Shown: positions 1 to 64,000 of the stretch, piece by piece | Layout: each line of letters starts with the position of its first letter | Numbering within the stretch: position 1 is the first letter of the stretch | Origin: Halomontanus rarus | GTDB lineage: Archaea > Halobacteriota > Halobacteria > Halobacteriales > Natrialbaceae | NCBI RefSeq assembly: GCF_017357405.1 | Contig: NZ_CP071597.1 | Coordinates: 3,348,001 to 3,412,000 of the forward strand | Reading direction: 5' to 3' | DNA length: 64,000 nt | Translations under genes and position numbers: made by a program | Notes under the pieces: model-generated | The model's database searches: none | Told to the model about the DNA's origin: nothing | What the model saw: the letters and a program-made list of their open reading frames with translations, nothing else

Positions 1-719
1 TCCGAGAGCGCGAGAACGGCGTCGGCGGCGGTCTCGGGACCGACTCGGTGGCCGGAACTGACGTACAGCGGGTTGACGTACCGGCTCGAGGACTCGTACT
101 GCTTGGTCTGGACGGCGTATCCGAGCAGAGTGCCCTCGGGAGCGTCGACCCGCTCGTTCGCCTCGATCGGGACTGTGGTTCCCGCCGGCAGGTTCTCGGT
201 GTCGTCCCGGGGCACGCCGCAGAGCAGGCTCTTCGCGACGCCGATGCTCGGCACGTCTCGGACGACGCCCATGTGGGTCGCGATGCCGGCCTGTCGGAAG
301 TGAATGCGGCCGCTGCCGTCGAAGAGATAGAGGTCCGGCTCGACGGACAGCTCCTCGAGCGCGTCTAAGATCGGCCGTCCCTCGCGAAAGGAGAGGAGGC
401 CGGGGATGTAGGGGATCTCGAGGGGCGTCACGGCGAAGACGCGTTCGATCACCTCGCCGGCTTGCATCGCGACGACGGCGCTGAGGGCGCGGTCGTCGTG
501 TTCGTTTTCACCGTCTAAGAGAAACGACTGATCGACGCCGGCGACGATCGGCGGTTCGCCGCCGGTGGCCGTCGCGGCGAGCGGGTTCGAGAGGGCCTCG
601 GGCTCGAGCGGCGGGTCGTCGTCTTCGAAGACCGCGACGTCGGCGATCTCGCGCTGGAGGGTTTCCATCTCCTCGCGCGAGAGCGTGGCGTCGGGTGCGA
701 GGTCGGGGCGCGGTGTCAT
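1..719 (-). CDS. nfi: Endonuclease V (deoxyinosine repair), 3' end outside window
   Basis: Endonuclease V nicks DNA one base 3' of deoxyinosine and so starts repair of deaminated adenine. The start codon is the ATG at 719-717. About 239 residues are visible and the C-terminus lies beyond base 1. Visible family motifs are GVDQSF (Asp63), the PYIPGLLSFREG block (Glu113), LFDGSGRIH (Asp134) and a late GVAKS (Lys163), which together carry the acidic metal site of the RNase H-like fold. The gene lies downstream of the rhomboid gene on the same strand, separated by about 118 bases that contain a heptamer repeat array, so co-transcription is possible but not shown. Identity is firm; only the truncated end is unknown. 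Confidence 0.93.
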   Translation of the reverse strand, partial: MTPRPDLAPDATLSREEMETLQREIADVAVFEDDDPPLEPEALSNPLAATATGGEPPIVAGVDQSFLLDGENEHDDRALSAVVAMQAGEVIERVFAVTPLEIPYIPGLLSFREGRPILDALEELSVEPDLYLFDGSGRIHFRQAGIATHMGVVRDVPSIGVAKSLLCGVPRDDTENLPAGTTVPIEANERVDAPEGTLLGYAVQTKQYESSSRYVNPLYVSSGHRVGPETAADAVLALS

Positions 720-770
720 CACCGAACGGAGGGTGCGCGCGAAAATCAGTGGTGGGGTTTCGTGAGAGCG

Positions 771-812
771 GTGAGCGGTGAACAGTGAATAGTGAACAGT
801 GAGCGGTGAGTG
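771..812. repeat. Tandem heptamer array (6 x 7 bp)
   Basis: Six consecutive 7-base units follow the pattern GTGARYR/GTGAGYG (GTGAGCG, GTGAACA, GTGAATA, GTGAACA, GTGAGCG, GTGAGTG). They fill the spacer between the rhomboid stop and the endonuclease V start. The order is nearly mirror-symmetric. No coding role is seen; it could be a slippage-prone spacer. Confidence 0.85.
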
Positions 813-837
813 GAGCGCAGGGAGTCGGCAGTCGAGA

Positions 838-1767
838 TCAGAACGGTCCGCGACCGCGTCCGGGCCCGCCCGGACCGCCGGGGCCGCCCGGGCCGCCACC
901 GCCCAACTGGAACTGGCTTTGCGTCCGAACGTTCCGCGTTCGTTTGACGTACTCCCCGTAGGCGAGGCCGACGAGGAGCCCGACGAGGTGGGCCGCGTGG
1001 GCGATATCGCCACCGCCACCGGTGCCGATGAAGAAGACGCTCACGACCGCGGTCCCGATCGTGAGCAGCCAGAGCGGGACCGGCAGAATGAAGTACAGGT
1101 AGACCTTGAGGCTCGGGTTCAGCACCGTCAGGACGCCCATGATCGCGAGTGCGGCACCGCTGGCACCGAGGACGCTCGAGGGGACACCCTGATAGATCGA
1201 GATGCCGACCTGACCGAGCCCGGCGAGGATACCGCTCACGACGAACAGCACCGCGAAATTGCGCGATCCGACGTACCGCTCGACGAGCGGCCCGAAGAAG
1301 AAGATCACGATACTGTTGAAGACGATGTGGAAGATGTTGACCGGACTGTGTGCGAAAATAGACGTGACCCACGTCCACACGTACTCGACGTTACCCGTCG
1401 AGAGGGAGAACAGGGCGCTGTGAAGCGACCCGCCGCCGACGAGCAGCGTGATCCACTGCGCCAAAAACGTCACCCACATGAGCGCGAGGAACGTGTACGT
1501 CATGTTCCCGCGGAAGTACGCCAGCGGCCCGCCCGGTCCCGTATCGATCGGGAGTTTCGAGGTGATACTCGAGGCTCTCGACGTTCCGCCGTCGTTGACG
1601 CTATCGTCGAACCCGCTGTCGAACACCCCGGACGGGTCGTTCCAGTTCTGCAGTCCCGTACAGTTGTGGTTCTCGGGCAACCGGTGTTCCCCACAGTAGG
1701 TGCCCCCGCAGTGCCGGCAGTTGTACGGCATGCTTTCGTCTTTCCCACACACGTCGCACTTGGCCAT
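838..1767 (-). CDS. AN1-type zinc finger / rhomboid intramembrane serine protease
   Basis: This 309-residue membrane protein probably cleaves other membrane proteins within the bilayer. Residues 1-36 form a Cys/His-rich AN1-like zinc finger (CDVC, CRHC, CGEH, HNC). A linker leads to about six membrane segments from residue 90 onward. Rhomboid motifs are visible: HIVFN (oxyanion Asn about 151), GASGA with nucleophile Ser203, and HAAH with catalytic His about 260. The C-terminus is a Gly/Pro-rich tail. Fusion of AN1 to rhomboid is familiar in haloarchaea; the finger may bind a partner on the cytoplasmic side (inference). The ATG at 1767 places the first zinc ligand at residue 4. Confidence 0.93.
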   Translation of the reverse strand: MAKCDVCGKDESMPYNCRHCGGTYCGEHRLPENHNCTGLQNWNDPSGVFDSGFDDSVNDGGTSRASSITSKLPIDTGPGGPLAYFRGNMTYTFLALMWVTFLAQWITLLVGGGSLHSALFSLSTGNVEYVWTWVTSIFAHSPVNIFHIVFNSIVIFFFGPLVERYVGSRNFAVLFVVSGILAGLGQVGISIYQGVPSSVLGASGAALAIMGVLTVLNPSLKVYLYFILPVPLWLLTIGTAVVSVFFIGTGGGGDIAHAAHLVGLLVGLAYGEYVKRTRNVRTQSQFQLGGGGPGGPGGPGGPGRGRGPF

Positions 1768-1857
1768 TGGCCGGGGGTATGTGGTCGACTGCTATGGGGT
1801 TTGGGGTTCTCTCGCTCGAGTCACGTCGCCGCAACCGGGCTACGGCGTGGGGGACGT

Positions 1858-1866
1858 ACATTTTTC
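1858..1866 (+). promoter_or_regulatory. Putative TATA box of the 1891 gene
   Basis: An A/T-rich ACATTTTTC lies about 28 bases before the ATG at 1891 in otherwise GC-rich sequence. This is the spacing expected for a leaderless haloarchaeal transcript. Confidence 0.45.
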
Positions 1867-1890
1867 CCGCCCGGACCCGCAGTTCGAGAC

Positions 1891-2331
1891 ATGAAACCGT
1901 ACGAGCGCAAGCAGCTGCTCGAGCGCGTCGAGCGCGAGGGGGCGACCGTCGGCGCGGACATTCCCGACCGGATCGAGGTTCAGGGCGAGGAGATCGATCT
2001 CCGGGAGTTCGTCTTCGAGATCAAGCGCCGCGAGACGATCCCCGCCGGCGAACGCGAGCGCGTCGAGCGGGCGAAGAAGAATTTGCGACGCGAGCGGGTC
2101 CAGCGCCTCGAGCGGATCGAGGAAGGTGACGTCACCCGGGCGGAAGGCGAGGAACTCGCCGGCAGCATCATCGGCATCGACCGGGCGCTCAACGCCCTCC
2201 AGAGCCTCGGACCGACGGATCTCGAGCGCGAGCAACAGGCTCAGCAGGCCGCCGACACGAAACGGTGGATGGGCTTCCTGAAGAAGGCGCTCGGTCGCGA
2301 CGACGACGCGTCCGCCCGGAGGGGACGGTAG
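1891..2331 (+). CDS. Conserved haloarchaeal protein (DUF5788-like), upstream of polX
   Basis: A soluble, highly charged protein of 146 residues, rich in Glu and Arg and probably helical, with coiled-coil potential between about residues 40 and 90. I recognise no catalytic motif. From memory it resembles the small haloarchaeal DUF5788 family, but this is not verified. Its TAG stop is immediately followed, with no spacer, by the ATG of polX at 2332, so the two genes are almost certainly co-transcribed and translationally coupled. A role linked to base-excision repair is only a guess from that neighbourhood. The start is supported by the TATA-like box about 28 bases upstream. Confidence 0.8.
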   Translation: MKPYERKQLLERVEREGATVGADIPDRIEVQGEEIDLREFVFEIKRRETIPAGERERVERAKKNLRRERVQRLERIEEGDVTRAEGEELAGSIIGIDRALNALQSLGPTDLEREQQAQQAADTKRWMGFLKKALGRDDDASARRGR

Positions 2332-4089
2332 ATGACGCGAGCGACCAACGCCGAACTCGCCGCCCGCTTCGAGGAGTTCGCGGACCTCCTCGAGGCCGAC
2401 GACGTCGAGTACAAGCCCCGCGCCTACCGCCGGGCAGCCGACGCGATCAAGGCCCACCCCGCCCCGCTCGCCGACCTCGTCGAGAGCGGCGACGAGGAGG
2501 CCCTCGACGACGTGGAGGGCGTCGGCGACGCCATCTCCTCGAAGATCGTCGAGTACGTCGAGACCGGCGAGATCGAGGAGCTCGAGGAACTGCGCGAGGA
2601 GCTGCCGGTCGACATCGTCGCCCTGACGCGGGTCGAAGGCGTCGGCCCCAAGACGGTCGGCACACTCTACCGCGAACTCGACGTTCGGACGCTCGACGAC
2701 CTCGAGGCCGCCGCCGAAGCGGGCGAGATTCGGGAGGTGAAGGGCTTCGGCGCGAAAACCGAGGAGAACATCCTCGAGAACGTCGAGTTCGCTCGAACCA
2801 TCGGCGAGCGCCAGTTGCTCGGCGAGGCGCGGCCGCTGGCCGACGACGTGCTGGCCTATCTCGAGTCCCTCGAGTCGGTCGAGCGCTGCGAGGTCGCCGG
2901 TTCGATCCGCCGGTGGCGCGAGACGATCGGCGACGTGGACGTCCTCGTCTCGAGCGACGCGAGCGAAGACGTCGTCGAGGCGTTCGTCGAGTGGAGTTCG
3001 GTCGACGACGAGATCGAATCCGGGCCGGAGAAGGCGAGCGTCCGCGTCGGCGACGTCCGCGTCGACCTGCGCGTGGTGGTTCCCGAGGAGTTCGGCGCCG
3101 CGTTGCAGTACTTCACGGGGAGCAAGGATCACAACGTCCGCCTGCGCAACTACGCGATCGATCGCGGGATGAAGTTGAACGAGTACGGGGCGTTCGACGT
3201 GTCCGCTGTGGACGATCCCGACGCCGGCCAGCGCGTCGGCGACCGCGTCGCCGGCGAGACGGAGGAGGGGATGTACGAGGCGCTCGGCCTCCCGTGGATG
3301 CCGCCCGAGTTGCGCGAGGACCGCGGCGAGATCGCCGCCGCGGCCGACGGGTCGCTGCCGGACCTCCTCACCCGCGCGGATATCCGCGGCGACCTCCACA
3401 CCCACACGGAGTGGTCCGACGGCAACAACACGATCGACGAGATGGTCGCCGCCGCCGAGGAGCAGGGCTACGACTACTACGCGATCGCCGACCACGCCGA
3501 GGGCCCCGGCGTCGTCGGCGGTATGGGCCTCTCGGACACCGAAATCTTAGAGCAAGTCGAGGCGATCCGCGAGACGAACGCCGCCAGCGAGATCGAGGTT
3601 CTCGCGGGGATCGAGGCCAATATCGACGCGGCGGGAGAGATCGGTCTCACGGACGCCGTCGTCGACGAACTCGACGTGATCGTCGCCTCGCCGCACAGCG
3701 CTCTCGACCAAAGCTCCGAGGAGGCGACCGAGCGCCTGCTCGCCGCGATCGAGAATCCGGCGGTGGACATCCTCGGCCACCCCAGCGGTCGGCTGCTCAA
3801 CCAGCGCGAGGGGCTCGCCTTCGACGCCGCGACCCTCGGCGAGGCCGCCGCCGAACACGGCACCGCACTCGAGGTCAACGCCAATCCCCACCGGCTCGAC
3901 CTCTGGGGCAGCGCCGTTCAGGCCGCCCTCGAGGAGGGGGCGACGATCGCCGTCGACACGGACGCGCACCGACCCGCGACGCTCGAGTTCGTTCGCTGGG
4001 GCGTCCACACCGCCCGTCGCGGGTGGGCGGAGCCGGCGGACGTGCTCAACACGTGGGAGCTCGAGGAGTTGCGGGCGTTCCTGCACTGA
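2332..4089 (+). CDS. polX: Family X DNA polymerase with PHP domain
   Basis: PolX fills short gaps during base-excision repair. The 585-residue protein has the normal bacterial/archaeal PolX order. N-terminal helix-hairpin-helix motifs come first (GVGDAISSK about 65, GVGPKTV about 105). The nucleotidyltransferase palm follows, with GSIRRWRE...GDVDVLV (about 187-205) and a later VDLRVV acid. From about 345 there is a PHP phosphoesterase domain: DLHTHTEWSDGNN, ADHAEG, GIEANI, HPSG and DTDAH. The metal ligands of both domains appear intact, so polymerase plus 3'-end processing activity is expected. It is directly fused in an operon to the 1891 gene. Confidence 0.96.
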   Translation: MTRATNAELAARFEEFADLLEADDVEYKPRAYRRAADAIKAHPAPLADLVESGDEEALDDVEGVGDAISSKIVEYVETGEIEELEELREELPVDIVALTRVEGVGPKTVGTLYRELDVRTLDDLEAAAEAGEIREVKGFGAKTEENILENVEFARTIGERQLLGEARPLADDVLAYLESLESVERCEVAGSIRRWRETIGDVDVLVSSDASEDVVEAFVEWSSVDDEIESGPEKASVRVGDVRVDLRVVVPEEFGAALQYFTGSKDHNVRLRNYAIDRGMKLNEYGAFDVSAVDDPDAGQRVGDRVAGETEEGMYEALGLPWMPPELREDRGEIAAAADGSLPDLLTRADIRGDLHTHTEWSDGNNTIDEMVAAAEEQGYDYYAIADHAEGPGVVGGMGLSDTEILEQVEAIRETNAASEIEVLAGIEANIDAAGEIGLTDAVVDELDVIVASPHSALDQSSEEATERLLAAIENPAVDILGHPSGRLLNQREGLAFDAATLGEAAAEHGTALEVNANPHRLDLWGSAVQAALEEGATIAVDTDAHRPATLEFVRWGVHTARRGWAEPADVLNTWELEELRAFLH

Positions 4090-4116
4090 GATCGCGTTTC
4101 AGTGTTGCGCACAGCG

Positions 4117-4176
4117 ACACGATTTCACCGACATCGACACGGCTTCACCGACACCGACACTGATCGTGCCGACACC
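4117..4176. repeat. Imperfect 20-bp tandem repeat
   Basis: Three head-to-tail 20-base units start at 4117, 4137 and 4157, each beginning ACAC. The first two differ at only three positions; the third is more diverged. They fill most of the spacer between polX and the Mut7-C gene. Confidence 0.6.
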
Positions 4177-4190
4177 ACCTACACGAAACC

Positions 4191-4748
4191 ATGCCCTTCC
4201 TCGTCGACGTCATGTGCGGCGGTCTCGTCTCCTACCTCCGAATGTGCGGCTACGACACCGCCTACGCCGGCGATCGGAACCTCGAAGCCGACGACGACCT
4301 CCTCGCGGTCGCCCGCAGTGAACGCCGGACGATCCTCACGCGAGACGTCGCACTGGCGGCGCGGGCCGAGGACGCGGATACGGGCGGGAACGCGGGCGCG
4401 GACGTGGACGCCATCCTCCTCGAGTCACTCGCGGTCGAAGATCAACTGGTAGAACTCGAGGAGGCGGGCGTCCGGCTGGAACTCGCCGACGAGCCGACCC
4501 GCTGCGGTCGGTGTAACGGGCGACTCGAGCGCGTGACCGAGACGCCGGACTCGACGCCCGAGTACGCACCCGACCCCGGCGAGGAACGCGTCTGGCGGTG
4601 TCGCGATTGCGGGCAGTGGTTCTGGACGGGGAGCCACTGGGATCGGGTTCGGGAGACGCTCGCTCGAGTCGGGAGTCGAACGGGAGGTGCGAACGGAACG
4701 GGGGCGCTCGAGACGGGCGCTGGCGCGGACGAAACGGACGGTCAGTAG
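4191..4748 (+). CDS. Mut7-C (PIN-like) RNase domain protein with zinc ribbon
   Basis: A 185-residue protein. The N-terminal half is a Mut7-C PIN-like fold, predicted to be a metal-dependent RNase: FLVDVMCGGL places Asp at position 6 near the start, and ILTRDVAL about residue 45 carries a second conserved acid. The C-terminal half has a zinc ribbon (CGRC about 105 and CRDC about 143), ending in the QWFWTGSHW signature typical of this family. The length fits. The tail is low-complexity Gly/Thr. It converges on and overlaps the PHP gene by seven bases (4742-4748). The cellular target is unknown; a role in RNA turnover or processing is an inference from the fold. Confidence 0.88.
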   Translation: MPFLVDVMCGGLVSYLRMCGYDTAYAGDRNLEADDDLLAVARSERRTILTRDVALAARAEDADTGGNAGADVDAILLESLAVEDQLVELEEAGVRLELADEPTRCGRCNGRLERVTETPDSTPEYAPDPGEERVWRCRDCGQWFWTGSHWDRVRETLARVGSRTGGANGTGALETGAGADETDGQ

Positions 4749-5512
4749 ACGGAGACGTCGTCGAACTTCCCGTCGTAGGCGATGTGATGGGGGTGGGTCG
4801 CCTCGATTCCCTGGAGGAAGAGCCGGTCGACCTTCTCCCACGTGTTCTCCCAGCCGAGGTGTGCGAGTTCGCACGCCGTCGTCTTCCACCGGGTGAAACC
4901 GGTGGCGGGGACGACGCGTCGCGGGGCACCCTCGCGCAGGGCGGTCACGAGATCGTCGGCCGATTCGATCCCGATGGCGGCGTCGAATGCGGTGTGGGAG
5001 ACGCCGACGGTCGACAGCAGGTGAGCGTACGAGGAGGCAACCGGTGGATAGTCGAATTGTGCGGCGAGTTCGCGGGCCCGTCGATCGTGCGGCGGGAGGT
5101 ACTTCGGATTGTGAATTTCGACGCCGTCGACCGTCTCGCGGTAGACCCGCAGATCGGATTCGGAGAGGCTGACGTTCAGAAACTCCGGATGGGGTGCGAG
5201 GACGGCGGCGTCCTGACGGTCGAATTCGACCATTGCGGCCTCGAGCGAGATGAAATCCGGTACCGGCTCCGAGAGGCCGATCGCGAGGACGTGTTTGCGG
5301 TCGCGCCACGAACCCGTGAAGACCTCGCGAGCGGGGATCACGAGCAGGTCGTCACTCGAGTAGCGTTCCGCTCGGGCCTGAATTTCGGGGAGTCGCGTGA
5401 AATGGGGGGCGTAGACGATGGCATCGAGGCCGGTCGCGACCGCTCGTTCGACGACGCGATCGTTCAGCACTTTGACGTGTGGGTCGACCCGAAACTCCTC
5501 GCTGGCAGTCAC
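4742..5512 (-). CDS. PHP-domain protein
   Basis: Predicted metal-dependent phosphoesterase of the PHP family, 256 residues from the GTG chosen here. VDPHVKV replaces the usual VDxHxHT opening. Later motifs are YAPHF, IPAREVFTG, LAPHPEFLNV and EIHNPK, with a C-terminal HPHH, so several His/Asp ligands remain although the first pair is atypical. I chose the GTG at 5512 because TTCATAAC lies about 28 bases upstream, as for a leaderless promoter, and the PHP fold begins eight residues later. An ATG at 5590 would add 26 residues. The substrate is unknown. It converges with the Mut7-C gene. Confidence 0.8.
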   Translation of the reverse strand: MTASEEFRVDPHVKVLNDRVVERAVATGLDAIVYAPHFTRLPEIQARAERYSSDDLLVIPAREVFTGSWRDRKHVLAIGLSEPVPDFISLEAAMVEFDRQDAAVLAPHPEFLNVSLSESDLRVYRETVDGVEIHNPKYLPPHDRRARELAAQFDYPPVASSYAHLLSTVGVSHTAFDAAIGIESADDLVTALREGAPRRVVPATGFTRWKTTACELAHLGWENTWEKVDRLFLQGIEATHPHHIAYDGKFDDVSVY

Positions 5513-5681
5513 GGCAGTGCCTTTCGAGAGTGGAGAGTTATGAATTCTGATTCGGACCCCGTCCGGCTCGTGTTCGATTTCGAGGAGCATCGTCGCGAAC
5601 GACGGTCGAGCCCCACGAGATTCTGACCAGGACGGATCGGCGAAAAGACCTTTACGCTCCCCGACCGATTCACCCGCAGGG

Positions 5682-5969
5682 ATGCCCTGGGAATGTGGAA
5701 TCGACGGCTGCGGGTCGGTCTTCGACGACGTCGAGTCGGCGATCGTCCACCAGGCGTCGAAACACGAACGCCTCGAGTGTAAAGTGTGCGGAACCGTCGT
5801 TCCGGACGGCTATCTCGCGATCCGCCACGCGTTCACCGAACACAGCCGTGCGGAGTACGTCCGCGCCTACGGGGCCAGTTCCGAAGACGTCCGCCAGCGC
5901 GAGGATCTCCTGGAGGAGGTCGAATCGATCGCGGACATGCGTTCGATTGCAACGCAGTTGAAACATTGA
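5682..5969 (+). CDS. Small C2H2/CxxC zinc-finger protein
   Basis: A 95-residue protein. Two candidate zinc sites are visible: CGIDGCGSVF followed by HQASKH (C2H2-like, residues 5-29), and CKVCG followed by HAFTEH (residues 33-56). The C-terminal third is a charged helix. Such short finger proteins are abundant in haloarchaea and are presumed nucleic-acid or partner-binding adaptors; no specific function is known to me. A TTTACG stretch about 30 bases before the ATG is a plausible promoter. It stands alone, facing spt5 tail to tail. Confidence 0.82.
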   Translation: MPWECGIDGCGSVFDDVESAIVHQASKHERLECKVCGTVVPDGYLAIRHAFTEHSRAEYVRAYGASSEDVRQREDLLEEVESIADMRSIATQLKH

Positions 5970-6015
5970 CATCAAGTCTCGACTGACGCTGCGGTCCCCG
6001 TACTGCGTCCGTCAC

Positions 6016-6083
6016 GTCGAATCCCGTTCTCGTCGGTTGTGATTCTTGCGTCTGTCGAATCCAGTTCTTGCCGGTTGTGATTC
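6016..6083. repeat. Direct repeat, 30-bp copies at 38-bp period
   Basis: Two copies at 6016-6045 and 6054-6083 match at 27 of 30 positions. They lie in the 230-base gap between the zinc-finger gene and the end of spt5; no gene is visible there. Confidence 0.75.
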
Positions 6084-6199
6084 CTCGAGAGTACCGGCGG
6101 TGGCAGTAGTACGAGAGGAAGTGATGACGGCGGTATTCCTGCGTGCGATCAATTTTCACGCCGTCACAGAGTGCCTCGAGAAAGAGAGAGGCTCTGGTC

Positions 6200-6637
6200 T
6201 TAGCGTTCTTCCGAGTCGAGCACGCGGATCTGGTCGCCACGTACCGTTACGGGAATGGGAACCGTCGCCTCGTACAGTTCGACCGTGACCTGATCTTTGC
6301 CTTCGTCGATGCGCTGGACCTGGGCTTTCTCGCCTTTGAACGGGCCGGCGATGAGTTCGACGATGTCGCCTTCGGCGATCCCTTCGACGTCCGGTTTGGG
6401 CGAGAGGAAGTGCTCTACCTCCGAGATGTCGCTCTCGCCGGGGACGATACTGCGGGCGTGGGGAATGTCCTCGAGTACGCGTTCGATCACGGCGTTGTTG
6501 TCGGCTTCGACCATCACGTAGGAGGTCAGCGAGTCCGGTGCCAGTGCGGCGTGGACCTCCGGTTCCTCGCGGTTGATGATCATGTCGGCGACGGTTCGCT
6601 CCTGGCTCGCGGTGGTTTTGACGGCGTAGATCGCCAT
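6200..6637 (-). CDS. spt5: Transcription elongation factor Spt5 (NusG family)
   Basis: Archaeal Spt5 binds the clamp of RNA polymerase to raise processivity and couples transcription to translation. This 145-residue protein has an NGN domain (about 1-85; [15 protein letters not shown] start, YVMVEAD core) and a C-terminal KOW domain (about 90-140; [20 protein letters not shown]). The length is typical. Its ATG overlaps the stop of secE in an ATGA arrangement, the conserved archaeal secE-spt5 pairing, so the two are translationally coupled. Confidence 0.97.
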
Positions 6638-6810
6638 CAGAACCCACCCGTGAGCAGGGCCATCGTGACACCGATCAGGAAGCCGATGAAGCCGACGAGC
6701 AGGATGCCAGCGCCGGCGATCTTCGACACCTGAAGGAATTCCTCTTGCGAGGGTGTCGTCGCCATCTTCAACACCCGAACGTACGAGGTGAGGTCGTACG
6801 GAACGTCCAT
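6637..6810 (-). CDS. secE: Preprotein translocase subunit SecE
   Basis: SecE clamps the SecY channel. This 57-residue protein has the archaeal form: a short amphipathic N-terminal helix ([16 protein letters not shown]) and one membrane segment (about 32-54, [14 protein letters not shown]). The ATG at 6810 gives the usual length, and an ATAAAAGG box lies about 35 bases upstream on the same strand. It is the first gene of secE-spt5. In many haloarchaea ftsZ1 precedes secE; here the upstream gene is gluconate dehydratase, with a hairpin array between. Confidence 0.95.
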
Positions 6811-6917
6811 TGTTATCTGTCTCTTTGCAACGCGGGACCTTTTATCTGTCTTTCTGTTGGCCGGGGCATCGACTCGAGTCGGAGCGGAGGAGGGAGGGAA
6901 ACGAAAAGCGGAGAACG

Positions 6918-6935
6918 AAGAAAAAAGAAAAAGAG
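6918..6935 (-). terminator. T-rich terminator tract, minus strand
   Basis: On the minus strand, two runs of five and six T separated by a C follow the hairpin array downstream of gluconate dehydratase and precede the secE promoter. Archaeal termination usually needs only such T-tracts. Confidence 0.5.
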
Positions 6936-6964
6936 TGGAGAGGCCGAATCGAACGACGACGCTA

Positions 6965-7130
6965 CTCTTCGTCAAACGACGCCGAGCACAGCTCAGCGAG
7001 CACGATGACGCTTGCGCTTCATCGAACACCGCAGAGCAAGCTCTGCGAGCCCGACGAGGCTCCACGAGTCCCGCCTCGTCGAACGACGCGAATCAAAGAT
7101 TCGCGAGCACGACGAAGCTCACGCTTCGTC
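6965..7130 (-). repeat. Array of alternating covarying stem-loops in the gluconate dehydratase 3' region
   Basis: Three type-A hairpins lie at 7111-7130, 7053-7080 and 7004-7023 (GAYGARGC arms). They alternate with three type-B hairpins at 7088-7104, 7031-7046 and 6981-6997 (7-base arms). The linkers are nearly constant (GAGCAC or GAGCCC, and GAACGAC-like). Arms differ between units but pairing is kept, for example GAATC/GATTC versus AGAGC/GCTCT in type B. The first type-A hairpin contains the dehydratase stop codon (7119-7121). This could be an mRNA 3' structure or a REP-like element cluster. Confidence 0.8.
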
Positions 7131-8357
7131 GAACAACGTCTCGCCCTCGACCATGTGCTCCTCGACGGCGTCCATGTCGAGCGTGACGCCGAGTCCCGGC
7201 TCCTCGGGGATTTCGATGTAGCCGTCCTCGATAACGTCCTCTTCGACGAGGTCCTCCCACCAGCCCAGCTCGTAGCTGTGGTACTCCACCGCCAGCGAGT
7301 TCGGCACCGCCGCGCCGACGTGGGCGCTGGCGACCGTCGCGACCGGCGAGGCGACGTTGTGCATCGCGACCGGCACGTAGTACATGTCCGCGAGGTCGGC
7401 GATCTTCTGCGTCTCGCGCATCCCGCCGACCTTCGGCATGTCGGGCGCGATGATGTCGACGGCCTGCTCCTCGAGCAGGCGGCGCTGGCCGTGCTTGCGG
7501 TAGACGTTCTCGCCGACGGTGATCGGCGTCGACGTCGACTGCGTGACTTCCTTCTGGACGTCGTGGTTCTCCGGCGGGACGGGGTCCTCGAGCCACCAGA
7601 TGTCGTACTCCTCCAGGCGCTTCGCGAGTCGCTTCGCGCTGCCGCCGGAGAAGGTCCAGTGACAGTCGAACGCGACGTCCGCCCGGGTGCCGACGCGCTC
7701 GGTGACTTTCTCGACGATTTCGGCCTTGTGTTCGATCTCGGGGTTCCGGAGGTGCCGGTTCGCGCGGTCCTTCTCGTGGCCGCTGGGCACGTCGAGGTCG
7801 AACTTCAGAGCGTCGTAGCCCAGTTCCTCGACGACGCGCTCGGCCTCGTCGGCGCAGGCGTCCGGATCGGCCTCTTCCTCGGTGTGGCAGTCACAGTAGA
7901 CCCGCATCTCGTCGCGGTACTTCCCGCCCAGCAGCTGGTAGGCCGGCAGATCGACGATCTTGCCAGTGAGATCGTGGAGGGCGATTTCGATGCCCGAGAT
8001 CGCAGTGACGGTGACGCCCGCGATCGAACCCTCGCCGGACATCTTCTGGACGAGGTGTTCAGTCAATCGGTCGATGTCCAGTGGATTCTCGCCGACCAGG
8101 AACGGCTTCATCCGCTCGATGAGTTCCGGAACGCCGGCACCCCAGTAGGCTTCGCCTGTGCCGACGATGCCGGCGTCGGTGTAGATTCGAACGAGCGTCC
8201 ACGGAAAGTTGCCGTCGATCATCGTCGTCTGGATGTCCGTGATCTCGACGTCGCGACCGCCGCCGCGTTCTCGAGTGACGTTCATCGTCTCCGCCGAGAG
8301 GTCTCGCATCGTATACTCGGCGTTCGGATCGTGTAGTTCGGAGTAATCGACTCCCAT
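7119..8357 (-). CDS. gad: D-gluconate dehydratase-type enolase-superfamily enzyme
   Basis: An enzyme of the mandelate racemase/muconate lactonizing branch of the enolase superfamily, 412 residues. It resembles the haloarchaeal gluconate dehydratase that makes 2-keto-3-deoxygluconate in the semiphosphorylative Entner-Doudoroff pathway. Visible signatures are the capping domain with GEAYWG, KFDLDV (catalytic Lys region about 190), the metal ligands DCHW, WLEDPVPP and GENVY, and MHNVASP near the C-terminus with the general-base His. The start at 8357 gives MGVDYSEL; a shorter Met (TMRDLS) is possible. Substrate assignment rests on remembered similarity, so another aldonic acid is possible. The stop codon sits inside a hairpin. 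Confidence 0.85.
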   Translation of the reverse strand: MGVDYSELHDPNAEYTMRDLSAETMNVTRERGGGRDVEITDIQTTMIDGNFPWTLVRIYTDAGIVGTGEAYWGAGVPELIERMKPFLVGENPLDIDRLTEHLVQKMSGEGSIAGVTVTAISGIEIALHDLTGKIVDLPAYQLLGGKYRDEMRVYCDCHTEEEADPDACADEAERVVEELGYDALKFDLDVPSGHEKDRANRHLRNPEIEHKAEIVEKVTERVGTRADVAFDCHWTFSGGSAKRLAKRLEEYDIWWLEDPVPPENHDVQKEVTQSTSTPITVGENVYRKHGQRRLLEEQAVDIIAPDMPKVGGMRETQKIADLADMYYVPVAMHNVASPVATVASAHVGAAVPNSLAVEYHSYELGWWEDLVEEDVIEDGYIEIPEEPGLGVTLDMDAVEEHMVEGETLFDEA

Positions 8358-8784
8358 GCACAAATATTGACTCGCCACGTAGTAAAATGTTAAGTTATCC
8401 GTTCGAACGATTTCGAGATCGATCTCGGCCCGCAGCGGTCTCGAGAACCTCACCGAAGCGGAATTCGGATGTAACCTCGTGAGACGCCGGTGAGGGAAAC
8501 AGAGTCTACCGCGGGTCACCACGACGAGCCGAACTCGAACCGTCGACGACCGCTGGCGGTCGGCTTTGAATACTGGCGGTAGGTGACAGCACGATAGTAA
8601 GATTTAGTGTTACCGGAACGCACCGTATCACGTGCTGTCAGGTCATGCCTACCGCGGTTCCCACCGAACCGTACCCAGACAGCACGAATGGGGTGGACTC
8701 GAGTGACACCGTCGACGAGACGCTGTGGGCACGCTTTCCGGACTCGCTGCCGACGACGACGGATCCTCGAGTCCGCATCGTTTT
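8358..8784. other. Intergenic region upstream of gluconate dehydratase
   Basis: No convincing gene in 427 bases. The part next to the dehydratase (8358-8400) is clearly A/T-rich. On the minus strand it holds an ATTTTAC box about 31 bases before the ATG and an AATATT about 10 bases before it, so it is the likely promoter. The rest is ordinary GC-rich spacer. Confidence 0.5.
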
Positions 8785-10059
8785 TTACGAACGGTCGACC
8801 AATTCGTCCAGAAGCGTTGCGGGTGACGCCCCCACTCCGTCGGCCCGTGCGAACCGTTCGGAGCCGCCGCCGTCACCCCCGAACCTGGCGACGAGGTCCT
8901 CGACGATTCTGACAGCCGATCGGTCTCCGACCGACGCGACGACGGCCACCGTTTCACCGGGAACGCGTTCGCCGACGACTGCGACGACGTCCGCGTCGAC
9001 GGCGTCGGATTCGACCGCCTCGTGAAGCTCCTCCCGAAGGGACTCCAGCGGGACGTCCGAACACGTCGTTGCGAGCCACCGCGAGCCGTTCCGGTCGACC
9101 GACTCCGCGCGCTCGAGTCGCGCCTCGAGCAGGGAGCGACGCGTCGCCGCTAGCTCCGTCGCGAGCGACTCCGTTTCGGACTGGAGCTGCGCCACCGCAT
9201 CGGGGACCGCCTCGACACCGACGCCGAGGGCGCGCTTCGTGGCGAACGTCGCTCGCTTCTCGGATTCGCGGCGCTCGATCGCCCGCGGTCCGACGGCGAA
9301 CTCGACCCGAGTAATGCCATTGTCGAGCTTCGACCGGCCGAGGACGGTCACCGGACCGATCTCGCGCGTATTCCTGACGTGGGTTCCGCCGCAGGCCGCG
9401 ACGTCCCACGGGTTACGCGAGCCGTTCGCGTCATTGTCGTCCTCGGCGCCGATCGTGACGACCCTGACGCGCCCGCTCGAGAACGCCCCGTCTTCGGTTG
9501 CGTCGTCGAAGGCGATTCCCTCGCGTTCGCGGGCCTCCGCGATGGGAACGCTCTCCCAAGAGACCGGGCGCGACTCCCAGACGGCCCGGTTGACCAGCCG
9601 ATCGAGTTCGACCAGCGTCTCGTCGTCGATCGTCACGGGCGTCTCGAGGTCGACGCGCACCGTCTCGTCGCCGATGTCGAATCCGGCGTAGTCTAGCTCG
9701 CCGTCCGCGCACAGCCGTCTGGCGGCCCCGTACAGCACGTGGCTGGCCGTGTGTGCGCGCATGCAATACATTCGGTACGACCAGTCGATCGAACACATGA
9801 CGCGGTGACCCGCGCGAAATCGCGGCTCCTCCGCGAGGACGTGGACGTGTTCGCCGTCGACCAGCCGGACGTCCTCGACGGCGACGTCACCGATCGAGCC
9901 GCGATCCGCCGGTTGGCCCCGGCTCCCGCTCTCGCTCTCGTTCCCGCTCTCGGCGTAGAAGTACGTCGTCTCGAGCCAGACCCATCGTCCGTCGACGGCC
10001 GACACGCCGGTTTCGAACCGCGTGGTGTAGGGCCCGTCGACTGCCCGTTGTCCGCTCAT
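8785..10059 (-). CDS. alaX: Alanyl-tRNA editing protein, AlaX long form
   Basis: A free-standing editing enzyme that hydrolyses mischarged Ser- or Gly-tRNA(Ala). The 424-residue length fits the AlaX-L class. The editing site is visible as HTASH (zinc His pair, about 108-112) and CGGTHVRNT (Cys and His ligands, about 226-234). An N-terminal beta-barrel-like glycine region precedes it, and a C-Ala/DHHA1-like domain with a predicted helical hairpin follows (about 270-420, ending in GVGASPATLLDELV). The ATG at 10059 is preferred because a TTTTTATC box lies about 28 bases upstream; a GTG nine bases earlier is the alternative. A short ESESGS linker occurs near residue 45. Confidence 0.92.
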   Translation of the reverse strand: MSGQRAVDGPYTTRFETGVSAVDGRWVWLETTYFYAESGNESESGSRGQPADRGSIGDVAVEDVRLVDGEHVHVLAEEPRFRAGHRVMCSIDWSYRMYCMRAHTASHVLYGAARRLCADGELDYAGFDIGDETVRVDLETPVTIDDETLVELDRLVNRAVWESRPVSWESVPIAEAREREGIAFDDATEDGAFSSGRVRVVTIGAEDDNDANGSRNPWDVAACGGTHVRNTREIGPVTVLGRSKLDNGITRVEFAVGPRAIERRESEKRATFATKRALGVGVEAVPDAVAQLQSETESLATELAATRRSLLEARLERAESVDRNGSRWLATTCSDVPLESLREELHEAVESDAVDADVVAVVGERVPGETVAVVASVGDRSAVRIVEDLVARFGGDGGGSERFARADGVGASPATLLDELVDRS

Positions 10060-10081
10060 CAGTCCCACTGTGTGGGCAGTT

Positions 10082-10090
10082 GATAAAAAT
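10082..10090 (-). promoter_or_regulatory. TATA box of alaX
   Basis: The minus-strand sequence ATTTTTATC is centred about 28 bases before the ATG at 10059, matching a leaderless promoter. A CCCAC/GTGGG inverted repeat lies between it and the start and could bind a regulator. Confidence 0.6.
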
Positions 10091-10133
10091 CTGCTCGCCG
10101 TTTGGGTCAGTTCGTTCCCTCGCGGGACTCACT

Positions 10134-10661
10134 TCACTCCGCTAGTTCCACGTCGAGGACGTCCTCGAGTGCGCTGATGAGACCGCCGCCGACGCCCGCC
10201 TGTGTCGCTCGGCCCTGTTCGATCGCCAGCAGGTCGGCCTCGGGAACCTCGAGTTCCTCGGCGAGTTCCTCTCGCTGATAGCCCGCCTCCCGTCGAGCCT
10301 CGACGAGCACGTCACCGTAGCCGGAGACGAGGTAAGGCAACGGATCGTCGTCGTAACTCGTCCCCTCTTTCTCCCAGTGTTCTGAGTCGCCGTCCCAGAT
10401 CGGGTTCGCCTTCGCGGTGTTCTGAGCGGCCCGTTTTCGCCGGTCGACTTCGTCCTGGGCGTGGGCGTTGGAACCGCCCGACGAACTGCCACGCCGCCGC
10501 TGGCTCCGTGTCTCGGTCTCTCCGTGGGTAGCGCAGTCGGAACAGACCTCGAGTTCGGCGCCGGCGACCGTCGCCGTCTGCAGTGAGTCGCTCTCGGCGC
10601 CACAGAGTTCGCAGGTGGTTCCGCCGCCACCCGACGAGGAACCCGTCGAGTATTTGGCCAT
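10134..10661 (-). CDS. mbf1: Multiprotein bridging factor 1 (aMBF1)
   Basis: An archaeal MBF1, a transcription- and ribosome-associated helix-turn-helix protein. Its 175 residues contain an N-terminal zinc ribbon (CELC about 17 and CSDC about 40). A low-complexity Ser/Gly/Arg linker follows, then a Cro/C1-type HTH (about 115-172; YGDVLVEARREAGYQREELAEEL, then EADLLAIEQGRA). Archaeal MBF1 is implicated in translation through 30S binding. The Met at 10661 places the first zinc Cys at residue 17 and is preferred to an upstream Met that would add eight residues. Transcribed alone, divergent from tRNA-Leu. Confidence 0.93.
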   Translation of the reverse strand: MAKYSTGSSSGGGGTTCELCGAESDSLQTATVAGAELEVCSDCATHGETETRSQRRRGSSSGGSNAHAQDEVDRRKRAAQNTAKANPIWDGDSEHWEKEGTSYDDDPLPYLVSGYGDVLVEARREAGYQREELAEELEVPEADLLAIEQGRATQAGVGGGLISALEDVLDVELAE

Positions 10662-10849
10662 ACGAGTGGTTGGACGCTGGTACATTTGAATACACCGCTC
10701 TCAGGACATCGCGAGGAGAATTCGAGCGTCACAGCCGCATCTGGACGGGAGTCGGCCGGTATGCGAACGCGAACCAATCGGGCGCCTAAAGCGAAACCCA
10801 TATCAAAGGACTCCGACTACTCATAGTTGCAGCAAAGACAAGCACGCGA

Positions 10850-10934
<85 letters not shown>

Positions 10935-10941
10935 TCGCACA

Positions 10942-11066
10942 GGTGGACGACCTCCACCGACTGTGGCGGCACTCGCCACACGACGATGCAGGTGATTTCC
11001 CTTCGCGGACATCACCCACGCATAACTTTCCGGACAGACACAACATGCTCGAGCGGCTGCGTTTTT
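10942..11066 (+). ncRNA. Three consecutive stem-loops and T-tract downstream of tRNA-Leu
   Basis: Perfect stems occur at 10942-10947/10953-10958 (6 bp), 10962-10968/10974-10980 (7 bp) and 10991-10996/11011-11016 (6 bp, with a further internal TCC/GGA pairing). A run of five T at 11062-11066 follows. No reading frame explains them. They may be a structured trailer of the tRNA transcript or a small RNA; this is inference from folding by eye. Confidence 0.35.
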
Positions 11067-11212
11067 CGTGAACCGATCGGTCGACGTCGAATCGGTCGTC
11101 GCCGGATCCGTCCGACGACGATCGATCTCGGGTCGGCTCGGTCTCGGGTCGGTTGTTTTTCTACGACAGCTTCGCGTGTCCCTCCGCTCCTCTCTCCTCA
11201 CCTCCTCTCCGT

Positions 11213-11974
11213 TCAGCGCTCCCAACTCGAGTCGGCGAACACGCCGTCGACGCCGGTGAGCGCGACCAGTATCGCCTCGAGTCGGGAATCGACCGTCCAG
11301 GCGTTGACCGCGAGTCCGCGACGATGGGCTCGCGGGACGACTGCAGTCCGGAAGCACAGGTCCGTCCGCGGGTGGACTGCGACGCAGCCGAGCTCGGCGG
11401 CGGTCTCGAGGGCCGCGCGTGCGGACGGCGAGGCCGTTCGGAACACGTACGCCAGCGGTATCGTCCGGTCTCGACTCCGAACCTCGGCCAGCGTCTCGCG
11501 GTCGAACGAGGAGAGCACGACCTCTCCGTCGTGGTCTTCGAGCGCCTCGAGCAGGTCGGCGGCGAGCCCCCGCTCTTTGAGTTCGACGTTGAGCAGGACG
11601 TCGTCGGGAACGACGGCCAGGAGTTCCTCGAACCGGGGGATCGTCACACCGTCGGCGGCGACCTCGAGATCTCGGAGCGTCTCCCAGTCGGTCTCGTCGA
11701 CCCGTCGGTCGACGCCGGTCAGGCGCTCGAGGGCCTCGTCGTGGACGCAGACGAGTTCGCCGGAGCTACAGCGACGGACGTCGATTTCGACGGCGTCCGC
11801 TCGCGACGCGGCGAACCGGACGCCCTCGACGGTGTTCTCGGGGGCCTCGCTCGCGAAGCCGCGGTGAGCGAAGATCGTAAGCGATCGACGTTCTACGTGA
11901 TCGACGGCGATCGCGAGGGCCGCAAGCCCGATCACCCCGAACGCGAGGGCTCGAGCGGCGCGGGCGCTCGTCAT
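11213..11974 (-). CDS. Glycerophosphodiester phosphodiesterase family protein
   Basis: A predicted GDPD, hydrolysing glycerophosphodiesters to glycerol phosphate and an alcohol. The 253-residue protein begins with one hydrophobic segment (about 10-28), suggesting membrane anchoring or export. The catalytic barrel follows: FAHRGF (about 39), PENTVEG (about 48), EIDVRR (about 67) and VCVHDE (about 79) carry the His pair and metal acids. Later VELKE and NAWTVDS are typical of the family. The ATG at 11974 is chosen over a longer Arg-rich extension. It diverges from the DUF420 gene. Confidence 0.9.
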   Translation of the reverse strand: MTSARAARALAFGVIGLAALAIAVDHVERRSLTIFAHRGFASEAPENTVEGVRFAASRADAVEIDVRRCSSGELVCVHDEALERLTGVDRRVDETDWETLRDLEVAADGVTIPRFEELLAVVPDDVLLNVELKERGLAADLLEALEDHDGEVVLSSFDRETLAEVRSRDRTIPLAYVFRTASPSARAALETAAELGCVAVHPRTDLCFRTAVVPRAHRRGLAVNAWTVDSRLEAILVALTGVDGVFADSSWER

Positions 11975-12501
11975 GGTGGCAGGGGCTCGAGGCGCTGTCG
12001 ATCGTCGTCGACGGCTCCGATGTCTGCCCCCGAGCAGGACAGGGGTCGGCAATCTGTGTCGGTGATCACGAGTTCCGGGTGCATCGATCGACGGTTCTCG
12101 AGGCGGAGGCTTAGTGGTTCGTCCCGAAGTCGAGGTCGAATCCGATCTCGGACCTCGACCTCGAGAGACGGGACTCGCCGTACGGAAGACGAGAAACGAA
12201 AAAGGGGGCGTCGGCCCGTCGGGTCGCGACGCGCCCCGGTCCAGCCCGGCTCGAGAGTGTCTCTCACACGCGCTCTCGCGAGGTATCGCGAACCGAGATG
12301 CGAGATCGATGCCAGTTCGCGATCCGCCCGCACCTCGAGACGATACCGTCGGGGGCCTCCGTTCTCGGAGGCACGCTACCTACATCTGCGGGCGGCATGG
12401 GTTCCATGCCGGACGCTGCAAGCAAGCGGGCCGACGAGGAAAGTCCCGACAGCGCGAACGAAGAGAGAAATCGCTTTCCCCGCTCGGACGAACGCCCGAG
12501 T
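11975..12501. other. Long divergent intergenic region with hairpins
   Basis: 527 bases separate the GDPD and DUF420 starts. An open frame continues upstream of the DUF420 start to 12298, but it is Arg/Ser-rich and has no family character. Two strong hairpins occur: GCCTCCG-TTCT-CGGAGGC at 12355-12372 and CGGCATGG-GTT-CCATGCCG at about 12393-12411. Then comes an 11-base string like RNase P conserved region I (12436-12446). Probably an untranslated structured leader. Confidence 0.4.
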
Positions 12502-13065
12502 ATGGCTGCGATCAGGAAAGAGCAGGTGCCGATACTGACCGGGATACTCAGCGTCGTTTCGCTCGCGGTCGTGTTCGGCGCGGCCGGCGGGATGATTCCA
12601 CCGTCGGCCGTCCCGACACCGCCGGGGTGGTTCCTCGATGCGATTCCGCACGTCAACGCGGTCATCAGTCTCGCCGCGATCGCCACGATCGGACTGGGCT
12701 GGCGGTGGATTCGCCGGGGGAACGTCGATCGTCACCGACGCGCGATGGTCCTCTCGTTCGCCCTGTTCGTAACGTTTCTCGTCCTCTACCTCTACCGGCT
12801 GGTGTCGCTCGGCGGTCCCGCGTCGTTTCCGGGGCCGGCGACGGTCGAGCGGTTCGTCTACCTGCCGATGCTCGCCGTCCACATCCTCCTCGCCGTAATC
12901 TGCATTCCACTGGTGTACTACGCGCTCTTGCTCGCGGCGACTCACACCGTCGGCGAACTCTCGCGGACGCGCCACGCCGCGATCGGTCGAATCGCGGCCG
13001 CACTCTGGCTCGTCTCGTTCGCGCTCGGCGTCGCGGTGTACGCGACGTTGTATCACGTCTACTGA
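12502..13065 (+). CDS. DUF420 family membrane protein
   Basis: An integral membrane protein of 187 residues with five hydrophobic segments. It opens with QVPILTGILSVVSLAVVFGAAGG and contains conserved His residues (IPHVN about 50, AVHILLAV about 126, ATHTVGEL about 148). This is the DUF420 pattern, a family often near heme-copper oxidase genes (established association); no oxidase is visible here. The ATG at 12502 gives the usual family length; an in-frame ATG at 12298 would add an unrelated 68-residue extension. The upstream sequence is rich in hairpins and may be a leader. Confidence 0.87.
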   Translation: MAAIRKEQVPILTGILSVVSLAVVFGAAGGMIPPSAVPTPPGWFLDAIPHVNAVISLAAIATIGLGWRWIRRGNVDRHRRAMVLSFALFVTFLVLYLYRLVSLGGPASFPGPATVERFVYLPMLAVHILLAVICIPLVYYALLLAATHTVGELSRTRHAAIGRIAAALWLVSFALGVAVYATLYHVY

Positions 13066-13186
13066 CCGCTCTCGAGTGTGGGTGTGAGTTCTTCGACGTG
13101 ACCGAGAGACGACAGGCATTCCCAACTCGAGTCGCGACGCTCGCGTTGTACGTCACAATCGTCTCGAGAACGCGACTCGATCGGTT

Positions 13187-14659
13187 CTAGTCGTCCGCCG
13201 GAATCGTCCCCTCGCCGATCGTCGGCCGATCGACCTCGCGGTCGGTCTCCTCGCCCTCGATCTCGTAGGGGTACTCGCCGGTGACACAGCCCATACAGAG
13301 GTCGATACGGTCGCTCTCGAGGACGTCGGCGACGGCGTCAGTCGAGAGGTACGCCAGACTATCGGCTTCGATGGTTTCGGCGATTTCGGCGACGGACTTG
13401 TCGGCGGCGATCAGTTCCTCGCGGGTCGCCATGTCGATACCCATGTAGCACGGGGCGACGATCGGCGGCGCGCCGATGCGCATGTGGACCTCCTCGGCGC
13501 CGCAGTCTTTGAGCAGTTGAACTAATTGCGTGGAGGTCGTCCCGCGGACGATCGAGTCGTCGATCAGGGTGACGGACTTCCCCTCGACGGTGGACTTGAT
13601 GGGATTTAGCTTCAGACGAACCGCGCGCTCGCGCTCGTCCTGAGTCGGCATGATGAACGTCCGGCCGACGTAGCGGTTCTTCATCAGCCCCTCCGCGAAT
13701 TCGACGCCGTCGTCGTGTTCGTCGCGCTCCTCGCCGTCCGGCGTCGTCTCGCCGGCGGCGTCGGCGTAGCCCGACGCGAACGCGCGACCGGAGTCGGGGA
13801 CCGGCATCACGACGTCCGATTCGACGCCGCTTTCCTCCCACAGCTTGCGCCCCAGGTTCCGCCGGACCTCGTAGACCAGGTTGTCGTCGATGATCGAGTC
13901 CGGCCGCGCGAAGTAGACGTGTTCGAAGAAGCAGTGGGCCGTGTTCTCGAGGTCCACCAACTGGTAGGAGTCGAAACCCTGCCCGTCCTCCTGGAGGACG
14001 ACGAGTTCTCCCGGCCGAACGTCGCGGACGAGTTCGCCGTCCAGCGTGTCGATAGCGGCCGACTCGGAGGCGAGGATGTAGCCGTCCTCGAGTGTGCCGA
14101 TACAGAGCGGCCGGTTACCCTGCGGATCGCGCACGCCCATGACGGTGTCGTCGTGCATGATCGTCAGCGAGTAGGAGCCGTGGATGCGCTGCATGGTCCG
14201 TTTGACCGCGCGCACGAGATCCGCGTCGAGCAGGTTGCGCGCGAGGTCGTGGGCGATGACCTCCGTGTCGCCGTCGCTCGTGAAGGCGTGGCCCATCCCC
14301 GCGAGTTCGTCACGGATCTCGTCGGCGTTGACGAGGTTCCCGTTGTGCGAGAGGCCGAGTGAGCCGCTCTTGAAGGAGACGGAGAACGGCTGGGCGCAAG
14401 AGGAGTCGACGCTGCCCGCGGTGGGGTAGCGGACGTGACCGATCCCCGCCGCGCCGTTGAGTTGGTCGAGGTCGTCCTCACCGAAGACGTCGCCGACGAG
14501 ACCCATATCCACGTGGCTGTGTTGCTGGAAACCGTCGTGGGTGATGATCCCCGCAGACTCCTGGCCGCGGTGCTGGAGCGCGTAGAGGCCGTAGTACAAC
14601 GGTCGAGCCGCGTTTCGACCGCCGAGTGAGACGCCGACAACGCCGCACTTCTCGGTCAT
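13187..14659 (-). CDS. purF: Amidophosphoribosyltransferase
   Basis: PurF makes 5-phosphoribosylamine from PRPP and glutamine, the first step of purine synthesis. The 490-residue protein has the Ntn glutaminase domain, with nucleophile Cys at MTEKCGVVG after a very short propeptide, and a PRTase domain with PRPP loop TLIDDSIVRGTTS (about 360). Iron-sulfur Cys positions of the Bacillus-type enzyme are present (AHCFFEH, APCYMG, CMGC). A TATA box at 14722-14730 is about 28 bases from an upstream ATG at 14698, so either the propeptide is 13 residues longer or the message has a 39-base leader. Confidence 0.96.
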   Translation of the reverse strand: MTEKCGVVGVSLGGRNAARPLYYGLYALQHRGQESAGIITHDGFQQHSHVDMGLVGDVFGEDDLDQLNGAAGIGHVRYPTAGSVDSSCAQPFSVSFKSGSLGLSHNGNLVNADEIRDELAGMGHAFTSDGDTEVIAHDLARNLLDADLVRAVKRTMQRIHGSYSLTIMHDDTVMGVRDPQGNRPLCIGTLEDGYILASESAAIDTLDGELVRDVRPGELVVLQEDGQGFDSYQLVDLENTAHCFFEHVYFARPDSIIDDNLVYEVRRNLGRKLWEESGVESDVVMPVPDSGRAFASGYADAAGETTPDGEERDEHDDGVEFAEGLMKNRYVGRTFIMPTQDERERAVRLKLNPIKSTVEGKSVTLIDDSIVRGTTSTQLVQLLKDCGAEEVHMRIGAPPIVAPCYMGIDMATREELIAADKSVAEIAETIEADSLAYLSTDAVADVLESDRIDLCMGCVTGEYPYEIEGEETDREVDRPTIGEGTIPADD

Positions 14660-15005
14660 CCCGGTTCGCTGAGGACTCGGTCCCCGCCCGTTTCTCATGT
14701 AAACCTGTAGCGGGCCGAACCGATAAAAATCTCCTTGTTTGTGCTTCCTTCTGCATTCGATCGGGAACGAGTATGCACGTTCGTGTATAACGGCGCCGAT
14801 TTGCGCGTCTGTCAGTGAGAGCGGCCCGAGCGTTGACGGTTCGATCAGCTGTCGGGTGAGCGTGAGCCGTCGGGGAAGCGTTCTCCCCGTACCCCGTACT
14901 ACGAGCGAGTGAACCGACGTCTCGAGACGAACGCACGCCAGCGCAGGCGACGAAAGCGACCGCTCGAGGATAGAAAACGTCCGAGAAGAACGTCAGAATA
15001 CCGGC
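14660..15005. other. Intergenic region upstream of purF
   Basis: 346 bases. It holds the purF promoter (GATAAAAAT on the plus strand at 14722-14730, read as a minus-strand TATA box). I see no gene, RNA or repeat in the remainder. Confidence 0.5.
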
Positions 15006-15182
15006 TCAGTTGTCGCCGGTCTTGCCCTGCCAGGCGTAGCTGCGACGTTTGGCCGATTTGCCGAAGCCACACGACGCACACTCTTTCGTCCGGACGTGGT
15101 AGGATTTTTCGCCACAGCGGCGGCATTTGACGTGGGTCGTCTTGTTCTTCTTTCCTTGGCTCGGGGTTCCTGCACCAGTCAT
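15006..15182 (-). CDS. rpl37e: 50S ribosomal protein L37e
   Basis: A zinc-ribbon protein of the large ribosomal subunit, 58 residues. It starts [13 protein letters not shown] and carries CRRCG (about 20) and CASCGFG (about 36) as the four zinc Cys; the basic [12 protein letters not shown] tail binds 23S rRNA. The length is normal. Its ATG overlaps the stop of the LSm gene by four bases (ATGA), the conserved archaeal lsm-rpl37e pair, so translation is coupled. Confidence 0.98.
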
Positions 15183-15406
15183 GGAGTGATCGAAACGACG
15201 TTATCGCCGCGTATAATCGTTGTGTCTTCGACCGGAGACTCCTCCTCGATGCTCGTTTCGATGGGGATCGAAACGTCTTCCAGGACGAGGTTCATGTGCT
15301 GGTCGTACCCCGTCAGGTCGCCCACGTACTCGTCGCCGCTTTTCAATCGCACCGTCACGCGTTCGCCAAGCGACGCCTCGAGGACGTCGAGCGGTCGTCC
15401 ACTCAT
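15179..15406 (-). CDS. lsm: LSm family RNA-binding protein (Sm-like)
   Basis: An Sm-like protein that forms heptameric rings binding U-rich RNA and sRNAs. The 75-residue protein shows Sm1 (about 5-40; [19 protein letters not shown], then MNLVLEDV) and Sm2 (about 60-72; [10 protein letters not shown], the classic IRG triplet). The acidic insert between them ([11 protein letters not shown]) is usual in haloarchaea. A minus-strand GATTAAG box about 28 bases before the ATG suggests a leaderless message. First gene of lsm-rpl37e. Confidence 0.97.
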
Positions 15407-15755
15407 ACGACACACCGCAAGTGACGCACACTTAATCGTACCGGTCGTCGCGTCGGATTCACGTCGATTGAACCGGATCGGACGGCCGAACGGTCCGCCA
15501 AAGCGGTAAAAATTGCCAAGATTCGGTTCGAAGACGATGGATTCCGTTTCGAGCGGCTCAAGGCCACATATCGTCAGGGCAGATGGGATACGCACACGAA
15601 CTGTGGCATCGGTCTCCCGTGCAGCGTTTCTCACGCGCCGGGAGCTAGACAAACACTCGATAGGGAAGACAACCGAGTTCGGATCGAGCGTCGGAGGCTC
15701 ACAATCGATGGGACCTATCCAAACGGCTAAGTGTGCGCTCGGTGACTATCGACGC
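15407..15755. other. Divergent intergenic region, lsm / 15756 gene
   Basis: 349 bases with the lsm promoter at its left end. A stretch near 15570-15600 vaguely resembles the 3' end of a tRNA read on the minus strand but cannot be folded into one. No gene seen. Confidence 0.4.
15431..15437 (-). promoter_or_regulatory. TATA box of the lsm-rpl37e operon
   Basis: GATTAAG on the minus strand lies about 28 bases before the lsm ATG at 15406, matching archaeal leaderless promoter spacing. Confidence 0.55.
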
Positions 15756-16061
15756 ATGGGATCTAAGAAATTCACGTTCATCGAGTTGCACCTCGACGGC
15801 GACACGCAGTTCGGCCCGAAAGCCATCGGCGAAGCCGTGCCCGCGCTGGGCGCCGGGACGGAGGAGGTTGACACCGACGACTCCGAGGACGAGGACGCCG
15901 GCGCGGCCGACGACGACTCGAGCGGCAAACCGATCGCCGCCATCGTCGGTCTCGTCCTGTTCGTCGGCGCCGCGATCGCCTTCAAGAAGCTCCGCGGCGG
16001 CGACGACGAAGAGATCGACGAGCTCGAGGAGCGCGACGAGCCGGACGTCATCGTCAACTGA
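15756..16061 (+). CDS. Small single-pass membrane protein, unknown function
   Basis: A 101-residue protein. A conserved-looking soluble N-terminus (MGSKKFTFIELHLDGDTQFGP) is followed by an acidic linker, one membrane helix (about 63-80; IAAIVGLVLFVGAAIAF), a KKLRGG stop-transfer sequence and an acidic tail. I do not recognise a named family; it looks like a conserved haloarchaeal small membrane protein. The ATG at 15756 is chosen because the upstream in-frame residues (from 15513) lack any such character. A six-T tract at 16139-16144 could terminate its transcript. Confidence 0.75.
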   Translation: MGSKKFTFIELHLDGDTQFGPKAIGEAVPALGAGTEEVDTDDSEDEDAGAADDDSSGKPIAAIVGLVLFVGAAIAFKKLRGGDDEEIDELEERDEPDVIVN

Positions 16062-16387
16062 TCGAGTTTCGATCCGACTCGACCCGGCCCGACTCGACTC
16101 GACCTCGAATCCGATCTCGAGAGACAGTAGACGACCCGTTTTTTCGGCTCCGGACGGTTTCGCACGACTCCGGACTCCGGGCCCCGGACGTCGAACGAGA
16201 GCGTCGTTCTCGAGCGACCGCCTTCGGTGAGCTGGCCCGTTATTCGGCTGCGTGTTCCGTTTCCGTCCTCGTTTAGGTCCCCTCCCCTCTCCGCCTCCAT
16301 CCCCGCCCGATCTTGGAGACGAAACGACGAATCCACGACCAGCGATTCGACCGAACGCTTTTGGGCCGCCTCCCCATATCTCCCGAC
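16062..16387. other. Intergenic region with low-complexity GAxTC repeats and T-tract
   Basis: 326 bases. The first 60 are low-complexity CGACTC/GATCTC hexamers. A run of six T at 16139-16144 is a likely terminator for the 15756 gene. No gene is visible before the start at 16388. Confidence 0.5.
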
Positions 16388-17344
16388 GTGAATCTCTATC
16401 GTAGCGCCCGGGCCGTCGCCGGGGCGTCCGGCGAACACGCCATCGACTGGCGAGCCGCCACCGAGGCCGCCAAGGCCTCGACGGACCGCGGCTCGGTCTC
16501 GCTCGACCCCGGTGAACGCGAGGGCTACGCGGACGACGTTCGGGACGCTCGCGACGGCGTCGGCGACGTGGCTGGCTTCACCTTCGAACTGCCGAACACG
16601 ATCGAGATCCAGAACCGACACCACTGGATCGACGCCAACGTCGAAACCTTCGAGCGGGTGATGTCGCCCATCGAGTCCCACACCGGCGTCTTCCCGGGAG
16701 TCGCCCGAACGATCAACACCGGAACGATGGGCGTCTTACTCGCGTTCCTCGGTCGTAACGTCCTCGGCCAATACGATCCGCTCCTGCTGGCGGATACGCC
16801 CACAAAGGACCACGCCCTCTACTTCGTCAGACCTAACATCCTGAACGCCGCCGAGATGCTCGACGTCGAGTACGACCGTTTCCGGCGCTGGATCGCCTAC
16901 CACGAGGTGACCCACGCCGCCGAATTCGCCGCCGCCCCCTGGCTGTCGACCCACCTCGAGGACCGCATGGAAGACGGTATCGACACGCTCGCCGAGGGCT
17001 CGTTCGACCGGGACGCCTTCCGGGACTTAGACGCCGCCATGACGGTCGTCGAAGGGTACGCCGAACTCCTGATGGACCACGCCTTCGACGACGAGTACGA
17101 GGATCTTCGACGAAAACTCGACGCGCGCCGACAGGGTCGGGGGCCGCTACAGCAACTGTTCCGACGGCTGCTCGGACTCGGGCTCAAACGCCGTCAGTAC
17201 GAACGCGGAAAGGCCTTCTTCGAACACGTCGCAGCCGCTCGCGGGCTCGAGGCCGCCGGTGCCGTCTGGAAACATCCGGACAACCTGCCGACCCACGACG
17301 AACTCGACGCGCCGGGCGTGTGGCTTCAGCGCGTGGATCCGTAG
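16388..17344 (+). CDS. Zinc-dependent metalloprotease-like protein (coenzyme F420-associated / DUF2342 type)
   Basis: A 318-residue soluble protein with the gluzincin-like motif AYHEVTHAAEF (HExxH, about 173-177) and downstream acids. It belongs to the family described as zinc-dependent metalloprotease or coenzyme F420 biosynthesis-associated protein; its reaction has not been established to my knowledge. The GTG at 16388 (NLYRSARAVAG) is preferred because it gives the family-like N-terminus, and an ATATC stretch lies about 12 bases upstream. No F420 genes are in this window. It stands alone after a long low-complexity spacer. Confidence 0.82.
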   Translation: MNLYRSARAVAGASGEHAIDWRAATEAAKASTDRGSVSLDPGEREGYADDVRDARDGVGDVAGFTFELPNTIEIQNRHHWIDANVETFERVMSPIESHTGVFPGVARTINTGTMGVLLAFLGRNVLGQYDPLLLADTPTKDHALYFVRPNILNAAEMLDVEYDRFRRWIAYHEVTHAAEFAAAPWLSTHLEDRMEDGIDTLAEGSFDRDAFRDLDAAMTVVEGYAELLMDHAFDDEYEDLRRKLDARRQGRGPLQQLFRRLLGLGLKRRQYERGKAFFEHVAAARGLEAAGAVWKHPDNLPTHDELDAPGVWLQRVDP

Positions 17345-17476
17345 CCGGGTTCCGTTTTCGCCTCCCGGCTCTTTCGTCTCTCCTTTCTCCGCTCTCCGCT
17401 TCAGATACCGGTCCACCGAGCGCGAACGGACGAACAGCGGAGCCGACGCGCCAGCTCGGCGACGTTCCCGAGCCGG

Positions 17477-17695
17477 TTATCCGGTGATCCAGGACAGATA
17501 CCAGACGAGGAGTCCGCCGGCGACCACGCCGCCGAGCGTCGCCAGTCCCATGACCGTCGGAGAGGCGTCTCCCTGTAACGCGATCAAACCGCCCGAGAGA
17601 CCGACCAGCAGGACGAACCCGACTTTCAGTTGCGTCTGCCCGCCGTCGTCATCGTCACCGCGACCGGACGACCGGGGACGTCTCGAACCTGCCAT
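17477..17695 (-). CDS. Small two-helix membrane protein
   Basis: A 72-residue protein: a charged Arg/Asp-rich N-terminus, then two hydrophobic helices (about 24-41 and 48-69). It opens MAGSRRP at the Met encoded at 17695, four bases after the stop of the upstream NTF2-like gene, so the two are probably co-transcribed. No motif recognised; function unknown. Confidence 0.7.
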   Translation of the reverse strand: MAGSRRPRSSGRGDDDDGGQTQLKVGFVLLVGLSGGLIALQGDASPTVMGLATLGGVVAGGLLVWYLSWITG

Positions 17696-17699
17696 TCGA

Positions 17700-18134
17700 T
17701 TACAGCTCCTGGGGTGCGCTGACGTGCATCGAGTGGAACAGCCACTCGGAGTTTCGGGTCCGGTCCCGATCCTGACCCCCTCTCCCTCGGGCGAGCGTCC
17801 CGCTCCAGCGGGTCTCGAAGTGGTGGCGTTCGTCGTCTCCGCCGCCGTTTCCGTCTCCGCCCTCGTCACCACGGACGGTCCACTCGAGGGTCACTTCGTC
17901 GGCGAACCAGGCCAGTTCGTCGCGCTCCTCGACGGTGAGGCGGTGACTCTCGACGGTCCATTCTTCGGTGGTTTCCGTCTGTTCGCGCAGCGCGTCGCCG
18001 ACCTCGTCGCCGCCGAACAGCGACTCGCTGATCCCGAACTTGACGGCCGACTCGTCGTCGACGAAGAACGGATCCAGCGCCTCGCCGTTCCGGAGGGCGT
18101 CGTAGTAATCACGGACTGTCTCTTCGGCGCTCAT
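17700..18134 (-). CDS. NTF2/SnoaL-like small protein
   Basis: A 144-residue protein with the opening typical of the cone-shaped NTF2-like superfamily (MSAEETVRDYYDALRNGE), then alternating strand-like segments and a final WLFHSMHVS strand. A Gly/Asp-rich loop (about 92-105) interrupts the barrel. Members are varied ligand-binding proteins or enzymes; no active-site residues can be assigned here. It precedes the small membrane protein gene with a four-base gap. Confidence 0.75.
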   Translation of the reverse strand: MSAEETVRDYYDALRNGEALDPFFVDDESAVKFGISESLFGGDEVGDALREQTETTEEWTVESHRLTVEERDELAWFADEVTLEWTVRGDEGGDGNGGGDDERHHFETRWSGTLARGRGGQDRDRTRNSEWLFHSMHVSAPQEL

Positions 18135-18206
18135 GGCTGTGCAATCGAACTCGGCGAGTAAAGGCTCACTGAATGGGCGTGCGAGAGCGGAGAGCGAACC
18201 GGCCGA

Positions 18207-18764
18207 TCACATAAAGCCGCGGTCGACCTCGTCGGTCTCGATCAGGTCGTCGAGTTCCGACGAGAGGAGTTCCTCCGCCTCCTCGAACCGATCCGAGAGT
18301 TCCTCGAGTTCGTCGGGCCGATCGTACTGGTCGTACTCCATCGGGCCGAACGCGGGACTCTCGAGGGCGTCCATCATATCGTCGAACATATCGCCCGGTG
18401 TCGTCGGCGCGTCCGCGTGGGCTTTGACGACCTCCTCGAGTCTGGTCACTTGCTGTTTTGCGCGGTCCTCGTCGTCGGGCGGGGAGCGGACGGCGAAGCG
18501 ACCGCCCGCCTCCTCGCGTCGATTCGGCAGGAACGAGCCGATCTCGTCGTCGAGCTGTCGCGCGACCTGCGTCCCGACGCCGCGGACCTCGAAGGGATTC
18601 TTCGCGTAGGTCTTCAGGAAGAAGACGCCGGCGCGGGGATGCGCGAGGTACATGTCTTCGCCGACGCCGCCCGAGCGGTCGCCCGCGACCGCTCGCCAGT
18701 CGTCCGGGTCGACGTTTCGTTCGGTGACGTCCTCGAGTATGTCTTGCCACTCGCGAATCCGCAT
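18207..18764 (-). CDS. Conserved haloarchaeal hypothetical protein
   Basis: A soluble 185-residue protein. It contains a mixed alpha/beta N-terminal half (WQDILEDVTERNVDPDDWRAV, then MYLAHPRAGVFFLKTYAKNP) and a highly acidic helical C-terminus with coiled-coil potential (LEELSDRFEEAEELLSSELDDL). I do not recognise the family. It has no membrane segment or known catalytic motif. It diverges from the small membrane gene at 18903. Confidence 0.72.
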   Translation of the reverse strand: MRIREWQDILEDVTERNVDPDDWRAVAGDRSGGVGEDMYLAHPRAGVFFLKTYAKNPFEVRGVGTQVARQLDDEIGSFLPNRREEAGGRFAVRSPPDDEDRAKQQVTRLEEVVKAHADAPTTPGDMFDDMMDALESPAFGPMEYDQYDRPDELEELSDRFEEAEELLSSELDDLIETDEVDRGFM

Positions 18765-18902
18765 ACGCGGAGAATGCGAGGCCAGCAGAAAGAACGTATC
18801 GGTCGTGGCGAATGCCGTCGACGGTGACCGGACGGGCGTCGAACCAAAAGGGCTACGACGGGGGCCCCAACACGACAGGTAAGCGCTCACTGACCTCGAT
18901 CT

Positions 18903-19160
18903 ATGTCCACTCGAAACCGTCTCTCGTTCGCCGAACTGTTTCTCGCAACGCCCGTCACGAGTACGCTTCTGACGGTCGGCCCGCTCGTCCTGGCACTCGG
19001 TCAACTCGCGAACAGCTACGTCAACGGCTTCCCCCCACTCATCGCGGTCGGGTTCGCCCTCGCGATGGTCGCGTTCGCCGTCGTCGCGACGAGCCACCAC
19101 GCCGCCGAACACCGATTACGGCGACTCGAGGCGACCGTGACTCCGGGAGAGGGTCGGTAG
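18903..19160 (+). CDS. Small two-helix membrane protein
   Basis: An 85-residue protein with hydrophobic helices at about 18-37 (TSTLLTVGPLVLALGQLA) and 44-63 (PLIAVGFALAMVAFAVVAT), followed by a basic tail that suggests a cytoplasmic C-terminus. No family is recognised. It precedes the SHOCT-domain gene on the same strand by 120 bases. Confidence 0.72.
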   Translation: MSTRNRLSFAELFLATPVTSTLLTVGPLVLALGQLANSYVNGFPPLIAVGFALAMVAFAVVATSHHAAEHRLRRLEATVTPGEGR

Positions 19161-19280
19161 GCCGTCGATCACGCTCGAGTCTCGGAGGCGTTGTCCCCCG
19201 CAAACAGCTCGACGAGGTCGTCGTCCGAGAGATCCGTATCGAGAGAAACGCCTTTTGCCCCCTTCTTCGGAGAGTGTAGT

Positions 19281-19781
19281 ATGAACGACGGTCCGTCGAC
19301 GCGGTTTCGTGAGAACGCGACGGAGATCACGTCGACCGTGGTCACCGGGATCTGGCTCGCCGCGATGTTCACCGGCCAGTCGTGGTGGTTGGGCGCGTTG
19401 TTGTTCGGGTACATCGTCGTCGTGCCGATCGTCGCCCTGTTGTTCGGCGACGAGAGCGACAGGCGCGAGTGGTGGGACGACTGGTCGAGCGACGAATCGT
19501 GGGGGGAGTGGTGGGGCGAGTCCGAGCCAGCCGACGCCGGGAGAGACGAGACCGAGCCGACGACCGACAACCGCGACGCCCTCGAGACCCTCCGCGAGCG
19601 CTACGCCCGCGGCGAGTTGACCGACGAGCAGTTCGAGCGCAAACTCGAGCGGTTGCTCGAGACGGACACGCTCGAGAACGCCGACGAGTGGGTTCGCGAG
19701 AGTCGGGTCGAGCGCGAGCGTCGCGCGGGTCGCGATCATGCTCGTGATCGCGAGGACGAACGGGAGTACGAGTACCGGTAG
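19281..19781 (+). CDS. SHOCT-domain membrane protein
   Basis: A 166-residue protein. Two hydrophobic segments (about 20-36 and 38-55) are followed by a Trp/Asp-rich stretch (REWWDDWSS, GEWWGE) and a C-terminal SHOCT domain (about 99-128; LETLRERYARGELTDEQFERKL). SHOCT is a short oligomerisation module found at the ends of many membrane proteins. The tail is Arg/Glu-rich. Function unknown; haloarchaea carry many paralogs. Confidence 0.85.
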   Translation: MNDGPSTRFRENATEITSTVVTGIWLAAMFTGQSWWLGALLFGYIVVVPIVALLFGDESDRREWWDDWSSDESWGEWWGESEPADAGRDETEPTTDNRDALETLRERYARGELTDEQFERKLERLLETDTLENADEWVRESRVERERRAGRDHARDREDEREYEYR

Positions 19782-19934
19782 TGTGACCGACGGCGTCCTT
19801 TCGATCAGCTAGTACTATTCGCCCTCGAGACTGTGACTGCCGAACTTTCCCCGTCCGAGCGCTGAGCCAAAAACGAGACCGAACGGAGGCGACACCCTTA
19901 TTCGCTCGAGTCGACCAGTATAGCACGACGCGGA

Positions 19935-21596
19935 ATGAGCACCGAGACGCCGGATCCCACGGAAACCGAGGCTTTCGAGCAGGTCTGTGAGACGCTCGTC
20001 GACCGAATCCTCGCGGGCGAGATCGAGAAGGACGACGTCGAGAAAGCCAAACTCGAGGCCTGTTCGGAGCATTCAGCGCCGAAGGTGCCCAAGAACTCCG
20101 AGGTCCTCGACTACGCGCCCCAGGAGCGCCGCGAAGAACTCGAGGCGGTGCTCCAGCGCAAGCCCGTTCGCACGGCCTCGGGCGTCTCGCCGATCGCGAT
20201 CATGACCTCGCCGGAACGGTGCCCCCACGGGAAGTGTCTGTACTGCCCCGGCGGGCCCGACTCGGAGTTCTCCTCCTCGCAGAGTTACACCGGCGAGGAA
20301 CCCGCCGCCGCACGCGGTGTCCAGAACGATTACGACCCCTACGGGCAGGTCACCCTCCGTCTCGAGCAACTCCGGAAGATCGGCCACCCCGTCGACAAGG
20401 CCGAACTCATTTTGATGGGCGGGACGATGACCGCCCGCAGCCACGACTACCAGGAGTGGTTCGTCAAGCGGGCCTTAGAGGCGATGAACGACTACGACGT
20501 CGAGAAGGAACCCGAACCAGCCGAAGGCGTCAGCTTCGCGCAGGACCCCGAGGAGTACGAGTGGAAGTACCTGGAGGACGTGATCGCCGAGAACGAGACC
20601 GCAGACGTCCGAAACATCGGGACGACCTTCGAGACCAAACCCGACTGGTGCGACCCCGAGCAGATCGACCGGATGCTCGACCTCGGCGGGACGAAAGTCG
20701 AGGTCGGCGTCCAGACAACCTACGAGCGGATCAACCGCGAGATGCACCGCGGTCACGGCGCCCAGGCGTCGATCGACGCCAACCGCCGCCTCCGGGACTC
20801 GGCGTTCAAGGTCGGCTTCCACATGATGCCCGGCCAGCCCGGGATGTCGAAGGAGATGTGTCTCGAGGACTTCCGGGAACTCTTCGAGAACGAGCAGTGG
20901 CGCCCCGACTACCTGAAGATCTACCCGACGCTGATCGTCCGCGGAACGGCGACCTACGACTGGTGGCACCAGGGCGAGTACGATCCGCTGACGAACGAGG
21001 AGGCCGCCGAACTCGTCGCGGAGATCAAGTCGATGATTCCCCGTTACACGCGACTCCAGCGGGTCCAGCGGGACATTCCGGCGGACTTCATCGACGCCGG
21101 CGTCTGGAAGTCGAACCTGCGCCAGCTGGCCCGACAGCGGATGGACGACCACGGCTGGACCTGCGAGTGCGTCCGCTGTCGCGAGGCCGGGATGAACGAC
21201 GAGGAACCCGAGAACGTCGAGCTCGACGTGATGACCTACGAGGTCTGTGGCGGCACGGAGCACTTCATCTCCTTCGAGGACTTCGAGAAGGACCTCCTGG
21301 TCGGGTTCTGCCGACTCCGGTTCCCGAACGACCCTGTCCGGCCGGAACTCGAGAACGCCGCGCTCGTGCGCGAACTCCACGTCTACGGGACCGAAGTCGC
21401 GATGGGTGAGGAGGGCGACAGCGGCCAGCACCAACACAGCGGTTACGGCCGGCGACTCATGGCCCGCGCCGAGAAACTCGCGGCCGACGCCGGCTACGAC
21501 AAACTGAGCGTCATCTCCGGGATCGGCGCTCGAGCGTACTACCGGAACAAACTCGGCTACCATCAGGACGGACCGTACGTGAGCAAGCGACTGTGA
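19935..21596 (+). CDS. elp3: Elp3: radical SAM / acetyltransferase for tRNA U34 modification
   Basis: Elp3 installs carboxymethyl on the wobble uridine (U34) of tRNAs. The 553-residue protein has the N-terminal Elp3 helix, a radical-SAM core with cluster motif CPHGKCLYC (about 98-106) and a long SPASM-like middle with further Cys (CECVRC about 413). The C-terminal GNAT domain contains HQHSGYGRRLM (about 497) for acetyl-CoA binding. The length is normal and both domains are complete. It is transcribed alone and lies a few kilobases from RqcH and pelota, so several translation-quality genes sit in one neighbourhood. Confidence 0.96.
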   Translation: MSTETPDPTETEAFEQVCETLVDRILAGEIEKDDVEKAKLEACSEHSAPKVPKNSEVLDYAPQERREELEAVLQRKPVRTASGVSPIAIMTSPERCPHGKCLYCPGGPDSEFSSSQSYTGEEPAAARGVQNDYDPYGQVTLRLEQLRKIGHPVDKAELILMGGTMTARSHDYQEWFVKRALEAMNDYDVEKEPEPAEGVSFAQDPEEYEWKYLEDVIAENETADVRNIGTTFETKPDWCDPEQIDRMLDLGGTKVEVGVQTTYERINREMHRGHGAQASIDANRRLRDSAFKVGFHMMPGQPGMSKEMCLEDFRELFENEQWRPDYLKIYPTLIVRGTATYDWWHQGEYDPLTNEEAAELVAEIKSMIPRYTRLQRVQRDIPADFIDAGVWKSNLRQLARQRMDDHGWTCECVRCREAGMNDEEPENVELDVMTYEVCGGTEHFISFEDFEKDLLVGFCRLRFPNDPVRPELENAALVRELHVYGTEVAMGEEGDSGQHQHSGYGRRLMARAEKLAADAGYDKLSVISGIGARAYYRNKLGYHQDGPYVSKRL

Positions 21597-21915
21597 GGCC
21601 CCGCGAACGGTAGTAGTGACGCTACCTCCCAGAGAGGAGACGCTCCGACATCCGAAAATTTATCATCCACATTCGAGAATTAAAGGCTGCCGACGTCTGT
21701 CGGCACTGCTGTCGGAACCCCCCACGACGACAGCGGATTCGAGTTTGACGTCTCGATCCTGATCGAGTACTCGCCGTAGCCCACTACGCGATCCCCCTCT
21801 GCGTCTGGGACCCCTGCGGCGAGTATCCGATCGAAGACGAAATCACCGTTTTCGGAGTCCCCGAGTGCGGAACGGCTGCTCGAACAGCCTCGTGCGGGCA
21901 ACGTCTATCGGTTCG
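21597..21915. other. Intergenic region with possible gene remnant
   Basis: 319 bases between elp3 and the response-regulator gene. A/T-rich patches occur at 21655-21690. On the minus strand, 21680-21901 reads as a plausible C-terminal protein fragment (GDFVFDRILAAGVPDAEGDR, then GEYSIRIETSNSNP) with no credible start codon, so it may be the tail of a lost gene. I cannot name its family. Confidence 0.3.
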
Positions 21916-23121
21916 TCACTGGTTCCTCTCGTCTGTTCGCCTGTCCGAGACGTGAACGACGCCGAAGGCGTCCGACGCGAGTTGCGTATCCTCGAACGGC
22001 CGAAGCTCGAGTCGCGCCTCGAGCGGGGACTCACTCGTCCGCAGGCGCAGCGTGCGGTCGATCGAAGACCGGGGAGTGTCGGACGCGGTCGGAGAGACGG
22101 CCGCCTCGAGTGCTCCGAGCGTGTCGTCGTCGGTCGACTCGTCGACGATCGCCGTCCAGGGTTGTCCGGTCAGTACGCTTCGGTCGGTGCCGACCGTCGC
22201 GGCGAGTCCGCGGGTCACGTCGACGATCCTGCCGTCGTCGACCACGAGCGCTCCGTCGGCGAGCGACTCGACGATCGTCTCGAAGCGTCGGCGAGTGCGT
22301 TCGGCCTGCCGTTGGTCGGTCAGGTCCCGTAGAATGACCTGGACGGCCGACTCCCCGTCGAACCTGATGGGTGTTCCGATCGCCTCGACGGGGCGTTTGT
22401 CCGCCGGTGTCGTAGCCGGGGAATTGGATTCGGATTCGGATTCGGACTCGGACTCGGTTCCGGCCTCGACTTCGAGGTCGAACTCGATCCATCGTTGGGG
22501 CGTCTCGCCACACTCCGCTCGCTCGAGTCGGTCGGCGATCCGGTCCCGGTCGTCCGGCGCGACGAACGAGAGGATCGCTCGCCCCTCGAGGTCCTCGGGA
22601 GACGCGTCGACGATCGCCGCAGCGGCATCGTTCACGTAGCGGAGCCGTCTCTCGCGGTGGACGGCGATACCGATCGGGAGGCGGTCGACGAGGCGTCGAT
22701 ACCGCTGTTCGCTTTCGGTCTGTGCGGTCCGCGCCCGCCGGCGATCGACGGCGTTTTCGATGCGGTTGGCGAGCATCGTGTACTGTTCTGTCCCCGGCTG
22801 TTTCTGGAGGTAATCAGTGACGCCGGCGGAGATTGCTTCACTGGCGATCTCCTCGCTTCCCTTCCCCGTAAAGAGGATGAACGGCAGGTCGTGGCCCTCG
22901 CCTCGAACGGTCTCGAGGAACTCGAGGCCGTCGAGTTCGGGCATCTCGTAGTCGCTGACGATACAGTCGACCGTCCCGTCCGTGACCCGTGCCATCGCAT
23001 CGGGTGCGCTCGTCGCGGTCGTGACGGTGATTTCCTCGTGTTCGCGCTCCAGAAACGTCGCTGTCAGGTCCAGCAGCGCCGGATCGTCGTCGACGTGCAG
23101 AACCGAAATCCCCCCGGACAT
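21916..23121 (-). CDS. Response regulator with PAS domains (no kinase)
   Basis: A 401-residue signalling protein. Residues 1-120 are a CheY-like receiver: VLHVDDDP (acid pocket), VSDYEMPELDG (phospho-acceptor Asp about 54) and FTGKGSEE with a conserved Lys. One clear PAS domain follows (about 140-280; RYRRLVDRLPIGIAVHRERRL), then a second PAS-like domain (about 285-395). No HisKA/HATPase or HTH domain follows, so it may act through a partner kinase or regulator. A run of Glu-Ser repeats sits within the first PAS domain. Start ATG at 23121; the receiver begins five residues in. Confidence 0.9.
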   Translation of the reverse strand: MSGGISVLHVDDDPALLDLTATFLEREHEEITVTTATSAPDAMARVTDGTVDCIVSDYEMPELDGLEFLETVRGEGHDLPFILFTGKGSEEIASEAISAGVTDYLQKQPGTEQYTMLANRIENAVDRRRARTAQTESEQRYRRLVDRLPIGIAVHRERRLRYVNDAAAAIVDASPEDLEGRAILSFVAPDDRDRIADRLERAECGETPQRWIEFDLEVEAGTESESESESESNSPATTPADKRPVEAIGTPIRFDGESAVQVILRDLTDQRQAERTRRRFETIVESLADGALVVDDGRIVDVTRGLAATVGTDRSVLTGQPWTAIVDESTDDDTLGALEAAVSPTASDTPRSSIDRTLRLRTSESPLEARLELRPFEDTQLASDAFGVVHVSDRRTDERNQ

Positions 23122-23221
23122 AATCGATACCAGCGCGTCGGGAACCCAAATAGCTATTGCCACTGGACATACACGTGCGAAGATATATCACTATCGCGGC
23201 TATTCGGCGAGGATCAGACCG

Positions 23222-23560
23222 CTAGCACGGTATCGACGACGAGCGTGACCGTGAACCGCAGACGAACGTCGCCGTCGCGATGTCGGCGTCGCCATGGCCG
23301 TGACTCGAGGGGATGAGTTTCCGGAAGACGACGGCGATCATCGCGTTCGCCAGCACGCCGGCGCCGACCTCGTACGGCGACCCCAGTTCGGGCTCGGGGA
23401 CGAGCGCGAAGACGCCGGCGCCGACCACGACCCTAGCGGCGAGGCCGAGCGACCCGTCGTAGATGCGGTGGCTTACCAGCGTCGGGAGCGCGCCGAGACC
23501 GGTCGCACACCCCGCGGGCAGCGTGACGCCCACCACCTCGAGTCGCGTGTCCAGTACGAC
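23222..23560 (-). pseudogene. Remnant of a ZIP-family metal transporter
   Basis: On the minus strand, a frame from about 23560 reads VVGVTLPAGCATGLGALP, TLVSHRIYDGSLGLAA, ALVPEPELGSPYEV and later FRKLIPSSHGHGD. These match the start of haloarchaeal ZIP-type transporters (GLGALPTLV, His-rich loop). No start codon lies at the right place, expected residues are missing after SHRI, and the frame ends at 23222 after about 110 recognisable residues where the family needs about 250. It looks like a decayed N-terminal fragment. Family assignment is from memory. Confidence 0.55.
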
Positions 23561-23672
23561 CCGGTCTCGAGTCCGTCGCCTAAAGGTACTGCATCGGCGG
23601 TCTCGATGCGCTCTGCTGGCGCCGGCTCTGCCAGAGCGACACGCCTTTTTGATCGGACCGGGCAGTGTACGT

Positions 23673-25859
23673 ATGGATCCAAAGCGGGAACTCACCAGCG
23701 TCGACCTCGCCGCCCTCGTCCGGGAGCTCGGGACCTACGAGGGATCGAAGGTCGACAAGGCCTACCTCTACGGCGACGATCTCCTGCGGCTGAAGATGCG
23801 CGACTTCGATCGCGGACGCGTCGAACTGTTGGTCGAAGTCGGCGAGCGCAAACGCGCACACACGATCGCTCCCGAGCGCGTCCCCGACGCTCCCGGCCGG
23901 CCGCCGCAGTTCGCGATGATGCTCCGGAACCGACTCTCCGGGGCCGACTTCGCCGGCGTCGAACAGTACGAGTTCGACCGCATCCTCGAGTTCGTCTTCG
24001 AGCGCGAGGACGGAGTGACGAGAATCATTGCCGAGCTGTTCGGACAGGGCAACATCGCGATCACCGACGGCGAGTACGAGGTCATCGACTGCCTCGAGAC
24101 CGTCCGCCTGAAGTCCCGGACGGTCGTTCCCGGCTCCCGTTACGAGTTCCCCGACTCGCGGCTCAACCCGCTGACCGTCTCGCGGGAGGCCTTCGACCAC
24201 GAGATGGACGACTCCGACACGGACGTCGTGCGCACGCTGGCGACCCAGCTCAACTTCGGGGGGCTCTACGCCGAGGAACTCTGTACTCGCGCGGGCGTCG
24301 AGAAAGCGATGGACATCGAGGACGCCGGTGAGGAGGAGTACGATCGCCTCTACGAGGCGATCGACCGACTCGCGATCGATCTCCGAAACGGGAACCTCGA
24401 GCCGCGTCTCTATCTCGAGGGTGGAGACGACGGCGACGATGGCGACGACGGCGAAGACGGGGACGACAACGATGCGGAGGACGAGACTGACACCCCGACT
24501 CGCGTCGTCGACGTCACTCCCTTCCCGCTCGAGGAGCGGACCGCACTCGCCACGGAGCCGTTCGAGACGTTCACGGCGGCGCTCGACGACTACTTCTTCC
24601 GACTCGACCTTTCCGATTCCGACGCCGAGTCGGACCCGACAGACCAGACGCCGGACTTCGAGGAACAGATCGCCAAACACCAGCGGATCATCGACCAGCA
24701 GGAGGGAGCGATCGAGGGGTTCGAGCAGCAGGCCGAGGCCGAACGCGAGCGGGCCGAGTTGCTGTACGCCAATTACGGGTTGGTCGACGACATCCTCTCG
24801 ACGGTCCAGCGCGCCCGCGAGGGGGACACGCCGTGGGACGAGATCGCCGCGCGATTCGAGGAGGGCAAAGAGCAGGGTATCGAGGCCGCCGAGGCCGTCG
24901 TCGACGTCGACGGGAGCGAGGGAATCGTCACCGTCGAGATCGACGGCGAACACGTCCCGCTCGTCGCGGCCGACGGCGTCGAGAAGAACGCCGACCGCCT
25001 CTACACCGAGGCCAAACGCATCGCCGAAAAGAAAGAGGGTGCGCTGGCGGCGATCGAGGACACCCGCGAGGAACTCGCCGAGATCGAGCGTCGACGCGAC
25101 GAGTGGGAAGCCGACGACGGGAGCGACGAGGACGAGGCCGAGGACGAAGACGACGGGCCCAAACGCGACTGGCTCGCCGAATCCTCGGTTCCGATTCGAA
25201 CGAACGAACAGTGGTACGAGCGCTTCCGGTGGTTCCACACCAGCGACGACTTCCTCGTCATCGGCGGACGCAACGCCGACCAGAACGAGGAGTTAGTGAA
25301 GAAGTACGTCGAGCGCGGCGACAAGGTCCTCCACACTCAAGCCCACGGCGGTCCCGTCACGGTGCTGAAAGCGACCGATCCCAGCGAGGCGTCCTCGAGC
25401 GACATCGAGATTCCCGACTCGAGCATCGAGGAGGCCGCCCAGTTCGCCGTCTCCTACTCGTCGGTCTGGAAGGACGGCCGGTACGCGGGCGACGTCTACG
25501 TCGTCGAGTCCGATCAGGTCTCGAAGACCCCCGAGAGCGGCGAGTACTTAGAGAAGGGAGGATTCGCGGTTCGCGGCGACCGGACCTACCTGGACGATAC
25601 GCCGGTAGGCGTCGCCGTCGGGATCCAGTGTGAACCCTACACTCGCGTCATCGGCGGCCCGCCGTCGGCCGTCGAGGGCGAGGCGGTGACGACGATCCGG
25701 GTCGAACCCGGCCGGTTCGCACAGGCCGACGCCGCAAAGCGGATCTACCGCCGGCTGCGCGAGCGGTTCACCGACGAGTCGTTCGTCCGCAAGATCGCCA
25801 GCCCCGATCGGATCCAGCACTTCCTCCCGCCGGGTGGGAGCCGGCTCGCCGACGACTGA
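23673..25859 (+). CDS. rqcH: Ribosome rescue protein RqcH (NEMF/Rqc2 family)
   Basis: RqcH binds obstructed large ribosomal subunits carrying peptidyl-tRNA and, in bacteria and eukaryotes, adds C-terminal tails that mark stalled chains for degradation. The 728-residue protein has an NFACT-N domain (about 1-190; LTSVDLAALVRELG opening and FAMMLRNRL), helical middle coiled coils (about 320-500) and the NFACT-R domain (about 510-640; WYERFRWFHTSDDFLVIGGRN, then HTQAHGGP). An acidic Asp/Gly repeat tract (about 251-270) interrupts it. The ATG at 23673 gives the family start (MDPKRELTSVD). Pelota, another rescue factor, is two genes downstream. Confidence 0.95.
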   Translation: MDPKRELTSVDLAALVRELGTYEGSKVDKAYLYGDDLLRLKMRDFDRGRVELLVEVGERKRAHTIAPERVPDAPGRPPQFAMMLRNRLSGADFAGVEQYEFDRILEFVFEREDGVTRIIAELFGQGNIAITDGEYEVIDCLETVRLKSRTVVPGSRYEFPDSRLNPLTVSREAFDHEMDDSDTDVVRTLATQLNFGGLYAEELCTRAGVEKAMDIEDAGEEEYDRLYEAIDRLAIDLRNGNLEPRLYLEGGDDGDDGDDGEDGDDNDAEDETDTPTRVVDVTPFPLEERTALATEPFETFTAALDDYFFRLDLSDSDAESDPTDQTPDFEEQIAKHQRIIDQQEGAIEGFEQQAEAERERAELLYANYGLVDDILSTVQRAREGDTPWDEIAARFEEGKEQGIEAAEAVVDVDGSEGIVTVEIDGEHVPLVAADGVEKNADRLYTEAKRIAEKKEGALAAIEDTREELAEIERRRDEWEADDGSDEDEAEDEDDGPKRDWLAESSVPIRTNEQWYERFRWFHTSDDFLVIGGRNADQNEELVKKYVERGDKVLHTQAHGGPVTVLKATDPSEASSSDIEIPDSSIEEAAQFAVSYSSVWKDGRYAGDVYVVESDQVSKTPESGEYLEKGGFAVRGDRTYLDDTPVGVAVGIQCEPYTRVIGGPPSAVEGEAVTTIRVEPGRFAQADAAKRIYRRLRERFTDESFVRKIASPDRIQHFLPPGGSRLADD

Positions 25860-26033
25860 CTTTCGCGAGAGGTCCGCAACGGGACGGCGACCGTCGATCA
25901 GTGTCCGCCGATTCGATTCGGCCGATGCATCCGTTCCGTTGTTGCTCTGTTATCATTCCACACGCGGAGGTCGAGACAGAAATACTCATGACCCGCTGTC
26001 GGCTATCCTCGACCGAGAGGTGACACTCACGAC

Positions 26034-26237
26034 ATGTCTGCTATAGCACTGATCGGTGCGTTCCTGCCAGTCGAGCCGACCGTCGCGATCACTGCGGTCG
26101 TCGTCCTCGCAGGACTCGCGTTCATCGCGTTCATGATCTATCTCGCGTTCGGACTGTCCGTCCCGTCGAAACAGTCGACGGGCACCGACGGTTCGACCGA
26201 CGCGACGGCCGCACTCGAGGCACAGGAAACCGACTGA
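26034..26237 (+). CDS. Small single-helix membrane protein
   Basis: A 67-residue protein with one or two hydrophobic segments (about 4-12 and 17-42; TVAITAVVVLAGLAFIAFMIY) and a Thr/Asp-rich soluble tail. No named family. It lies between rqcH and pelota on the same strand, 174 bases after rqcH, but has a large gap (399 bases) before pelota. Confidence 0.72.
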   Translation: MSAIALIGAFLPVEPTVAITAVVVLAGLAFIAFMIYLAFGLSVPSKQSTGTDGSTDATAALEAQETD

Positions 26238-26636
26238 TCGGTTCGATCCTGGTCGTTCGTTTCTCTTCCGGTCGTTCGATACTGGTCGATGTATTCTGAA
26301 CTCGTCGGGGAGTCACGACCGCCTCGTTCGGGGACGACTGGCCCAAATAGTTTTGGCTTGAATCTTTTGCCGTATGTTCCCCTTAGATTGAATTACCGCT
26401 GACACCCCCACTGGACCTGGAACGCTCAGCGGTAGTTCGCCCCATTCGTCACAGAGGCACCCCGACGGATTAGCGTCCCCTCTCCAGACATCATGGGTGG
26501 CGAGAGTCGGTCTCCCCCGTCCGACTCCTCGCTTCGCTCCTGCTCTCTTCGACTCTGACACCGACATCGACTCCAAGCAGCACCGCCGTCCCGACGTTCC
26601 GTCACGCACTTACTCCTCCCCCGGAAATAGCTACGC
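26238..26636. other. Intergenic leader region of pelota with inverted repeat
   Basis: 399 bases without a gene. A/T-rich patches at 26345-26394 could hold a promoter. A perfect 9-base inverted repeat, TACCGCTGA at 26394-26402 and TCAGCGGTA at 26426-26434 with a 23-base loop, is the only marked structure. Confidence 0.5.
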
Positions 26637-27704
26637 ATGCAGATCAAAGACCGGGAGCGCGTCGAGGGTGGCCGCGAACGTCTCACGGTCGTCCCCGAGA
26701 GCCTGGACGATCTCTGGCACCTCCAGTACGTCCTCGAGCCCGGCGACCGCGTCGCCGGCGACACGACCCGGCGGATCCAGCGAAACGACGAGCAGATGCG
26801 CGACACCGGCGGCGAGCGCGAGCCCATGTGGGTCGCCATCGCCGTCGACACGATCGAGTTCCACAAGTTCGCCAACCGGCTTCGGGTCGGTGGCGAGATC
26901 GTCGCCTGCTCCCGGGAGGACCAGCTCGGCTTCCACCACACCCTCAACGTCGAGGAACGCGAGGAACTCTCGATCGAGAAACGCTTCAAGCCCGACCAAG
27001 AGGCCCGCCTCGAGGAGGCCGAGGAGGCGACCGAGAACCCCGACGTCGCGATCGCGACCGTCGAGGAGGGCCAGGCCCACGTCCACACGGTCGCCCAGTA
27101 CGGCACCGAGGAGCGGGCGACGCTGACCGGCCCGACCGGCAAAGGTGAGTTCGCCCGCGAGCGCTCGGAGCTGTTCGCGGAACTCGGGCAGGTGCTCGAG
27201 CGGATGGACGTCGACGCGATCATCCTCGCTGGCCCCGGGTTCACGAAACAGGACGCCTATAAGTACTTAGAGCAGAACGAACCCGCGGTCGCCGACCAGA
27301 TCACGATGGTCGACACGTCGGGCGTCGGCGACCGCGGCGTCCACGAGGTTCTCAAACGCGGCGCGGTTGCGGACGTCCAGCAGGAGACCCGCATCGAGTC
27401 CGAGGCGGAGTACATCGACGAACTCACGAAGCGGATCGCGGAGGGCGCGAAGGCCGCCTACGGACCCGAACAGGTCCAGCAAGCCGCGGAGTACGGGGCG
27501 ATCGAGCGCTTACTGATTCTCGACGACAAGCTTCGTCAGGAACGCGGCCCCGACGGCGAGTGGGGGATCGACGTGAACCGGCTCGTCCGGACGACCGAGC
27601 AGAAAGGCGGCGAGGTGACGGTGTTCTCGAGCGAGTTCCCGCCGGGACAGCAGCTGTCGAATCTGGGCGGCGTGGCGGCGTTGTTGCGGTATCGACTGGA
27701 ATAG
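26637..27704 (+). CDS. pelA: mRNA surveillance protein pelota
   Basis: Pelota (Dom34) enters the A site of stalled ribosomes and, with ABCE1 and aEF1A, splits them. The 355-residue protein has the Sm-like N-domain (about 1-130), a central domain (about 135-265; [14 protein letters not shown]) and a C-terminal L30e-like domain (about 270-355; [15 protein letters not shown], then [17 protein letters not shown]). It lacks the GGQ peptide-release motif, as expected for pelota rather than aRF1. The length is normal. It lies close downstream of rqcH, which fits a shared role in ribosome rescue. Confidence 0.97.
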
Positions 27705-27845
27705 TCGGTCGTCGGACCGGCACCGGCACTGACACGCGGTTCCGATCCCGGTCCCGGTCCCAGTCCTAGCCTCGAGCTCGGTTCCGGTCTCGATCTCGAG
27801 CTCGGTTCCGGCTCCAGCCCCAATGTCGATCGAGACCGCGTGCCA

Positions 27846-28553
27846 CTAATCGTCGACCTGGGCCTGCTCGAACGGACGCGGCGGCAACCGCAGTTCGTCG
27901 AGGTCGGGCAGATGTTTGACGTTGTACACCACCTTCAATTCGTCCGTAATCGGCGTACCCACGCAGGACAGTCGAACCCCGCGATCGATCATCTCCGCCG
28001 GAAGGATGTGATTGACGGGGACCGTCATCTCCCCCTCCGTCACGACGACCGCACAGTTCGCACACGCGCCGCCGCGACAGGCGTACGGCCAGGCGAACCC
28101 GCGGTTCTCCGCCGCCTCGAGCACGGTTTCGTTGGGCTTCACCAGAAAGCGACCGTAGTCCGCCGTGGCGAGTCGTTCGTCGGCCGCGTTCTCGAACAGG
28201 TCACCGTCCTCGAGCTCCCACCCGTAGTCGTCGAGCACCTCGAAGTTGAGATACTCGACTCGAGCCGATTCTCGCTGGGGATGTTCGTCTTCGCTTCCGC
28301 CTTTGCCCTCGTTATCGGCTTCGGTTTCGGCGTTCTCGTTCTCGTACTCGTATTCGTTCCCGTATTTCCCGATCCACTCGCTCCGTCGAGCGCCCGACGT
28401 GAGCTCCTCGTACGCCGCTTGCACGCGTCGGAACTCCGCGGCGGACCCGCCGTGGTCCGGATGGGCCTCTTTTACCCGTCGGCGGTACGCGCTCTCGATC
28501 TCCGCGGCGTCTGCATCTGCATCGATTTGCAGAATATCGAACGGGGACTCCAC
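27846..28553 (-). CDS. fer: 2Fe-2S ferredoxin fused to an N-terminal J-domain
   Basis: A 235-residue fusion. Residues 1-62 form a DnaJ-like J-domain with the HPD motif (KEAHPDHGG about 29-37). An acidic, low-complexity Glu/Asn linker (about 63-105) follows. The rest is a plant-type 2Fe-2S ferredoxin with cluster ligands CRGGACANC (about 158-166) and a later CVG (about 197). This J-domain arrangement is known in haloarchaeal ferredoxins. The J-domain may recruit DnaK for cluster assembly (inference). Single gene, tail to tail with pelota across hexamer-rich spacer DNA (27715-27845). Confidence 0.93.
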   Translation of the reverse strand: MESPFDILQIDADADAAEIESAYRRRVKEAHPDHGGSAAEFRRVQAAYEELTSGARRSEWIGKYGNEYEYENENAETEADNEGKGGSEDEHPQRESARVEYLNFEVLDDYGWELEDGDLFENAADERLATADYGRFLVKPNETVLEAAENRGFAWPYACRGGACANCAVVVTEGEMTVPVNHILPAEMIDRGVRLSCVGTPITDELKVVYNVKHLPDLDELRLPPRPFEQAQVDD

Positions 28554-28765
28554 GGCTACCCGTAGCGAGAACAGCGATGAAAATTTTTCCCCAACAACGA
28601 CATATACTGACAGTTGTCGTCAGCTCGTCCGCCGGGAGTGACACCTCCCTGCGGTTCGTTTCGAGTCCTCGTCCGGAGCGGTGTGCCACCGGAGCCGATT
28701 CGAACGAGTACGGTTAGGGGATCGAAGATCGAAACACGACTCGAAATCGAAGGCCTCCGCTCACG

Positions 28766-29521
28766 TCACCCCATCGGCGCTTCGGCGTTCGCCTCGATCA
28801 ACTGGATCAACACGGACGCGAACAGCGAACCGGCACTCCAGATCGCGGTCTCGGTTCCGTCGTCGTCGACGACGCTCAACAGCACGCTGTCGTCGTCGAC
28901 GATCACGATCCGTCCCGAACGCTCGTCGTCCGTGCGGTGGTCCGGTGGGGAGAAACTCGAGACGCCCTCGAGCTCGTCGAGTTGCGACCGGATCGCCGGG
29001 TCGCGGCTGACGCCTCTCACGTCGATCCCGCTGGCGGCCCGCTCCTCGAGCGTCCGCTCGATCTCCTCGGTGAGCAGTTCCGGGAGCCGCGTTCCGAAGA
29101 CGATCTGCTCCCGAGCGTTCGAGAGGATGTCGACGGCCCGGTCGTCGACCCGGGTTCGACCGCGGACGGTCCAGATGTCCTCCTGTTCTTCCTCGCCGTT
29201 CGGTTCCTCGCGGACCGCCTCGACGTACTCGAAGGCCCGTTCCTGCTCGCTCTCGAATCGCTCGCGGAGCGTCTGCCGAGCCTCCTCGACGCTCACCGGC
29301 CGGTACCGGATCGGACTCGACTGCTGAACCTCGAGGAGGCCGCGGCCCTCGAGACTCTCGGCGACGCTGTAGACCTGCGACCGGGGAACGTCGACGACGC
29401 GGGCGACGTCCCGAGCGGTTCCCGATCCGAGTTGCTGGAGCGCGATGAACACCTTCGCCTCGTAGCTGGTGAGGCCGAGTCCCTCGAAGGCGTCGACGGC
29501 GTCGGTCTGATCGGCGTTCAT
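28766..29521 (-). CDS. TrmB-family transcriptional regulator
   Basis: A 251-residue DNA-binding regulator. The N-terminal winged HTH of TrmB type (about 11-75; GLTSYEAKVFIALQQLGSG, then VPRSQVYSVAESLEGRGLL) is followed by a short helix and a C-terminal phospholipase D-like sensor domain (about 115-240). Its ATG overlaps the stop of the RND transporter gene (ATGA), so it is the second cistron of that operon and may regulate it. An 18-base inverted repeat upstream of the operon is a possible operator. The ligand is unknown. Confidence 0.92.
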   Translation of the reverse strand: MNADQTDAVDAFEGLGLTSYEAKVFIALQQLGSGTARDVARVVDVPRSQVYSVAESLEGRGLLEVQQSSPIRYRPVSVEEARQTLRERFESEQERAFEYVEAVREEPNGEEEQEDIWTVRGRTRVDDRAVDILSNAREQIVFGTRLPELLTEEIERTLEERAASGIDVRGVSRDPAIRSQLDELEGVSSFSPPDHRTDDERSGRIVIVDDDSVLLSVVDDDGTETAIWSAGSLFASVLIQLIEANAEAPMG

Positions 29522-32500
29522 TCGCGTTCCTCCGCGTTCTCGGCCGTCTCTCCGCCGTCGCTTGCGGGCCGGGCGCGGGACCCGGTCCGAGACGCGAACG
29601 AGACGTCGGGGCCGAAGTACCGCGTCCAGAGCACGAGCAGCGTCGGTAAGACGACGACGCTCGCGAGGAACGCGTAGGTGATCGTCAGCGCGGTGATGAT
29701 CCCGAACTGCCGGAGGACGGGCAGGATGGCGAACGAGAGAACGCCGAATCCGCCGACCGTGGTCGCCGCACTACCGAGCAACGCGCCGCCGGTCCCGGTG
29801 ACGGTCGTGTGCATCGCGTCCCAGACGCTGCCCTGTCGCTCCAACTCGAGCGTGTAGCGGGCGCTGATGTGAATGCTGTAGGCGACCCCGAGTCCGACGG
29901 TGAGGCTCGTGATCATCCCCGTCAGGACGTTGAACGGCATTCCCACGAGGTACATCGTGCCGAGGATCCAGCTCACCGAGAACGCCACCGGCAGGAGGGT
30001 GACCGCGCCCAGCGAGGCGCTGTTCCCGGTCGCCCAGTAGGCGATCGTCAGGAAGCCGAACACGGCGACGAGCGTGATCAACAGGCTCTCGAGGACCGTG
30101 TTCAGCAGGTCCTGTTCGACAATGTAATTGATGACTGGATCACCGGTTGCGATGGCGTCCCATCGATCGTCGGCGCCGTCGTCGTCGATCGTTCCCGCCA
30201 TCGCGCGCATCTCGTCGGTCGTCTCGCCGGTCGCGGCGCCGCCCTGAATCGCGACGATCATCCGCACCGCCTCGTAGTCGCCGTCGTCGGTCCGATAGAT
30301 GACCTCGCTGGCGGCGGCTTCGTCGGCGTCGAACAGCTCGTCGTACAGCGTTCCGACGTTCCGGTCGGGAACCCCGTTTCCGTCGGTGTCGGCGAGCTGG
30401 AACGACGCGTTGAACGACTCGTTCTCGGCCGCGACTCGATCCATTACAGAGAGCGGACTCCGGACGTCGGCGTCCCCGTTGGGGAGTTCGTAGATGATCC
30501 CGTTGTCGCGGTCGGCCGCCTCGTGTTGGGACCGGTTGATCCGCTCGAGAGTCTCCGCGTGCGTCACGTCTTCTCTGACGAGGATTTGGGCCTGTGCGTC
30601 CTCGCGCTGGAAGTTGTCGTTGACGAACTGGAGATCGTCTTTGGCCTGGTATTCACCGGGGGACAGCGGACCGAGGTTTTCGGTCCACGCGGGCGGACTC
30701 TCCGCGAGGAAGTCGTCCTCGTTGAAGCTGGTGTCGACCTGTGAGGCACCGTAGACGCCGCCGGCGGTCAGCAAGAGGACGGTGACGAGGACGACCAGCG
30801 GCGCTTTGCGGGCGGCGACGGAACCGACCGAGAGGACGTCGCTGAACCGCCCGCCGCCGGTCCCGAACGCTCGCTTTCGGCGGTCGATGCCACGCGACTC
30901 GAGGAACGAGTCGATCTCGACTTTGGCCGCGGGGATGAGCGCGCCGAAGACGATCAGCGCCGCGAGGATGCCGACCGAACTGACGATTCCGAACTCGCGG
31001 ATGGGGCCGATCGGGCTGACGAGGTTTGAGAGGAAGCCGATGACGGTCGTCGCGGTGACCCAGACGAGCGCGACGCCGACGCCGGCGAGGGCGACGTTCA
31101 TCGAACCTCGGACGTCACCGGTGGTACCCTCCGCCTCGCGTTGCTCGCGGGTCGCTTCGCTCCCCGCTCCTCCTTCCGAGGCGTGAAACGCCTCGCGTTG
31201 CTCGCGATGACGCATGAACACGTGGATGGCGTAGTCGATTGAGAGCCCGATCAGTAATACTGGAACCGCGACGAACATCTGGTTGAACGCGATACCGGCC
31301 CACCCCATGAACCCGAACGTCCAGATCAGGACGGCGAAGATCCCCGCGACACCGAGGACGATGTCGAGCGGATCGCGGTAGGCGACGAACAGCGCGAGCA
31401 CGACGAAGATCAGTGCGAGCGGCCCGACGATCGCCAGGCTGTCGGCCATCGACCGGTCGATCTCGTCGGAGATGATACCGAACCCGAAGACGACGTAGTC
31501 CTGATCCTGCGCGTTCGCGAGCGTCCGGAGATCGAGCTGGCTCTGGACGATCCGGTCGTCGGCTTCACCCATCTCCTGCATGCCACTGTCGCCTCCGGTC
31601 GACTGGGTGACGAACGCCATTCTGGCGTCGGCCGTCGTGCTTCCCGGCTCGTAGGACGACGGCATGAACTGGAGGGCTAGGTTGTCCCCCTCGTCGTCCG
31701 AGAGCGTGTCCTCGAGAACCGACTCGTACTCGCCGTCGTCGAGCTCCTCGACGGCTTCGATCTGTTCGTCGAGCGACGGCTGGCCGGCCGACTGGAGTGC
31801 TCGCTGCTCCTCCTCGAGCGCTTCGCTCTCTTCCTGGAGTTCTTCGTACTCGTCGGCGAGGACGCCCGAGGTCCCCTCGGTGTAGACCTCCTCGAGTTCC
31901 TCCTGGATCGCCGCGCTCTCTCGCTCGTACTCCTCCTCGCTGATCTCGCCCGCCTCGAGAGCGATTTCGAGTTCGACGAGTTCGGCGTTGAGACGCTGCA
32001 CGTTCGACATCGCGCGCTCGAACCGTGCGGACTGCTCGGCGTCGAGGTCCGCCGTCGCCTCCTCGAACACGCCGTCGAGTCCGGCTTCGATCTCTCCGGC
32101 CTGCTGCTGGTACTCCTCGTCGCCGACCTCACCTTGCTCGTAGGAGACGTTCAGTTGCTCGTACTCCCGCTGGAGTTCGCCCGCCTCGTCGAGAGCGGCC
32201 TGCAGGCGCCCCGCCGTCTCGTTGAGTTGCTCGCCTCTGGCCTCGAGTTCGGCACCGCGCTGCCGGAGGTCGTCGGCTTCCTGACCGCGGATGACGCTCG
32301 TCGCGATGACGTTCTCGACGCCGAAGATCGGATTCTCCGTGGCGAGCGTCGCGTTGACCGACTCGTTGTCTTTGATCTCCTGTTGAAATCTGAGCGAGGA
32401 GACGATCGAGTCCTGTGCGAGAACGTTGTCACCGTTTCCCCTAACGAATAGCTGTACGCTCGTCGTATTCTCGGCGTCGTCGGAGACGAAGTTGTCGTTG

Positions 32501-32691
32501 ATGTACTCCGAGGCCTCGGCTTCGGGTGAATCCCCCTCGAACTGATCGAGCGAGGAATCGTCGTCGACCATCGTCGCCCCGGCACCGACGAGCGCCGTCG
32601 TCAGGAGCAGTGCGACGAGGACGATCCTCGTGTGATCCGTGATCGCCTCGGCGAGACGGTCTGGAAGGCTCACTGTGCGCTCCCTCTCCAC
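29518..32691 (-). CDS. RND superfamily exporter (MMPL/SSD type)
   Basis: A proton-driven exporter of 1057 residues with the duplicated RND layout. One N-terminal helix (about 22-40) is followed by a large outer domain (about 45-400) with a long coiled coil of Glu/Gln-rich heptads (about 140-320). Five helices (about 410-590) follow, then a second outer domain (about 640-880) and a further five helices to the C-terminus. Between helices, REAFHASEGGAGSEATRE is a copy of the palindromic repeat found in the helicase. The start codon is GTG (32691); a GTG at 32673 preceded by GGAGAGGGAG is an alternative. Cargo unknown; lipid or drug export is typical. Confidence 0.92.
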   Translation of the reverse strand: MERERTVSLPDRLAEAITDHTRIVLVALLLTTALVGAGATMVDDDSSLDQFEGDSPEAEASEYINDNFVSDDAENTTSVQLFVRGNGDNVLAQDSIVSSLRFQQEIKDNESVNATLATENPIFGVENVIATSVIRGQEADDLRQRGAELEARGEQLNETAGRLQAALDEAGELQREYEQLNVSYEQGEVGDEEYQQQAGEIEAGLDGVFEEATADLDAEQSARFERAMSNVQRLNAELVELEIALEAGEISEEEYERESAAIQEELEEVYTEGTSGVLADEYEELQEESEALEEEQRALQSAGQPSLDEQIEAVEELDDGEYESVLEDTLSDDEGDNLALQFMPSSYEPGSTTADARMAFVTQSTGGDSGMQEMGEADDRIVQSQLDLRTLANAQDQDYVVFGFGIISDEIDRSMADSLAIVGPLALIFVVLALFVAYRDPLDIVLGVAGIFAVLIWTFGFMGWAGIAFNQMFVAVPVLLIGLSIDYAIHVFMRHREQREAFHASEGGAGSEATREQREAEGTTGDVRGSMNVALAGVGVALVWVTATTVIGFLSNLVSPIGPIREFGIVSSVGILAALIVFGALIPAAKVEIDSFLESRGIDRRKRAFGTGGGRFSDVLSVGSVAARKAPLVVLVTVLLLTAGGVYGASQVDTSFNEDDFLAESPPAWTENLGPLSPGEYQAKDDLQFVNDNFQREDAQAQILVREDVTHAETLERINRSQHEAADRDNGIIYELPNGDADVRSPLSVMDRVAAENESFNASFQLADTDGNGVPDRNVGTLYDELFDADEAAASEVIYRTDDGDYEAVRMIVAIQGGAATGETTDEMRAMAGTIDDDGADDRWDAIATGDPVINYIVEQDLLNTVLESLLITLVAVFGFLTIAYWATGNSASLGAVTLLPVAFSVSWILGTMYLVGMPFNVLTGMITSLTVGLGVAYSIHISARYTLELERQGSVWDAMHTTVTGTGGALLGSAATTVGGFGVLSFAILPVLRQFGIITALTITYAFLASVVVLPTLLVLWTRYFGPDVSFASRTGSRARPASDGGETAENAEERE
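31130..31206. repeat. Coding palindromic element, single copy (in RND gene)
   Basis: Read on the minus strand, the element has a 7-bp hairpin GAGGCGT-TTC-ACGCCTC followed by GCGGG...CCCGC. It is identical over 22 bases (31148-31169) to the helicase repeat (37023-37044) and encodes the same AGSEATRE residues in frame. Confidence 0.75.
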
Positions 32692-32722
32692 ACTGACGAC
32701 TCTTTGAGCTCTCTCATTTCTG

Positions 32723-32740
32723 TTGTTACGATCCTAACAA
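32723..32740. promoter_or_regulatory. 18-bp inverted repeat upstream of the RND-TrmB operon
   Basis: TTGTTA and TAACAA are separated by six bases. The repeat is 32-49 bases upstream of the GTG start of the RND gene, and a further TTGTTA occurs at 32760-32765. It is a plausible operator for the TrmB regulator encoded in the same operon. Confidence 0.4.
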
Positions 32741-32855
32741 AGGCTCGGCCATATACCTGTTGTTATCATTCTACTCACAATCGTACTGTACCGATCGTTG
32801 CTGCTGGGTCGGACGGTCTACACGCCGAATTAGCGATTCCGCGAGGGAACGACGC

Positions 32856-33590
32856 TCACTCGATCGAAACGGTCTGGAGGTCCTCGGCGAATCGGACGTC
32901 GCCGTCGTAGTGTGCGGTCACCGAATCGCGCATCTCGGCGTGACGTCCGTCGGTGTGGGGATAGAGGTGTGTGAGATAGACGCGGCCGAGTTCGACGTCG
33001 GCCAGTTCCGCGCCCAGCTGGGATGGCGTCGGGTGGTTCGAGACGTCCACGTCGTCGGGGAACGAACAGTCGTGGAGGAGGATCGCCGACCCGTCCGCGA
33101 AGTTCGCGAGCCCCGCGAACGCCTCGCTGTCGCCGCTGAAGGTGAACCGGTCGCCGAACCGGTAGGCGAGACAGCGCAGCGAGTGGCGGGTCTCGTAGGC
33201 TTCCACGTCGAACCCGCCGACCGAGAACTCGCCGGCGACGACTTCGCGGACCTGCAACTCGAGTTTGCCCTGCATGTACTCGTGGACCTCGAGGAGGCCG
33301 TCGACCAGTCCTTTGGTGCCGCGCGGGCCGACGATCTCGAGGTGGTCCTCGCCGGCGAGCCAACGGGCTTTCATCAGCGGGAGGAGGTCGGAAACGTGGT
33401 CGAGGTGGTGGTGGGTCAGGAGGACCGTCGGGACCGCCTCGTAGCCGACGCCCGACTGCTGGAGGCGGTGGAGGACGCCGGAGCCGCAGTCGATCAGCAG
33501 CGTCCGACCGTCTTCCTGAACGAGCACTCCCGTCTGAAAACGTTCGCCGGTCGGCATCGCGCTTCCGGTGCCGAGAAACGTAACGCGCAT
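32856..33590 (-). CDS. MBL-fold hydrolase, RNase Z-like
   Basis: A 244-residue metallo-beta-lactamase-fold protein. It has the RNase Z/ElaC-like opening (MRVTFLGTGSAMPTGERFQTG), the metal motif LTHHHLDH (about 59-66), a later His in ETRHSL, SGDSE and LTHLYPH near the end, so a complete binuclear zinc site is likely. It is shorter than tRNase Z (about 300) and lacks an obvious exosite arm, so another nuclease or phosphodiesterase role is possible. ATG at 33590. Upstream on the same strand lies the interrupted MBL gene. Confidence 0.85.
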   Translation of the reverse strand: MRVTFLGTGSAMPTGERFQTGVLVQEDGRTLLIDCGSGVLHRLQQSGVGYEAVPTVLLTHHHLDHVSDLLPLMKARWLAGEDHLEIVGPRGTKGLVDGLLEVHEYMQGKLELQVREVVAGEFSVGGFDVEAYETRHSLRCLAYRFGDRFTFSGDSEAFAGLANFADGSAILLHDCSFPDDVDVSNHPTPSQLGAELADVELGRVYLTHLYPHTDGRHAEMRDSVTAHYDGDVRFAEDLQTVSIE

Positions 33591-33686
33591 GGTCGAATCG
33601 ACCGGTCGGGAGGGGATAAACGTAGTGTCTGCGCTCGTCGACGCAGTTCGGTCGGGGGTGGGTTCGCCCATCTGGAGACCCTGCCC

Positions 33687-34394
33687 CTACCTGCGGGCGG
33701 CCTCGAGAACGCTCCGAACGGAGTCCGGCCCGTGTTCGACGAGGGCGCGCGGAAACCGACGTCGCGTGGTCGCGAGCGCTTCACGCAGCGCTGGCGCCGC
33801 GTTCTCGTAGATGGGCGGTCCGTGACCGACCAGCACTCGCTCCGGCTCGAGCCCGGCGAGTGACGCTCGCGGCGGGCGGAGTCGCCGGGACAACTCGAGT
33901 CCTAGCCGCTCGTCGCCGACGAGGAAGGGCGCTGCGGTGCCCAGCGACTCCGGGACGAGGAGCGTCCCGTCTGACTCCCGGTAAGCGATTCCCTCGCGCT
34001 AGGTCGGGAGGGGGTTGGACAGCGAGACGTGGATCCCCGACTCACCGAGCGTCCGTTCGTAGCGCTCGATCGGCGCATCGACTCGGTCTTCGACTCGCGT
34101 CATCCACGTCGGGAGGAATATCGAGACGTCGTACCGCCGAGCGAACGCCCCCGCGTCGCGGGCGTGCCAGCTCGAGAGGACGGCGACGCCGGCGACGGTT
34201 CCCAGCTCTGAGATCGCGTCGTGGACGTCGGGGGCCTCGAGCGGGTCGACGATCCAGACGCCGTCGTCACCCCGGATCGCGTGGCTCGCTCGCTGCCCCT
34301 CCTCGGTGGGATGTGCGATCCAGCTGACACCATCGCCCCCGTCCCATCGATCCACGAGCGGCGCCGACGAGGGGTGATCCGCGTACATCGTCAT
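33687..34394 (-). pseudogene. MBL-fold-related gene interrupted by an in-frame TAG
   Basis: Read from the ATG at 34394, the first 131 codons (ending SNPLPT) run into TAG at 34001-33999. In the same frame the protein resumes as REGIAYRESDGTLLVPESLG and continues to a proper stop at 33687, with RVLVGHGPPIYENAA in the second half. The whole would be a 234-residue MBL-like hydrolase common in haloarchaea. The single amber codon probably replaced TGG (Trp), a one-base change. Readthrough or a sequencing error cannot be excluded. The sequence is otherwise undamaged, so the mutation would be recent. Confidence 0.75.
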
Positions 34395-34546
34395 ACTGTG
34401 AGATGGCTGACGACTCCTGATAGTTCTTTCGTCGACGGACGGACGAGACGCCTTTCTCGCCGTCGGCCAGGGTTTCCGTCCGCCGCGAACTTCACTTTCA
34501 CTCCGGTGGCCAAACCCTCTTACCCGCTCGCACCCAGGTACCGCCA

Positions 34547-37500
34547 ATGGATGGGAGCGGTCTGCCGATTTCCGACGAGCAACTGCCGTTCGAGTTCGAC
34601 CCCGACGCCGTCGAGGACTGGGACGCCTTCGAGTTGCTCGAGCCCGCGGTTCAGGAATGGTGGCTCCGGGAGTTCGGCGAGTTCGTTCCCGAGAACGGCG
34701 GCTTCTTCACGCCGCCACAACGAGGGGCGATCCCGAAGATCCACGAGGGGACGAACACGCTAATCGCGGCGCCCACCGGGAGTGGTAAGTGTGTCAAGCC
34801 GGATACACCGATGATCGTCCAAGACGATGGGGAAGCGACTGTCCTTCGGGCGAGAGACCTTCTCGACCGCCGGAAGCGAAAAGTCACGGACGTCGACGAG
34901 GATGGGGAGTTACACACGAGTTCGATCGAGGCGTACTCGCTCGACGAGGATGAGCTGACGCTCCGTCAGTCGATGGTCTATTCGGAGGGATACGACGGGT
35001 CAATCCATCGAATTCGAACGTCGTACGGGAGGGAAGTCGAAGTCACACCGGATCATCCGCTCCTCGTCGAGACGTCGTCCGGACCCGAATGGCGGTCGGC
35101 GAGTACCATCGAAGCCGGCGATCGGATCGGTATCCCGACTCGTGTCGAACTCCCTGAACGAACGATCGACCTCGATGTCTGTGCCGCTCTGGATCGGCTT
35201 CGCTCGGAATTTCCGCTCGTCGCAACCGAAGCGGAATCGGATCGCATCGTCGCTCATCTCGAAGACGAAGCGCCGATCTCGGCGTTCGACGAGTCAGAAC
35301 GGTGGCTTGGAATGGCGCTTGCAGGTCTCTCACTGCCGGACGTGGCAGCTCACCTCTCTATCAGTGTTTCGTCCGTCTGGAAGCTGGTGACTGGCGAAAC
35401 CGAGTACCGTGCCGAGGAGTTTCTCGCGTTACTTCGGGCGGAGTGTACGCCGCTCGAACCTGGAGACGTACTCGTCAAAACCGACAACGGTCACGTTTCC
35501 CGTTTTCGCTATCCGACGACGCTCGATTCCGAACTCGCAGGGCTAGCTGCCTTCGTCCTCGCGGAGGGCTTGATCGGTGAGTACGATCGAGGCGCGTTCG
35601 TGACGATCTCGCAGAAAAATCGGACCGAACTACTCGAACAGGCAATGGAAACGATGCGAGATCGATTCGGTATCGAATTCGAGCGGAAGACGGAGATTGA
35701 CTACATTATTCCTAACACGGCGTTTTCCGTGTTCTTCTCAGAACTGCTGGATATCGAATCCGGTCCGGGTCGCGACGTACCGCTGCCGAACTGGGTGCTG
35801 AACGCGTCGAAACCGATCAAACGGTCGTTCCTCTCGACATTTTTGTCGCTAGAGGCCGAGATCCGATCCGACGAAGTTCGCCTCGTGCAGGCCAACGAGT
35901 TGAAGATAGAGCAGTTAACGTACCTCTTGCTCTCGTTCGGAATCCTCCCCGCTCGCGGTCGCCGGGAGAAGTACGCGACGAATACGGACGAACAGACTCG
36001 ACGAAAGTATCACTCGCTTACCGTTCGAGGGGTCGAGAATCTGTCCACGCTCCTGTCAGAGTGTTCGCTCGTCCATCCCAACGTCGACGAATTGAAAGCG
36101 CACGCGTCCAGACAGGGTAGCGGCAACCACATCGGACGACACGCGTTCGACTATCGGGATATTCGAGCGCTGTCGACGTACTTCGAGAACGATCGGGCGT
36201 TCAACGCCGAGCTCGGCAACATCTACGAAGTGGCCAGACGAAGCGGTTACCTCACGGAACGAGCACTGAAAACACTGTCTGCGAAACTCCAGTCGCTTCC
36301 GTCTGACGAGACGACGCGCGAACTCGCGGCGATAATCGACGACAGACTGGATCGAAACGTTGCCTGGGTCACCGTCGAATCGAACGAAACATCACACTAC
36401 AGCGGTCGGATCGTCGATCTCAGTGTTCCAGACACGCACAACTTCGTCGGTGGCCGCGGCGGAGTATACCTCCACAACACACTCGCGTCGTTCACGTCGA
36501 TTATCGACGAACTCTATCGGCGCGACCGCAAGCCACCCGCCGGCCTCGAGAACTCCGTCTACTGCCTCTACATCTCGCCGCTGAAGTCGCTGGCCAACGA
36601 CATCCACCGCAACCTCGAGGTGCCACTCGAGGGGATCACGTCGATCCTCGAGGAGCGCGGCGAGGACGTGGGCGAGATCCGCCACGCCATCCGCCACGGC
36701 GACACCTCCTCGAGCGACCGCCAGAAGATGCTCGAGGAGACCCCCCACATTCTGAACACGACGCCCGAAACCCTCGCGATCCTGTTGAACTCCCCTAAAT
36801 TCCGGGAGAAGCTGCGGACCGTCGAGTACGTCATCGTCGACGAGATCCACTCGCTGGCCGGCGGGAAGCGCGGGACGCACATGGCGGTGAGCCTCGAGCG
36901 GCTGGCGGCGTTGACCCACGAGGAGTTCACGCGGATCGGGTGTTCGGCGACGATCGAGCCGCTGTCGCGGGTGGCGGAGTTTCTGGTGGGGCAGCGCGAG
37001 GCGCCACGCGCCTCGGACGAGCGAGCGGGGAGCGAAGCGACCCGTGAGCCAGGCGCGGCGCCACGCGCCTCGGAAAGAGGAGCGGGAAGCGGAGCGACCC
37101 GTGAGCCAGGCGCGGCGCCACGCGCCTCGGAAAGAGGAGCGGGAAGCGAAGCGACCCGTGAGCCAGGCGCGGCGCCACGCGCCTCGGAAAGAGGAGCGGG
37201 AAGCGAAGCGACCCGCGAGTCGAGCGAACCGGACGATCGAACGCGCGACTACGAGATCGTCGACGCTCGCTTCGCCCGCGAGTTCGACCTCGAGCTCGAG
37301 TGTCCCGCGGACGACCTGATCAACACGCCGCGTGACGTCGTGCAGGACCGGTTCTATCGAATGCTCCACGAGCACATTCAGGACCACACCAACACCCTCG
37401 TCTTCACGAACACGCGCTCGGGAGCCGAACGGGTCCTGCACAACCTCCGGGAGCGCTTCGACGACTACGACGAGGAGAACTCCGGCTGTCACCACGGCAG

Positions 37501-39262
37501 CCTCTCGAAGGAGGTCCGTCAGGGGATCGAATCCCGGCTGAAAGACGGCGACCTCGAGGTCGTCACCTCTTCGACCAGCCTCGAGCTGGGGATCGACATG
37601 CCCCACGTGGATCTGGTGGTGCAGGTCGGCTCTCCGAAGAGCGTTGCGGCGCTGCTCCAGCGGGTCGGCCGCGCGGGCCACCGCGTCGGCCAGACGGTGA
37701 CGGGACGGGTGATCGCGCTCGACCGGGACGAACTCGTCGAGTGCGCGGTGATGCTCAAGAAGGCCGAGGAGGGGTTCGTCGATTCGGTGTCGATCCCCGA
37801 GAACGCCCAGGACGTCGCCGCCCAGCACGTCTACGGGATGGCAATCGCCGAGATCCGCCCCGAACGCGAGGTGAAGGCGGTCCTCCGGCAGGCCTACCCC
37901 TACCGGAACTACGGCGAGGCCGAGTTCGAACAGCTCATGCGCTATCTGACCGCCGACTACGCCGGCCTCGAGGACCGGAACGTCTACGCGAAAGTCTGGC
38001 GCGACGAGAATGACCCGCCGGAGGGCGAGCACCACCACGAGTCGTTCCCCGTCGGCGAACCCCTGATCGGCAAACGCGGTCGACTCGCCCGCGTGATCTA
38101 CATGACCAACATCGGGACCATCCCCGACTCGTTCACCTGCGACGTCTCGACCCGCGGGAGCAACGAGTGGGTCGGCCAGCTCGACGAGAGCTACCTCGAC
38201 ACCCTCGAGAAGGGCGACGTCTTCGTCCTCGGCGGCGACCACTTCGAGTACCGCTACCGCCGGGGGTCGAAGGTGTACGTCGACCGCACGAGCGCGCGAC
38301 CCACCGTTCCGTCGTGGTACTCCGAGCGGCTTCCACTGTCGTACGATCTGGGCTGTGAGATCCTCGCCTTCCAGCGGGAGCTCCTCGAGCGCCACGAGTC
38401 GGGCGGGCCGCCAGCGGTCCGGGCGTGGCTGCGCGAACTGCCGCTGGACGACGACAGCGTCCGGGCGCTCGCGCGGCTGTTCGACTATCAGCTCCGGTAC
38501 GCCGGCCCCGAGAGCGTCTCGACCGACTCCCGGCTCGTGGTCGAGGTCGAGCGTGACCGCCAGGAGTACGAGCGCCACTACTACGTCCACTCGGCGTACG
38601 GGCGGAAGGTCAACGACGGGCTCTCGCGACTGCTGGCCTACGAGTGCGCCCAGGAGGCCACCGCCAACGTTCAGGTCGCCGTCGCCGACAACGGCTTCGT
38701 CCTCTCGATGCCGCTGAACCGCAAGGTCGACCTCGAGGGGATCCTCGAGGACCTCCGGCCCGAGGACGTCCGCGAGAAACTCCGGAACGCGCTCGCGGGC
38801 ACCGACCTCCTCCAGCGGTACTTCCGGATCAACGCCACCCGCTCGCTGATGATCCTCAAACGCTACAAGGGCTACGAGAAGTCCGCGAGCGAACAGCAGG
38901 TCTCCAGCGAGATGCTGCTGGGCTTCGCCGAAGATCTCGAGGAGTTCGCCGTGATCGAGGAAACGTATCGGGAGATCCTCGAGGACAAACTGAACGTCGC
39001 CGAAATCGAGGGGATCGTCGGGGCGATGGCGTCGGGCGACCTTGAGGTGAGCCGACACCTGCTCGACTCGCCGACCCCGCGGGCGTTCGGCCTCGCGACG
39101 CTCTCGGCCAGCGACGTCGTCCTCGCCGAAGACGAGAGCGCCGCCCTGCAGGCGTTCCACGAGCACGTGCTCGAGGAGATCGGCGAGGAGTCGCTGGCGG
39201 GGCTCTCCGGGACCGACGGCCGGTCCGGGACAGGGACCGGGACGGCGACCGGCGACGAGTGA
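34547..39262 (+). CDS. lhr: Lhr-type ATP-dependent DNA/RNA helicase with intein in Walker A
   Basis: A superfamily 2 helicase precursor of 1571 residues; after protein splicing the mature enzyme is about 1008. Helicase motifs are I (APTGSGK, then T after the intein), Ia (SPLKSLANDI), II (VDEIHSL, about 764), III (SAT), V (TSSTSLELGIDM) and VI (QRVGRAGHR, about 1037). These, with a long C-terminal Lhr-core region, place it in the Lhr family of DNA-repair helicases. Between motifs III and IV a 57-base in-frame repeat adds about 73 residues. The intein interrupts the ATP-binding loop, so the enzyme can only be active after splicing. Confidence 0.95.
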   Translation: MDGSGLPISDEQLPFEFDPDAVEDWDAFELLEPAVQEWWLREFGEFVPENGGFFTPPQRGAIPKIHEGTNTLIAAPTGSGKCVKPDTPMIVQDDGEATVLRARDLLDRRKRKVTDVDEDGELHTSSIEAYSLDEDELTLRQSMVYSEGYDGSIHRIRTSYGREVEVTPDHPLLVETSSGPEWRSASTIEAGDRIGIPTRVELPERTIDLDVCAALDRLRSEFPLVATEAESDRIVAHLEDEAPISAFDESERWLGMALAGLSLPDVAAHLSISVSSVWKLVTGETEYRAEEFLALLRAECTPLEPGDVLVKTDNGHVSRFRYPTTLDSELAGLAAFVLAEGLIGEYDRGAFVTISQKNRTELLEQAMETMRDRFGIEFERKTEIDYIIPNTAFSVFFSELLDIESGPGRDVPLPNWVLNASKPIKRSFLSTFLSLEAEIRSDEVRLVQANELKIEQLTYLLLSFGILPARGRREKYATNTDEQTRRKYHSLTVRGVENLSTLLSECSLVHPNVDELKAHASRQGSGNHIGRHAFDYRDIRALSTYFENDRAFNAELGNIYEVARRSGYLTERALKTLSAKLQSLPSDETTRELAAIIDDRLDRNVAWVTVESNETSHYSGRIVDLSVPDTHNFVGGRGGVYLHNTLASFTSIIDELYRRDRKPPAGLENSVYCLYISPLKSLANDIHRNLEVPLEGITSILEERGEDVGEIRHAIRHGDTSSSDRQKMLEETPHILNTTPETLAILLNSPKFREKLRTVEYVIVDEIHSLAGGKRGTHMAVSLERLAALTHEEFTRIGCSATIEPLSRVAEFLVGQREAPRASDERAGSEATREPGAAPRASERGAGSGATREPGAAPRASERGAGSEATREPGAAPRASERGAGSEATRESSEPDDRTRDYEIVDARFAREFDLELECPADDLINTPRDVVQDRFYRMLHEHIQDHTNTLVFTNTRSGAERVLHNLRERFDDYDEENSGCHHGSLSKEVRQGIESRLKDGDLEVVTSSTSLELGIDMPHVDLVVQVGSPKSVAALLQRVGRAGHRVGQTVTGRVIALDRDELVECAVMLKKAEEGFVDSVSIPENAQDVAAQHVYGMAIAEIRPEREVKAVLRQAYPYRNYGEAEFEQLMRYLTADYAGLEDRNVYAKVWRDENDPPEGEHHHESFPVGEPLIGKRGRLARVIYMTNIGTIPDSFTCDVSTRGSNEWVGQLDESYLDTLEKGDVFVLGGDHFEYRYRRGSKVYVDRTSARPTVPSWYSERLPLSYDLGCEILAFQRELLERHESGGPPAVRAWLRELPLDDDSVRALARLFDYQLRYAGPESVSTDSRLVVEVERDRQEYERHYYVHSAYGRKVNDGLSRLLAYECAQEATANVQVAVADNGFVLSMPLNRKVDLEGILEDLRPEDVREKLRNALAGTDLLQRYFRINATRSLMILKRYKGYEKSASEQQVSSEMLLGFAEDLEEFAVIEETYREILEDKLNVAEIEGIVGAMASGDLEVSRHLLDSPTPRAFGLATLSASDVVLAEDESAALQAFHEHVLEEIGEESLAGLSGTDGRSGTGTGTATGDE
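34790..36478 (+). mobile_element. Intein with LAGLIDADG-type homing endonuclease region
   Basis: 563 residues of the helicase precursor (82-644). The N-terminal Cys follows GSGK and the intein ends HN before Thr645. Block A starts CVKPDTP; block B has TPDHPLL; the C-terminal blocks read VTVESNETSHYSGRIVDLSV and THNFVGGRGGVYLHN. The endonuclease-like part contains GLAAFVLAEG and KRSFLSTFLSLEAE as two degenerate dodecapeptides, and an extra HTH-like stretch (LSLPDVAAHLSISVSSVW). Its DNA is visibly less GC-rich than the flanking extein, as expected for a mobile insert. Splicing residues look complete; endonuclease activity is uncertain. Confidence 0.93.
37001..37219. repeat. 57-bp in-frame tandem repeat (about 4 copies) in the helicase gene
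   Basis: Copies start at 37001, 37058, 37115 and 37172. Each encodes 19 residues of the form APRASERGAGSEATREPGA. The first copy is more diverged and closest to the single copy in the RND gene. Units contain the hairpin GAGGCGC-CAC-GCGCCTC or its variant and GCGGG...CCCGC arms. Confidence 0.92.
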
Positions 39263-39967
39263 TCGTCTCGCCGGTCGGAAACCCGCGATTCCGGCGACTT
39301 CGACCGATCCGACCGTTGAGCGGACGGCAGACCCTCGGTAGAGACTCGGTTCAACGTTCTACGACTCCCCGAACGGGGAGAGCCGGGGACCGATACCGAG
39401 CTGTAAAAACAAAAGACGGTTGTCGATGTGGTTTCGGCATCCAAGATAGTCTTTGGACGACTCTCCATCGATTTTCGCCGTCGATCGAAGAGCAAGTACG
39501 GTCTCTCCTCGCGGCGGCGAGGATCGACGGAGACGGTAGATTTTTGTCACGACCGGATAAACGACCGTAGTACATTGACGACGACCTCCCGGTCGAACTC
39601 GATTCGTCTCTGACGGCGTCGCGACGAATCAGGTCGGCTGGCTCGCCAACTGTGGGCGTCTCGAGGACACGGCCGGAATCGCGATCGGTCGCCGCCCCGT
39701 CGGGACGTCGCGCTTTTGGCACCCGGTTCCACGCCCTTCGGTTAGTCGCGCGTGGGCCGTTTTTCTCGGCCTCGAGCGCGCCCCGTAGGGCGTGGGCTGT
39801 CTCGTCTATCGACCGCTTCGAGCCACCGAACCCACGTCAATGTACACCACCGCGACGACACGATCGTATCGCTCTCACCGATTATCCGACCGCCTCGCCG
39901 AATCGCTCAGGATGCGCTTTCGCATTCGTCTTCGAGACCGCACTCTCACCGGCCAGGGGGTGTGGCG
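39263..39967. other. Long intergenic region with hairpins
   Basis: 705 bases without a supported gene. A CTCCCC/GGGGAG hairpin at 39365-39380 may help end the helicase transcript. A/T-richer DNA at 39400-39560 could hold promoters. A nested three-stem element lies at 39729-39795. Frames open across the region are Arg/Ser-rich and lack family character. Confidence 0.45.
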
Positions 39968-41161
39968 ATGACGGTGACCACTCCATCGGACGAGTACGAA
40001 CTCGCACTCGAGGCTCGAGTTACGGACGCTCGGTCGACCTACCGATTCCGGACCGCCGACGGCGTTCACTCCGCGCGCTCGTTTCGGGACGCGGAGCTCC
40101 TGTTACTCGAGGCGCTCTGGGACGTCGAACACGGCCCCGGCGACCTCTGCTGTCTGGAGGCGAACTACGGAACCGTCGGTGTCGTCCTCGCCGAGACCGC
40201 CGACTCGGTCGAGATGACCGAATCCGGTGCTCGAGCCGCCGCGCTGTGCCGACGGAACGCGCGAGCGAACGACGTCGAGGCGTCCGTGTCGCTGGTCGCA
40301 GGCCTCGCGACGCTCTTCCGTTCTCGCCCACATTCTCACCCGCACACACACTCGCGCTCGCGCTCCTTCGACACCGTCGTCTACGCGCCGAAACCGTACA
40401 CGCCGCTGTCGATCGGCAGTCAGCGCCTCGTCGACGCGCTTTCGGTACTTCGACCCGGTGGTCGCTTCTACTTCGCCGCCTCGAAACGATGCGGGCTCTC
40501 GCGCTACGAAACCCTCCTCGCCGAAATCGCGGCGAGCGTCGAGCGGGTGGCCAAACGAGATGGCGTCCACCTCCTCGAGGCGGTGCGTCCGGAGACGGTC
40601 GATCGACCGACGTACGTGACGCCGCGGACGCTCACGCCGACGGTCGACGGAACGTCGCTCTCGCTCGTCACGGTTCCGGGACTTTTCGCCGCCTCGGGGC
40701 TGGACGACGGGACGCGCCTGCTCCTCGAGACCTGCACGATCGGCGACGGCGAGCGCGTCCTCGATCTCTGCTGCGGCTACGGTCCGATCGGGACCTACGC
40801 CGCGAAGACCGCCGACTGCGAGGTGTGGCTCGCGGACGACGATCGGATCGCCACCCGGTGTGCAGAACGCAGCCTCCGCGAGTCCGGCGTCGACGGGACC
40901 GTGGTGACCGCCGATTGCCTCGCGGGCGTTCTCGACCAGTCATTCGACCGGGTGCTCTGTAACCCGCCGACGCACGCCGGCGACAGCGTTCTCTCGGACC
41001 TCTTCGCGGGGATCGCCCGCGTTCTCGAGCCGGAGGGTCGACTCACGCTGGTCCACCACCGCGACCTCGATCTCGGAGGGTACCTGACCGACGTCGGTAC
41101 CCCGACGACGCGCCGTGTCGGCGAGGCTCACGTCGTGATCGACGTGACGCCGGACCGGTAG
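39968..41161 (+). CDS. Class I methyltransferase, RsmC/RlmG-like tandem domains
   Basis: A predicted SAM-dependent methyltransferase of 397 residues with the two-domain layout of RsmC-type rRNA guanine-N2 methyltransferases. The N-terminal domain (about 1-210) has a degenerate SAM site (CCLEANYGTVGVVLAE). The C-terminal domain (about 235-390) has a full motif I (VLDLCCGYGPIGTYAA) and the catalytic NPPTHAG (about 326). A His/Ser-rich insertion (SHPHTHSRSRS) sits in the first domain. The ATG at 39968 starts MTVTTPSDEYELAL. The substrate, rRNA or another nucleic acid, is not determinable from sequence. Confidence 0.85.
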   Translation: MTVTTPSDEYELALEARVTDARSTYRFRTADGVHSARSFRDAELLLLEALWDVEHGPGDLCCLEANYGTVGVVLAETADSVEMTESGARAAALCRRNARANDVEASVSLVAGLATLFRSRPHSHPHTHSRSRSFDTVVYAPKPYTPLSIGSQRLVDALSVLRPGGRFYFAASKRCGLSRYETLLAEIAASVERVAKRDGVHLLEAVRPETVDRPTYVTPRTLTPTVDGTSLSLVTVPGLFAASGLDDGTRLLLETCTIGDGERVLDLCCGYGPIGTYAAKTADCEVWLADDDRIATRCAERSLRESGVDGTVVTADCLAGVLDQSFDRVLCNPPTHAGDSVLSDLFAGIARVLEPEGRLTLVHHRDLDLGGYLTDVGTPTTRRVGEAHVVIDVTPDR

Positions 41162-41251
41162 CCGGATCCGGTTCGCGATCGGATTCGCCGCTCGAGCGAC
41201 GACTCCCCTCGCTTCGACAGCTACAAACCGCCGATTCACGCACGGGTACGT

Positions 41252-42277
<1,026 letters not shown>

Positions 42278-42370
42278 CCGTCGTCCGTTCCGCCTTCACT
42301 GCTCCGCGGTCGATCCCGCTTCATCGCCCTCTCGTTTCCCTCGCTCTCGCCCTCGCCTGCGTTCTCTTTA

Positions 42371-43531
42371 TCACTCTTTCTCTCCCGCACCCTCCCGTTC
42401 GCTCTCGCCCTCGAGCGTCGCCCCGACGACCGCGTCCGCGAGTAACGCATCGGGATCGATGGCGACGTCCGCACCGGCACGCTCGAGGGCGTCGGCTCGC
42501 CCATCCTCGGCCACCACGACGACGCGAGCGTCCGTCGCCTCGCGGGCGGCGATCACCGTGTAGCCGTTCCGGGCGGCGTCACCCGTCGCGACGAAGACGG
42601 CCGTCGCCGTCTCGAGATCGGCTCGCTCGAGGATCGAGCCGTCGGTCGGGTCGCCGACGAGGACGTCGACGGCCGCGCCGTTCACCTGTTCGGCTCGCTC
42701 GAGTCGACTCGCGACCTCGTCGTCTGGCGTCACGACGAGAACCGCCGCGTGGGCAGCGAGCGCCGTCACGAAACGGGCGGTCGTCTCGTCGTAGCCGAGG
42801 ACGACGACCCGGGCGGATCGATCCGTCGGCCCGTTCGTTACTCGACTGCCGGTCCGTGAGAATCGTCGATCGATCGCCGGGCCGACCAGACTCCCGACGG
42901 TGACGGCGACGGTGGTCGGACCGAGGACGACCAGCGAGATCGCGAACAGGCGCGCGCCGTCGCTCGTCGGATGGACGTCGCCGTAGCCGACCGTGCTCGC
43001 GGTGACGAGCGTAAAGTAGACGGCGTCGACGACGGTCTCGACGCCCGTGAACTCGTCGCGGAGTGCGTACGCGCCGGCAGTTCCGTAACAGAAGACGCCC
43101 ACGATCGCGATCAGCGCGCCGAGTTGCGTCGCGTCGAGGGTGAGCGAACTCGAGCGGGTGAAGCGCTCGCTTGTGAAGACGAGGACGACGAGGCCGCCGA
43201 CCGAAACGACCACCAGCGGAACCGACAGGAGTCGCGACTGGGCGACGCCGTGGGCGGCCGAGAGGAACACGAGAATCGCCGCGGCGACGTACGCGAGCCG
43301 GTAGCCCCGTCGCATTCCCCACGCGGCGACGAGCAAGGCGAAGCCGACGACGGTTCCGCTGAATTCGGCCGCCGCCTGCAACTCGCCGAGCGTCCCGGTC
43401 GTTCCGATCGTCGGTTGGGTGACGATCGCGGCCACGCCGGTTCCGATCGAGACGAGCGCGATCGCCACGACGAGCCACACGGCGGCTCGCCCGCTCGGTC
43501 GCGGTCGATCCCGTCCGAGACGCTCGAGCAT
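42371..43531 (-). CDS. Potassium channel with NAD-binding RCK (TrkA-N) domain
   Basis: A 386-residue ion-channel protein. Four to six hydrophobic helices (about 18-160) lead to the pore filter TVGYGD (about 186-191) with a preceding pore helix, then a cytoplasmic RCK domain (about 235-375; VVVLGYDETTARFV Rossmann start, DPTDGSILERADLETA). The tail is Glu-rich. The filter marks K+ selectivity. The start is supported by a TTTTATCC box about 28 bases before the ATG at 43531, giving a leaderless message; a longer form to 43612 is unlikely. Confidence 0.9.
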   Translation of the reverse strand: MLERLGRDRPRPSGRAAVWLVVAIALVSIGTGVAAIVTQPTIGTTGTLGELQAAAEFSGTVVGFALLVAAWGMRRGYRLAYVAAAILVFLSAAHGVAQSRLLSVPLVVVSVGGLVVLVFTSERFTRSSSLTLDATQLGALIAIVGVFCYGTAGAYALRDEFTGVETVVDAVYFTLVTASTVGYGDVHPTSDGARLFAISLVVLGPTTVAVTVGSLVGPAIDRRFSRTGSRVTNGPTDRSARVVVLGYDETTARFVTALAAHAAVLVVTPDDEVASRLERAEQVNGAAVDVLVGDPTDGSILERADLETATAVFVATGDAARNGYTVIAAREATDARVVVVAEDGRADALERAGADVAIDPDALLADAVVGATLEGESEREGAGEKE

Positions 43532-43553
43532 GGGTGTTTCACCATGGCGGCGA

Positions 43554-43561
43554 GGATAAAA
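43554..43561 (-). promoter_or_regulatory. TATA box of the K+ channel gene
   Basis: TTTTATCC on the minus strand is centred about 28 bases before the ATG at 43531. Confidence 0.6.
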
Positions 43562-43777
43562 CACCGGTCGGCGCGGTGTCATCATCGAGGAACCGCGCCG
43601 ATCGGGCCTCACCGCCGAGGTCGAAGGAGAGGACGACGCCGTCGCGTTCGATCCTCGACGCCGCCCTCCGAGGAGGTAGCTCAGGATGCAGCCCGCGGGG
43701 CCGACGACGGCGACGTCGCACTCGAGGGGTCGGTCTCGGCGTCGCCGTGAGCGTCGACCTCGCTGCTGGCGTCCGCG

Positions 43778-45064
43778 TTAGTCGTCGTCGACGAGTTCGG
43801 TCGACTCGTCGGAGTCCGGTCCGACGGCGACGGAATCCGAGTCGACCAGCAGCGTATTCAGCGCGTCCGGAACGACGAGTACCTCGCTCCCGGTGGGAAC
43901 GGCCTCGGACACGGTCGGCTCGGCGCGCAGCAGACACTCCTCGACGACCGCCGGCGTGGCGCTGTTCGTGACGTACACCTCGTGCTCGCGGAGCACTCGT
44001 GCCACGACGAACGCCCGCTGTGCGCCCGGTTCGTACCCTTCGAGCATCTCGCGGTAGAGCGAGTCGGCGTCACTGGCCGTTCGCAACCGGTCGTAGAACC
44101 GCTGCTCGCCGGTTCCCTCGCCGACTCCCTCGGGCAGGGCGGCAGGGACGACGAGCCGACCCTCCTCGCGGAGCGGATTCCGGTCGCCGAGCGCGACGTA
44201 CGTCGCCGCTCGCGTCGCCTGGTAGAGGTTCGCGTCCTTCGGCGCGCCGACGCCGGCGACGACGGCGTCGTACTCGTCGTCCGGCGAAACCGGGACCGAG
44301 AGCGCGTCTCGAGCGACGTCGGCGAGTTCCGAGACGACGGCCCGATGGTCGCCGGCGCTCACGCCAAGGACGCCGTCGGGGCCGTGAGTCAGATTCAGGC
44401 TGAAGTCGACGCCGGCGAGGTCGCCCGAGCGGTCGAGGATCTCGCGGAACGGATTGTCGGCGATTCGACCCAGTCGGACGCCCTCCCTCGAGAGCACCTC
44501 GGGCCCGTGGGTGTACCGGATCAGCGACTCGCTCCCGGCGCCGACGACGACAGTCTTGGCCCCGCCGCTGAAGCCAGCGTACTGGTGGGGTTCGACGACG
44601 CCGGTCGAGAGGACGGTGTCGGCCGCCGCGACCGGTTCGCCGAGCTCCACTGGACGTCCGTCGACGGTACCGACTTCGACGACCGCGGTCGGGTCGTGGT
44701 TCACCGCGAGGTCGGCGTGCGGGCCGAGCATCTCCTCGAGTTCCGCGTCGGTCATCGGCCGGTGCAGTCCGAGGCCGACGACGACAGTTACCCGCTCGCG
44801 GTCGACGCCGCAGTCGGCGAGTTCCTCGAGGAGGGCCTCGAGCAGCAGGTCGTCCGGGACCGATCGCGTGAGGTCGGTGACGACGATGGCGACGTCGTCC
44901 GCGGGCTCGACGTGGTCGGCCAGCGGCGGGCCGTGCGGGTCGGCCAGCGCCGCGGCTGCAGCCTCGCGAACGTCGACCGGCTCGGCGCCCGACGGGTCGG
45001 CGACGGTGACGTCGCACTCGGGGAGTTCCACGTCGATCGTTCCGGTTCCGAGCGGGAGGTTCAT
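43778..45064 (-). CDS. larA: LarA-family (nickel-pincer) racemase/epimerase
   Basis: A 428-residue member of the lactate racemase LarA family, whose cofactor is a nickel-pincer nucleotide bound to Lys. The residues corresponding to those of the Lactobacillus enzyme are present with matching spacing: GLHRPM (His101), EPHQYAGFSGGAK (His160 and Lys170) and YTHGPEV (His186). DLTRSVPD (about 64) is also a family motif. The enzyme is therefore likely active, but family members act on various 2-hydroxy acids, so the substrate is open. No larB/C/E maturation genes are seen in this window. A second, more distant LarA-like protein is at 61087. Confidence 0.85.
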   Translation of the reverse strand: MNLPLGTGTIDVELPECDVTVADPSGAEPVDVREAAAAALADPHGPPLADHVEPADDVAIVVTDLTRSVPDDLLLEALLEELADCGVDRERVTVVVGLGLHRPMTDAELEEMLGPHADLAVNHDPTAVVEVGTVDGRPVELGEPVAAADTVLSTGVVEPHQYAGFSGGAKTVVVGAGSESLIRYTHGPEVLSREGVRLGRIADNPFREILDRSGDLAGVDFSLNLTHGPDGVLGVSAGDHRAVVSELADVARDALSVPVSPDDEYDAVVAGVGAPKDANLYQATRAATYVALGDRNPLREEGRLVVPAALPEGVGEGTGEQRFYDRLRTASDADSLYREMLEGYEPGAQRAFVVARVLREHEVYVTNSATPAVVEECLLRAEPTVSEAVPTGSEVLVVPDALNTLLVDSDSVAVGPDSDESTELVDDD

Positions 45065-45180
45065 AGGTGGTGTTCGACGCGGCAGAGGAAAAGTAGCGTC
45101 GTCGCGAGCGTCGGTGGGGTGGGACGGCTCGTGGATCGGACGCTTCGAATCGCCACTCTGCCACTTGCGGACCGAGGCGG

Positions 45181-45519
45181 CTACGGCCGAATGTACGCGT
45201 ACCCCTCGTTCTGGAGTCGCGTCAGTTCGCCGGCACCCGAGGGAACGGTCTCGACTCCGTCGACGAGATCCGTCTCCTCGAGGTCCTTCAACTCGAGCGT
45301 GTTGCCGCAGGCCCGAAAGGAGATCCCCTCCTCGAGCAGCGATCGAACGTCGTCGCTGCCCTCGCCGTCGGCCGTGAACGGTTCGATGCCGCCCGCCTGG
45401 GCGACGACCACGACGTCGTCGATCTCGACGGAGTCGTCCTCCGTGAGGTTCTTCGCGATGGTGAGTGCCGTCTGCTGTTCGTCCGGGTCGTCGGTGATGA
45501 GGTGAAAGACTGATTTCAC
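45181..45519 (-). CDS. DsrE family protein
   Basis: A 112-residue protein with the DsrE/F Rossmann-like fold. It starts MKSVFHLITDDPDEQQTALTIAKNL and has a single Cys at FRACGNTLE (about 70), the position used for sulfur relay in related proteins. There is no second conserved Cys. Role in persulfide handling is likely but not certain. It lies 116 bases upstream of larA on the same strand; co-transcription possible. Confidence 0.87.
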   Translation of the reverse strand: MKSVFHLITDDPDEQQTALTIAKNLTEDDSVEIDDVVVVAQAGGIEPFTADGEGSDDVRSLLEEGISFRACGNTLELKDLEETDLVDGVETVPSGAGELTRLQNEGYAYIRP

Positions 45520-45654
45520 ACGAAAATACCCAGTTCGCGGCTCAATAGTGGTTGGGCCTGCAGGGGTCGATGTACAGATTGGCTCGAGAGCGAAGCTCTC
45601 ACCGGTGACGGCTCACGTCTCGAGTCCCCAGTCGGCGGAGATTCGACCGGACCC

Positions 45655-46539
45655 CTACCGTGACGGCCGCGCGGGTCCCTCGAGAATCCCTATCTCGAGT
45701 CGTCCGACGATCGCGGGAACGAGGAAGAGCCAGCACACGATCGCGGCGTACAGCGCGACCACCGCGGGTGCGAACGCGGCGACTGCGGCTTCGATCGCGG
45801 TGAGCGCGGCGACGACCCCGCCGCCGACGGCGGTGAGGACGGCGGCCTCGAGTCGCGAGCGAAGCGCGGGGAGGGCCGGAAGCCGGCTCGAGCCGAGAAC
45901 GCCGCCGATCGCGCCGCCGAGGCCGAGCAGCGCGTTCGCCGCACCGGCCGACACGGCGACGGCCGGAATCGAGAGGAGGACCCCGATCGCGAACCCGCGT
46001 TTGGGGGTGCCGTCGGTCGCACGGTCCATCGCGAGGACGAACGCGATCCCGAGGGCGGCTCCGGCGATCACGTCGCCGAGGTAGTGGACCCCGAGGACGA
46101 CCCGCGAGAGCGAGACGAGGACGATCAGGAGCGCGGTCCCGACCACGGCCAGAGTCGTCCGTCCTCGACTTCGAGCGGAAGAGCGATCGCGATCGAACGC
46201 GAGCGCCGAGCACAGCCCGCCGTAGACGACAGCCGCGGCGAACGCGTGACCGCTGGGGAAGCCGTAGTCGTCGGGTTCCTGCGGGATTCGGAACAGCTCC
46301 TCGGGCGGTCGAGGCACGTTCAGGATCGTCTCGAGAGTCACGAGAAACGCCACGCCCGCGAACGCGTAACTGATCACGAGCGCGGTCTCGCGGCGCTCCG
46401 CCGAGCGAATCCAGAACAGCACGGCGAGGACGAGCATGAGCACCGACGGATCGCCGAGTTCGGTGACGGCGGCCGCGACGTCGGTGTACTCGGCGGGGAA
46501 CGCCTCGCGAACGGCTGCACTCTCGTCGATCAGTCGCAT
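45655..46539 (-). CDS. PAP2-family membrane phosphatase
   Basis: A 294-residue integral membrane lipid-phosphate phosphatase-like protein. The three PAP2 motifs are visible: PRPPEE in place of KxxxxxxRP (about 76), PSGHAFAA (about 95) and SRVVLGVHYLGD (about 145), carrying the catalytic His pair and Arg. Six or more membrane segments are predicted, with an extended hydrophobic C-terminal half beyond the usual catalytic unit. Lipid or isoprenoid pyrophosphate is the likely substrate class. The stop is separated from the DsrE start by 135 bases. Confidence 0.92.
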   Translation of the reverse strand: MRLIDESAAVREAFPAEYTDVAAAVTELGDPSVLMLVLAVLFWIRSAERRETALVISYAFAGVAFLVTLETILNVPRPPEELFRIPQEPDDYGFPSGHAFAAAVVYGGLCSALAFDRDRSSARSRGRTTLAVVGTALLIVLVSLSRVVLGVHYLGDVIAGAALGIAFVLAMDRATDGTPKRGFAIGVLLSIPAVAVSAGAANALLGLGGAIGGVLGSSRLPALPALRSRLEAAVLTAVGGGVVAALTAIEAAVAAFAPAVVALYAAIVCWLFLVPAIVGRLEIGILEGPARPSR

Positions 46540-46617
46540 CGGTTCGTCTCCGACTGTCGACAGCGACGAGTAATAGCTACCGATCGGCGGCGATCGCGAC
46601 GACCGTCACCGCCGTCG

Positions 46618-49503
46618 TCACCGATCCGCCCACTCGAGCATCCGTTCGTACACCGGATCGCTCTCGAGCGCCCGTCGGTCGCCGACGAGGACGAGCGCCC
46701 GCTTGGGTCGGGTGAGCGCGACGTTGATTCGCCGGTAGTCCTCGAAGATCGGTCCCTCGAGATCCCCGGTGGCGACGAAGGAGACGATGATGATCTCCTT
46801 GCTCGAACCCTGGAACCGGTCGACGGTGTCGACGGCGACGTCGTCGGACACGTGGTTCCCGATCTCGGACACCTGCGCGCGGAAGGGGGCGATGACGCCG
46901 ATCGCATCGCGCTCCACGCCGGCCGCCTCGTAGGTCTCGATCAACTCGACGATGCGCGCCGCCTCCTCGCTGTCGGTGTACTGGCTGCCGTCGCCGGCTA
47001 CGTCGACGAACGAGACGGGATCGCGGAGGGCCTCGGGCAGGGCGTCCCGCGAGACGCCCTCGAGGTCGTCGAGGGTACGCCCCGCCACCTCGGGCGTCGC
47101 GGGCCGGAGTTCGCCGTCGTAGAACTCCCGGGAGGCGAAGACCTGGATACGCTGGTTCATGCGGTACTGGCGGTCGAGCATCACGCCCGCGTCCGGATAC
47201 GACTCGACGAGTCGCTCGAACAGCGACCGCGAGAGTTCGTTCTCGGCGCGCACAACCGGCGGCAGCTGCTCGTGATCGCCGACGAGGGCGAACCGCTCTG
47301 CGAGGTTGATCGCCGCGTACGTGCCGGGCTCGGTGAGCTGTGCGGCCTCGTCGACCAGCGCGACGTCGAACGACTGCTCTTTCATCGTTCGCGATCCGCA
47401 GGTCGCGGTCGTCGCGGCGACTACCTGCGCATCCTCCAGCTCCGCGAGTCGCTCTTCGGGCTCGCCGGAGCGCTCGAGGCGGTAGGACAGCATGTCTTCG
47501 CGGACGCCGCTCTCGGTGCCGACGCGGACGAAGTCCGTGAACCCCTGGTCGCGAAGCGCCTCGAGAGCGTTGTCGACGGCCCGGTTCGTGAACGCCGACA
47601 GCAGGACCCGGTCGCCGCGCTCGACCATCGCGCGGATGGCGCGGGCGATGGTGTACGTCTTCCCGGTGCCGGGCGGGCCGTGGATGAGTGCACAGTCTTC
47701 GGCGGTCACCGCCTTCGTGACGGCCTCGTTCTGGCGTTCGTTGTTGTCGATGAACGTCTCCTCGGTGTCCTCGAACGCCGGTTTCGTGCGCCCGAACAGG
47801 ATATCCTTTCGCCGCTCCCCGCCCTTCAGGAGCGCGTCGTGGAGGGCGGTGAGCAGCCGATCGGTGGTGAGTTCCGAGGGGTAGATGTCGAGGCGGGTCA
47901 CCTCGACGGGTTCGTCCGCCGTCAGGACGAGTTCTCGCGGCTGGGGACCGCTCGAAGCGTCCGCGGAGCGCGGCTCCGTGCGCTCGTCGAACCGCTCGAT
48001 CCGCGCGAGTTCCGCCTCGCCGCGCACCGGATGTCCGTCGCTCGCCAGAACCAGGTCGCCTTCGCGAATCTTCGAGGTGGCGGGCGAGCGCTGGCGGGCG
48101 CGCAGTTCCCAGCGGCCGCCCTCGAGTTCGCGTTTCTCGAGGAACTCGAGGTCGATCAGGGCGCGATCGTCGTCGGCCCGTTCCCTCGCGTCCTGCTCCC
48201 AGAGCTTGGCGTACTCCCGGTGGACTTCGCGGCGTTCTTCCTCGATCGCGCGGTAGAATCGGTCGAAGTACTCCCGTTCCTCGACGGGCAGGGCCGTGCC
48301 GATCTGACCGGCTTTCGACTCCTGATCGAGTCGACCCGAGACGACCATGCAGGTGTCGCGTTCGAAGCAGTACTCGCACTTGGCGTTGCCCTCGCGGCCC
48401 GTCGGCACCCCGTCGTCGAACTCCATCGCCGCGATTTCGTTTCGCAAGCGGACGACAAACTTCAGGAGGCCGGCACCCATCGAGAAGTCCTTCGCCGGCG
48501 TCAGGTCGCCGGTCTCCTCGTTGCGGTCGAGCGCCGAGTTCTTCGTGTACAGCAGGGTCCCGGTGTCGACCGAGCCGCCGTGTTCCTCGAGTAAGAGTGC
48601 GTAACAGGCGGCCTGCACCTTGTCCTTGAACCGCGGTTCCTTCTTCAGATTCTTGCCGGTCTTGAGTTCGACCGGCGCGCCGCGGCGGATGGCGTCGGCC
48701 CGGCCTCTGATGCCGAACGTCTCGCTGATGAGCAGTTGCTCGGAGCGCCACTCGCTCTCCGCGGGCGTGAACGCCCGCTCCGGGTTGTCGGCGGCAGTAG
48801 CCGCCCCATCGTCTTCGGTGAGACGCCCCTGCTCGAGCCACCCCTCGATCGCCGCCGCGTTCTGCCGGACGTCCTCCGCGACCGACTCGGCTGACTCGCC
48901 GAGCAGGCCGAGTTCGAGCCCGCGCTCGTCGATCCGCTCTTCGATCGAGGCCTCGAGGTCCCGCCCGCGAAGGAGGTCGCCGAAGACCTCGTGGACGAGC
49001 GTCCCCTTCGTCACGGGGTAGTTCAGCGGCACGCCCGAGAGCTTGTTCAGGTAGTACAGCCGGGGGCACTCGACCCAGCTCCGGATGTCGGTGACGTTCA
49101 CCAGGAAATCCGGCTCGACGACGACGTAGGAGTCGCCGGTCGTCGAGAACTGTTGTTCCCCCTGATACTCGCGCTCCTCGGCCTCGGTGACCAGAATCTC
49201 CATGCCGGGCTCGAGCAGTTCGGCCGACTCGGCCCACTTGCCCCAGCAGGTGATCGTGGTCGTAGTCGCACCCTTGGTTTCGGATTCCGTTTGCGTTTCT
49301 GTTTTCGTTTCCGCCTCCAATCCCGCCTCTCGCTTCGACGCTGCGTCCGTTCCGAGCGTCGTCTGGTCCGCGGTGTTCTGCGAGCCGTCGTCCGACGCTC
49401 CATCCGTCAGCTGTACCGGGACCTCCGCGAGGTCGCTTTCGCCGTAACTCGTCGATACTGTTCGAACCTCGACACTACCGGCGACGGTCCCGCGTACGTT
49501 CAC
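46618..49503 (-). CDS. dna2: Dna2-like nuclease-helicase
   Basis: A 961-residue protein joining a Cas4/RecB-like nuclease to a superfamily 1B helicase, as in Dna2. The nuclease part (about 125-430) starts with CPRLYYL, has GTLVHEVFGDLL, and ends in CEYCFERDTC, giving the four Cys of an iron-sulfur cluster; VELKTGK supplies the catalytic acid and Lys. The helicase part shows GPPGTGKTYTI (Walker A, about 640), VDEAAQ (Walker B), QYRMN, and VDRFQGSSKEIIIVS. This enzyme processes flaps in replication and resects breaks. The GTG at 49503 (VNVRGTVAG) is preferred; an upstream extension lacks conservation character. Confidence 0.93.
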   Translation of the reverse strand: MNVRGTVAGSVEVRTVSTSYGESDLAEVPVQLTDGASDDGSQNTADQTTLGTDAASKREAGLEAETKTETQTESETKGATTTTITCWGKWAESAELLEPGMEILVTEAEEREYQGEQQFSTTGDSYVVVEPDFLVNVTDIRSWVECPRLYYLNKLSGVPLNYPVTKGTLVHEVFGDLLRGRDLEASIEERIDERGLELGLLGESAESVAEDVRQNAAAIEGWLEQGRLTEDDGAATAADNPERAFTPAESEWRSEQLLISETFGIRGRADAIRRGAPVELKTGKNLKKEPRFKDKVQAACYALLLEEHGGSVDTGTLLYTKNSALDRNEETGDLTPAKDFSMGAGLLKFVVRLRNEIAAMEFDDGVPTGREGNAKCEYCFERDTCMVVSGRLDQESKAGQIGTALPVEEREYFDRFYRAIEEERREVHREYAKLWEQDARERADDDRALIDLEFLEKRELEGGRWELRARQRSPATSKIREGDLVLASDGHPVRGEAELARIERFDERTEPRSADASSGPQPRELVLTADEPVEVTRLDIYPSELTTDRLLTALHDALLKGGERRKDILFGRTKPAFEDTEETFIDNNERQNEAVTKAVTAEDCALIHGPPGTGKTYTIARAIRAMVERGDRVLLSAFTNRAVDNALEALRDQGFTDFVRVGTESGVREDMLSYRLERSGEPEERLAELEDAQVVAATTATCGSRTMKEQSFDVALVDEAAQLTEPGTYAAINLAERFALVGDHEQLPPVVRAENELSRSLFERLVESYPDAGVMLDRQYRMNQRIQVFASREFYDGELRPATPEVAGRTLDDLEGVSRDALPEALRDPVSFVDVAGDGSQYTDSEEAARIVELIETYEAAGVERDAIGVIAPFRAQVSEIGNHVSDDVAVDTVDRFQGSSKEIIIVSFVATGDLEGPIFEDYRRINVALTRPKRALVLVGDRRALESDPVYERMLEWADR

Positions 49504-49738
49504 GAGTGCTGTGAAGTGGCGGAAGGTCAAAAGCACTGTCGCTCGAGATGAGTGTCGCCGCAGGGGGTCTCCATCGCGTACAGGTAGACGGCAGATGGAG
49601 GCGAACGTGAAGGCGAATCCGGGAACGGAGGCCAAAGGAGACGAGGACGGAGGCCAAAGGGAGGCCCTCGTTCGGCGGTCGATCGCATCCTCTTGCCGAA
49701 CGGTTAAGTCGCACCCGCTAGTAGGATCACCGGATTGG

Positions 49739-52117
49739 ATGTCCCCAGAGCTGTCGGTCGTGCTCGCAGCCGTGTCAGTGCCGTTCGCGGCCGCCCTCGC
49801 GATTCCGATGCTACATCGCGTTCTCGGCGAACGGACCGGCTACGCCGGCGCGGTGGTCGCCCTCGCGTGTTTCGCGCTTCTGGGTTCGCAGTACGGTGCC
49901 GACGGGGCCGTCGAACTCTCGTGGATTCCCTCCCTCGAGATCGCCCTGCGATTCTACGTCGACGGCTGGGCGCTCCTGTTCGCCATGTTGGCGAGCGGGA
50001 TCGGCGTTCTCGTGTTCACCTACTCGCCGTCGTACATGCACGGCGAGGACGGACTTCCGAGGTACTACGCGGCGCTGCTGGCGTTCATGGGATCGATCAT
50101 CGGCGTCGCGCTGGCGGCCGACTTGATCGCGATCTTCCTGTTCTGGGAACTCACGAGCCTCTGTTCGTTCGTCCTGATCGGCTTTCACACGGACGACCGC
50201 TCCTCGCAGTACGCCGCCAGGATGGCGATGTTCGTCACTGTCGGGGGCGGTCTGTTCATGCTCGTCGGGCTGTTGATCCTGGCGTCCGTCGCGGGCGACG
50301 TCCTCGGCACCGCCGCTGTGGTCGATCTCGGCGGCTCCGCTACCACGTTCGACCTCGCGGCGATCCTCGAGAACCCCGACGCGGTTCGGGAAGCGCTTCG
50401 TGAGGAGGGGCTCTTCCTGCCGGTGCTGGGGCTGATCGCTATTGGCGCGGCGACCAAGTCCGCACAGGTGCCGATGCACTTCTGGCTGCCCAACGCGATG
50501 GCCGCGCCGACGCCCGTCTCGGCCTTTCTCCACTCCGCGACGATGGTCAAGGTCGGCGTCTACCTGCTCGGGCGGCTTCGCCCGCTGCTGGTGAGCCACG
50601 AGTGGACGCTGCTGTTCGCGACGCTCGGGCTCGCGACGATGACCGTCTGTGCGATCCTCGCGGTGGCGTCGACGGACATCAAGGAACTGCTGGCGTACTC
50701 GACGGCCAGTCACCTCGGGCTCATGGTCGCCGGCTTCGGCTTCGCCACGTTCGTCGGCGCGGAGGCCGGCGCGTTCCACCTGCTCAACCACGCCCTGTTC
50801 AAGGCGTCGCTCTTTCTGGTCGCCGGGATCGTCGCCCACGAGGCCGGGACGCACCGGATATCGGACCTCGGGGGGCTCCGTCACGACCTTCCCGTCACCG
50901 CGGCCGTGGCGGGCGTCGCGACGCTGAGCATGGCCGGGATTCCGCCGTTCAACGGATTCTATTCGAAGGAACTGCTCTTCGAGGCGGCCGTCGAGTCCGT
51001 CCACGAACTCGGGACGCTGGGCTGGCTGTACGTCGCGGTCGCCGTCTTCGGGAGTATCTTCACGGTCCTCTACTCGCTTCGATTCCTCGCGCTCTTCGTC
51101 GGCGACCGACCGACCGGTCTGGGCGACGTCCACAGACCGCCGGTCACGCTCCTCGCCCCGCCGGCGCTGCTCGCCGGACTCGCGCTCGTCGTCGGCATCT
51201 ACCCCGACGTCGCCGTCCGCGCGATCGTCCAGTCGGCCGTCGACGCGACCGCCGTCGAGAGCCACGCGATGCACGTCGGACTCCCGACGTCGTACTCCCC
51301 GGCCCTCGGTATGAGCGCCATCGCCATCGGAGTCGGTGGCCTCTCGTACCCGTTCTACGGGCGCATTCACGACGGAATCCGATCGATCCCGGCCGCGATC
51401 CCCCCGGTCAGTGCGAACTGGTGGTACGACGCCGTCGTCGGCGGACTCACCCGAACGAGCGCGTGGCTCGCCCCGCGCGTGCACAACGGACTGCTCCGAA
51501 CGTACGCGACGTGGACGCTCGCCGGAACGTGCGCCCTCGCCCTCGCCGGATTCGCGGCGACGCGCGCGCTCACGCTCGGAGAACTCGGGATCGACGCGTC
51601 GCCGGCGATCGCGCTCGTCTTGCTGGTCGCGGTCGTCGCGGCGATCGCCGTCGTCCTCTCGCCTTCACACATCGCCGGCATCCTCACGCTCTCGATCCTC
51701 GGCTTTATGATCGCGATCTTCTACATCCTCGCCAGCGCACCCGACCTCGCGCTGACCCAGCTGGTCGTCGAGACGCTCGTCCTGCTCATCTTCCTGTTCG
51801 TGATCGAGGAGATCCCCGAATCGGACGAAATTAGCCTCGGACGGGTCACTCGAGACGCCCTCCTCTCGCTGGCCGTGGGCGCGACCGCGTTCGTCACTGT
51901 CGTCGTCACGACCGACGCTCGACCCGACGGCCTTACCGAAACCGCACGCCACTACGTCGAGAACGCCGTTCCCGAGGGCGGCGGCACGAACATCGTAAAC
52001 GTGATTCTGGTCGACTTCCGGGGCTTCGATACGATGGGCGAACTCGTCGTGGTCGCGATCGCCGCCATCTCCGTGCTCACGCTGCTGGTCATGCGCGGGC
52101 GAGGTGAGGCCGAATGA
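49739..52117 (+). CDS. mrpA: Mrp Na+/H+ antiporter subunit A
   Basis: The largest subunit (792 residues) of the seven-protein Mrp antiporter, related to complex I subunit NuoL. Fourteen or more membrane helices carry the NuoL-like core (FLFWELTSLCSF with the ion-path Glu, about 130; ATKSAQVPMHFWLPNAMAAPTPVSAFLHSATMVK region with Lys). A C-terminal extension (about 620-790) contains the MrpB-like and DUF4040-like helices (SAPDLALTQLVVE). The start is the ATG at 49739. Its stop overlaps the next start (ATGA), so the operon is tightly coupled. In haloarchaea it keeps cytoplasmic Na+ low at high external salt. Confidence 0.95.
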   Translation: MSPELSVVLAAVSVPFAAALAIPMLHRVLGERTGYAGAVVALACFALLGSQYGADGAVELSWIPSLEIALRFYVDGWALLFAMLASGIGVLVFTYSPSYMHGEDGLPRYYAALLAFMGSIIGVALAADLIAIFLFWELTSLCSFVLIGFHTDDRSSQYAARMAMFVTVGGGLFMLVGLLILASVAGDVLGTAAVVDLGGSATTFDLAAILENPDAVREALREEGLFLPVLGLIAIGAATKSAQVPMHFWLPNAMAAPTPVSAFLHSATMVKVGVYLLGRLRPLLVSHEWTLLFATLGLATMTVCAILAVASTDIKELLAYSTASHLGLMVAGFGFATFVGAEAGAFHLLNHALFKASLFLVAGIVAHEAGTHRISDLGGLRHDLPVTAAVAGVATLSMAGIPPFNGFYSKELLFEAAVESVHELGTLGWLYVAVAVFGSIFTVLYSLRFLALFVGDRPTGLGDVHRPPVTLLAPPALLAGLALVVGIYPDVAVRAIVQSAVDATAVESHAMHVGLPTSYSPALGMSAIAIGVGGLSYPFYGRIHDGIRSIPAAIPPVSANWWYDAVVGGLTRTSAWLAPRVHNGLLRTYATWTLAGTCALALAGFAATRALTLGELGIDASPAIALVLLVAVVAAIAVVLSPSHIAGILTLSILGFMIAIFYILASAPDLALTQLVVETLVLLIFLFVIEEIPESDEISLGRVTRDALLSLAVGATAFVTVVVTTDARPDGLTETARHYVENAVPEGGGTNIVNVILVDFRGFDTMGELVVVAIAAISVLTLLVMRGRGEAE

Positions 52118-52218
52118 GTCTCGAACTCCCGTTCACTATCGCTCACGGGACCACGGTCGGACGCTTCGCGACCTCCCTGGTCACCGCTCACTACCGTCTC
52201 CGGAGGTGGCTCGCGTGA
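52114..52218 (+). CDS. Candidate 34-residue coupled ORF between mrpA and mrpB
   Basis: ATG at 52114 overlaps the mrpA stop (ATGA) and the TGA stop overlaps the mrpB GTG start (GTGA), so both junctions are translationally coupled. The peptide is Arg/Leu-rich (MSLELPFTIAHGTTVGRF) without a clear membrane helix. It may be a genuine small ORF or a spacer insertion, since it contains TTCACTATCGCTCAC resembling the heptamers at 771-812. Low confidence as a protein. Confidence 0.25.
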   Translation: MSLELPFTIAHGTTVGRFATSLVTAHYRLRRWLA

Positions 52219-52679
52219 CGACGGTCATCATGCGAACCACCGCTCGAGTGGTCGTCCCGATCATCCTGGTCGTCGCCATCTCGCTGTTCGTCGAGGGCCA
52301 CAACCTCCCCGGCGGCGGCTTCATCGCCGGCGTGCTCACGACGACGGCGTTCGCGCTCCTCTACATCGCGTTCGGCCTCGACTTCCTCGAGCGCGGGATC
52401 CTCGAGCGCGACGTCGAACCCGGGAAGACGCCCTCGCGTGATCGCGTCGTTGTCGCCTACCGACGGGTGTTCACGTTCGGACTCACGATCGCCGTCGGGA
52501 GCGGCCTGGTGCCGATCCTGCTCGATTTACCGTTTCTGACCCAGTCGTACGTCGAGTTCGATGGCGTGCCGCTGTACGGTCACGTCGAGATCGCGAGCGC
52601 ACTGGCCTTCGACTTCGGCGTGTACTGCGTCGTCGTCGGCGGCCTGTTGACGATCATCTCGGCCGTGGGGGCGGAGTAG
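52215..52679 (+). CDS. mrpB: Mrp antiporter subunit B
   Basis: A 154-residue membrane protein with four predicted helices and the subunit B signature EGHNLPGGGFIAGVL (about 28-42). The GTG start at 52215 is set by a strong GGAGGTG site eight bases upstream; the next Met is five codons later. One base separates its stop from mrpC. It carries the typical short N-terminus and an amphipathic segment (about 56-75). Confidence 0.93.
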   Translation: MTTVIMRTTARVVVPIILVVAISLFVEGHNLPGGGFIAGVLTTTAFALLYIAFGLDFLERGILERDVEPGKTPSRDRVVVAYRRVFTFGLTIAVGSGLVPILLDLPFLTQSYVEFDGVPLYGHVEIASALAFDFGVYCVVVGGLLTIISAVGAE

Positions 52680-52680
52680 T

Positions 52681-53052
52681 ATGGCGGCGTTCGTCCTCGC
52701 ACTCGTCGTCGGTGCGCTGTTCGCCCTCGGGACGTTCCTGTTGCTCAGGCGCGACCTGATCCGGGTGGTCTGGGGGCTCGCGATCATCAGTCAGGCCGCG
52801 AACGTCTACCTGCTGACGGCGGGGGGTATCGTCCGGGGAACGTTCGAGTCGGTGCCCGTCCTCGCCGGCCACGGCGAGGGTGCGCCGGAGACCGCCGATC
52901 CGCTGGTGCAGGCGCTCGTGTTGACCGCCATCGTCATCGGGTTCGGGATGACCGCCTTCGCGCTGGTACTGAGCTACCGCGTCTACGAGGAACACGGAAC
53001 GCTCGACGTCTCCGAGTTAGGACGGGGTCGGGATCGGGGTGACCGAGAGTGA
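52681..53052 (+). CDS. mrpC: Mrp antiporter subunit C
   Basis: A NuoK-like subunit of 123 residues with three helices (about 1-20, 27-50, 74-100) and the ADPLVQALVLTAIVIGF signature (about 71-87), where the family has an ion-path acid. The tail is charged. Its stop overlaps the GTG start of mrpD by four bases. Confidence 0.94.
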   Translation: MAAFVLALVVGALFALGTFLLLRRDLIRVVWGLAIISQAANVYLLTAGGIVRGTFESVPVLAGHGEGAPETADPLVQALVLTAIVIGFGMTAFALVLSYRVYEEHGTLDVSELGRGRDRGDRE

Positions 53053-54659
53053 GTTCCGTCGTCATCGCGCCGATGCTGGTCGTGCTGATCTCCGCGGTCG
53101 GAACGCTGATCTTCCGCCAGCATCCCCGCGCTCGGACGGCCCTGACCGTCGCGGGCGCGGTCGGATACGCGGGTTCGGTGGCCGCGCTTTCCTGGACGGT
53201 CGTCCTCGCGCCCGACGCACCCGGTATCGCGACCTATCAGGTCGGCGGGCACCAGGCACCGTACGGGATCACGCTCGTCGCCGACGGGCTATCGGCGTTC
53301 ATGCTCGCCACGGTCGCCGCGGTCGCCCTCGCGTCGGCGGTCTTCTCCGTGGGGTACGTCTCCAACATCGACTACGACCGGCGAACCTTCTACAACCCGC
53401 TGTTTCACTTCCTGTTGCTGGGCGTCACCGGCGCGTTCCTCACCGGCGACCTGTTCAACCTGTTCGTCTGGTTCGAGGTGATGTTGATGGCGAGTTACGT
53501 CTTCGTCGCCTACTACGGCGGCCCCCAGCACACCCGCGCCGCGTTCTGGTACGTCGCGCTCAACCTCGTCGCGAGCGCCGTCTTCCTGCTCGCCGTCGGC
53601 GGCATCTACGCGACGACCGGAACGCTCAACATGGCCGATCTGGCCGAGCGACTCGCCGACCCGGACGCCTACGGCATCGACGCCGGACCGGTCGTCGGAC
53701 TCTTCGCACTCCTGCTCTCCGTGTTCGCGCTCAAGGCCGGCCTCGTCCCCTTCCAGTTCTGGATTCCGACCGCCTACCGGGCCGCACCCCCGCCGATCAC
53801 CGCCATCCTCGCCGGCGCGACCAAGAAGGTCGGCATCTACGCCATCGTCCGACTCTCGTTTACCGTGTTCGCGGGCGCGCAGATCGGCGTCTCCCTCGAG
53901 ATTCCGGGCACCGGTATCGGAATCGCCGGCGACACGCCGCTCGCGTTCGTCGGCCCCGTCCTGTTCGCAATGGGCGCGCTCAGCATCGTCGTCGGCGGTC
54001 TCGGCGCGATCGATCGCGACACGCTCGAGGGCGTGCTCGCGTACTCGAGCATCGGTCAGATGGGTTTCATCGCCGTCCCGGTCGCGCTCGCCGCGACGGC
54101 GGCCAGTGACGAGTTGCGCCGCCTCGCGATCCTCGCGGCGCTGGTGTACGCGCTCAACCACGCGCTGGCGAAGGGGCTCCTGTTCCTCGCGGCAGGGGCC
54201 GTCAGGACCGCGACCGGGACGATCAGGTTCGACGAACTAGGCGGACTGGCCGGCCGCGCCCCCGCGCTGTCGAGTGCCTTCTTCGTCGGGTCGCTCGCGC
54301 TGATCGGTATCCCGCCCCTCTCGGGCTTCTTCGGCAAGTTTCTGGTGTTCGACACGGCGGTGCAGGCGAACGCGGCCGGGACGGTCGCCCTCCTGCTCGC
54401 CGGTTCGCTGTTGACCATCGCCTACATGACCCGGGCCTGGAACCGGAGCTTCTGGGGCGCTCGAACGTCGGCGGTCGCCGAAGGTGCCGCCGATCCCCTT
54501 CAGGTCGCCGTGCTCGTCGCGCTCGCGGCAACCGTCCTCGCGGTCGGCGTCGGATTCGATCCCGTCTACGAGTTCGCCGAGGCGGCCGCGGAGGCCGCGC
54601 TCGATCGGGACGGCTACGTCGACGCCGTCGACCCAGAGAACGGAGGTGAGAACCCGTGA
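53049..54659 (+). CDS. mrpD: Mrp antiporter subunit D
   Basis: A NuoN/NuoM-like subunit of 536 residues with about 14 helices. The conserved ion-path region DLFNLFVWFEVMLMASYVF (Glu about 142) and the Lys-containing ALKAGLVPFQFWIPTAY (about 227) are visible. It starts at the GTG overlapping the mrpC stop (GTGA) and ends overlapping mrpE (GTGA at 54656). Complete and normal in length. Confidence 0.95.
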   Translation: MSSVVIAPMLVVLISAVGTLIFRQHPRARTALTVAGAVGYAGSVAALSWTVVLAPDAPGIATYQVGGHQAPYGITLVADGLSAFMLATVAAVALASAVFSVGYVSNIDYDRRTFYNPLFHFLLLGVTGAFLTGDLFNLFVWFEVMLMASYVFVAYYGGPQHTRAAFWYVALNLVASAVFLLAVGGIYATTGTLNMADLAERLADPDAYGIDAGPVVGLFALLLSVFALKAGLVPFQFWIPTAYRAAPPPITAILAGATKKVGIYAIVRLSFTVFAGAQIGVSLEIPGTGIGIAGDTPLAFVGPVLFAMGALSIVVGGLGAIDRDTLEGVLAYSSIGQMGFIAVPVALAATAASDELRRLAILAALVYALNHALAKGLLFLAAGAVRTATGTIRFDELGGLAGRAPALSSAFFVGSLALIGIPPLSGFFGKFLVFDTAVQANAAGTVALLLAGSLLTIAYMTRAWNRSFWGARTSAVAEGAADPLQVAVLVALAATVLAVGVGFDPVYEFAEAAAEAALDRDGYVDAVDPENGGENP

Positions 54660-55330
54660 ACGTTCGTACCTGGCCAGTCGCCGGCGTCGTGTTCGGCGTC
54701 CTCTGGGTGTTCGTTCGCGGCGTCGCGCTCGCGCCGTCGGCGATCGCCGGCCAGTTCCTCCTCGGACTCGCGGCCGGCCTGCCGATCGCGTACGTCTTCC
54801 GCCGGCTCTACGCCGAACGGGTCGACCTCGGTCGGATCGCCGGCTCGATTCGGCCCACCGCACTGTACCTCGCGACGTTCACCTGGGAACTCGTCAGGGC
54901 GAACTTCGACGTCGCCTACCGCGTACTCGCGCCCGAAATGCCGATCGAACCGGAGGTAATTCTGATTCCGCTGCGCGTCGAGTCCGACGCGGCGATCACG
55001 CTCATCGCCAACAGCATCACGATCACGCCGGGGACGATCACCTTGGATCACGCCGGGGACGTCAACGCGCTGTACGTTCACGTCGTCGACGGCCGCGATC
55101 CCGACGCGATCGTCAGGCCCATTAGACGCTGGGAAGACTACGCACTCGAGATGTTCGACGAAGACCGATCCCCCGACGAGTCGGCCCCCGAGTTCGTCGT
55201 CAGCGGCGGGGATCGGTGGGGAGCAAAAGACGAGGACACGTCCCAACTCGAGTCCGAATCCGAATCCGAGTCCGAGTCCGAGTCTGAGAACGGGACCCGA
55301 ACCGGGGGTGACAGCGATGACGGCAACTAG
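54656..55330 (+). CDS. mrpE: Mrp antiporter subunit E
   Basis: A 224-residue subunit with two N-terminal helices (about 7-25 and 30-46), then a soluble domain with SITITPGTITLDHAGD (about 117-132), typical of MrpE. The C-terminal tail is extended by a Glu-Ser repeat (hexamer DNA at 55250-55285), longer than bacterial MrpE. The GTG start overlaps the mrpD stop. Confidence 0.93.
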   Translation: MNVRTWPVAGVVFGVLWVFVRGVALAPSAIAGQFLLGLAAGLPIAYVFRRLYAERVDLGRIAGSIRPTALYLATFTWELVRANFDVAYRVLAPEMPIEPEVILIPLRVESDAAITLIANSITITPGTITLDHAGDVNALYVHVVDGRDPDAIVRPIRRWEDYALEMFDEDRSPDESAPEFVVSGGDRWGAKDEDTSQLESESESESESESENGTRTGGDSDDGN

Positions 55331-55613
55331 CTCGGACCCGGTCTTCCTCGAGGTCGCGATCGACGCGGCGCTGGTGCTGGTCGGCGTGTTGTGCGTCCTC
55401 TGTAGCTACCGGGTTATCCGCGGGCCGACGATCCCGGACCGCGTGGTCGCCCTCGACGCGATCGCGACGAACGTGGTCGCCATCGCGGTGCTGTTCGCCC
55501 TCCAGACCGGACGCGGACTGTTCGTCACGGTCAGTCTCGTCCTCGCGATCATCGGCTTCATCGCGACGGTCGCCGTCGCGAAGTTCGTCATCGAAGGAGA
55601 GGTGATCGAGTGA
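55317..55613 (+). CDS. mrpF: Mrp antiporter subunit F
   Basis: A 98-residue three-helix subunit: about 12-32, 40-62 and 67-90. It contains RGPTIPDRVVALDAIATNVVA, with the conserved Asp pair of MrpF. The ATG at 55317 is favoured by a GGGGGTGA site just before it; it overlaps the last 14 bases of mrpE. Confidence 0.93.
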   Translation: MTATSSDPVFLEVAIDAALVLVGVLCVLCSYRVIRGPTIPDRVVALDAIATNVVAIAVLFALQTGRGLFVTVSLVLAIIGFIATVAVAKFVIEGEVIE

Positions 55614-56044
55614 TGGTGGTCCGTGCCGCCGTAATCACGGCGTTGATCGTCGTCGGGTCGTTCTTCCTGACGGTCGGGACGATCGGTCTGCTCCGTCTTC
55701 CGAACGTGTACAACCGCATGCACGCGACGAGCAAACCGACGACGCTCGGCACCGCCGCGATCTTCCTCGCGGGCTTCGTCTCCTTCGGTCCGGGTAGCGA
55801 GGGGCTGACCGCCCTCATCGGAATCATCTTTCTGCTCCTGACCGTGCCGACGGGAGCACACATGATCGCCCGATCGGCCGAACGGATCGGCGTCCCGTTC
55901 CTGGGAAGCGTCACGTGGCCCGACGAGTCGGCGGTTCGGGACGCGACTCGAGACGCCGAGGAACGGTCGACACCGGCGTCGGAGATGGAGACGGATTCGG
56001 ATTCGGATTCGAAGTCGGAGACTGACGACCATCGAAACGAGTGA
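55613..56044 (+). CDS. mrpG: Mrp antiporter subunit G
   Basis: A 143-residue subunit with three helices and the family motif GLLRLPNVYNRMHATSKPTTLG (about 25-47). The tail ends in Asp-Ser-rich low-complexity repeats. The start is ATG 55613, sharing one base with the mrpF stop (TGATG); a GTG three bases earlier is also possible. Last gene of the Mrp operon A-B-C-D-E-F-G. Confidence 0.93.
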   Translation: MVVRAAVITALIVVGSFFLTVGTIGLLRLPNVYNRMHATSKPTTLGTAAIFLAGFVSFGPGSEGLTALIGIIFLLLTVPTGAHMIARSAERIGVPFLGSVTWPDESAVRDATRDAEERSTPASEMETDSDSDSKSETDDHRNE

Positions 56045-56241
56045 CGCCGAGAAAACGAGTGAAGCCAAGAGAAAGGGTCGAACAGGAACGCGAGGAGTCG
56101 AGAACCGAACACCAGTGACAACGCCATCGTCACCGTACCGCGACTGCGACCGACACCGCTCGCGCTCTCGAGTCGAGTCGCCCGCAGAACAGCAGGTGGT
56201 CGCAAGCGGTCGGTCGTCGGTCGTCCGTCTCGATCTCGGTC

Positions 56242-58401
56242 TTACGCGAGCGTCTCGAGTGCGGCCTCGAGGACGGCGTCGCGCTCGCCGGTGAGGAACT
56301 CGACGTGACCGTCGCGGCCGCCGACGACGCGGGTGCCGGCGTCGGGGACGGCCTCGTCGATCGAGTCGCCGAGCGCGCGGACGTCGACGGGGTCGGTCGC
56401 GCGGACGTGCAGTTCGTCGTCGTCCAGCCCGACCGTGACGAACGTCCCCTCGTCGCGTTCGCGACGGAACAGGGCGTCTAACAGGAGCTCGGTCGGCGGG
56501 AAGTCGAAGCGGTGGGTGAACGCGTCGGTGTCGAGCACGGCGACGGAGAGGTCGCCGGCCGACCGCGTCACCAGGTTCTGGCGGGCCGTCTCGAGTTCGG
56601 TCTCGAGTTTGTCCCGGAACTGTTCGGAGACGTGACCGGCGAGGTCGCCGCTGTCGTCGAACAGCAGGTCGATGACGAGTTCGCGTTTGTCGCTGTAGGA
56701 CTGGTAGTGGGCCTCGAGCGCGACGGCTTCGCGGCGCTCGGAGACGGCGGTCTCGTCGTAGCCGGCGTCGGTGGCAATCTCGGTGTAGACCCCGGGGGCG
56801 TCCTCCCAGTAGCTGACCGCGGGCAGGTGCGTGAGGTCCGCGCGGACGTCGTCGTTGACGTGTGCGGCCACGTTCGCGGCGAGCGCGCTCGAGGTGACGT
56901 CCGAAACGTCGGCGTCGGCCAGCGAGGGACTGACGGCGACGGAGACGGCGTCGGCGACCTCGGCGTCGGCGCGACTGTCGTCGATCACCAGTCGGTCCGC
57001 ACCGTAGAGCTCGAGGAGGTCGTAGCCATCTTCGGATTCGACGGTTGCGCCGGCGTCGACCAGTACGACGAGCGGGAGCTGTTCGCCGTGGCGGTCACGG
57101 GCTTGCAGCATCGAGGTGACGTCGCCGGTCGCGGCGTCCATGTCGTAGACCCGACCGTCGAGCGGGCGGCGCTCGAAGTAGTGGTATTCGGCGTCGTCGC
57201 GGGTGTGTTTCTCCCGGATCAGTGGGAGGACGGCGCGTTCGATCGCGGCGCCGGCGACGTAGCCGTCGGCGGTCGCGCTGTGACGGATGACGATCGGACG
57301 CGCTTCCATCACCGCACGACGGACGGTCGTCGCCGCCTCGACGATCTCGTCGTGGACGGACTCGACGGCGTCGTGGTCGGCGAGCAGGTCGACGCTGTCG
57401 GGTCGCGCCTCCTGTTCGATCGCGTCCGCGAGTCGCGTCTCCACGGTCTCGCGCTCGTCGCCGTCGAGGATCTCGAGCGTCTCGGTCTCGACCTGAAGGT
57501 CGCCGTGGCGCTTCTCGACTTCGCCCTCGAGGGCGACGAGGTCCTCGACCTCGACGTCGGGGTAAGCGCGAACGCCGGCCTCCTCGAAGGCGGCGCACTC
57601 GACGGTGCCGGTCTCGTCGCGGAGTTCGAACACCGTGGGGCCGCTGGTCTGGCGTACACTCGTGATCTCGCCCTCGAGTCGGACGATGGAGCCGACCTGC
57701 TCGAGGAGCGTGTCGACGGTGGTTCGGTTGAGTGCGGGTTCGGTTTCGGTTCCCGGATCGGCCTGTGCGTCAGCGTCTACGTCTGCGTTTGCGTCTACGC
57801 CGTCTGCCGGTTCGGGTTCCGATTCGGACTCGGTTTCGACTTCGGACTCGGCGTCGGCGTACTGCTGTGTCGCGCCCGCCGTCTTGTCGCCACCGTTGGC
57901 GACCGGTTGGTCGTCGGCGGGTTCGCTCGAGTCGGTGTCGGACTGGCGTTGACTCTGGTCCCGACTCGAGTCGGTGGAGTCGGCCGCCGATTCGGCCTTG
58001 TCCTCGCTCTCGTCGTCGGCCTCCTCGGGGAGAGACTCCCCGTCGGGTGAGTCGACCAGCTTGCCGCGGAACTCGCGTTCGCGCTGGCGGATCGACCAGC
58101 CGAGGTCGACGTTGCCGTTGTCTCTGACGTCCAGAACCTGTACGTAGACCGTGTCGCCTTCGTCCCAGTCGAGACTCTCGAGGCGTCGGTCGAGTTCGCT
58201 TCGGTGCAACAAGCCGGTGACGTGGTCGCCGATGTCGACGAAGACGCCGAAGTCGGCGTAGCCGTCGACGGTCCCCCGGTAGTAGCGCTCGGGAGTGAGC
58301 TGTGAGGGAGACGTGCCGTCGAATTCGAAGAGGACGTCCTCCTCGTGACTCGTGCAGACCAAGCCGTCAACTGGCTTGCCGCAGATGATACAGTTACCCA
58401 T
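56242..58401 (-). CDS. Zinc-finger/S1/OB-fold protein with DHH-like phosphoesterase domain (RecJ-like)
   Basis: A 719-residue multidomain protein. Residues 1-16 carry a CIICG/C knuckle; then an S1 RNA/DNA-binding domain (about 40-105; YRGTVDGYADFGVFVDIGD), a long acidic Ser/Glu linker (about 115-220), an OB-fold (about 225-300; GEITSVRQTSGPTVFELRD) and a C-terminal DHH-like domain (about 350-715). The first phosphoesterase motif reads HSATADGYVAG and another LVDAG, but the name-giving DHH is DDS (about 470, LVIDDSRAD), so catalysis is doubtful or altered. Related haloarchaeal RecJ-like proteins act in DNA or RNA processing. Diverges from the acid-sugar kinase operon. Confidence 0.85.
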   Translation of the reverse strand: MGNCIICGKPVDGLVCTSHEEDVLFEFDGTSPSQLTPERYYRGTVDGYADFGVFVDIGDHVTGLLHRSELDRRLESLDWDEGDTVYVQVLDVRDNGNVDLGWSIRQREREFRGKLVDSPDGESLPEEADDESEDKAESAADSTDSSRDQSQRQSDTDSSEPADDQPVANGGDKTAGATQQYADAESEVETESESEPEPADGVDANADVDADAQADPGTETEPALNRTTVDTLLEQVGSIVRLEGEITSVRQTSGPTVFELRDETGTVECAAFEEAGVRAYPDVEVEDLVALEGEVEKRHGDLQVETETLEILDGDERETVETRLADAIEQEARPDSVDLLADHDAVESVHDEIVEAATTVRRAVMEARPIVIRHSATADGYVAGAAIERAVLPLIREKHTRDDAEYHYFERRPLDGRVYDMDAATGDVTSMLQARDRHGEQLPLVVLVDAGATVESEDGYDLLELYGADRLVIDDSRADAEVADAVSVAVSPSLADADVSDVTSSALAANVAAHVNDDVRADLTHLPAVSYWEDAPGVYTEIATDAGYDETAVSERREAVALEAHYQSYSDKRELVIDLLFDDSGDLAGHVSEQFRDKLETELETARQNLVTRSAGDLSVAVLDTDAFTHRFDFPPTELLLDALFRRERDEGTFVTVGLDDDELHVRATDPVDVRALGDSIDEAVPDAGTRVVGGRDGHVEFLTGERDAVLEAALETLA

Positions 58402-58507
58402 CTATTCGACACAAGCAGTTTCGCCCTAAAACGGTTGTCGAAACGCGCTGACGAGGCTAGTCGGCGATTACTGTGACCCCAGAACGGACAAATTCTGCGG
58501 ACAGAGC

Positions 58508-58541
58508 CGTTCATTTCCGGTTTCACTCGTTCATTTCCGGT
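58508..58541. promoter_or_regulatory. Two 14-bp direct repeats upstream of the acid-sugar operon
   Basis: CGTTCATTTCCGGT occurs at 58508-58521 and again at 58528-58541, exactly 20 bases (about two helical turns) apart. It lies about 75-105 bases before the kinase TATA box and about the same distance from the divergent 58401 gene. A tandem operator is plausible; the regulator is unknown. Confidence 0.5.
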
Positions 58542-58612
58542 CACGAGAACCGAACGACAACCCGTTCGGGCGCGACCGATTCGAACCGATCCCTCGGTCG
58601 GCGAACGGAGCG

Positions 58613-58621
58613 GTGATTTAT
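58613..58621 (+). promoter_or_regulatory. TATA box of the acid-sugar operon
   Basis: TGATTTATG is centred about 30 bases before the ATG at 58648 in a GC-rich background, fitting a leaderless transcript. Confidence 0.5.
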
Positions 58622-58647
58622 GCCGACGGTCACGAAAGTGCGGGCAG

Positions 58648-60006
58648 ATGAACGCGCTGATCGTGGCCGACGACCTCACCGGCGCGATGGACACCGGTCA
58701 CCAGTTCGCCGCCGGCGGACTCGAGACGATCGTCCGAGTGGATGCGCGGTCGGCCGACGACGACGGCGACGACGATGCGCCGTCGCCGGCCGACCTGAAC
58801 GCCGACCGGCGGACCCCGACCGTGGTCGCGGTCACCACCGAGACCCGGTACGCCGACGTTGCGACGGCCCGCGAGCGGGTGGCGCGGGTCGCGTCGACCG
58901 CTGAATCCGACGACTCCGGGATCACGGTCGTCTACAAGAAGATCGATTCGACGCTCCGCGGAAACGTCGTCGCGGAACTCGAGGCGACGGTCGACGCGAC
59001 CGGCGCCGCGTTGGCCGTCGTCGCTCCGGCGTTTCCGGCCGCCGGTCGCGCGACGCGAGACGGGATTCACACCGTCGACGGCGTCCCCCTCTCGGAGACC
59101 GAGTACGCCGACGACGAGAACGGACCGACGACGGCCCACCTCCCGACACTGCTGGCGGCGTCGCGATACCCGGTCGAACACGTCCCGCTCGAGGACGTCT
59201 CGAAGGGGGGAGACGCACTCGCAGCGATCGTCAGAAACGCGGCCGGGCGTGAGCGAGCGCAGGTACTCTCGTTCGACGCGACCCGCTCGAGCCACCTCGA
59301 GGCGATCGCCGACGCGGCGGCCCGCTGTGACGAACGCGTCGTTTACGCGGGCAGCGGCGGGCTGGCGAGACACGTCGCCGTCCCCGGGGACGGCCGTGAA
59401 ACCGATTCTCGACGGGAGAGGGGGGCGGCGATCGATACGAACACTACCAGAAAAACTGGCGCGCTCGGGATCGTCGGCAGCGTCAACGACCGCACGCTGG
59501 CCCAGCTCGAGCGGGTCCCCGAGGCGGCGATCACGACGCTCGAGCCGAGCGACGTCCTCGAGTCGCCGGTGGCGGCGGGCCGGGAGGCGGGTGCGCGCGC
59601 CGGACAGCGGCTCTCGGCGGGAGAAATCGCAGTCCTCACCGGCGCACGGTCGAAATCGACGGTCGAGAAGACGCTCGAGGCCGGTCGCCGCGAGGGACTC
59701 GACCCGACGGCGGTCCGACGGCGAGTGAGGCGCGCGCTGGCCGCCGGGGCGCGCGAAGCCGTCGACGCGCACCCGCCGGCGGGCCTGTTCGCGACCGGCG
59801 GCGACGTCACGGTCGCCGTCTGCGGGACGCTCGAGGCCTCGTCGATCGCGTTGACCGGCGAGGAAATCGAAGACGGCATTCCGATCGGACGCCTCGAGAC
59901 CGGGCCGGCCGCGGGGACGACGCTCGTGACGAAAGCGGGCGGTTTCGGCGGCGAGTCGGTAATCGTTAACAGTCTGCATCTCCTTCGAGAGGTTGACACC
60001 AAGTAA
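58648..60006 (+). CDS. Four-carbon acid-sugar kinase family protein (DUF1537/OtnK-like)
   Basis: A 452-residue kinase of the DUF1537 family, which phosphorylates four-carbon acid sugars such as D-threonate or D-erythronate. The N-terminal substrate domain starts MNALIVADDLTGAMDTG (family hallmark) and has YKKIDSTLRGNV (about 97). The C-terminal domain binds ATP (FATGGDVTVAV about 388, KAGGFGG about 434). Members next to pdxA-type genes form a known acid-sugar pathway, and the 60008 gene is exactly that, one base downstream. An acidic low-complexity insert (DDDGDDDAPS) occurs near residue 37. Confidence 0.9.
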   Translation: MNALIVADDLTGAMDTGHQFAAGGLETIVRVDARSADDDGDDDAPSPADLNADRRTPTVVAVTTETRYADVATARERVARVASTAESDDSGITVVYKKIDSTLRGNVVAELEATVDATGAALAVVAPAFPAAGRATRDGIHTVDGVPLSETEYADDENGPTTAHLPTLLAASRYPVEHVPLEDVSKGGDALAAIVRNAAGRERAQVLSFDATRSSHLEAIADAAARCDERVVYAGSGGLARHVAVPGDGRETDSRRERGAAIDTNTTRKTGALGIVGSVNDRTLAQLERVPEAAITTLEPSDVLESPVAAGREAGARAGQRLSAGEIAVLTGARSKSTVEKTLEAGRREGLDPTAVRRRVRRALAAGAREAVDAHPPAGLFATGGDVTVAVCGTLEASSIALTGEEIEDGIPIGRLETGPAAGTTLVTKAGGFGGESVIVNSLHLLREVDTK

Positions 60007-60007
60007 C

Positions 60008-61090
60008 ATGGATGCGCACACCGTCGGCATCACGATGGGCGACCCGGCCGGAATCGGCGCCGAGATCATCGCGAAGGGGTACTCGAAACTCCGCGCGGAC
60101 GACCGCGTGCGCCCGGTCGTGATCGGCGACGCGGCCGTCCTGCGCGCCGCCGTCGAGAACTGCGGGCTCGCGGACGAGCTCGCGGTCGTCACTGTCGAGT
60201 CCGTCGACCGAGCGCCCGCAGAGACCGACGCGATCCCCGTTCTCGACCTCGCGAACGTCGATTGCGACGCGTTCGAGTACGGCGTCGTTCGCGAGGACTA
60301 CGGGAGCGCGAGCCTCGAGTACGTCGAGCGGGCGATCGAACTCGTACAGGAGGGAACGATCGACGCGATCACGACCGCGCCGATCAACAAGCAGGCGACG
60401 AAACTCGCCGGCAGCGAGTACGCCGGCCACACCGGGATGCTCGCCGACTACACCGACACCGACTCGTACTCGATGATGCTGATCGAGGACGACCTCCGGG
60501 TGACCCACGTGAGCACGCACGTTCCGCTCCGAGAGGCCTGCGACCTCGTCACGACCGAATCGGTCCTCGAGACGATTCGAGTGACCGACGACGCGCTGGA
60601 CGAACTCGGCGTCGACGAACCGACGGTCGGCGTCGCGGGGCTGAATCCTCACGCCAGCGACGGCGGGGTACTCGGTGAGACGGAGGCGCGGGAGATCGAA
60701 CCCGCCGTCGACGCGGCGCGAGCGGAGGGGATCGACGCCCGTGGTCCGGAGTCGCCCGACACGGTCTACGTGGCGGCCGCCCGCGGGGCCTACGACTGCG
60801 TGGTCTCGATGTACCACGATCAGGGACACATTCCGATCAAGATGCTCGGGTTCTCAGGCGGAGGTAGGGGCGGTAGCGGCGACGGTCGCGACGGAAACGG
60901 CGAGTCCGACGCGGACGGCGACGCGACCGTCAGCGGCGTCAACGTCACCGTCGGCCTCCCGATAATCCGAACCAGCGTCGACCACGGGACGGCCTTCGAC
61001 ATCGCCGGCGAGGGCGTCGCCTCCGAACACAGTCTGATCCAGGCGGTCGCGGTCGCGACCGACATGGCCGCCCGGCGAGGTGCGCGATGA
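60008..61090 (+). CDS. pdxA: PdxA-family dehydrogenase (PdxA2-like, acid-sugar phosphate)
   Basis: A 360-residue NAD-dependent dehydrogenase of the PdxA family. MGDPAGIGAE (about 11-20), AGHTGMLADY (about 138), STHVPLREA (about 173) and MYHDQGHIPIKM (about 270) carry the metal His/Asp set. Beside a DUF1537 kinase, such proteins oxidise 4-phospho-threonate/erythronate rather than the vitamin B6 intermediate. A Gly/Asp-rich insert of about 25 residues follows KMLGF (about 283-310), just after the active-site block. The ATG at 60008 is one base after the kinase stop. Confidence 0.9.
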   Translation: MDAHTVGITMGDPAGIGAEIIAKGYSKLRADDRVRPVVIGDAAVLRAAVENCGLADELAVVTVESVDRAPAETDAIPVLDLANVDCDAFEYGVVREDYGSASLEYVERAIELVQEGTIDAITTAPINKQATKLAGSEYAGHTGMLADYTDTDSYSMMLIEDDLRVTHVSTHVPLREACDLVTTESVLETIRVTDDALDELGVDEPTVGVAGLNPHASDGGVLGETEAREIEPAVDAARAEGIDARGPESPDTVYVAAARGAYDCVVSMYHDQGHIPIKMLGFSGGGRGGSGDGRDGNGESDADGDATVSGVNVTVGLPIIRTSVDHGTAFDIAGEGVASEHSLIQAVAVATDMAARRGAR

Positions 61091-62436
61091 CCGCGTTCGA
61101 CGTCCCGTCGGCGGAGGCGTTGCAGGGGGCGACCGACGCCACCCTCGAGGAACTCCCGCGAGTTGCGCTCGCGAGACGGCACCGAGATCCGGAGTCGGTC
61201 GACGACGTGGTCGCTGCGACGCGGGCCGCGATCGACGAGATTGCCGGCCTCGAGGACCTCGAATCCGGTTCGTCCGTCGCGATCACCGCCGGGAGCCGCG
61301 GGATCCACGACATGCCCGCAGTGCTCGAAACAGCCGTCTCGACGCTCCAGAATCGGGGTCTCGAGCCGTTCGTCGTCGCCGCGATGGGGAGCCACGGCGG
61401 GGCTACGCCGGAGGGACAGCGCGAGACGCTCGCGGCGCTCGGGATCACCGAGTCCGCGCTCGGCTGTGCGATCCGGACGTCGATGGCCGTCGACCGCGTC
61501 GGGAGCGACGGCCTCGAGCGACCGGTGTACGCCGCGGAGGACGCGATCGACGCCGACGCGATCCTGTTGGCCAACCGCGTCAAACCCCACACCGACTTCA
61601 CGGGCCCCGTCGAGAGCGGGCTCTGCAAGATGGCCGTCGTCGGGCTGGGAAAACACCGCGGTGCGGAGTCGCTGCACAACGCGGGACTCGCCGGGGACTT
61701 CAGCGCGGTGGTTCGAGAGCGAGCGGAGGTTTTGTTCGAAGAGCTCCCGATCGTCGGTGGGCTCGCCCTCGTCGAGAACGCCCGGGACCGCGCCGCACAC
61801 GTCGAGGGGATCGATGCCGACCGCATCCTCGAGCGCGAACCCGAACTTCTCGAGCGAGCGCGGGAGACGTTGCCGACGCTCCCGGTCGACGACCTCGACC
61901 TGCTCGTCCTCGATGAACTGGGCAAGGAGATCAGCGGGACCGGAATGGACACCAACGTCGTCGGGCGCGTGCGATTCCACGGCGAAGACGAGCCCGATCG
62001 GCCCGCGATCACTCGGATCTACGCCCGATCGATAACCCCTGCCTCGCACGGTAACGGACTCGGGATCGGTCTCGCCGACTTCGTCCACCGGGACGTCCTC
62101 GAGGAACTCGCCGTCGAGGACATGTACGTCAATATCGTCACCAGCGGCGAGACGAACCGCGCGAAGCTGCCGTTCGTCGTTCCGGACGACGTGACGGCGC
62201 TGTTGCTCTCGTGTTCGACGACCGGCGTCGCCGAGCCCGGTGATCTGCGATTCGCCCGCATTCGGAACACGATGCACCCGGACGAACTGGTCGTCTCCGA
62301 GCCGGTCGCACGCGAACTCCGAGACCACCCTGACGTCACCGTCGGCGATCTTCGACCGCTCGCGGTGACCGACGGGCGGCTATCCGAGGAGCCGTACGCG
62401 GTCGACGGCGAATCGGATCGAGACGACACTGGCTGA
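61087..62436 (+). CDS. LarA-like (DUF2088) protein of the acid-sugar operon
   Basis: A 449-residue member of the wider LarA/DUF2088 family. GSHGGATPEGQ (His103), NRVKPHTDFTG (His168), ESGLCKM (Lys181) and a His at 197 are spaced like the nickel-pincer ligands of LarA (Lys to His distance 16 as in LarA; His to Lys 13 rather than 10). It may therefore racemise or epimerise a 2-hydroxy acid feeding the kinase and PdxA steps. Its ATG overlaps the pdxA stop by four bases (ATGA), so the three genes are one coupled operon. The reaction is inferred. Confidence 0.82.
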   Translation: MTAFDVPSAEALQGATDATLEELPRVALARRHRDPESVDDVVAATRAAIDEIAGLEDLESGSSVAITAGSRGIHDMPAVLETAVSTLQNRGLEPFVVAAMGSHGGATPEGQRETLAALGITESALGCAIRTSMAVDRVGSDGLERPVYAAEDAIDADAILLANRVKPHTDFTGPVESGLCKMAVVGLGKHRGAESLHNAGLAGDFSAVVRERAEVLFEELPIVGGLALVENARDRAAHVEGIDADRILEREPELLERARETLPTLPVDDLDLLVLDELGKEISGTGMDTNVVGRVRFHGEDEPDRPAITRIYARSITPASHGNGLGIGLADFVHRDVLEELAVEDMYVNIVTSGETNRAKLPFVVPDDVTALLLSCSTTGVAEPGDLRFARIRNTMHPDELVVSEPVARELRDHPDVTVGDLRPLAVTDGRLSEEPYAVDGESDRDDTG

Positions 62437-62460
62437 CGGTGTGGCTCTCCCCGTCCCCGA

Positions 62461-62724
62461 CTACTCGAAGACCGGCGAATCGTCCTCGAGCGCCTCCACG
62501 TCTCGGACGATCTCGCGGACGTCTTCCGGAAAGAGCGCGACCTGCACCTCGTTGCCGTCGTCGTCCTCGAAGACGAGTTTGACTCGCTTGTCGCCGAACT
62601 CGCGCGCCTCCGCGTCCTCGACGTCGAAGAGCTTGACCGACGCCGACTTGGTTGGCGGGCCAACGTTCTGGAAGGCGCCGTCTTTGAGCTCGAGCATGAA
62701 CTGGTCGATATCCAGTGTGAGCAT
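62461..62724 (-). CDS. Small conserved haloarchaeal protein
   Basis: An 87-residue acidic protein of alternating strands (MLTLDIDQFMLELKDGAF, RVKLVFEDDDGNEVQVALF) with a final helix (EDVREIVRDVEAL). It resembles conserved short haloarchaeal proteins of unknown role; no catalytic motif. Faces the acid-sugar operon tail to tail with a 24-base gap. Confidence 0.7.
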   Translation of the reverse strand: MLTLDIDQFMLELKDGAFQNVGPPTKSASVKLFDVEDAEAREFGDKRVKLVFEDDDGNEVQVALFPEDVREIVRDVEALEDDSPVFE

Positions 62725-62851
62725 ACCGACTCTTCGAACGGCGGCGATAAAGTTCGTCGGGACCCGCGGAGCGACTGATCGGCCAAAAAACCGGGCAATT
62801 CGGCCGGACGACAGTACGTTTTAGTGTCTCACGGGAGTACCTCGACCCTGT

Positions 62852-63586
62852 ATGCAACTCACCTGGCACGGTCACTCGACGTGGTCAGTTACCGTGGGAG
62901 AGACGGACCTGTTGATCGACCCGTTCTTCGACAACCCGAAGACCGACCTCGAGCCCAGCGAGATCGAGACGCCGGATTACGTGTTGCTCACGCACGGGCA
63001 CGCGGATCACATCGCCGATGCGGGTGCCTTCTCGGAGGCGACGCTCGTCGCGACCCCGGAACTCACCTCCTACGCCCAGGAGGAGTTCGGCTACGAGGAC
63101 GCCGTCGGCGGGATGGGAATGAACATCGGCGGGACGGTCGAGTGCGGCGACGCCTACGTCACCATGCACCGCGCCGACCACACCAACGGCATCATGACCG
63201 AGTACGAAAACGGCGCCGGGATGCCCGGCGGCTTCATCATCTCGGATACGGAGCCGGCCGAGGTCGCAACCGAAGGCGAAGACAGCACGACCTTCTACCA
63301 CGCCGGCGACACCGGTCTCATGACCGAGATGATCGACGTCATCGCCTCCTTCCTCGAGCCCGACGCGGCCGCGCTCCCGATCGGCGACCACTTCACGATG
63401 GGGCCGTGGCAGGCCGCCATCGCCGTCGACTGGCTCGACGTCGACCACGCCTTCCCGATGCACTACGATACGTTCCCGCCCATCGAACAGGATCCCGAGG
63501 AGTTCGTCGAGAAGGTCTCGGACGCGGGCAGTGACGCCGACGTCCACGTCCTCGAGGGCGACGAGTCGTTCGAGCTGTCGTCGTAG
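62852..63586 (+). CDS. Metal-dependent hydrolase, UPF0173 (MBL fold)
   Basis: A 244-residue metallo-beta-lactamase-fold hydrolase of the UPF0173/UlaG-like group. The motifs LTWHGHSTW (about 3), [10 protein letters not shown] (about 20), [11 protein letters not shown] (about 46-56), YHAGDTGL (about 150) and [12 protein letters not shown] near the C-terminus form the metal site. These enzymes act on varied substrates; none can be assigned. Length and motifs are normal. Confidence 0.92.
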
Positions 63587-63737
63587 CGCCGTCCGAAATC
63601 GTTCTTCGTGGAGTTCTACTGCCGGCTATCGATCGGACGGGCGAGTCAGCCGAAACGGACCGCGAAGTGAGACCGAGAACACGGCCGGTAGGGCGACATA
63701 TCTGGATGCGAGCGATCACTGTGACTGTGACTGCGCC

Positions 63738-64000
63738 TCACGAGAGCCATCCCCGAAGTCGCTCGAGAAGACCCTGCTTCGTCCGTTCGCTCTCGAGTGT
63801 CCATCCCGCCTTTTCCGCAGCGTCGGTGATGGGGACGAACTCCCAGCCGGTGTGCTCGGCGATCCGTCGATCCTCCGTTCCCGCGCCGACGAACACGTGT
63901 CGCTCCGTCCCGGTCTCCTGTCTGATCTCCGAACTCGCCAACCACTTGTCGCGCCCGCCGAGGTCGAAATCCGGCTCGAGATCGTGTTCTCGAACGTAGG
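63738..64000 (-). CDS. C-terminal part of a conserved haloarchaeal protein (5' end outside window)
   Basis: The frame is open from the right edge and ends at TGA 63740-63738, giving 86 residues. Readable segments are YVREHDLEPDFDLGGRDKW, HVFVGAGTEDRRIAE, GWEFVPITDAAEKAGW and RLRGWLS. I cannot name the family with confidence. The only in-frame start candidate inside the window (a TTG at 63941) would cut through a well-formed region, so the true start is beyond base 64000. Confidence 0.6.
   Translation of the reverse strand, partial: YVREHDLEPDFDLGGRDKWLASSEIRQETGTERHVFVGAGTEDRRIAEHTGWEFVPITDAAEKAGWTLESERTKQGLLERLRGWLS

Follow-up and report, generated by a model that had tools for sequence, protein, structure and literature searches.

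The window, by which we mean the whole 64,000-nucleotide stretch of DNA analysed, holds on its plus strand at 34547–39262 an open reading frame of 1571 aa, intein included, for an lhr-type ATP-dependent helicase (NCBIfam PRK13767, 1298 bits against a cut-off of 849). This frame stays open throughout four 57-nt units at 36995–37220, which follow GCSATI, taken by us to be helicase motif III, and precede DYEIVDARF. Copy 1 (EAPRASDERAGSEATRE, 36995–37049, 62.5 bits and E 6.5e-9 with covariance model R2) has its first hairpin at 36998–37014 and its second at 37021–37049; it is followed on the same strand by copy 2 (AAPRASERGAGSGATRE, 37052–37106, 47.5 bits) and by copies 3 and 4 (both AAPRASERGAGSEATRE; 37109–37163, 48.3 bits, and 37166–37220, 53.5 bits). 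TRF reports the array at 36996–37219 with period 57, 3.9 copies, 95% matches and a score of 397, as compared to only 72 for the runner-up array in the window, and a repeat search returned it as three overlapping 114-nt copies, spaced by 57, at 89–92% to the reference. An earlier sequence-only reading had proposed four in-frame units of 57 bp, each with hairpin-forming arms, and both points are borne out: the 7-bp arms of unit 1 (36998–37004 with 37008–37014) pair perfectly, and units 2–4 have one mismatch in the left arm. The same reading put the insert at about 73 residues; it is indeed in frame, with its size corrected to 76 residues by ortholog linkers. The linker after FLVG is 88 aa here versus 12 aa in 11 Natrialbaceae (e.g. 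FLVG-REEPGGDPRDYE-IVDARF) among the 32 of 81 sequences that our regular expression parsed, 49 being missed, and the net difference of 76 residues, or 228 nt, is exactly 4 × 57.

The array probably began as a single insertion, whose 57-nt unit was then duplicated in tandem up to four, most simply through slippage or unequal recombination. At the same Lhr site, the inserts of Natronoglomus mannanivorans, the nearest named relative, are related to these but not the same, and another lineage (G271, locus L217) has one clean 57-nt insert about 6 residues further on, within EEPGGE-PRPYDIV, so that Lhr has been hit at two positions. The linker is hypervariable, and some long linkers, in five loci (L061, L063, L064, L075 and L137), are unlike the element. 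In two lhr genes of Natronococcus (L129:10199–10246 and L130:10166–10213), copies occupy a different loop, upstream of GEIRHAIRHG; most of 31 aligned Lhr sequences have no element there. The lhr intein lies in the Walker A region (34790–36478, SGK|CVKPD ... HN|TLASF, 563 aa, with a TIGR01445 match), and two lhr fragments (L155 and L191) start with sequence resembling it. An AlphaFold model of Lhr (927 aa) gives the insert a pLDDT near 30 and no secondary structure; with other parts equally low and a mean pLDDT of 55.6, its quality is too poor for it to be used in judging the insert.

Two further copies lie in the window, both on the minus strand. The first, at 31143–31197 (EAFHASEGGAGSEATRE, R2 50.5 bits), is the copy in the RND transporter gene that had already been pointed out; it is one of the 49 rows of our first alignment, A1, and is followed by a partial repeat of the REQRE that precedes it. 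An RND paralog in the same genome (C2:177412) lacks the insert and thus provides an empty site. The second, at 47933–47982 (TEPRSADASSGPQPRE, R2 50.2 bits), goes unmentioned in the sequence-only reading; it has different hairpin-1 arms and lies in a gene for an IGHMBP2-like helicase that scores 325 bits against TIGR00376, just below the cut-off of 349.

Each element consists of a GAGGCGC-CAC-GCGCCTC hairpin, GGA, and a GCGG...CCGC hairpin, and is about 48, 51 or 57 nt long. Alignment A1 of 49 copies resolves this into GC-GAGGCGC-CAC-GCGCCTC-GGA with 1 to 4 free bases after it, and then X-CGA-GCGG-loop-CCGC-GAG-X'. The outer hairpin-2 pair X/X' gives the cleaner test of pairing, since it was absent from the search pattern: in the 48 copies parsed (of 90 contexts, 42 did not match the expression) it is T-A in 27, G-C in 17, C-G in one and non-Watson-Crick in three. 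Hairpin-1 arms occur as GAGGCGC/GCGCCTC, GAGACGC/GCGTCTC, GCGGAAC/GTTCCGC, GTGGCGC/GCGCCAC and GCGGCGG/CCGCCGC. Overall, 97.7% of 705 cells are paired in the first alignment, as are 96.9% of 1304 in a wider alignment of 88 distinct rows, which was fitted to the model and therefore leans towards structure. In the wider alignment, 12 of the 15 pairs show two-sided compensatory changes, and the 159 cells with such changes compare with a mean of 44 in shuffles, none of 500 reaching that number. Since the copies behind models R1 and R2 were collected with the exact pattern and with R1 itself, the pair counts lean to structure here too. In A1 a symmetric GA/AG tandem mismatch breaks the hairpin-2 stem, and GCGAAGC is frequent in this hairpin where the loop is long. 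An Rfam search of 36900–37300 gave two chance-level matches, both under the gathering score, and no known RNA family.

The element is widely dispersed. A search of 391 genomes of the class for the exact first-hairpin pattern GAGRCGCCWCGCGYCTCGGA gave 93 matches, spread over 59 genomes and 26 of the 86 genera, as compared to none in the same 391 genomes for the pattern read backwards; viral contigs gave no match to the exact first hairpin. BLAST of the repeat against its own genome retrieves only the nearest copies, and covariance models are needed for the rest. With R2, this genome has at least 24 copies at E below 3e-4, and matches were found in 33 of 39 genomes across the class, with up to at least 32 copies per genome, these numbers being lower bounds because 150 candidates per genome were scored. 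In 1.68 Mb from 81 sources there are 54 R1 matches at E up to 1, of which the RND copy alone is a row of A1, and 28 R2 matches at E up to 0.01. Several R2 matches, in this set and among the 24 of this genome, are rows of R2's own alignment, A3. The reversed decoy R3, built from 30 of 46 distinct reversed rows and with 14 pairs rather than 15, gives three matches at E up to 1 on the same 1.68 Mb, the best at E 0.17. The sequence-only reading had also taken a 22-base core as the thing to search for; the dispersed element is real, but the core is not its unit, for the arms vary by compensatory changes and a fixed core undercounts the copies. In Halapricum hydrolyticum, three tandem two-hairpin copies of about 63 nt each lie in apparently non-coding DNA (L105:8566–8758).

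Might these segments instead be convergent low-complexity linkers, disordered loops that drift to similar acidic codons by composition alone? The hypervariable Lhr linker, with its several long forms unlike the element, would suit such drift. For copies that R1 or R2 matches we nevertheless consider it extremely improbable, given a 20-base pattern found in 26 genera and in no controls, arms that covary, copies outside coding frames and a clean decoy model. Moreover, copies differ in the frame used for hairpin 2, one and the same DNA giving either SGERSDPRD or AGSEATRE, and this points to copied DNA rather than to convergent peptides.

Sixteen genes of this genome contain copies in sense frame 0, accounting for 21 of the 24; the other three are either non-coding or placed where an open frame ends. 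Lhr has four copies, and LeuRS and a CobN-like protein have two each. Single copies occur in dihydrolipoamide acyltransferase (E2), glutamate synthase, an aldo/keto reductase-like enzyme, the RND transporter, PurD, GluRS, TrpB, a MerA-family flavoprotein, a heavy-metal P-type ATPase, the IGHMBP2-like helicase, PurN-PurH, PurL and one protein without a family. LeuRS, PurD, GluRS, TrpB, MerA, the ATPase, PurN/PurH, PurL and Lhr score above curated cut-offs; the remaining named hosts score below theirs and so carry family-level names, with a 3-kb piece scored for CobN and glutamate synthase. Across the class, 91 of the 93 exact first-hairpin matches share one frame, which encodes E[AT]PR[AV]S[DE]. 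Ninety of the 93 could be placed in context (88 in sense frame 0, one in frame +1 and one without a clear coding frame), and the remaining three, all from this genome, are in sense frame 0. The same preference is seen among model hits that are coding on both sides (57 of 58 in sense frame 0) and among 60 further model hits from seven genomes, drawn from some 150 listed, where 40 are coding in sense frame 0, one is best read antisense and 19 are non-coding or unclear. Our automatic coding rule marked 26 of 84 copies as possibly non-coding, seven of them in this genome, of which four were reassigned by hand to E2-like, GluRS, TrpB and Lhr reading frames; the other 19 were left as marked, so that the intergenic share is an upper bound.

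Among the 26 copies outside clear coding context, six have a stop in frame 0. The 57 coding copies have in this frame a mean net charge of −0.26 and 17% hydrophobic residues, as compared to net charges of +2.1 to +3.9 and 23–43% hydrophobic residues in the other five frames, only one of which has frequent stops (24 of 57 copies). The predicted frame-0 peptide is EAPRASExSSGERSDPRD or EAPRASExxAGSEATRE. Because frame 0 alone yields a polar, near-neutral peptide, the frame would be set by purifying selection and not by insertion. To judge from the predicted peptides, purifying selection may thus act as the filter on the reading frame of in-gene copies.

Clean empty sites in orthologs, which the sequence-only reading had named as support for a mobile element, are present in Lhr, TrpA and the helicase, as well as in the RND paralog. 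Among 116 parsed TrpA proteins (from the best 120 homologs of 7837 at E up to 1e-20), 72 are empty, with 7 or 8 residues after LQYG, 42 are filled, with 22 or more, and two fall between; with 7 residues as the baseline, inserts of 16 residues are the most frequent (28 proteins), and those of 17 (5) and 36 (5) come next. Natrinema salinisoli TrpA is filled and that of N. salsiterrestre empty, and the two are about 98% alike elsewhere. The filled state requires 27 changes on a quick tree, as compared to a mean of 34.1 and a minimum of 26 in 100 label shuffles; filling is patchy, with weak inheritance. As the TrpA site is common to many species, inheritance, loss and gene exchange could yield part of this patchiness. 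Of five AlphaFold models of filled TrpA proteins, the best has a mean pLDDT of 76.8 (44–68 in the rest); it places the insert, residues 108–123, between two helices as a loop whose pLDDT is below 50. Relatives of the helicase at 47933 include six empty and seven filled sequences among the 13 of 81 sources that were parsed: within Haloarcula, H. vallismortis and H. japonica are empty and H. argentinensis, H. sebkhae, H. mannanilytica and H. salina are filled, and in this genome, Natronoglomus and Halobiforma an element with other arms occupies the same spot. An insert shared by all Lhr orthologs, with its core nowhere else, is excluded by the empty Lhr sites together with the dispersed copies.

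These sites also bear on whether the hairpins are kept for an RNA-level function of the host, such as translation pausing or mRNA protection, and spread by ordinary recombination and selection rather than as a selfish element. Compensatory changes do persist within coding sequence, and the same loops of TrpA, the helicase, Lhr and RND are filled across genera and families, both of which speak for such a function. Yet the insert is absent from close species, as in the TrpA pair, its host genes are unrelated, and some copies stand outside clear coding context with frame-0 stops; we therefore regard this explanation as unlikely.

Evidence for copying comes from within genomes. One genome (G035) has five copies, three genic and two apparently non-coding, that are 92–96% alike over 50 nt, with 60-nt flanks 51–63% alike versus a mean of 46% for all within-genome pairs. 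In 15 within-genome pairs the element is at least 88% alike and the flanks under 65%, some of these pairs combining a copy in a gene with one in apparently non-coding DNA. Flank similarity for the closest copies (0.48–0.63) is somewhat above the average (0.46), perhaps reflecting remains of older elements. Mean element identity is no higher within genomes (0.629) than between them (0.635), so most copies are probably old. Both 36-residue TrpA inserts for which DNA was read (L178 and L186) contain, after the first element match, a weaker second one, an arrangement that looks like insertion of an element into hairpin 2 of an existing copy. This nested element has GAGCGG on both sides, which could be a target duplication; at the TrpA insertion site itself no target duplication is visible. 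Near-identical copies with unlike flanks, together with nesting and tandem growth, are our reasons for reading the element as mobile. The earlier proposal of a mobile palindromic element that tolerates insertion in genes thus stands as regards distribution and empty sites, and movement itself is suggested by the distribution.

A link to the IS200/IS605 transposase TnpA was sought and not found: at 30 loci around Y1 transposase genes in this and related genomes (from 34 places), R2 had just two matches under E 0.001, both more than 1 kb from the gene. Spread without any transposase, with template switching at stalled replication forks and quasi-palindrome correction arising as side effects of GC-rich hairpins, would fit with that result, with arms that change together, with the tandem arrays of lhr and of H. 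hydrolyticum and with the nested TrpA copies. Templated repair of this kind acts locally, however, and in G035 copies 92–96% alike are found at five places of one genome, which makes such spread rather unlikely in our view, if somewhat less so than an RNA-level function.

We consider it likely that the copies belong to a family of non-autonomous, REP/MITE-like two-hairpin DNA elements dispersed through Halobacteria, whose in-gene copies survive in one frame. Under this reading, copies would reach new sites, a step suggested by where they are found, possibly with an enzyme acting in trans that recognizes the hairpins, which is our guess; they are present in non-coding DNA and genes alike. Almost all genic copies are in sense frame 0, at a codon boundary, and at a loop site where the model is adequate (TrpA), and purifying selection would keep them in the polar, near-neutral frame. 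Only tentatively do we go further and picture a mobile hairpin element of ancient origin, spread throughout the class and surviving chiefly as translated in-frame peptide inserts, or “genic REPs”, moved by a hypothetical hairpin-recognizing enzyme. If true, the element would continually supply haloarchaeal core enzymes with new disordered loops, tandem expansions and nested loops.

Several haloarchaeal genera can be grown and manipulated. A class-wide coding palindrome in free-living archaea would therefore permit direct tests of movement, of one-frame survival and of insert effects on enzymes such as TrpA, Lhr, LeuRS and PurL; the element could also explain some odd species-specific loops of haloarchaeal proteins. 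Protein-coding palindromes are, according to the accounts given in two sources, best known from intracellular bacteria (PMC10969869, PMC2996958).

REP elements of the GTAG and CGTC families, associated with RAYT transposases, are outlined as short palindromes in many copies, often paired and, in bacteria, sometimes inside genes (PMC3733652). As described there they are mostly outside genes, whereas the haloarchaeal element is largely genic; no GTAG/CGTC tag conserved at the hairpin foot was seen by eye in A1 or the flanks inspected, and the 30 loci revealed no tie to Y1 transposase genes. The MITE, PATE and SMR repeats of Haloquadratum walsbyi are presented as transposase-free mobile repeats, with PATEs having near-terminal palindromes and a relationship to IS605, and SMRs having terminal inverted repeats (SMR-A is about 110 bp) (PMC3119063); they too are haloarchaeal and non-autonomous, and an in-frame coding role is not among the features described for them in the parts of that source consulted. 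PARCEL, likewise a palindromic repeat read as protein, is given as absent from the archaeal genomes then available (PMC2996958). Palindromic repeats with coding potential occur in genes of Methanocaldococcus jannaschii (Suyama et al. 2005, as cited in PMC2996958); compared by description only, these are likewise archaeal palindromic coding repeats, but in a methanogen of another lineage. Titles and abstract openings of the open literature, which leaves most subscription journals outside, yielded no description of the haloarchaeal element. By analogy, it would be a palindromic coding repeat of the kind exemplified by Rickettsia palindromic elements, in a variant form not described in the open literature searched. 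Those elements and their Wolbachia equivalents are characterized as dispersed palindromic DNA lying in frame in non-structured segments of unrelated housekeeping genes (PMC10969869, PMC2996958), and the Rickettsia elements as bacterial and about 150 bp long (PMC10969869). Compared by description only, the two share palindromic copies in unrelated genes, one orientation and frame, and empty sites in orthologs; unlike the Rickettsia elements, the haloarchaeal element is 48–57 nt long, archaeal and class-wide, and is built of two hairpins with covarying arms.
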